Assembly (NCBI GenBank): GCA_018241865.1
Contig: JAFECY010000052.1
Coordinates: 1-19,725 of the forward strand
Direction: 5' to 3'
Source of the DNA: Pseudomonadota bacterium
GTDB taxonomy: Bacteria > Pseudomonadota > Gammaproteobacteria > Burkholderiales > Burkholderiaceae_D
DNA: 19,725 nucleotides
Each line of letters opens with the position of its first letter. The stretch's first letter is position 1. This document shows positions 1 to 19,725 of the stretch, piece by piece. The notes under the pieces are model-generated. The model saw nothing but the letters and a program-made list of their open reading frames with translations. It had not been told where the DNA came from and ran no database searches. A program made the translations under genes and the position numbers.

Positions 1-41
1 GCGCTGTATAAGCTACTGCGCGGGACAATCTGCGGCCTGCA

Positions 42-1088
42 TCAATGCCGGCTGAAAAAATCCCACATCACGTCATTGGCCGAGATGGCTTGCGAAGCAG
101 GCGTGCCGACCATTTTGCTCGAACCCGGCCAAGAGTGCCCACCGGTTTCGGTGACGCACAACTGCACTTCGCTTTGACCCTTGCAAGCTGAATACACTTC
201 GCAATATGCGCCATCCTTGTCGAGCACACGACGCGGCGCGGCGCTGCAGCCATCCAGCTTCACCCACTTGGCGATGGTGTCCGGCACCGACACGTAATCG
301 GTGACTGCGGCTTTGTTGAGCGAGCCCGAACCCGCGCCGCCGTTGAATTGCACGTGGTTGTCGTCTTTGGCGTGGATGTGCAGCACCGACACCGCGCGCG
401 ACGGTGTGCAATGGCGCGTGTTGTCGGTGCCGGCTACCGGCGCGATGGCGGCGAACAGGTCTGGCGCATCGCAAGCCAAACGGTAAGCCATCATGCCGCC
501 GTTCGACATGCCGGTGGCGTAGATGCGCTTGCGGTCGATGTTCAACCGATTTGATACGTCGCCGACCACCTGACGAATGAAGCCGACGTCATCGACATCG
601 TTGTCGCGTGCGCCGCCGCAGCAGTTGCCGGCGTTCCAAGTCGCCAGCTTGCCGCTTTTCAGTTTGCTGTAACCGTTGGGGAAGACGGCAACGAAACCTT
701 CGCGATCCGATTTCGTAATCAGACCGTACTTGCTGTCGTCGGCTTCAAAATCCATGTTGCCGACACCGCCGTGCAATGCCACCAGCATCGGCGCGGGTTG
801 GGCGGGGTCATAACCGGTTGGCACGTGAATCCGGTACATCCGTTCCAATCCATCATGCTGGATGGTGTAGCGATAATCGCCCGGTTGGGAAATTCTACCT
901 TGCGGGCCGGCTTCGGCATCGCCGCCCTTTCTGGTGGCGGTTTGTTGGTCGGCTTTCTGCTGCTGACGCTGCTGCCAGCGTTCTTTCAGGCGCTGGCGCA
1001 GCGCGCCGTCCTGCGCGGCGGCAGGCAGGGAATGGAAAGCAAAGGCGCAGGTCAGCAGGCTCAGGGCAAGGCGGGCGGAATGGTGCAT
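42..1088 (-). CDS. Secreted PHB-depolymerase/feruloyl-esterase-type alpha/beta hydrolase
   Basis: A 348-residue exported serine esterase of the polyhydroxybutyrate depolymerase (LpqC-like) family, expected to cleave ester bonds in the periplasm or outside the cell. Residues 1-25 form a signal peptide (LPAAAQDG cleavage region). A Q/R-rich linker follows at about 28-50, then the hydrolase domain from about 70 to the end. The nucleophile elbow G-M-S-N-G puts the catalytic Ser at 195; Asp242/243 in HAKDD and His318 in GGHSWPG complete a plausible triad. Several Cys residues (156, 157, 206, 227, 281, 296, 302, 311) suggest disulphides. The frame stays open far upstream, but AGGAGA lies 7 nt before the ATG at 1088 and the signal peptide starts there; an ATG at 1094 is too close to that site. 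It is divergent from the P450 gene. The family is clear; the substrate (PHB oligomer, feruloyl ester, other) cannot be read from sequence. Confidence 0.88.
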   Translation of the reverse strand: MHHSARLALSLLTCAFAFHSLPAAAQDGALRQRLKERWQQRQQQKADQQTATRKGGDAEAGPQGRISQPGDYRYTIQHDGLERMYRIHVPTGYDPAQPAPMLVALHGGVGNMDFEADDSKYGLITKSDREGFVAVFPNGYSKLKSGKLATWNAGNCCGGARDNDVDDVGFIRQVVGDVSNRLNIDRKRIYATGMSNGGMMAYRLACDAPDLFAAIAPVAGTDNTRHCTPSRAVSVLHIHAKDDNHVQFNGGAGSGSLNKAAVTDYVSVPDTIAKWVKLDGCSAAPRRVLDKDGAYCEVYSACKGQSEVQLCVTETGGHSWPGSSKMVGTPASQAISANDVMWDFFSRH

Positions 1089-1145
1089 GGTCATTCTCCT
1101 TTTGGGTGCTGTGCCGATTTTCCCGCCATGCCACGCCGGGCGGCC

Positions 1146-1163
1146 AGCAAATTCACATTTGCT
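1146..1163. promoter_or_regulatory. Palindrome and ATTTGC repeats in the esterase/P450 divergent region
   Basis: AGCAAAT-TCAC-ATTTGCT is a perfect 7-4-7 inverted repeat. ATTTGC recurs in direct orientation at 1170-1175 and 1180-1185. The cluster sits in the only non-coding space between two divergent genes, where a shared operator would be expected. No regulator gene is adjacent, and I see no convincing -35/-10 pair, so the regulatory role is inferred. Confidence 0.3.
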
Positions 1164-1296
1164 TACCGAATTTGCATGGATTTGCCACAACAATTGCGTG
1201 GTCGCTTCAAAATTGTTTGGGAAAAGACGGATTGGACTCGCCACGAAAATTGGCGCAGACAGAAATATCAGGATGGGGCGCACATGGGTGATAATC

Positions 1297-1341
1297 CGGG
1301 TTCGCGCCTGCGAACACCAGCAGGCATGACCCACGAACCCG
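1297..1341. repeat. Nested hairpin just upstream of the P450 start
   Basis: The outer arms CGGGTTCG (1297-1304) and CGAACCCG (1334-1341) are perfect complements. Inside them GCCTGC (1306-1311) pairs with GCAGGC (1320-1325) around an 8-nt loop. The structure overlaps two candidate P450 start codons (1284 upstream and 1326 inside), which argues that this stretch is not coding and that the P450 starts at 1359. It may be a 5' UTR structure or a copy of a dispersed intergenic repeat. Confidence 0.5.
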
Positions 1342-1358
1342 ATCAAACCCGCATCCGC

Positions 1359-2771
1359 ATGACGAACACCGCATCGCACCCAAACAAAACATTTCCGCCC
1401 GGCCCGCCGACTCCCCTGTTCGGCCTGCTGCTGGCGCAGGAACTGGTCGCCAACGCATTGGGTGCGGTGCAGCGGCTGCAGCGCGAACATGGCGATGTGC
1501 TGTATTTCCGCATCCTGCAGGAATCCTTCTACTACCTGTTTTCGCCCGAGCAAATCCGCACGGCGATCGTGGAGCGGGCGGACGACCATATCCGCCACGA
1601 GCGCGCCATTGACGTGTTCACGCAAATCTATGGCGCGAATGTGCTGACCACCGAAGGCGAGGCATGGAAGCGTCAGCGCCGCATCTTGATGCCCGGCTTC
1701 CTGCCTAAAAAAGTGGCAGGCTATCTCGGCCTGATGACTGCCGCTACCAACGACAACCTTGCAAGCTGGTTCACGCAGGGCAAGGGCGAGAGCATCACCA
1801 TCGATGTCGGCAACTTTACGCGCAAGGTTACGGTCGATGTGATCCTGCGCGTGTTGTTTAGCCATCAGACCAGCGAAACCGATTCGTTCAGGGCGCTGGA
1901 GGCTACGTTGACTCTGGAACACCAGAGCATGCGCGAACTCTACTGGCCGAAGACGCCGCCAGACTGGATGCCCTATCCGGGACGCACTGCCAAGCTCAGA
2001 GCCAAGGACGTTTTGCAAAAACTCATCAGCGATCGAATCGCCGTGCGCCGCGCCGGTCGAGCCAGTCGCAGCGAAGGAGACGACAACACCGATTACCTCG
2101 CCATGCTGCTGTCGGCGCAAGACGACGAAGCGCAAAACAAGTCGGCGGCGACGCTTTCCAACGACGAGATCCGCGACAACTGCATGGTCATCTTCGCCGC
2201 CGGTCACGACACCACCGCTACCGCGCTGACGTGGTGGATCGCGCTGATGGCGCAGCATTCAGAGTACGCAAGCAAGGTACGGCAGGAAATCGCCGAGGTG
2301 CTGGGCGAGCGCATGCCGGCGGCGGAAGACTTCGCCAAGTTGAACTGGCTCAACGCCACGCTCAAGGAAGCTTTGCGTCTGTACCCGCCGGCACCGCTGT
2401 TGTTCGTGCGGCGCGTGACGCAAGACATTACGTTAGGCGAGTGGACGATTCCCAAGGGCAGCAACCTCAGCGTGCCGGTCTGGCATGTGCACCACGATGC
2501 GCGCTGGTTTCCCGAACCGGATACATTCCAGCCAGAGCGCTTTCTGCCCGGCGCGCCGGATATTCCGCGCGGTGCTTATCTGCCCTTCGGCACCGGCCCG
2601 CGTGTCTGCATCGGCCAGCATTTCGCCATGATGGAAATGGCGCTGATCGCCGCGCTGCTGATCCGCGCATTCGACTTCACACCGACCGATGATGCCGGTA
2701 TGCCCAAGCCAAAAATCGCAATGGTGTTGCAGCCAGAACGTGCGTTGCGGATCAACTTCACCCGTCGCTAA
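1359..2771 (+). CDS. Cytochrome P450 monooxygenase
   Basis: A 470-residue soluble cytochrome P450 that would use heme, O2 and electrons from a separate redox partner to hydroxylate an unknown substrate. Landmarks are a proline-rich hinge PPGPP (13-17), helix C WKRQRR (103-108), I-helix oxygen-binding AGHDTT (281-286), ExxR E337-R340, and the heme loop FGTGPRVCIG with thiolate ligand Cys417. No membrane anchor or fused reductase is seen, and no ferredoxin gene is nearby. The start is uncertain. ATG 1284 has a weak AGGA about 10 nt upstream and ATG 1326 lies in a hairpin. ATG 1359 gives a normal-length N-terminus before the PPGP hinge, so I chose it although it has no clear ribosome site. An RlmN-like gene follows after 17 bp, suggesting co-transcription. 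Confidence 0.93.
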   Translation: MTNTASHPNKTFPPGPPTPLFGLLLAQELVANALGAVQRLQREHGDVLYFRILQESFYYLFSPEQIRTAIVERADDHIRHERAIDVFTQIYGANVLTTEGEAWKRQRRILMPGFLPKKVAGYLGLMTAATNDNLASWFTQGKGESITIDVGNFTRKVTVDVILRVLFSHQTSETDSFRALEATLTLEHQSMRELYWPKTPPDWMPYPGRTAKLRAKDVLQKLISDRIAVRRAGRASRSEGDDNTDYLAMLLSAQDDEAQNKSAATLSNDEIRDNCMVIFAAGHDTTATALTWWIALMAQHSEYASKVRQEIAEVLGERMPAAEDFAKLNWLNATLKEALRLYPPAPLLFVRRVTQDITLGEWTIPKGSNLSVPVWHVHHDARWFPEPDTFQPERFLPGAPDIPRGAYLPFGTGPRVCIGQHFAMMEMALIAALLIRAFDFTPTDDAGMPKPKIAMVLQPERALRINFTRR

Positions 2772-2788
2772 TTTATTCTGATCCCGGC

Positions 2789-3823
2789 ATGCAGATCGCC
2801 CACATCCGCCAACGCCTGCGCGAACTCGGCGCACGACCGGAACACGAGCAGCGCGTGCTGCGCGACTGGTTGCAAGTGCGGCCGCACGACAGTGGTCGCC
2901 GTCGCCCGGTCGATTATCTGCCATTGGCCTTGCGCCTAGCTTTACCCAGCATCGACGCCGAGTTGCGCGGCATGGCGCGGCTGGTGGCGACGCACCCAGT
3001 GGACGACGGTTCGGCTCGGCTGCTGGTCGGTTTGCACGATGAGCAAATGGTCGAAAGCGTGCTGCTGCCGCGCGGTGGTCTGTGCATTTCCAGTCAGGTT
3101 GGATGCGCGGTCGGCTGTCAGTTTTGCATGACCGGTCGCAGCGGCTTGCTGCGTCAACTTACCAGCGGTGAAATGCTGGCGCAAGTAGCGCTGGCGCGCA
3201 CGCAGCGGGCAGTGAAGAAAGTCGTCTTCATGGGCATGGGCGAACCGGCGCACAACCTCGACAACGTGATGGACGCCATCGAGTTGCTCGGCACCGAAGG
3301 TAATCTCGGTCACAAGAACATCGTGTTCTCCACCGTGGGCGACGCGCGCGCCTTCGAGCGCCTGCCGCAAGGTTCGGTCAAGCCGGCTTTGGCCGTGTCG
3401 CTGCACACGACCAAAGCCGACTTGCGCGAACGCTTGCTGCCGCGCGCACCGAAGTTCACGCCAGAAGAACTGGTGGCGCTGGCCGACGACTACGGCCGCG
3501 CCACTGCCTACCCGGTGCAATATCAGTGGACTTTATTGGAAGACATCAACGACGGCGAAGATGAGATCGATGGCATCGTCAAATTGTTCAAGGGCAGATA
3601 CGGCGTGCTTAACATCATTTCCTTCAACACCATCCCCGACAGCGCATTCACACGACCGAGCGAGGAGCGCGCGCGGGAGATGATTCGGATATTGCACCGA
3701 CGCGGCGTACTGGCCAAGTTGCGCGATTCGGCGGCGCAGGAAGTGGATGGCGGGTGTGGGCAGTTAAGGGCGCGGGCGGTGATGCAGACGCAGAGGACGG
3801 TGGTGAGGATTCAGGCCGGATGA
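2789..3823 (+). CDS. RlmN/Cfr-family radical SAM RNA methyltransferase
   Basis: A 344-residue protein with the whole RlmN-type catalytic layout. The radical SAM cluster CAVGCQFC holds Cys106, 110 and 113. The upstream conserved Cys99 is in CISSQVGC and the methyl-carrying Cys323 is in GGCGQLR near the C-terminus. GMGEP (149-153) is the SAM-binding motif. Such enzymes methylate C2 of A2503 in 23S rRNA (and A37 of some tRNAs) or, in Cfr, C8 of A2503. It is somewhat shorter than the roughly 380-residue E. coli RlmN, with a reduced N-terminal region. It sits behind a P450 gene rather than in the ndk/ispG/hisS neighbourhood where betaproteobacterial rlmN is usual, so it may be a second paralogue; I therefore give no symbol. 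The ATG at 2789 has only a weak ribosome site, consistent with coupling to the P450. Confidence 0.88.
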   Translation: MQIAHIRQRLRELGARPEHEQRVLRDWLQVRPHDSGRRRPVDYLPLALRLALPSIDAELRGMARLVATHPVDDGSARLLVGLHDEQMVESVLLPRGGLCISSQVGCAVGCQFCMTGRSGLLRQLTSGEMLAQVALARTQRAVKKVVFMGMGEPAHNLDNVMDAIELLGTEGNLGHKNIVFSTVGDARAFERLPQGSVKPALAVSLHTTKADLRERLLPRAPKFTPEELVALADDYGRATAYPVQYQWTLLEDINDGEDEIDGIVKLFKGRYGVLNIISFNTIPDSAFTRPSEERAREMIRILHRRGVLAKLRDSAAQEVDGGCGQLRARAVMQTQRTVVRIQAG

Positions 3824-3833
3824 AGTGAAGCAA

Positions 3834-4031
3834 TTAGCTCAACGCCGCTGTCGCCGCCTCTTCCGGCGTCGCGCCTTCGTAGAACAAATCCATGAACCAT
3901 TCGATTTCTTCCTCGATGTGTTCTTGCGCTTGCGCCAGCGTTGCGCCGCCTTTCACCAGAAAGCTTTCTACTTCTCCGCACCACGCGATCAGCGCGACGG
4001 TTTCTGGATCGAGTTGTTCTTTTCGTGCCAT
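3834..4031 (-). CDS. Small acidic protein of unknown function, coupled to the response regulator
   Basis: A 65-residue, acidic, largely helical soluble protein that I do not recognise. It has no signal peptide or membrane segment. One Cys (18) lies in the segment ALIAWCGEVESF, followed by an alpha-helical Glu-rich stretch HIEEEIEWFMDLFYEG. Its ATG lies one base after the TGA stop of the receiver-domain gene (TGA-C-ATG), the classic arrangement for translational coupling, which supports it as a real gene and links it to that response regulator. It converges with the RlmN-like gene, with a 10-bp gap. A partner or accessory protein for the response regulator is a guess from context only. Confidence 0.7.
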   Translation of the reverse strand: MARKEQLDPETVALIAWCGEVESFLVKGGATLAQAQEHIEEEIEWFMDLFYEGATPEEAATAALS

Positions 4032-4032
4032 G

Positions 4033-4407
4033 TCAGTCGCCTTTGTTCAACGTCCCGATTGCCTTGAGCAGTTCCGTCGGATCGACCGGCTTGCTGAGAA
4101 AGGCGGTCGCGCCTTGGCGCATGCCCCAGATGCGGTCGGTTTCCATATCCTTGCTGGTCAGGATGATGACGGGGATGTGGCTGGTGGCGTCGTCTTTGGT
4201 GATGGCGCGGGTAGCTTGGAAACCGTTCATGCCGGGCATCACCACATCCATCAGCACCAAGTCGGGCAAATCTGTTTTTGCTTTGATGATGGCTTCTTCG
4301 CCGCTTTCGGCGGCGACGACTTCGTAACCCGCCTTGCCCAGAATGTCGAACAAAAAATGACGTACGGTGGATGAGTCGTCAACGATTAGTATTTTTTTAA
4401 TTGCCAT
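4033..4407 (-). CDS. PilH/CheY-like single-domain response regulator
   Basis: A 124-residue stand-alone receiver domain. The acidic pocket is Asp10/Asp11, the phospho-acceptor is Asp54 (VLMDVVMPGMNG), and Thr84 and Lys106 complete the switch residues. The wording MDVVMPGMNGFQATRAI and W-G-M-R-Q-G-A-T is typical of PilH, the twitching-motility receiver, but no pil or che genes are next to it, so 'PilH-like' is as far as the sequence goes. The start is placed at ATG 4407 because GGAGA lies 7 nt upstream; the frame extends to an ATG at 4446 without a better ribosome site. It follows the adenylate cyclase gene by 81 bp on the same strand and is coupled to the 65-residue gene downstream. In pseudomonads the Pil-Chp system controls an adenylate cyclase, which makes this pairing suggestive. 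Confidence 0.9.
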   Translation of the reverse strand: MAIKKILIVDDSSTVRHFLFDILGKAGYEVVAAESGEEAIIKAKTDLPDLVLMDVVMPGMNGFQATRAITKDDATSHIPVIILTSKDMETDRIWGMRQGATAFLSKPVDPTELLKAIGTLNKGD

Positions 4408-4452
4408 GTCCCAGTCTCCAGATGGGGATACATTCTGCTGCATCATACAACG

Positions 4453-4470
4453 GCTTTCTGCACAGAAAGC
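4453..4470. promoter_or_regulatory. Palindrome upstream of the response regulator
   Basis: GCTTTCTG-CA-CAGAAAGC is a perfect 8-2-8 inverted repeat between the cyclase stop and the response-regulator start. A minus-strand TATGAT (4447 to 4442) could be a -10 box, placing the palindrome across the spacer and -35 position, as for a repressor operator. It has no following T-run, so a terminator is less likely. Confidence 0.35.
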
Positions 4471-4488
4471 GCATTAAATTGCAGCTTG

Positions 4489-6243
4489 TTATTTTCCTTG
4501 CATGACTTCCACGCCGTTCCAGTCGGCGGGTACGCCGCTGGCCAACAGGCGGCGCGCGCGTTCCAGATAAAGCAGACTGGCTTGATCGTTAGGCAGGTGC
4601 GTCAGGATGGCTTCAAAGGCGGTGACGGCTTCAGCGAAGCGGGCGGCGAAATAGAGATTGACCGCATCTTGCCATGCGCCAGCCAACGCTTGCTTGGCCT
4701 GACGCAGTGCGTCATCGTCGGCGTCGAACACTTCGTGGATCAACACGTAATCGTGCTTGCCCTTGACTTGAATGCGGTCGAGAAAACGCGTCTGAAACGC
4801 GGCCGGGTCTTCTAGCCGAGCCAATGCATCGCCGCTGGCCACGATGCCGACGCCATAGTGCTTGGTGATGCCTTCCAGCCGCGAGGCGAGGTTGACCGCA
4901 TCGGCGATCACGGTGCTGTTCATGCGCTCGTCTTCGCCCACCGTACCGAGGATCAGGCTGCCGGTGTGCAGGCCGACGCCGATGGCGATCGGCTGGCGGC
5001 CGTTGGCGACACGCTCGCGGTTGTATGCCGCCACCTTGCGCTGCATGTCGATGGCCGCAGCGATGGCGCTTTCCGGCGCGGCGGGGAACAGCGCCATCAC
5101 CGCGTCGCCGATGTACTTGTCGATCACGCCGCCGTGATCGCGGATCACCGGGCCGACGCGACGCAGGAAGGCGTTGATGAAGCTGAAATTCTCGCGCGGC
5201 GTCATCGACTCCGACAACGTCGTGAACGAACGGATGTCCGAGAACAGCACTGTCATCTCTTGCTGCACATGGTCGCCCAGGCGCAGATCGACCACACTTT
5301 TCTTTTGCAGAAATTCGAGAAAGGAATGCGGCACGAAGCGGCCGTAGGCTTTCAGAAGTGATTCCAAGTCCTTGGAGTAAGTGTCGATGGTCTGTGCCAT
5401 CGTGTTGAAAGATTTGCCCAGATTGCCGACTTCATCGCCCGACAGGGTCGGCGCGCGCACGTCGAACTCCTTCAGCGCGAACCGCTGCACCACGCTGTTC
5501 AACAGTCTGATGCCCTTGGTGAGTTGATAACCGACGAACACCGACAACAAGGTGGCGACCAGCAGCGCCAGCGCCGTGATGACGACCGAGGCGACCTTCG
5601 ATTCGCGCAGCGCCGCCTGCATGTTGCTGTCGGCCAGATCGACGCCGAGTATGCCGAGCAGCTTGCCATTGCCATCCAGAATGGGCGCATAGGCCGAGAG
5701 GGAATTGGTGTTGTATTTCGGATCGGGAGTGAATTCCTTCTCTACCATCAGCGCTTTGTCTCGAAAAGCCTGCTGGATGAGTGGGCGACCGCTGATGTCA
5801 TACGGCAGGCCGAAGTGCGAAATTTCTTCCGCCACTTTTTCGCCACGCTTCTGCCGCGCCACCAGTATCTGCACGTCGGCATCGACCAAAAAACGACTGG
5901 CCTGGGAGTCGGGAGTGGGCGTCAGGATATAGACGTATTTGATGAGTGCCGGCTCGGCCGCGCGAATGTGCTGCAACTGACTGTCGATCAAACGATAATC
6001 CGCCGACTGTTCGACTTTCTCCACCTGCGCCGCGCTCAGTTCGGGTGCCATTTGCGCGAGCAAGCGGCTGGCGGCCGGCACGTCGATGGTGGCTGCGCCG
6101 AGATGAGCAATGTCGCGGATGCGGCTGCGAAAATCGTCGGTCAGGCTGCGCTGCAACAGCGAATAGGAAAACCCCGTCGCGCTCAAGGCGATCGCCACCG
6201 TCACGAGAAATAGTGCGAGGATGATTTTGAGGCGGATGCTCAT
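4489..6243 (-). CDS. Membrane-bound class III adenylate cyclase with periplasmic sensor and HAMP
   Basis: A 584-residue inner-membrane cyclase predicted to make cAMP. TM1 is about 7-29, a periplasmic Cache-like sensor about 30-215, TM2 about 217-239 and HAMP about 240-292. A short linker leads to the catalytic domain, about 328-505. The metal-binding Asp residues are 336 (LFSDIRSF) and 380 (KYIGD). The base-specifying residues Lys376 and Asp448 are the adenylate pattern rather than the guanylate one, and Asn451 and Arg455 are the transition-state residues. The C-terminal tail (about 510-575) is helical and TPR-like. A functional homodimer would be needed. The start at ATG 6243 begins directly with the TM1 helix; the frame extends to 6327, which would add an unlikely Arg/Cys-rich extension. 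The gene diverges from apt and precedes the PilH-like receiver on the same strand. Confidence 0.9.
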   Translation of the reverse strand: MSIRLKIILALFLVTVAIALSATGFSYSLLQRSLTDDFRSRIRDIAHLGAATIDVPAASRLLAQMAPELSAAQVEKVEQSADYRLIDSQLQHIRAAEPALIKYVYILTPTPDSQASRFLVDADVQILVARQKRGEKVAEEISHFGLPYDISGRPLIQQAFRDKALMVEKEFTPDPKYNTNSLSAYAPILDGNGKLLGILGVDLADSNMQAALRESKVASVVITALALLVATLLSVFVGYQLTKGIRLLNSVVQRFALKEFDVRAPTLSGDEVGNLGKSFNTMAQTIDTYSKDLESLLKAYGRFVPHSFLEFLQKKSVVDLRLGDHVQQEMTVLFSDIRSFTTLSESMTPRENFSFINAFLRRVGPVIRDHGGVIDKYIGDAVMALFPAAPESAIAAAIDMQRKVAAYNRERVANGRQPIAIGVGLHTGSLILGTVGEDERMNSTVIADAVNLASRLEGITKHYGVGIVASGDALARLEDPAAFQTRFLDRIQVKGKHDYVLIHEVFDADDDALRQAKQALAGAWQDAVNLYFAARFAEAVTAFEAILTHLPNDQASLLYLERARRLLASGVPADWNGVEVMQGK

Positions 6244-6353
6244 GCTTGAAGGATGGGGTGGGTATGAACACCGTGTTTTACGTGATTTGGCGCGACCGGT
6301 CAATCCGTGCGCTATGATGCGCTGCATACCGACAAAAAGAGAGAGACGCTTCG

Positions 6354-6851
6354 ATGGATTTGCAAACGCTCGTGCGCGAGGTGCCGGACTTCCCCATACC
6401 CGGCGTCCTGTTCCGCGACATCTCGCCCATACTCGAATCGCCGCCAGCCTTAAATTTCGCGCTCGACCGCATGGTCGATCAGGTCGATATAACGCAGATC
6501 GATCTGATCGTCGGCATCGAGTCGCGCGGCTTTATCCTCGGTGCGGCGCTCGGCGCGCGCTTCGGCAAGGGCTTCGTCCCGTTGCGCAAGGCCGGCAAGC
6601 TGCCGCCGCCGGTCGAGTCCTTGAGCTACGCACTCGAATACGGCAAGGCCACGTTGGAAATGCGCGCCGGCCACGGCCGCGTGCTGATCGTCGATGACGT
6701 ACTGGCCACCGGCGGCACGCTCAACGCCGGCATCTTGCTATGCCAGCGCGCCGGTTATGAAGTCGTCGGCGTCAGTGTGCTCATCAATCTGGAGCAGCTC
6801 AACACATTGCGCTTCAAGGGCAAGGCCATTCATGCCGTGCTGCATTATTGA
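6354..6851 (+). CDS. apt: Adenine phosphoribosyltransferase
   Basis: A 165-residue cytoplasmic purine-salvage enzyme joining adenine and PRPP to give AMP and pyrophosphate. The N-terminal DFPIPGVLFRDISPIL (12-27) is the Apt signature. GIESRGFILG (54-63) and the PRPP loop VDDVLATGGT (113-122) follow in the expected order. It is slightly shorter than E. coli Apt (183), mostly at the ends. The purine-rich AAAGAGAGAGA upstream serves as ribosome site for ATG 6354. A TATGAT at 6313-6318 could be its -10 box, though no -35 hexamer at 17 nt is convincing. The adjacent divergent adenylate cyclase also handles adenine nucleotides, but a functional link is not shown. Confidence 0.96.
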   Translation: MDLQTLVREVPDFPIPGVLFRDISPILESPPALNFALDRMVDQVDITQIDLIVGIESRGFILGAALGARFGKGFVPLRKAGKLPPPVESLSYALEYGKATLEMRAGHGRVLIVDDVLATGGTLNAGILLCQRAGYEVVGVSVLINLEQLNTLRFKGKAIHAVLHY

Positions 6852-6866
6852 GCAGGTGTGCCTCGC

Positions 6867-7859
6867 TCACGAACCCAGCCCCTTGTACAAAAACAAGCCA
6901 TACCCTGCCAGCAGCACGAACCCGACTACGCGCGGCAGCCGACCCCAGATCATCATCGACAGGAAGTGCAGCACGCCCGCGCCGAGGATGATCCACACCC
7001 CCCACTGCAGGAAGCCGGGCACGGCGATGTTTTCCATCAGCGCGAACAGGCCGATGCACATCGGAATGCAGATGTGGCCGTCGCCCACCTGCGAGCTGAC
7101 CACGATATCCTGCCGCCCGACGTGCGCGTAGTAGATCGCGAGCAAGGCGTTGGGCACCACCATGAGCGCGCCGGAAAGCCAGCCGAGGTTGGACAGGTTG
7201 ATGTAAGGATTCTTCGCCGCCGTTACCCAGTTCACGAGGTAATCCACGCTCAGATAAATCAACCAGGCGCACAGGCCGATCGCCAGCAGATCAAAGATGA
7301 TCGACCAATGAATCGACTGATTTTTCCGCACGTTGTTCTTCAACACCTCGAACACGTGCAGCACTTGCCAGAACAGGAACAGGCCGACCAGCACCAGCCC
7401 ATCGTAGAAATCCAGCACGCCATCGCGAGCCAGCGCCCACAGTGCGCCGGTGAACAGGAACATCGCGATCAACGTCAGCAGCAGGTCGAGCCGGTACAGG
7501 CGCTGCTGGCTGTCTTTCTTCTTTTTCGCGCCCTTGCCCGACGCGGCGGCATAGCACACCGACGTCAATCCTAGAATCAAAGTCAGATTGGTGACGTTGT
7601 TGACCAAGCTGTTTTCGAGTACCAGCTTGCCGTTGCCGGCGGTGCGATGCATCACGAACACGAACACCAGATTCGCGAAGCCGGAACAGTAGGGCATGAT
7701 GAGCGTGCCCAAGATCGTGCCCTCGAAACCCTTGCTTTCGATCGCATGTAAGCGCCAGATCATCAGAAAAGAAGCGGCGATGAAACCGACCAGCAGCACC
7801 AGCGGGTTGGTCAGCCAAGGTTGGAGGGTGGTAAGAAATTCAGGCACGCGACGGTTCAA
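6867..7859 (-). CDS. CaCA-superfamily (sodium/calcium exchanger-like) membrane protein, atypical
   Basis: A 330-residue polytopic inner-membrane protein with about ten hydrophobic segments and the two alpha-repeats of the cation/Ca2+ antiporter (CaCA) superfamily. The first runs from GTILGTLIMPYCSGFAN (47-63) to LVNNVTNLTLILGL (85-98). The second runs from ALMVVPNALLA (231-241) through DIVVSSQVGDG to MCIGLFAL. In exchangers that carry Ca2+ the repeats hold acidic ligands in P-E/P-D motifs; here those positions read P-Y (56-57) and P-N (236-237). The fold is preserved but the transported ion is doubtful. A lysine-rich cytosolic loop (AKKKKD, 111-116) separates the halves. The start is taken as TTG 7859 because no ATG precedes TM1; GTG 7847 is an alternative. 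It converges on apt with a 15-bp gap. Confidence 0.75.
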   Translation of the reverse strand: MNRRVPEFLTTLQPWLTNPLVLLVGFIAASFLMIWRLHAIESKGFEGTILGTLIMPYCSGFANLVFVFVMHRTAGNGKLVLENSLVNNVTNLTLILGLTSVCYAAASGKGAKKKKDSQQRLYRLDLLLTLIAMFLFTGALWALARDGVLDFYDGLVLVGLFLFWQVLHVFEVLKNNVRKNQSIHWSIIFDLLAIGLCAWLIYLSVDYLVNWVTAAKNPYINLSNLGWLSGALMVVPNALLAIYYAHVGRQDIVVSSQVGDGHICIPMCIGLFALMENIAVPGFLQWGVWIILGAGVLHFLSMMIWGRLPRVVGFVLLAGYGLFLYKGLGS

Positions 7860-7883
7860 AAGTGGTGGAAACCCCGCTATGAT
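7855..7883 (+). promoter_or_regulatory. Candidate sigma-70 promoter for the PRTase-like gene
   Basis: TTCAAA (7855-7860) and TATGAT (7878-7883) are separated by 17 nt. The -10 box is close to consensus and the -35 matches four of six. It faces the unknown gene at 7965 and overlaps the start of the divergent exchanger gene, so the two genes may share control. Confidence 0.4.
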
Positions 7884-7964
7884 AATGAGCCTCTTGCATC
7901 AAGTGAAGGCCATGCCGTTTTATTCATGCAATCCGCCACACCGTTTTTTAGCGAAAGTATCTCC

Positions 7965-8507
7965 ATGAACAGCATCAGCGCCATGCCAGCCAACAGCGCA
8001 GCGGAACGCATCGTCCGGCATTTTCAAAGCGCCGGCTTCCCCGGCATCACCGAAGCATTGGTGATCCGCATCGGCTTGAAGAAAGGCGACCGCGCCGAGA
8101 TCGAAGCCGCCTTCGAGCGCGCCAGCGACCGTGATGCCCGTCCGCCGTTGGGCGAGTATTTTGAAATCCGCCCCTACGGTTTTTATTCCGAACTGCGTAG
8201 TTTTGCCGCCGCCAAAGCCGAGATGCCAACCGACTTCGGCCTCAACCTGCGCCGCAAAGTGCCCGCCATTTATTTCGATCGGGCGCCGGTCGTGATCGAC
8301 GACGCGCTGGCCACCGGCACCAAGTACGACGCGCTGGTCAAGTTCAGCGACAACATGCTCGACTACGCCGTGGCGGTGTTGCTGAACGACCCGACTTCCT
8401 CTTTCTTTGAATATCTGGACAGCCATCGCGGGGCTGACTGGAAGACAATCCTCGGCGAATTTGAAAATGCGGCAGGGAGTTTCGATCAGGAAGTGGAGTT
8501 GTTTTGA
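7965..8507 (+). CDS. Unknown protein with a PRPP-loop-like motif
   Basis: A 180-residue soluble protein that I cannot assign to a named family. Residues 109-120, VVIDDALATGTK, closely match the PRPP-binding loop of type I phosphoribosyltransferases (two acidic residues, then T-G-T). The downstream strand AVAVLLND (135-142) falls at nearly the same spacing as VVGVSVLINLE does in the nearby Apt. The preceding KVPAIYFDRAP could be a shortened catalytic loop. The N-terminal 100 residues do not show the usual PRTase 'hood'. The ATG at 7965 is chosen because it gives a clean N-terminus; an in-frame ATG at 7926 would add 13 residues. A 19-codon upstream reading frame (7912-7968) ends in an ATGA overlap with this start. 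Either a divergent PRTase or an unrelated protein with a chance motif is possible. Confidence 0.75.
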   Translation: MNSISAMPANSAAERIVRHFQSAGFPGITEALVIRIGLKKGDRAEIEAAFERASDRDARPPLGEYFEIRPYGFYSELRSFAAAKAEMPTDFGLNLRRKVPAIYFDRAPVVIDDALATGTKYDALVKFSDNMLDYAVAVLLNDPTSSFFEYLDSHRGADWKTILGEFENAAGSFDQEVELF

Positions 8508-8622
8508 TGGGGTGGCTGCTGCGCGGGGCAATCCTCGACCACAGCATGTCCCGCTCACTACACTGACTCCTCGTAGCCCCTATCAATTCCCCGCACTGTA
8601 AACACAACCATCACTTCCCATC

Positions 8623-9156
8623 ATGGCCCTGAAGGCAACCATATTCAAAGCCGAGCTGCAGATCAGCGACATGGATAGGCATTACTACGGCGCGCACGCG
8701 CTGACCATCGCCCGCCATCCTTCCGAAACCGACGAGCGCATGATGATGCGCGTGTTTGCCTTTGCTCGGCATGCTAGTGAAGCGCTGGCGTTTGGCAAGG
8801 GTTTGAGCGCGGATGATGAACCTGATCTGTGGCAAAAGGATTTGACCGGCGCGATCGAGTTGTGGGTCGAGGTCGGCCAACCGGATGAGAAACGCATCAT
8901 GAAAGCGGCCGGCCGCGCGGCGCAGGTCATCGTCTATAGCTACAGCAGCCACAGCCGCATCTGGTGGGAACAAATCGCCGGCAAGATCGGCCGGGCGAAG
9001 AATGTCGCCGTGTATCAGATCGAGCCGGCAGCCAGCACCGCCCTGGCAAAGATGGCGCAGCGAACCATGCAACTGCAATGCACGATTCAAGATGGCGAGC
9101 TGTGGATGAACGCGGGCGATGAGTCTGTGCACATCGTGCCGCTGCTGTTGCGCTGA
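8623..9156 (+). CDS. yaeQ: YaeQ family protein
   Basis: A 177-residue cytoplasmic protein matching YaeQ along its length: MALKATIFKAELQISD at the start, then MRVFAFARHASEALAFGKGLS, PDLWQKDLTGAIELWVEVGQPDEKR and the central WWEQIAGKI. The E-x-x-x-G-Q-P-D-E-K-R segment fits the PD-(D/E)XK-like fold described for this family. The cellular role remains poorly defined; E. coli YaeQ was reported to compensate for loss of RfaH, so I do not assign a reaction. The ATG lacks a strong ribosome site. It converges with mltB with only 4 bp between the stops. The 115 bp before it hold no gene I can support. Confidence 0.93.
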   Translation: MALKATIFKAELQISDMDRHYYGAHALTIARHPSETDERMMMRVFAFARHASEALAFGKGLSADDEPDLWQKDLTGAIELWVEVGQPDEKRIMKAAGRAAQVIVYSYSSHSRIWWEQIAGKIGRAKNVAVYQIEPAASTALAKMAQRTMQLQCTIQDGELWMNAGDESVHIVPLLLR

Positions 9157-9167
9157 TCGCTCAGCGC
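9150..9167. terminator. Hairpin spanning the convergent yaeQ and mltB stop codons
   Basis: GCGCTGA-TCGC-TCAGCGC is a perfect 7-4-7 inverted repeat that contains the TGA stop of yaeQ in the left arm and the stop of mltB (read on the minus strand) in the right arm. There is no T-run on either side, so it is at best a weak or factor-assisted bidirectional stop. Confidence 0.3.
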
Positions 9168-10288
9168 GTGCGTGCCTGCCGCACCGCGCGCCCCAGATCG
9201 ATCACCGACATCGCATAGAAATAGCTGCGGTTGTATTGGGTGATGGCAAAGAAATTCGCCGCGCCTAGCCAGTATTCGGTCGCCTCGGTGCCGTTTTGTA
9301 AATCGACCAGCGCATACAGTAGGTCTGTTGGCGGCTCGGCATTGGGTACGACATTCGGCATGACGCCGGCGGCTTTCAACTCTGCCAGACTGAATTTGGC
9401 TTCCAATCCTTGTCCGATGTAATTCTCCCAGCGGTTGGCCGGTACGCCGTTATCGACCACGGTGCTGACTGTGACGGGGAACACGGCCGGTTCGCCGCGC
9501 TTCCAGCCGTGCATGGCCAGATAATGCGCGACGCTGCCGATCGCATCGGCCGGTGAATTGCGTAAATCGATCTTGCCGTTGCCGTCGAAATCGACTGCGA
9601 ATTTACGGATGCTGCCCGGCATGAATTGCGGCAAGCCGATGGCGCCGGCGTAGGAGCCGAGCAGCGAGAAAGGATCGATACCGGACTCGCGCGCGAATAG
9701 CAGGGTGTTTTCTACTTCGCCGCGAAAATAGGCTTTGCGCGCATCGCGGTTGGGTGTGTCGGGATAGTCGAAAGCGAGCGTGGTGACGGCGTCCAGCACG
9801 CGGAAGTTGCCGGTGTTGCGGCCGTAGATGGTTTCCACGCCGAGGATGCCGACAATGATTTCGGCTGGCACGCCGTAGGTGTCTTCCGCGCGCTGTAGCG
9901 TATCGGCGTAGTCGTTCCAGAATTTCACGCCGGCCTGGATGCGTATCGGCTCGACGAAGCGTGCGCGGTAGGCGTGCCAGTTTTTTGGACGGCCGGGTGG
10001 CGCGGGGCGCATCAGTCGGATCGCGCTGTCCACATGATGCACTTTGCTGAACAGTTTTTGCAGTTCGGTTTTGTCGAAACCGTTTTTTTCCACCATTTGA
10101 TCGATGAATTCCGCGACATCTTTCCACTGGCTGAAATTGACGTGCTCGCCCTGTTCGACGGCGGGGGCTGTCTTTTTGGCTTTGTGCCGGGTCTTGGCCT
10201 GCATGGCGGTGGCGTGGAAAACCAGCGGAATCGACAACAGGGAAATGTGCAGGATGCGGCGGAAGTGCGTGGGGAGTTTCATCGACAT
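9161..10288 (-). CDS. mltB: Lytic murein transglycosylase B
   Basis: A 375-residue periplasmic enzyme that cleaves peptidoglycan glycan strands to 1,6-anhydro products. Residues 1-31 form a signal peptide ending ATAMQA. There is no lipobox cysteine, so this is a soluble rather than lipid-anchored form. The catalytic Glu152 lies in GILGVETIYG, the substrate groove motif GAIGLPQFMPGS is at 215-226, and DFDGNGKIDL (233-242) resembles the EF-hand-like Ca2+ loop of MltB. Its start ATG at 10288 (or the second ATG at 10282) overlaps the stop of the transglutaminase gene, so translation is coupled. It is the last gene of the moxR-DUF58-tgpA operon, which suggests that this operon serves envelope maintenance. 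Confidence 0.95.
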   Translation of the reverse strand: MSMKLPTHFRRILHISLLSIPLVFHATAMQAKTRHKAKKTAPAVEQGEHVNFSQWKDVAEFIDQMVEKNGFDKTELQKLFSKVHHVDSAIRLMRPAPPGRPKNWHAYRARFVEPIRIQAGVKFWNDYADTLQRAEDTYGVPAEIIVGILGVETIYGRNTGNFRVLDAVTTLAFDYPDTPNRDARKAYFRGEVENTLLFARESGIDPFSLLGSYAGAIGLPQFMPGSIRKFAVDFDGNGKIDLRNSPADAIGSVAHYLAMHGWKRGEPAVFPVTVSTVVDNGVPANRWENYIGQGLEAKFSLAELKAAGVMPNVVPNAEPPTDLLYALVDLQNGTEATEYWLGAANFFAITQYNRSYFYAMSVIDLGRAVRQARTR

Positions 10289-12300
10289 GGAATGAGTAGG
10301 GATTTGAGTTGCGCGAGGTTCGTTGAAATCGGCGCAGCGCTAAACGTACCATATTGCACTGCTTCGTAACACGTCAGGAAGCGTGCGGCGGCGAGTTTTT
10401 TTGCGGCGGGTAAAGTTTCACCGCTCTGTTCGATGCGCTGCAAGTAAGTGCGCGGGCCTTCGTGCGGTGCGCGCGCCAAGCCGCGTTTGGCCATCAGCAG
10501 ACAGAAGCGTGCGTACACGGCGCGCAGCGGATCGGGCTTGCGCCGGTGTCGCAGCAAAGGCCAGGCGATCACGGCGAGTGTCGCCATGCCGACGGCCATC
10601 AGCAAGATCGTCAGCGTGCGCCAATTGACATCGCCGAAGCCGAAGGATTCGATCAAGCCGCGTTGACGATCTGGTGTGTAATTGAGCACCCATTGGTTCC
10701 AAGCATTGGTCACCGCATCCCAACGGAAACGTATTGTATGTAGCCAAGAGCCGCGCCCGACGATCGCGTTGAGATTGACTAAGCCGCCCAGCGCAGGGCT
10801 GGCTACGGTCTGTGACAGATTCAGATGGACTCGGTTCGGCGCGACGGCGGCAGTCGGGTCGATGCGCACCCAGCCGCGATCCGCCAACCAGATTTCAGAC
10901 CAGGCGTGCGCGTCCGACTGGCGGATGGTCATGTAACCATCGACCGGGTTGATCTCGCCGCCCTGGTAGCCGGTGACCACGCGCGCGGGGATGCCGGCGG
11001 CACGCATCAGCACCGTAAAAGCGCCGGCAAAATGTTCGCAAAAACCGGCGTGGGTGGTGAACAGAAAATCGTCCACGGCGTCGCGCCCCAGTAGCGGCGG
11101 CTCTAGCGTGTAACTGAATTTTTCATCATGGAAGAAGCGCAATACGGCGGCTGCCAGTTGCGCATCGTCTGGATATTGGCGACGCAGACGATGGGCGAAA
11201 GCTTGCGTTTGCGGATTGAAACCGGATGGCAGCAAGCGCCAGCGACCGTTGTCCGCCGTCGGTGCTTGCGACAGCAGACTGAAATCGATATACGACGCCA
11301 CTCGATAGCGCAGCCGGTCGTTGATTGGTTGGCTGGACAACAGTTGGCCGTCGGCGGTGATGGTGGCTGCATTGTCGGAGAGCGTCGGCGCTTGCGCGGG
11401 TTGTTCTAGCGCGAACAGCCAGCGTCGCGCGTGCGGTTCCAGCGTGATTTCATGGCGGATCGGCTGACCGCGTGTTTGTAGCTGTTGAGGTTGCCGATCT
11501 TGTGTGCTGGCACGGGTCCAAGTGCGGCCGTCGAATGCGTTCAGCACTACGCCGCGCCAGTACAGCTTGTCTTGTGTCGGTGCGGGATCGAGAAAGCGCA
11601 CGCGGAAAGCGACTTCTTCCGACTGCGCCAGCTTGGCGATATTCCCCGGCGACATGCTATCGGACAAACCAGTGCGACCGACGACGCCGTCACCCGGCAT
11701 GCTCCACAACGGCCCCTGAATGCGTGGGAATAAAATGAATTGCACCACGGTCAGCGGTAGCGCCAACGCGACGATGAAGAGCGCCAGCTTGAGACGCTTG
11801 CCGAAAGACGGTATCGCGCCGGTGTATTGGAAAGACAGTTGCGCCGTCAGCAGCACGGTCAATGTCGCCAGCGTCATCAACGCCGCGCCCATGCTTTGCG
11901 AATTGAAAAAGTTCGTCAGCAGCAAGAAGTAAGCGAGAAAGACCGCGACGAACAGATCGCGCCGGGCGTGCATCTCCAGCAGCTTCAGCGCCAGCAGCAG
12001 CATCAGCATCGCCACGCCGGCTTGATGGCCGAACAGGGTTTTGAAATTGACGTACACCGCCACCATCGTCAACACGGCAATCGGTAGCAGCAACCAACGC
12101 GGCGGCATGCGGTTGCCGCGGAACGTGATCCAGCCGCGCCACAGCAACAAAATCGCGCAACTCGCCAGCGTCCACATCGGCGCATTGCCGTACTGTGGCA
12201 ACAACACCAGCGCGCAGGCGGTCAGCAGCAGCAGCGTGTCGGCTTTGTCGCGGGACATGGGACGCGATCGTGATCGGGACGAGAAGAGTGCGGCGATCAT
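10279..12300 (-). CDS. tgpA: TgpA-type membrane transglutaminase (DUF3488 / Tgase-like / DUF4129)
   Basis: A 673-residue inner-membrane protein. The N-terminal DUF3488 region (about 20-195) has six to seven membrane helices. The periplasmic transglutaminase-like domain carries the triad Cys421 (AGFCEHFA), His465 (SDAHAWSE) and Asp481 (RIDPT). A further helix at about 561-583 precedes a cytosolic DUF4129-type tail. In Pseudomonas aeruginosa the homologue TgpA is essential; its substrate is not settled. The ATG at 12300 is chosen because it overlaps the TGA of the DUF58 gene (ATGA). The frame extends upstream to 12333, and an internal ATG at 12258 (MSRDKAD) is another option. The 3' end overlaps the start of mltB. 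The MoxR-DUF58-transglutaminase trio is widespread. Confidence 0.93.
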   Translation of the reverse strand: MIAALFSSRSRSRPMSRDKADTLLLLTACALVLLPQYGNAPMWTLASCAILLLWRGWITFRGNRMPPRWLLLPIAVLTMVAVYVNFKTLFGHQAGVAMLMLLLALKLLEMHARRDLFVAVFLAYFLLLTNFFNSQSMGAALMTLATLTVLLTAQLSFQYTGAIPSFGKRLKLALFIVALALPLTVVQFILFPRIQGPLWSMPGDGVVGRTGLSDSMSPGNIAKLAQSEEVAFRVRFLDPAPTQDKLYWRGVVLNAFDGRTWTRASTQDRQPQQLQTRGQPIRHEITLEPHARRWLFALEQPAQAPTLSDNAATITADGQLLSSQPINDRLRYRVASYIDFSLLSQAPTADNGRWRLLPSGFNPQTQAFAHRLRRQYPDDAQLAAAVLRFFHDEKFSYTLEPPLLGRDAVDDFLFTTHAGFCEHFAGAFTVLMRAAGIPARVVTGYQGGEINPVDGYMTIRQSDAHAWSEIWLADRGWVRIDPTAAVAPNRVHLNLSQTVASPALGGLVNLNAIVGRGSWLHTIRFRWDAVTNAWNQWVLNYTPDRQRGLIESFGFGDVNWRTLTILLMAVGMATLAVIAWPLLRHRRKPDPLRAVYARFCLLMAKRGLARAPHEGPRTYLQRIEQSGETLPAAKKLAAARFLTCYEAVQYGTFSAAPISTNLAQLKSLLIPCR

Positions 12301-13277
12301 GGCAATTGGTATAGCGCCAGAGCGCGCAGGCAAGCATCGCGGTGCGCCGCGCCGATGGCGGCGGGGAACACGGTCGCGCCGAGACGGAAGGCATACGGCA
12401 AGCCTTGGCTTTCCGCTTCCAGCACCCAGCGCGTCATGCGCGACAGTCGCTGCTCGGTGTCGAGCGAGGAGGGCATCTGCGCGAAATCGAGGGTTAATTC
12501 GCTGACCGCGCCGCCTTCAAAATGTTTGCTGACCAACGGACTGTCGTGATGCGTATCCAGCCGCGCGATATGACGCCATGACAGGCGCTTGATGGTGTCG
12601 CCGTGCTGATAGGCGCGCACGCCGGCGAAATCTTCTTCACCAGCCGTGCCGTTGCCATCGCGCGTGACAGAGCCGGCCAGCGGTAGCGGCGGCGCGACGG
12701 CTTCCGGTTGCGGATAAACCAGCGCTTGCATATCCGGCTTCCAATAGCTCCAAGCGCGCAGCAATCCAAGTGGAAAGCGGGTTTGCAGGCGCAGGCGCGG
12801 CGCAGCCAGCCAGCCGCGTTGTGTCGTTGCGATGCCGAGTGTCACGGTATGCGAACCGTGCGCGGCAAGATCGACCGCTTGCGGCGGATACGTTTTTTCC
12901 TGATCGAGAAAGCCGATCCAGATCGCATAGCGGTCATGCTTGCTGCGGTTGTGCAGGTGCAGCTCGAAACGCGCTTCCTCGCCGGTGAAGACAGCTTGGA
13001 CGCGGCCGGCGGCGAGATACAGATGCGCCAGATTGCGCCAAGTCAGATGCATGTCGATTACCGCGCAAGACGCCAGCAAGAAGGTCAGACCGAAACCGAG
13101 GCTCAGGGTGTAATTGATCGAGCCGATGAACAACAGCACCAGCACGCCGAAAAAAGCACAGCCGGCGGCAGACGGCATGATGAAGACGCGACGCTGATTG
13201 AGATGCACTTCACCCGACTCCGCCTTGCCGAGTCGGAACAGCCAAGTGTCGATGCGTCGGCGGATGAATGCCATCAT
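12297..13277 (-). CDS. DUF58 domain-containing membrane protein
   Basis: A 326-residue protein with two membrane helices near the N-terminus (about 37-53 and 57-75). A periplasm- or cytosol-facing beta-rich segment follows, then the DUF58 signature: an R-A-Y-x-x-G-D-x-x-x-x-x-S-W region reading VRAYQHGDTIKRLSWRHIAR, and the conserved SPLVSKHFEGG. DUF58 proteins resemble von Willebrand factor A domains and are normally encoded next to MoxR ATPases, with which they probably work as a chaperone-like pair. Start: the moxR stop TAA is followed after one base by ATGATG; either Met (13277 or 13274) is possible. The stop overlaps the tgpA start as ATGA. Confidence 0.92.
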   Translation of the reverse strand: MMAFIRRRIDTWLFRLGKAESGEVHLNQRRVFIMPSAAGCAFFGVLVLLFIGSINYTLSLGFGLTFLLASCAVIDMHLTWRNLAHLYLAAGRVQAVFTGEEARFELHLHNRSKHDRYAIWIGFLDQEKTYPPQAVDLAAHGSHTVTLGIATTQRGWLAAPRLRLQTRFPLGLLRAWSYWKPDMQALVYPQPEAVAPPLPLAGSVTRDGNGTAGEEDFAGVRAYQHGDTIKRLSWRHIARLDTHHDSPLVSKHFEGGAVSELTLDFAQMPSSLDTEQRLSRMTRWVLEAESQGLPYAFRLGATVFPAAIGAAHRDACLRALALYQLP

Positions 13278-13278
13278 T

Positions 13279-14199
13279 TTAGAGAGGCACCGATTGCATC
13301 CACTGTGTGACCAGATCGCGGCTGACAGCCGCGCCGCCACCGCTTGATTTCGCCGGCCGCAAACGATGCGCCGTCACCGGCACCAACACCGCTTGGATGT
13401 CTTCAGGAATCGCATGGTTGCGTCCTTCTAGCGCGGCCCAAGCGCGCGCCGCTTGCAATAGCGCGATGGCCGCGCGCGGACTCAATCCTTCAGCGAATAG
13501 GCCGTTGTGGCGCGACGCATGCGCCAACGCTTGCACGTAATCGATTAGGGCAGCGGAAGTATGAATGTGCTTCAAGGCTTCCTGCGCCGCCAGCAATTCT
13601 TCCGGCTGCATCGCCGCCGGCAGCGATTTCAGCAAGCTGCGGCGGTCTTCTCCCAGCAACAGCGCACGCTCTGCGGCAGCGTCGGGATAACCGAGCGACA
13701 GACACATCAAGAAGCGATCCAGTTGCGACTCCGGTAACTGGAAGGTGCCGATCTGGTGCGTCGGATTTTGTGTGGCGATCACGAAGAACGGCGCTGGTAG
13801 ATTGCGCGTGACACCGTCGGCGCTCACCTGACGTTCTTCCATCGCTTCCAGCAGCGCCGATTGCGTCTTTGGCGTGGCGCGATTGATTTCGTCGGCCAGC
13901 AAGACCTGCGTGAAGATCGGGCCGGGATGGAACACGAAGCCGTTTTTTTCGCGGTCGTAAATCGAAATGCCGCCGACATCGGCCGGCAGCAAATCGCTGG
14001 TGAACTGGATGCGGTTGAAACGCAGTCCGAGCGATTGCGCCAGCGCATGTGCCAGCGTAGTCTTGCCGACGCCCGGCACGTCCTCGATCAACAGATGGCC
14101 GCCGGCCAGCAGGCACACCAGCGCTTGGCGGATTTGCCCATCCTTGCCGATGACGATCTGGCCGACTTGTTTGGCGACGGCGTGTACTTTGTCGAACAT
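13279..14199 (-). CDS. MoxR family AAA+ ATPase
   Basis: A 306-residue cytoplasmic ATPase of the MoxR subgroup. Walker A is VPGVGKTT (41-48), Walker B is LLADEIN with Asp103 and Glu104, and the sensor-1 region is FFVIATQNPTHQIGTFQLPESQLDRF. The C-terminal helical domain includes GLSPRAAIALLQAARAWA. MoxR proteins act as chaperone-like assembly factors, usually with a VWA or DUF58 partner, which is the next gene here. The start ATG 14199 follows CGGGAAA. It is the first gene of the four-gene operon and diverges from the deacetylase-like gene across 165 bp. Confidence 0.94.
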   Translation of the reverse strand: MFDKVHAVAKQVGQIVIGKDGQIRQALVCLLAGGHLLIEDVPGVGKTTLAHALAQSLGLRFNRIQFTSDLLPADVGGISIYDREKNGFVFHPGPIFTQVLLADEINRATPKTQSALLEAMEERQVSADGVTRNLPAPFFVIATQNPTHQIGTFQLPESQLDRFLMCLSLGYPDAAAERALLLGEDRRSLLKSLPAAMQPEELLAAQEALKHIHTSAALIDYVQALAHASRHNGLFAEGLSPRAAIALLQAARAWAALEGRNHAIPEDIQAVLVPVTAHRLRPAKSSGGGAAVSRDLVTQWMQSVPL

Positions 14200-14342
14200 G
14201 AAATTTTCCCGTGAAATGAAAAATCGGCTGGTGCGTCGCGCGCCATGTCAGCATCGGGTAAGCCGGGTTTGCCAACATGCCGGAGCGGAAAATTCCGCCG
14301 CCCGCGCGTTTCTTGGTTACACTGGATTCTATTCGAGATTCC

Positions 14343-14357
14343 GCGCTGTCACAGCGC
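14343..14357. promoter_or_regulatory. Perfect palindrome just before the deacetylase start codon
   Basis: GCGCTGT-C-ACAGCGC is a perfect 7-1-7 inverted repeat ending 7 nt before the ATG at 14365, where the ribosome site should be. No Shine-Dalgarno sequence is visible. It could be a repressor operator over the transcription start. As RNA the one-base loop must open, leaving a shorter stem. Confidence 0.35.
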
Positions 14358-14364
14358 CCACGCC

Positions 14365-15297
<933 letters not shown>

Positions 15298-15336
15298 GCA
15301 GTGGTTGAGAGTGCATACAACGATCGTTCCATTTTA

Positions 15337-15375
15337 ATCTCCTTCCCTTCAAGGGGAGAGTTAGGGCGGAGATGG
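15337..15375. repeat. GGGAGAG-TTAGGG-type intergenic repeat
   Basis: An inverted repeat centred on CCCTT-C-AAGGG (arms extend with one G-T pair from 15342 to 15358) is followed by GAGAGTTAGGGCGGAGATGG. This resembles the very common proteobacterial intergenic sequence of the form GGGAGAGGGTTAGGGTGAGGG, which also follows a CT-rich/GA-rich hairpin. The match is from memory of that pattern and not from an alignment. Confidence 0.45.
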
Positions 15376-15402
15376 ATGATATTTTTCGTCATGCCTCATT
15401 TT

Positions 15403-15485
15403 TATTTCAACTTTAGTTTCTTCGTGGATGCTTGCCGGGCCACCCCCGGCAAAGCAAGCATCCACGGAGCGTAGTCGTTGAAATA
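15403..15485. repeat. 83-bp interrupted palindrome between the deacetylase and ylqF genes
   Basis: TATTTCAAC (15403-15411) pairs with GTTGAAATA (15477-15485). CGTGGATGCTTGC (15423-15435) pairs perfectly with GCAAGCATCCACG (15454-15466). At the tip TTGCCGGG and CCCGGCAA can form an alternative inner stem. The two arms, each about 33 nt, are similar end to end with a variable stretch in the middle. This is far larger than a normal terminator and lacks a T-run; it has the shape of a MITE/REP-like element or a strong mRNA structure upstream of ylqF. Confidence 0.6.
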
Positions 15486-15571
15486 GCCAAATGACTGTAT
15501 CGAGCCGGTGAATCACCCCGTCCAGCAGGTAAAATAGCGCCTCGATTTTCCAACAAAGAACAGCCCACCCC

Positions 15572-16492
15572 ATGTCCATCCAATGGTTCCCCGGCCACAT
15601 GAACTCCGCCCGCCGTCAGGCGGCGGAAACCATGGAAAAAGCCGACATGGTGATCGAGGTGCTGGACGCGCGCGTGCCGCAAGCCAGTTGCAATCCCATG
15701 ATCCAGCAATTGCGCGAACATCGGCAGCGCCCCTGCCTCAAAATCCTCAACAAGGCCGACCTCGCTGATCCCGTGGCGACGCAAGCCTGGCTCGATTTTT
15801 ACAACAAGCAAAAGAACGTGATCGCCGTCGCGCTGAGCTGCAAGAAGCCGGCCGATGTCGCCAAGGTGCCGGGCTTGTGCATCAAGACCGCCCCGCATCG
15901 CGGCACGGCGTTGAAACCGCTACGCATGATGATTATGGGCATACCCAACGTCGGCAAATCGACCCTGATGAATGCGCTGCTGAAAAAGAAGGTGGCCAAG
16001 GTCGGCGACGAACCGGCGGTGACCAAGACCCAGCAGCGGCTTTACCTCGGCAACAACATGGTGCTGATCGACACGCCCGGCATGTTGTGGCCGAAGATCG
16101 AGCATCCTACCGATGGTTTGATGTTGGCCGCCAGTCATGCCATCGGCAGCAATGCCTTGATCGAAGAAGAGGTCGCGACCTTCCTCGCCGATGTGCTGCT
16201 GACGCGCTATCCGCAACTGCTGAAGGCGCGCTACGGCTTTGCGCTGGAAGGCGTGGATGCCGTCGGCGTGATCGAAGGCATTGCCCAGCGTCGTGGTTTC
16301 CGATTGAAGGGCGGCGAGCCGGATTTCGAGAAGGCGTCGCATACCTTGCTGCAGGATTACCGCAGCGGCGCGCTCGGACGGATTAGTTTGGAGACGCCGG
16401 CCAGTCGGGAGGAATTGCTGGCGAGTTATCGTGCGCCGGAAAAGCTTGGGCTGGAGCTGGAAAGCGAAGACGAGTCCGGTAGCGAAGGGTAG
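15572..16492 (+). CDS. ylqF: Ribosome biogenesis GTPase YlqF/RbgA
   Basis: A 306-residue circularly permuted GTPase that acts in late assembly of the large ribosomal subunit. The permuted order is visible: G4 NKAD (60-63) precedes G1 GIPNVGKST (123-131), then the G2 Thr151 region and G3 DTPG (167-170). The N-terminal IQWFPGHMNSARR is the RbgA family signature, and the C-terminal helical ANTAR-like region follows. The ATG at 15572 starts this signature directly. TAAAAT at 15530-15535 could be its -10 box, with no clear -35. The acidic tail (ESEDESGSEG) is dispensable-looking. Directly after the stop the base composition turns AT-rich, at the edge of the cassette region. Confidence 0.95.
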   Translation: MSIQWFPGHMNSARRQAAETMEKADMVIEVLDARVPQASCNPMIQQLREHRQRPCLKILNKADLADPVATQAWLDFYNKQKNVIAVALSCKKPADVAKVPGLCIKTAPHRGTALKPLRMMIMGIPNVGKSTLMNALLKKKVAKVGDEPAVTKTQQRLYLGNNMVLIDTPGMLWPKIEHPTDGLMLAASHAIGSNALIEEEVATFLADVLLTRYPQLLKARYGFALEGVDAVGVIEGIAQRRGFRLKGGEPDFEKASHTLLQDYRSGALGRISLETPASREELLASYRAPEKLGLELESEDESGSEG

Positions 16493-16494
16493 AA

Positions 16495-16509
16495 AGCTAT
16501 TTTTTGTTT
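16495..16509. repeat. 15-bp direct repeat, left copy (right copy 17906-17920)
   Basis: AGCTATTTTTTGTTT occurs here, just after the ylqF stop, and again identically at 17906-17920 in the brnT promoter. The two copies bracket the AT-rich cassette region. The T-run makes chance identity easier, so its meaning as an insertion scar is uncertain. Confidence 0.4.
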
Positions 16510-16585
16510 TCGAATCTTGGCTGTGATTTCTGAATCCATTCAGACTGGTTGAGCCTCTGGTTCCTAGAATGACCCTTCAATCAAT

Positions 16586-17008
16586 CTACTGTTGGGCACT
16601 TGAGTATTCAATGCTACCAACACGAAAGGTCTTATTGATTTCAGACATGACCTCGCCCATCTCACCGGTCTTGAGGTCAAGTGCCAAGAGTTCCCATTTG
16701 GAGCGAAAAGCAAACTGAACAATGGAGACTCCAAATGGCGCGCTGACGTCTGTGGCGGACAAATCAAAGTAATGTAGATAGGTTCGGACTTGTTGCCAAG
16801 CTCCAGCTTCTGTGTCATGAGCTACCCAGTGCTGCCAAATTTCCTGCGGTTCCTTGATTGTGTTCGCAAGTACCTTGGCGTATCGCCGCTGCTCTGACGA
16901 AAGCGCTAGAACTAGACTGTTCACTTGCGCAGTCGAGAACTGGATGAGCACTCCAGCAACGTCTTTGAACTCGACTAACGACCCATGTTGTCCCAAGCTA
17001 TTCTCCAA
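16586..17008 (-). CDS. PBECR2-like nuclease-domain protein in a putative decayed gene cassette
   Basis: A 140-residue protein whose segment from about 41 resembles the PBECR2 (phage Barnase-EndoU-ColicinE5/D-RelE-like) domain found at the C-termini of Mu gpF-like phage head proteins. The features are RRYAKVLANTIKEPQEIW, a central R-T-Y-L-H-Y-F, then a hydrophobic strand VSIVQFAFRSKWELLALDL with Thr-Gly. The family call is from pattern memory. The only plausible start is TTG 17008 with a poor ribosome site; no in-frame ATG occurs until near the C-terminus. It begins 27 nt after the attC crossover point and its last codons include GCCCAAC, the exact complement of GTTGGGC at its 5' edge, as expected for a cassette's own R'' box. 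The rest of that second attC is not recognisable. No promoter is visible. Its codon use and AT content differ from the neighbouring genes. Confidence 0.6.
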   Translation of the reverse strand: MENSLGQHGSLVEFKDVAGVLIQFSTAQVNSLVLALSSEQRRYAKVLANTIKEPQEIWQHWVAHDTEAGAWQQVRTYLHYFDLSATDVSAPFGVSIVQFAFRSKWELLALDLKTGEMGEVMSEINKTFRVGSIEYSSAQQ

Positions 17009-17034
17009 CTGTGATGGCTGATACGAATGAAGGC

Positions 17035-17103
17035 GCCCAACGTTGAGTTCAGCGGTGAGCCAAAGCGCAGCTTTGGCGAGTCCGCTGGAACGTAATGTTA
17101 TGT
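17035..17103 (-). other. Integron-type attC recombination site
   Basis: Read on the minus strand, the 69-bp site starts with R'' ACATAAC and ends with R' GTTGGGC, which fits GTTRRRY exactly. Between them TTC-C-AGCGG (L'') pairs with CCGCT-GAA (L'), leaving a single unpaired C, the extrahelical base typical of attC. The apex is the perfect hairpin GCCAAAGC-TGC-GCTTTGGC. The TAA stop of the 172-residue gene lies inside R'', a usual cassette arrangement. No integrase gene or second complete attC lies in the window, so this is a lone or CALIN-type site. The structure is seen directly; function is inferred. Confidence 0.85.
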
Positions 17104-17637
17104 TTCGTCATTTTTTGGAACGACTACGAAACGCTCTGTGTTTTCGAGTACGCGCGCCCAATTCTGAGCAATTTTTTGCTGAAACTCCGCGTCATCAACA
17201 TGGCCTTGAGGAACATAGAATTTATCAAGGTCTGTTTGGGAAAGACGGAAATAACGCAGTTCTGCCGCCATGGCCGTTAGGAGTTCAAGCCAAGTGTGAT
17301 CTCTCTCCTGTCCAGGAGGCTGAGAGAGCAAGGCGTAATACTTGTGCCAAAGGTTCTTGATTGTGGGGCTGTCAGAAAATACAACGTCGATTTTGTTTAG
17401 GGCTTGCGCTAATTGCGGCGAAACTCGAAGCGATTTTCGTTCCGCCATAAGCGCAAGAAACAATTGCAACTTGGCATCTCGACGTTCTTTGCGACCTTGG
17501 AACCAAAGAGTGAATAGAACGCCTGCCAGTGGGCCAAGAAATATTGCAACGGCTGTGATCCATGTTTGGATTTTCTGGATTTCGAGTGTGGCAATAGCAA
17601 TTTGGTCAGGTGTCATGGCGTGGCCGAAGGAACATAA
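17041..17637 (-). mobile_element. Integron gene cassette carrying the 172-residue membrane protein
   Basis: The cassette limits follow from the G^TT crossover rule. Its 5' edge reads GTTATGT (minus strand, 17638 to 17632) and its own R'' is ACATAAC, the exact complement, so the excised circle would have a fully paired R''/R' arm. The 3' edge is the G of GTTGGGC at 17041. The unit is 597 bp with one gene filling nearly all of it, which is typical of cassettes. Confidence 0.75.
17098..17616 (-). CDS. Cassette-borne single-span membrane protein, DUF6680-like
   Basis: A 172-residue protein with one N-terminal membrane helix (about 15-37, AVAIFLGPLAGVLFTLWF), followed by a basic stop-transfer QGRKERRDAKLQ and a cytosolic helical domain. 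The wording K-L-Q-L-F-L-A-L-M-A-x-R, then ALNKIDVVFSDSPTIKNLWHKYY and a late F-Y-V-P-Q-G-H-V-D-D resembles DUF6680 family proteins; this is from memory. No enzymatic motif is visible. Function is unknown; many cassette genes encode such small proteins. The ATG at 17616 lies 22 nt after the cassette 5' edge, and the TAA stop is within the attC R'' box. No own promoter is evident, so expression may depend on an outside promoter. Confidence 0.75.
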   Translation of the reverse strand: MTPDQIAIATLEIQKIQTWITAVAIFLGPLAGVLFTLWFQGRKERRDAKLQLFLALMAERKSLRVSPQLAQALNKIDVVFSDSPTIKNLWHKYYALLSQPPGQERDHTWLELLTAMAAELRYFRLSQTDLDKFYVPQGHVDDAEFQQKIAQNWARVLENTERFVVVPKNDET

Positions 17638-17716
17638 CTTGATTTAATTTGCATTTTGGTAAATTAACCAGCCAGAGGAAATAAGGAAAGCTCTGGCCGA
17701 TCCTTCAGGAACCCGC

Positions 17717-17848
17717 ATGGCCATTGATTCTCGCCGGATGCGCGAAGAATATGCAGGGTATAACCAAAAGAACAAAAGCGTCAATCTCGAAAGTACAGAC
17801 CGCCCGCTTTGTGGAATGAGGATAGCAGGCATCAAGGTCAGCAACTGA
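17717..17848 (+). CDS. Possible 43-residue ORF or gene remnant upstream of brnT
   Basis: The 297 bp between the cassette and brnT hold no long gene. One plus-strand frame (ATG 17717 to TGA 17848) reads like protein, MAIDSRRMREEYAGYNQKNK and onward to a GMRIAGIKVSN end. The same frame is open back to a stop at 17660, giving an Asp-Pro-Ser-Gly-rich extension without a usual start codon. It may be the tail of a decayed gene. I do not recognise it. An AT-rich inverted repeat TTAATTT/AAATTAA (17644-17667) lies just before it. Confidence 0.2.
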   Translation: MAIDSRRMREEYAGYNQKNKSVNLESTDRPLCGMRIAGIKVSN

Positions 17849-17880
17849 CTTGCGCTGCGGAAATCGCAATACGGCTTTAA

Positions 17881-17926
17881 TGTTTATACAAAAAATACTT
17901 GGCACAGCTATTTTTTGTTTATACAA
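17881..17926. promoter_or_regulatory. Candidate autoregulatory operator of brnTA
   Basis: TGTTTATACAA occurs twice in direct orientation (17881-17891 and 17916-17926). Between and overlapping them ACAAAAAATA (17888-17897) and TATTTTTTGT (17909-17918) form a perfect 10-bp inverted repeat around an 11-nt centre. The array covers the promoter. BrnA is a ribbon-helix-helix protein known to repress its own operon, so these repeats are natural binding sites. Confidence 0.55.
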
Positions 17927-17927
17927 T
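17899..17927 (+). promoter_or_regulatory. Near-consensus sigma-70 promoter of brnTA
   Basis: TTGGCA (17899-17904) and TACAAT (17922-17927) are exactly 17 nt apart, each one base or so from consensus. Transcription would begin around 17934, that is at or next to the A of the brnT start codon at 17935, predicting a leaderless or nearly leaderless brnT message. Confidence 0.65.
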
Positions 17928-17934
17928 AAAAGAA

Positions 17935-18201
17935 ATGGACTACGAATTCGACCCAGCCAAAGACGAAAGCAACCTCGACAAGCATGGTTTGTCGTTGGCC
18001 GATGCCGAAGGCTTTGAGTGGGAAACAGCCGTAGTTCGTGAGGACGCACGCAAGCAGTATGCCGAGCAACGGTTGGAAGCGACCGGACTAATTGGTGACC
18101 GGCTGCATGTGATGGTCTATTGTTTGCGCGGTGATGCCGTTCGAGTCATCAGCCTTCGCAAGGCCAACCTAAGAGAGGTGACGCGTTATGTTGAAAACTA
18201 A
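17935..18201 (+). CDS. brnT: BrnT family toxin (type II toxin-antitoxin)
   Basis: An 88-residue ribonuclease toxin with a RelE-like fold that cleaves RNA and slows growth when free of BrnA. The family signature is intact: YEFDPAKDESNLDKHGLSLADA at the start, the Arg/Asp region in the middle, and VRVISLRKANLREVTRYVE at the end (the R-x-I-S-x-R-x-A motif). The start is ATG 17935; an upstream TTG in frame lies inside the promoter. There is only AAAAGAA before the ATG, which fits leaderless translation. The gene overlaps brnA by 14 bp. It lies immediately beside the cassette region and could have arrived with it, though no attC flanks it. Confidence 0.93.
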   Translation: MDYEFDPAKDESNLDKHGLSLADAEGFEWETAVVREDARKQYAEQRLEATGLIGDRLHVMVYCLRGDAVRVISLRKANLREVTRYVEN

Positions 18202-18529
18202 ATCAGGGCGTGTCGTTCACATGCCAACACCAGAAGAGGACGCTGCCATCAATGCGGACATCGCTGCTGACCCCGATGCGCGAGAGCTTGATGCGGAGTG
18301 GTTCGCAAAGGCAAAACCTGCAAGCGAGGCGCTGCCGCCTGAGATGTACGCCACGTTGGTTGCCAAGCGTCCACGCGGTCGTCCGAAGGCCGACGAAACC
18401 AAGGTGTTCACGGCGATTCGCCTAGATGCTGACTTGCTGGAAGCCTTCAAGGCTACCGGCAAAGGTTGGCAGACCCGCGTGAATGCCGCCTTGCGCCAGT
18501 TCATCGCCGAGCATCCAATTAGCCGCTAA
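18188..18529 (+). CDS. brnA: BrnA family antitoxin
   Basis: A 113-residue antitoxin that binds and neutralises BrnT and represses the operon. The C-terminal ribbon-helix-helix DNA-binding domain (about 72-110) starts with the strand KVFTAIRLDADLLEAFKATG and continues with WQTRVNAALRQFIAEH. The N-terminal half (TPEEDAAINADIAADPDARELDAEWFAKAKPA) is the toxin-binding part. The ATG at 18188 lies inside the end of brnT. AGAGAGG about 9 nt upstream is a strong ribosome site, allowing more antitoxin than toxin to be made. It converges with groEL; the shared space contains the groEL terminator. Confidence 0.92.
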   Translation: MLKTKSGRVVHMPTPEEDAAINADIAADPDARELDAEWFAKAKPASEALPPEMYATLVAKRPRGRPKADETKVFTAIRLDADLLEAFKATGKGWQTRVNAALRQFIAEHPISR

Positions 18530-18616
18530 CCGGCTGCGCAAACGCAAAAAGCATCCCCGCGTCCAGCGACAAAAACGTCAATCGCAGCAAATTGATCGTC
18601 ACGCTAGTCCCATGAA

Positions 18617-18652
18617 AAAAAGCCTGCAAGGCTCACACCCTGCAGGCTTTTT
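18617..18652 (-). terminator. Rho-independent terminator of groEL (possibly bidirectional)
   Basis: GCCTGCA (18622-18628) and TGCAGGC (18641-18647) form a 7-bp GC-rich stem, extended by A-run/T-run pairing on both sides, around a 12-nt loop. On the minus strand the stem is followed by seven T, as expected after groEL. On the plus strand five T follow, so it could also stop brnTA transcripts. Confidence 0.85.
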
Positions 18653-18706
18653 CATTCGGGTAGCAAGAGACTCGTATCCCTTGCCGCACCTAGGTGAATC
18701 AGGCAA

Positions 18707-19725
<1,019 letters not shown>

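What the first reader, a model, noticed from the sequence alone, without database searches (positions are those of the whole stretch)
17035..17103. A structurally complete integron attC site in a chromosome segment without an integrase
Seen: R boxes ACATAAC and GTTGGGC, an L''/L' stem with a single extra base, and an apical 8-bp hairpin, all in a 69-bp stretch directly at the stop codon of a small gene. Known: this architecture, folded from one strand, is what integron integrases recognise. Inferred: a cassette was inserted here in trans by an integrase encoded elsewhere, or the array is a remnant.
Basis: partly seen in the sequence, partly recalled or inferred. Interest (0 to 1): 0.75.

Follow-up and report, generated by a model that had tools for sequence, protein, structure and literature searches.

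The report
Scattered docking sites for integron cassettes
The hairpin is a genuine integron cassette site, and the cassettes in this stretch sit behind a short docking sequence found six times in the same draft bacterial genome, which suggests an integron with one integrase and many docking sites.

Summary
The attC is real. A covariance model built from 21 attC sites of related genomes scores window 17103-17035 (-) at 51.1 bits; the rest of the window stays at 8.7 or below. It ends a complete cassette (17637-17041, a DUF6680 gene). A second cassette (17040 to about 16591) has lost most of its attC. The 2.1 kb between ylqF and groEL is absent in 4 of 5 congeners.

The cassettes begin at the crossover point of a ~150-bp module (17638-17793, -) whose last 30 bp match the attI beside a probable, contig-cut intI on contig C306 of the same draft genome. 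The genome search gave six copies, each with different sequence after the crossover; attC follows in 4 (one weak), the other two lie near contig ends. Related genomes carry their own families (for example 7, 4, 3 and 2 copies); four of them show no full IntI. In 28 loci chosen for such sites, 32 of 32 attC hits lie downstream on the site's strand, one probably belonging to a decayed neighbouring integron.

Best reading: intI-less attI docking modules, served in trans by one integrase. Activity, promoter function and means of spread are untested.

The parts
17638..17793 (-). attI-like docking module, one of six copies found in the genome; left edge varies by pair (17782-17795), right edge is the crossover G|TT
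17638..17667 (-). attI core, 3 of 30 mismatches to the attI next to the putative intI on C306
17757..17784 (-). promoter-like site TTGACG-N16-TATACC at the left edge of the module; same place in all six copies but not better than chance singly, and not reported by the strict scan
17632..17638 (-). R' GTTATGT, left end of cassette 1, exact reverse complement of its R'' ACATAAC
17041..17637 (-). complete gene cassette 1
17098..17616 (-). 172-aa DUF6680 protein gene (PF20385, E 1.3e-29)
17035..17103 (-). attC of cassette 1 (the finding)
16591..17040 (-). cassette 2, starts TTGGGC and keeps R'' of its attC; its stop codon lies just beyond, at 16586-16588
16586..17008 (-). 140-aa gene of cassette 2 (PBECR2-like, PF18810, E 5e-8); the database entry and its two homologues begin at the equivalent of the TTG at 16996
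16591..16597 (-). R'' GCCCAAC of cassette 2; no attC hit and no notable fold follows (z +0.1 and +0.4)
17935..18529 (+). BrnT/BrnA toxin-antitoxin genes, divergent from the cassettes, between module and groEL
15572..16492 (+). ylqF, left flank of the insertion
18707..19696 (-). C-terminal part of groEL, right flank (contig ends at 19725)

Best explanation
Two gene cassettes, the first complete and the second missing most of its attC, were inserted by integron recombination at a dedicated attI-derived docking module between ylqF and groEL. The module descends from an intI-attI intergenic region that lost intI and the LexA-type box but kept the attI core. It was multiplied to at least six places in this genome, and the copies captured different cassettes at the same nucleotide. 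Shown: attC, cassette borders, module copies, common crossover point, homology to attI, empty site in relatives. Inferred: a single integrase, probably the contig-cut intI beside the C306 array, acts on the copies in trans, and a promoter at the left edge of the module may express the cassettes.
For: attC. Cassette borders: ACATAAC/GTTATGT and GCCCAAC/GTTGGGC are exact reverse complements. Six module copies on C286, C278, C206 (two), C300 and C257 (12 of 12 candidates scored). Of 15 pairs, 14 align from -158..-145 to +2..+11 of the crossover; the 15th, the C206 pair, starts at -183 because a neighbouring gene piece is duplicated too. The only other match is attC against attC, C278 and C257. 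Cassettes start at G|TT in 5 of 6 and at G|CT in C257. The 8 attC hits of the genome (150 of 1274 candidates scored) lie on four contigs, all downstream of a module or the C306 attI. The module minus its core resembles the attI regions of G129 and G177 (z 2.3 to 7.4, 12 comparisons). In 28 loci 32 of 32 attC hits are on the right strand downstream of a crossover, 36% expected. C306 end: MEPETPSKKP plus CTGT-N8-ACAG next to attI. Empty ylqF/groEL junction in 4 of 5 congeners.
Against: No recombination was observed. No IntI over the cut-off was found in the draft (87.6% complete), and the C306 intI rests on 10 codons and context. Outside its core, the module does not resemble the C306 attI of its own genome (z -1.3 to 0.3), so this integrase may not have been its original partner. 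The 28 loci were picked because they hold a module or core. One of the 32 attC hits (L153:7323) sits about 0.5 kb behind an intI remnant with an attI of another type and probably belongs to that decayed integron. 9 of 32 crossovers have no attC by the model, 10 with that one; 3 of the 9 have under 620 bp of contig left. Three of the hits counted are weak: C257 16.4 bits, L150 16.6, L152 20.0. The promoter match is not better than shuffles (38-68 of 200). Four genomes with modules (G066, G111, G143, G588) show no full IntI, so some families may be dead. The own genome is a draft of 338 contigs.
Confidence: 0.7

Rival explanations
1. Relics of several separate complete integrons that each lost intI by decay, leaving attI and a few cassettes.
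For: Decay does happen in these genomes: intI N-terminal pieces lie beside the attI of G129 (31 residues, E 1.7e-10) and, weakly, G177 (14 residues, E 0.010); G143 has a 35-residue IntI remnant (E about 1e-5) with its own other-type attI and attC, 3.3 kb from a module; G111 and G129 hold further N-terminal fragments elsewhere.
Against: No convincing IntI remnant at the intI position of the modules of G000, G066, G143 or G588 (the other matches there have E above 0.01). The six G000 copies end at nearly the same left position, cluster together (support 0.997) and, like the other 19 modules tested, lack an exact LexA-type box (0 of 25). Independent decays would hardly share one left edge.
Confidence: 0.19
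2. Chance insertion of cassettes at non-classical attG sites by an integrase in trans.
For: attG insertion is reported (Loot et al. 2024, seen only as cited in PMC12444791 and PMC12901181); an intI appears to exist elsewhere in the genome.
Against: The insertion point is not an isolated site: the same ~150 bp precede the cassettes at six places, with attI homology.
Confidence: 0.05
3. The module is an ordinary mobile repeat (MITE- or REP-like) that happens to carry an attI core, and its spread has nothing to do with integron activity.
For: Sharp edges and multiple copies; a Y1-type (IS200-like, perhaps RAYT-like) transposase ORF lies in the G111 array (PF01797, 23.2 bits against a cut-off of 23).
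Against: The right edge is the integron crossover in the 15 G000 pairs, with different cassettes after it. Terminal repeats, target duplications and transposases near the G000 copies were not searched for.
Confidence: 0.06

Closest known systems
[quoted passage not shown]
   Same: Cassettes with attC and no intI nearby; can be mobilised in trans (PMC12444791, passages).
   Different: CALINs are defined by attC alone, and the default asks for two attC (PMC9024848, passages). Here one attC plus a cassette remnant sit behind an attI-like module present in six copies.
Integron platform: intI, attI, Pc
   Same: attI core, crossover G|TT, cassettes in the standard orientation; possible promoter.
   Different: No intI and no exact LexA-type box at the module; several platforms per genome, with the probable intI on another contig.
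attG sites (Loot et al. 2024)
   Same: Insertion of cassettes outside the intI locus.
   Different: attG is described as unlike attI and attC (PMC12901181, PMC12444791, passages); this site is attI-derived and repeated. The original paper was not held.
Delta-attI gene cassettes (PMC12901181, passages)
   Same: attI sequence outside the intI locus.
   Different: As I understand the passages, there the attI piece stands in for the attC of a cassette; here it lies upstream, as the receiving site.
Xanthomonas CALINs at recurring loci (PMC12444791, passages)
   Same: Integrase-less arrays at a few fixed chromosomal positions.
   Different: The passages seen do not mention a shared attI-like repeat at those loci; I did not read the whole paper.

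Membership tests
attC site | R'' RYYYAAC-type and R' GTTRRRY boxes | tested here: met
   R' GTTGGGC fits GTTRRRY; R'' ACATAAC fits RYNYAAC, third base A instead of Y. Box rules recalled.
attC site | L''/L' stem with extrahelical base, folding better on the bottom strand | tested here: met
   8 of 8 stem positions with one extra base; + strand folds better
attC site | Covariance-model score | tested here: met
   51.1 bits with R1; IntegronFinder's own model not available
attC site | Recombined by IntI | not testable with these tools
   needs an assay
Gene cassette | Circular-form attC: left-end R' pairs with R'' | tested here: met
   GTTATGT and ACATAAC for cassette 1
CALIN | At least two attC sites (current default) | tested here: not met
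   one attC; the second cassette keeps R'' only (threshold from PMC9024848)
Complete integron | Adjacent intI | tested here: not met
   no TIGR02249 hit on this contig
attI site | Homology to the attI next to intI | tested here: met
   core 3 of 30 mismatches to C306; wider homology to G129 and G177 but not to C306
attI site | Common crossover for different cassettes | tested here: met
   6 copies; 15 of 15 pairs stop at +2..+11
attI site | Used by IntI as double-stranded target | not testable with these tools
   needs an assay
Pc promoter | sigma-70 promoter reading into the cassettes | tested here: inconclusive
   TTGACG-N16 site at the same place in 6 copies, 9 of 12 matches, 38-68 of 200 shuffles as good; strict scan negative
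attG insertion | Receiving site unrelated to attI | tested here: not met

The most novel reading that the evidence does not exclude
A distributed integron: one SOS-type integrase and a family of attI docking modules without intI that multiply within a lineage, so that cassettes are captured at many chromosomal places at once. It arose or persisted in at least three genera of the family.
Probability: 0.5. Interest if true: 0.87.

Novelty: new variant of a known kind. Interest (0 to 1): 0.72.

Why it matters
Integrons are described as one platform with one attI beside one integrase, and integrase-less cassette arrays are read as degraded integrons or insertions at non-classical sites. If attI is a dispersed repeat, some such arrays would be standing docking sites. 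That could explain recurring positions of orphan arrays, multiply the places where cassettes can be captured, and give annotation tools a further marker (an attI repeat). It also makes a testable question of how attI itself spreads.

Tried and rejected
Rejected: chance hairpin; non-mobile conserved gene (4 of 5 congeners lack the insert); attG-only insertion. The DUF6680 gene is sporadic: 6 of 399 genomes of the order match at E 1e-10, this one included, none of the others in its family.

Led nowhere: plasmid and phage searches (cassettes against plasmids, module against plasmids and phages: no match); Rfam (two sub-threshold hits); relatives of the cassette-2 protein in genome contigs (none; 3 proteins in all, this one included); an early box search GTTGGGC over the genome (too short to be useful). 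A first attC rule that demanded R''/R' pairing missed the site, because its R' belongs to the next cassette. The strict promoter scan did not report the module promoter. The likely attI core of the congeners differs (AATTAAAG|TT in five of six intI-upstream regions), and one search found no module in G001-G005. In the carbonic anhydrase locus of C206, 4 of 5 congeners hold the gene and the 450 bases printed beside it show no module, but synteny beyond the gene could not be shown. L208 was fetched as a possible module and dropped, since no core was recognisable. R1 was trained on arrays chosen by a stem rule, so its covariation is partly built in; its training loci (L084, L085, L086, L088, L089, L091) are not among the module loci. 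In one search the crossover positions were entered by hand.

I lowered the best explanation from 0.72 to 0.70 and raised the decay rival from 0.17 to 0.19.

Papers: searches are search listings; searches are passages; no paper was read whole. No description of dispersed attI modules appeared in the listings, which cover open-licence papers only. One search found no paper with DUF6680.

Full report
What was checked. Both strands fold better than all 200 shuffles, the + strand best. In attC terms the gene strand is -, so + is the recombining bottom strand. The site falls at the stop codon of a 172-aa gene, with the TAA inside R''.

Scoring. I built a covariance model R1 from 21 attC sites in arrays of six genomes of the same family, without the window. 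R1 gives the site 51.1 bits, E 4.6e-11; its other strand scores 12.8 and the next best place in the window 8.7, filters off. A simple rule gives 0 full matches in 40 shuffles of the window.

Cassettes. Read on -, the DUF6680 gene is bounded by GTTATGT (17638-17632) and ACATAAC (17103-17097), exact reverse complements, as expected of one cassette in its circular form (principle recalled). The next cassette starts TTGGGC at 17040, carries a 140-aa PBECR2-like gene and ends with GCCCAAC (16597-16591), again the reverse complement of its start. The rest of its attC is missing: no model hit and no fold better than shuffles. So the window holds one whole and one truncated cassette. DUF6680 genes elsewhere can be cassettes too: of seven loci in named genomes, two (L103, L105) have a model hit directly behind the gene (36.9 and 21.4 bits).

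Where the insert lies. The window is the whole contig C286. In congeners G002-G005 ylqF and groEL are convergent, with 42-121 bp between their aligned parts and a shared hairpin; in G001 about 2.6 kb of other sequence lies there. In the window 2.1 kb are inserted: cassettes, module and BrnT/BrnA.

The module. R1 finds 8 attC in the draft genome: C306 four, C278 two, C206 one, and the window (150 of 1274 candidates scored, so more may exist; two weaker ones on C306 and C257 appear). Reading those contigs showed that the DNA just before window cassette 1 recurs before the cassettes of C278 and C206. A genome search gives the module on C286, C278, C300, C206 (two) and C257, plus a 35-bp match on C306. 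Of the 15 pairs of copies, 14 align from -158..-145 to the crossover (+2..+11) and nowhere else, apart from one attC-attC match between C278 and C257; identity is 76-92%. The C206 pair starts at -183 and has further matches upstream, where part of a carbonic anhydrase gene is duplicated. The bases after the crossover are TTATGT, TTAGGC, TTAGGC, TTGGGC, TTATGC and CTAGGC, with different sequence behind them. Six insertions at one nucleotide of one repeat is the signature of site-specific recombination. attC follows in four copies (C286, C278, C206a, and C257 with a weak 16.4-bit hit); C206b and C300 have 610 and 21 bp of contig left.

Relation to attI. On C306 the 30-bp core (3 mismatches) lies between an array and the contig end. 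There the other strand reads ATG GAA CCA GAA ACC CCT TCC AAA AAA CCG, with a CTGT-N8-ACAG box in between. I read that as intI start, LexA-type box and attI; the rest of the gene was not found in the assembly. Beyond the core, the modules match the attI regions of G177 and G129, which keep pieces of an intI start (z 2.3-7.4), not that of C306 (z -1.3 to 0.3). The exact box is in 0 of 25 modules, 2 of 3 intI-type attI regions and 5 of 6 congener intI upstream regions. The module therefore looks like an attI region that lost intI and its SOS box.

Other genomes. Of 195 genomes of the family, 6 match the module or its core, this one included (at most 4 candidates scored per genome, so copy numbers there are lower bounds). 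G066 has four cores on four contigs and G111 three in a row, each followed by an attC hit (two of these seven weak, 16.6 and 20.0 bits). G143 has 7 copies on 6 contigs; 10 of 43 genomes of its genus, G143 included, match the G143 module. G588, a one-contig genome, has two copies about 0.7 Mb apart. G066, G111, G143 and G588 have no IntI over the cut-off, only partial hits of the kind that control genomes also give and, in G111, two N-terminal fragments; others with modules do have IntI (G592, G586, and a broken one in G607).

Strand and place of attC. In 28 loci (239 kb, chosen for modules) R1 finds 32 attC at E up to 2, and 32 of 32 lie on the module strand downstream of a crossover, where 36% of strand-bases lie. 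One of them, L153:7323, stands about 0.5 kb behind a 35-residue IntI remnant and has no module core before it, so it probably belongs to a decayed ordinary integron. Against the reading, 9 of 32 crossovers have no attC by R1 (10 with L153), 3 of them with little contig left: G143 modules on C35, C24 and C37 and those in L203 (second), L205 and L206 have none. Nearest attC within 1 kb: 20 of 32.

Amplification. Modules of one genome are on average closer to each other (means 0.71-0.95) than to those of other genomes (0.50-0.72), but G143 overlaps with its genus mates and its seven do not form one clade; the six G000 copies do (0.997), so that family multiplied in its own lineage.

Mechanism. 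Most likely the integrase (C306, inferred) recombines attC of free cassettes with each module as a double-stranded attI, in trans. How the module multiplies is unknown. One copy (C206b) came with a neighbouring gene duplication. Whether it drives expression is open: a TTGACG-N16 site lies at the same place in six copies, yet 38-68 of 200 shuffles do as well and the strict scan did not report it.

Verdict. The attC is ordinary and real. The surprise is the docking module: an attI without integrase, in several copies per genome, in at least three genera. I call it a new variant of a known kind. No description appeared in my literature listings (open-licence papers only).

Noticed in passing
L121 (G000:C306) 10752-6400, -: The array beside the putative intI carries a dihydrofolate-reductase-type gene (PF00186), an AadA-type adenylyltransferase (PF13427), a COQ7-like gene and a BrnT-type gene as cassettes.
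   Followed up: partly
window 17935-18529; L122 8266-8806; L121 7855-7568; L082 9-98: BrnT-type toxin genes recur next to cassettes, modules or attI in this genome, and DNA similar to the window's BrnT region follows the attI region of G001.
   Followed up: no
L122 about 8819-8977: A second, partial copy of the 3' part of the carbonic anhydrase gene stands just before the second module on C206, pointing to a segmental duplication.
   Followed up: partly
L152 6267-6797: A Y1-type (IS200-like, perhaps RAYT-like) transposase ORF sits inside the G111 array between an attC and the third module.
   Followed up: no
L149, L154 (modules of G066 and G143): Some modules keep an inverted repeat (such as GGTTATACC..GGTATAACC) where intI-adjacent attI regions have the LexA-type box, as if the repeat were kept but its letters changed.
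   Followed up: no
L153 6736-7379: Decayed ordinary integron in G143: 35-residue IntI remnant on -, then an attI of another type (TTTGAAG|TTAGAT, by eye) and an attC at 7323-7379, 3.3 kb from a module.
   Followed up: partly
L103 6516-6582 (Chlorobiales MAG); L102 (Rheinheimera texasensis): DUF6680 genes in distant bacteria end in an attC (L103) or, by eye only, in attC-like ends (L102; no model hit), so this family of unknown function travels as a cassette.
   Followed up: partly
G111:C1:1252455, G111:C1:673068, G129:C5:342228: N-terminal IntI fragments, two of the three with stops, at other places in genomes that lack a full IntI.
   Followed up: no
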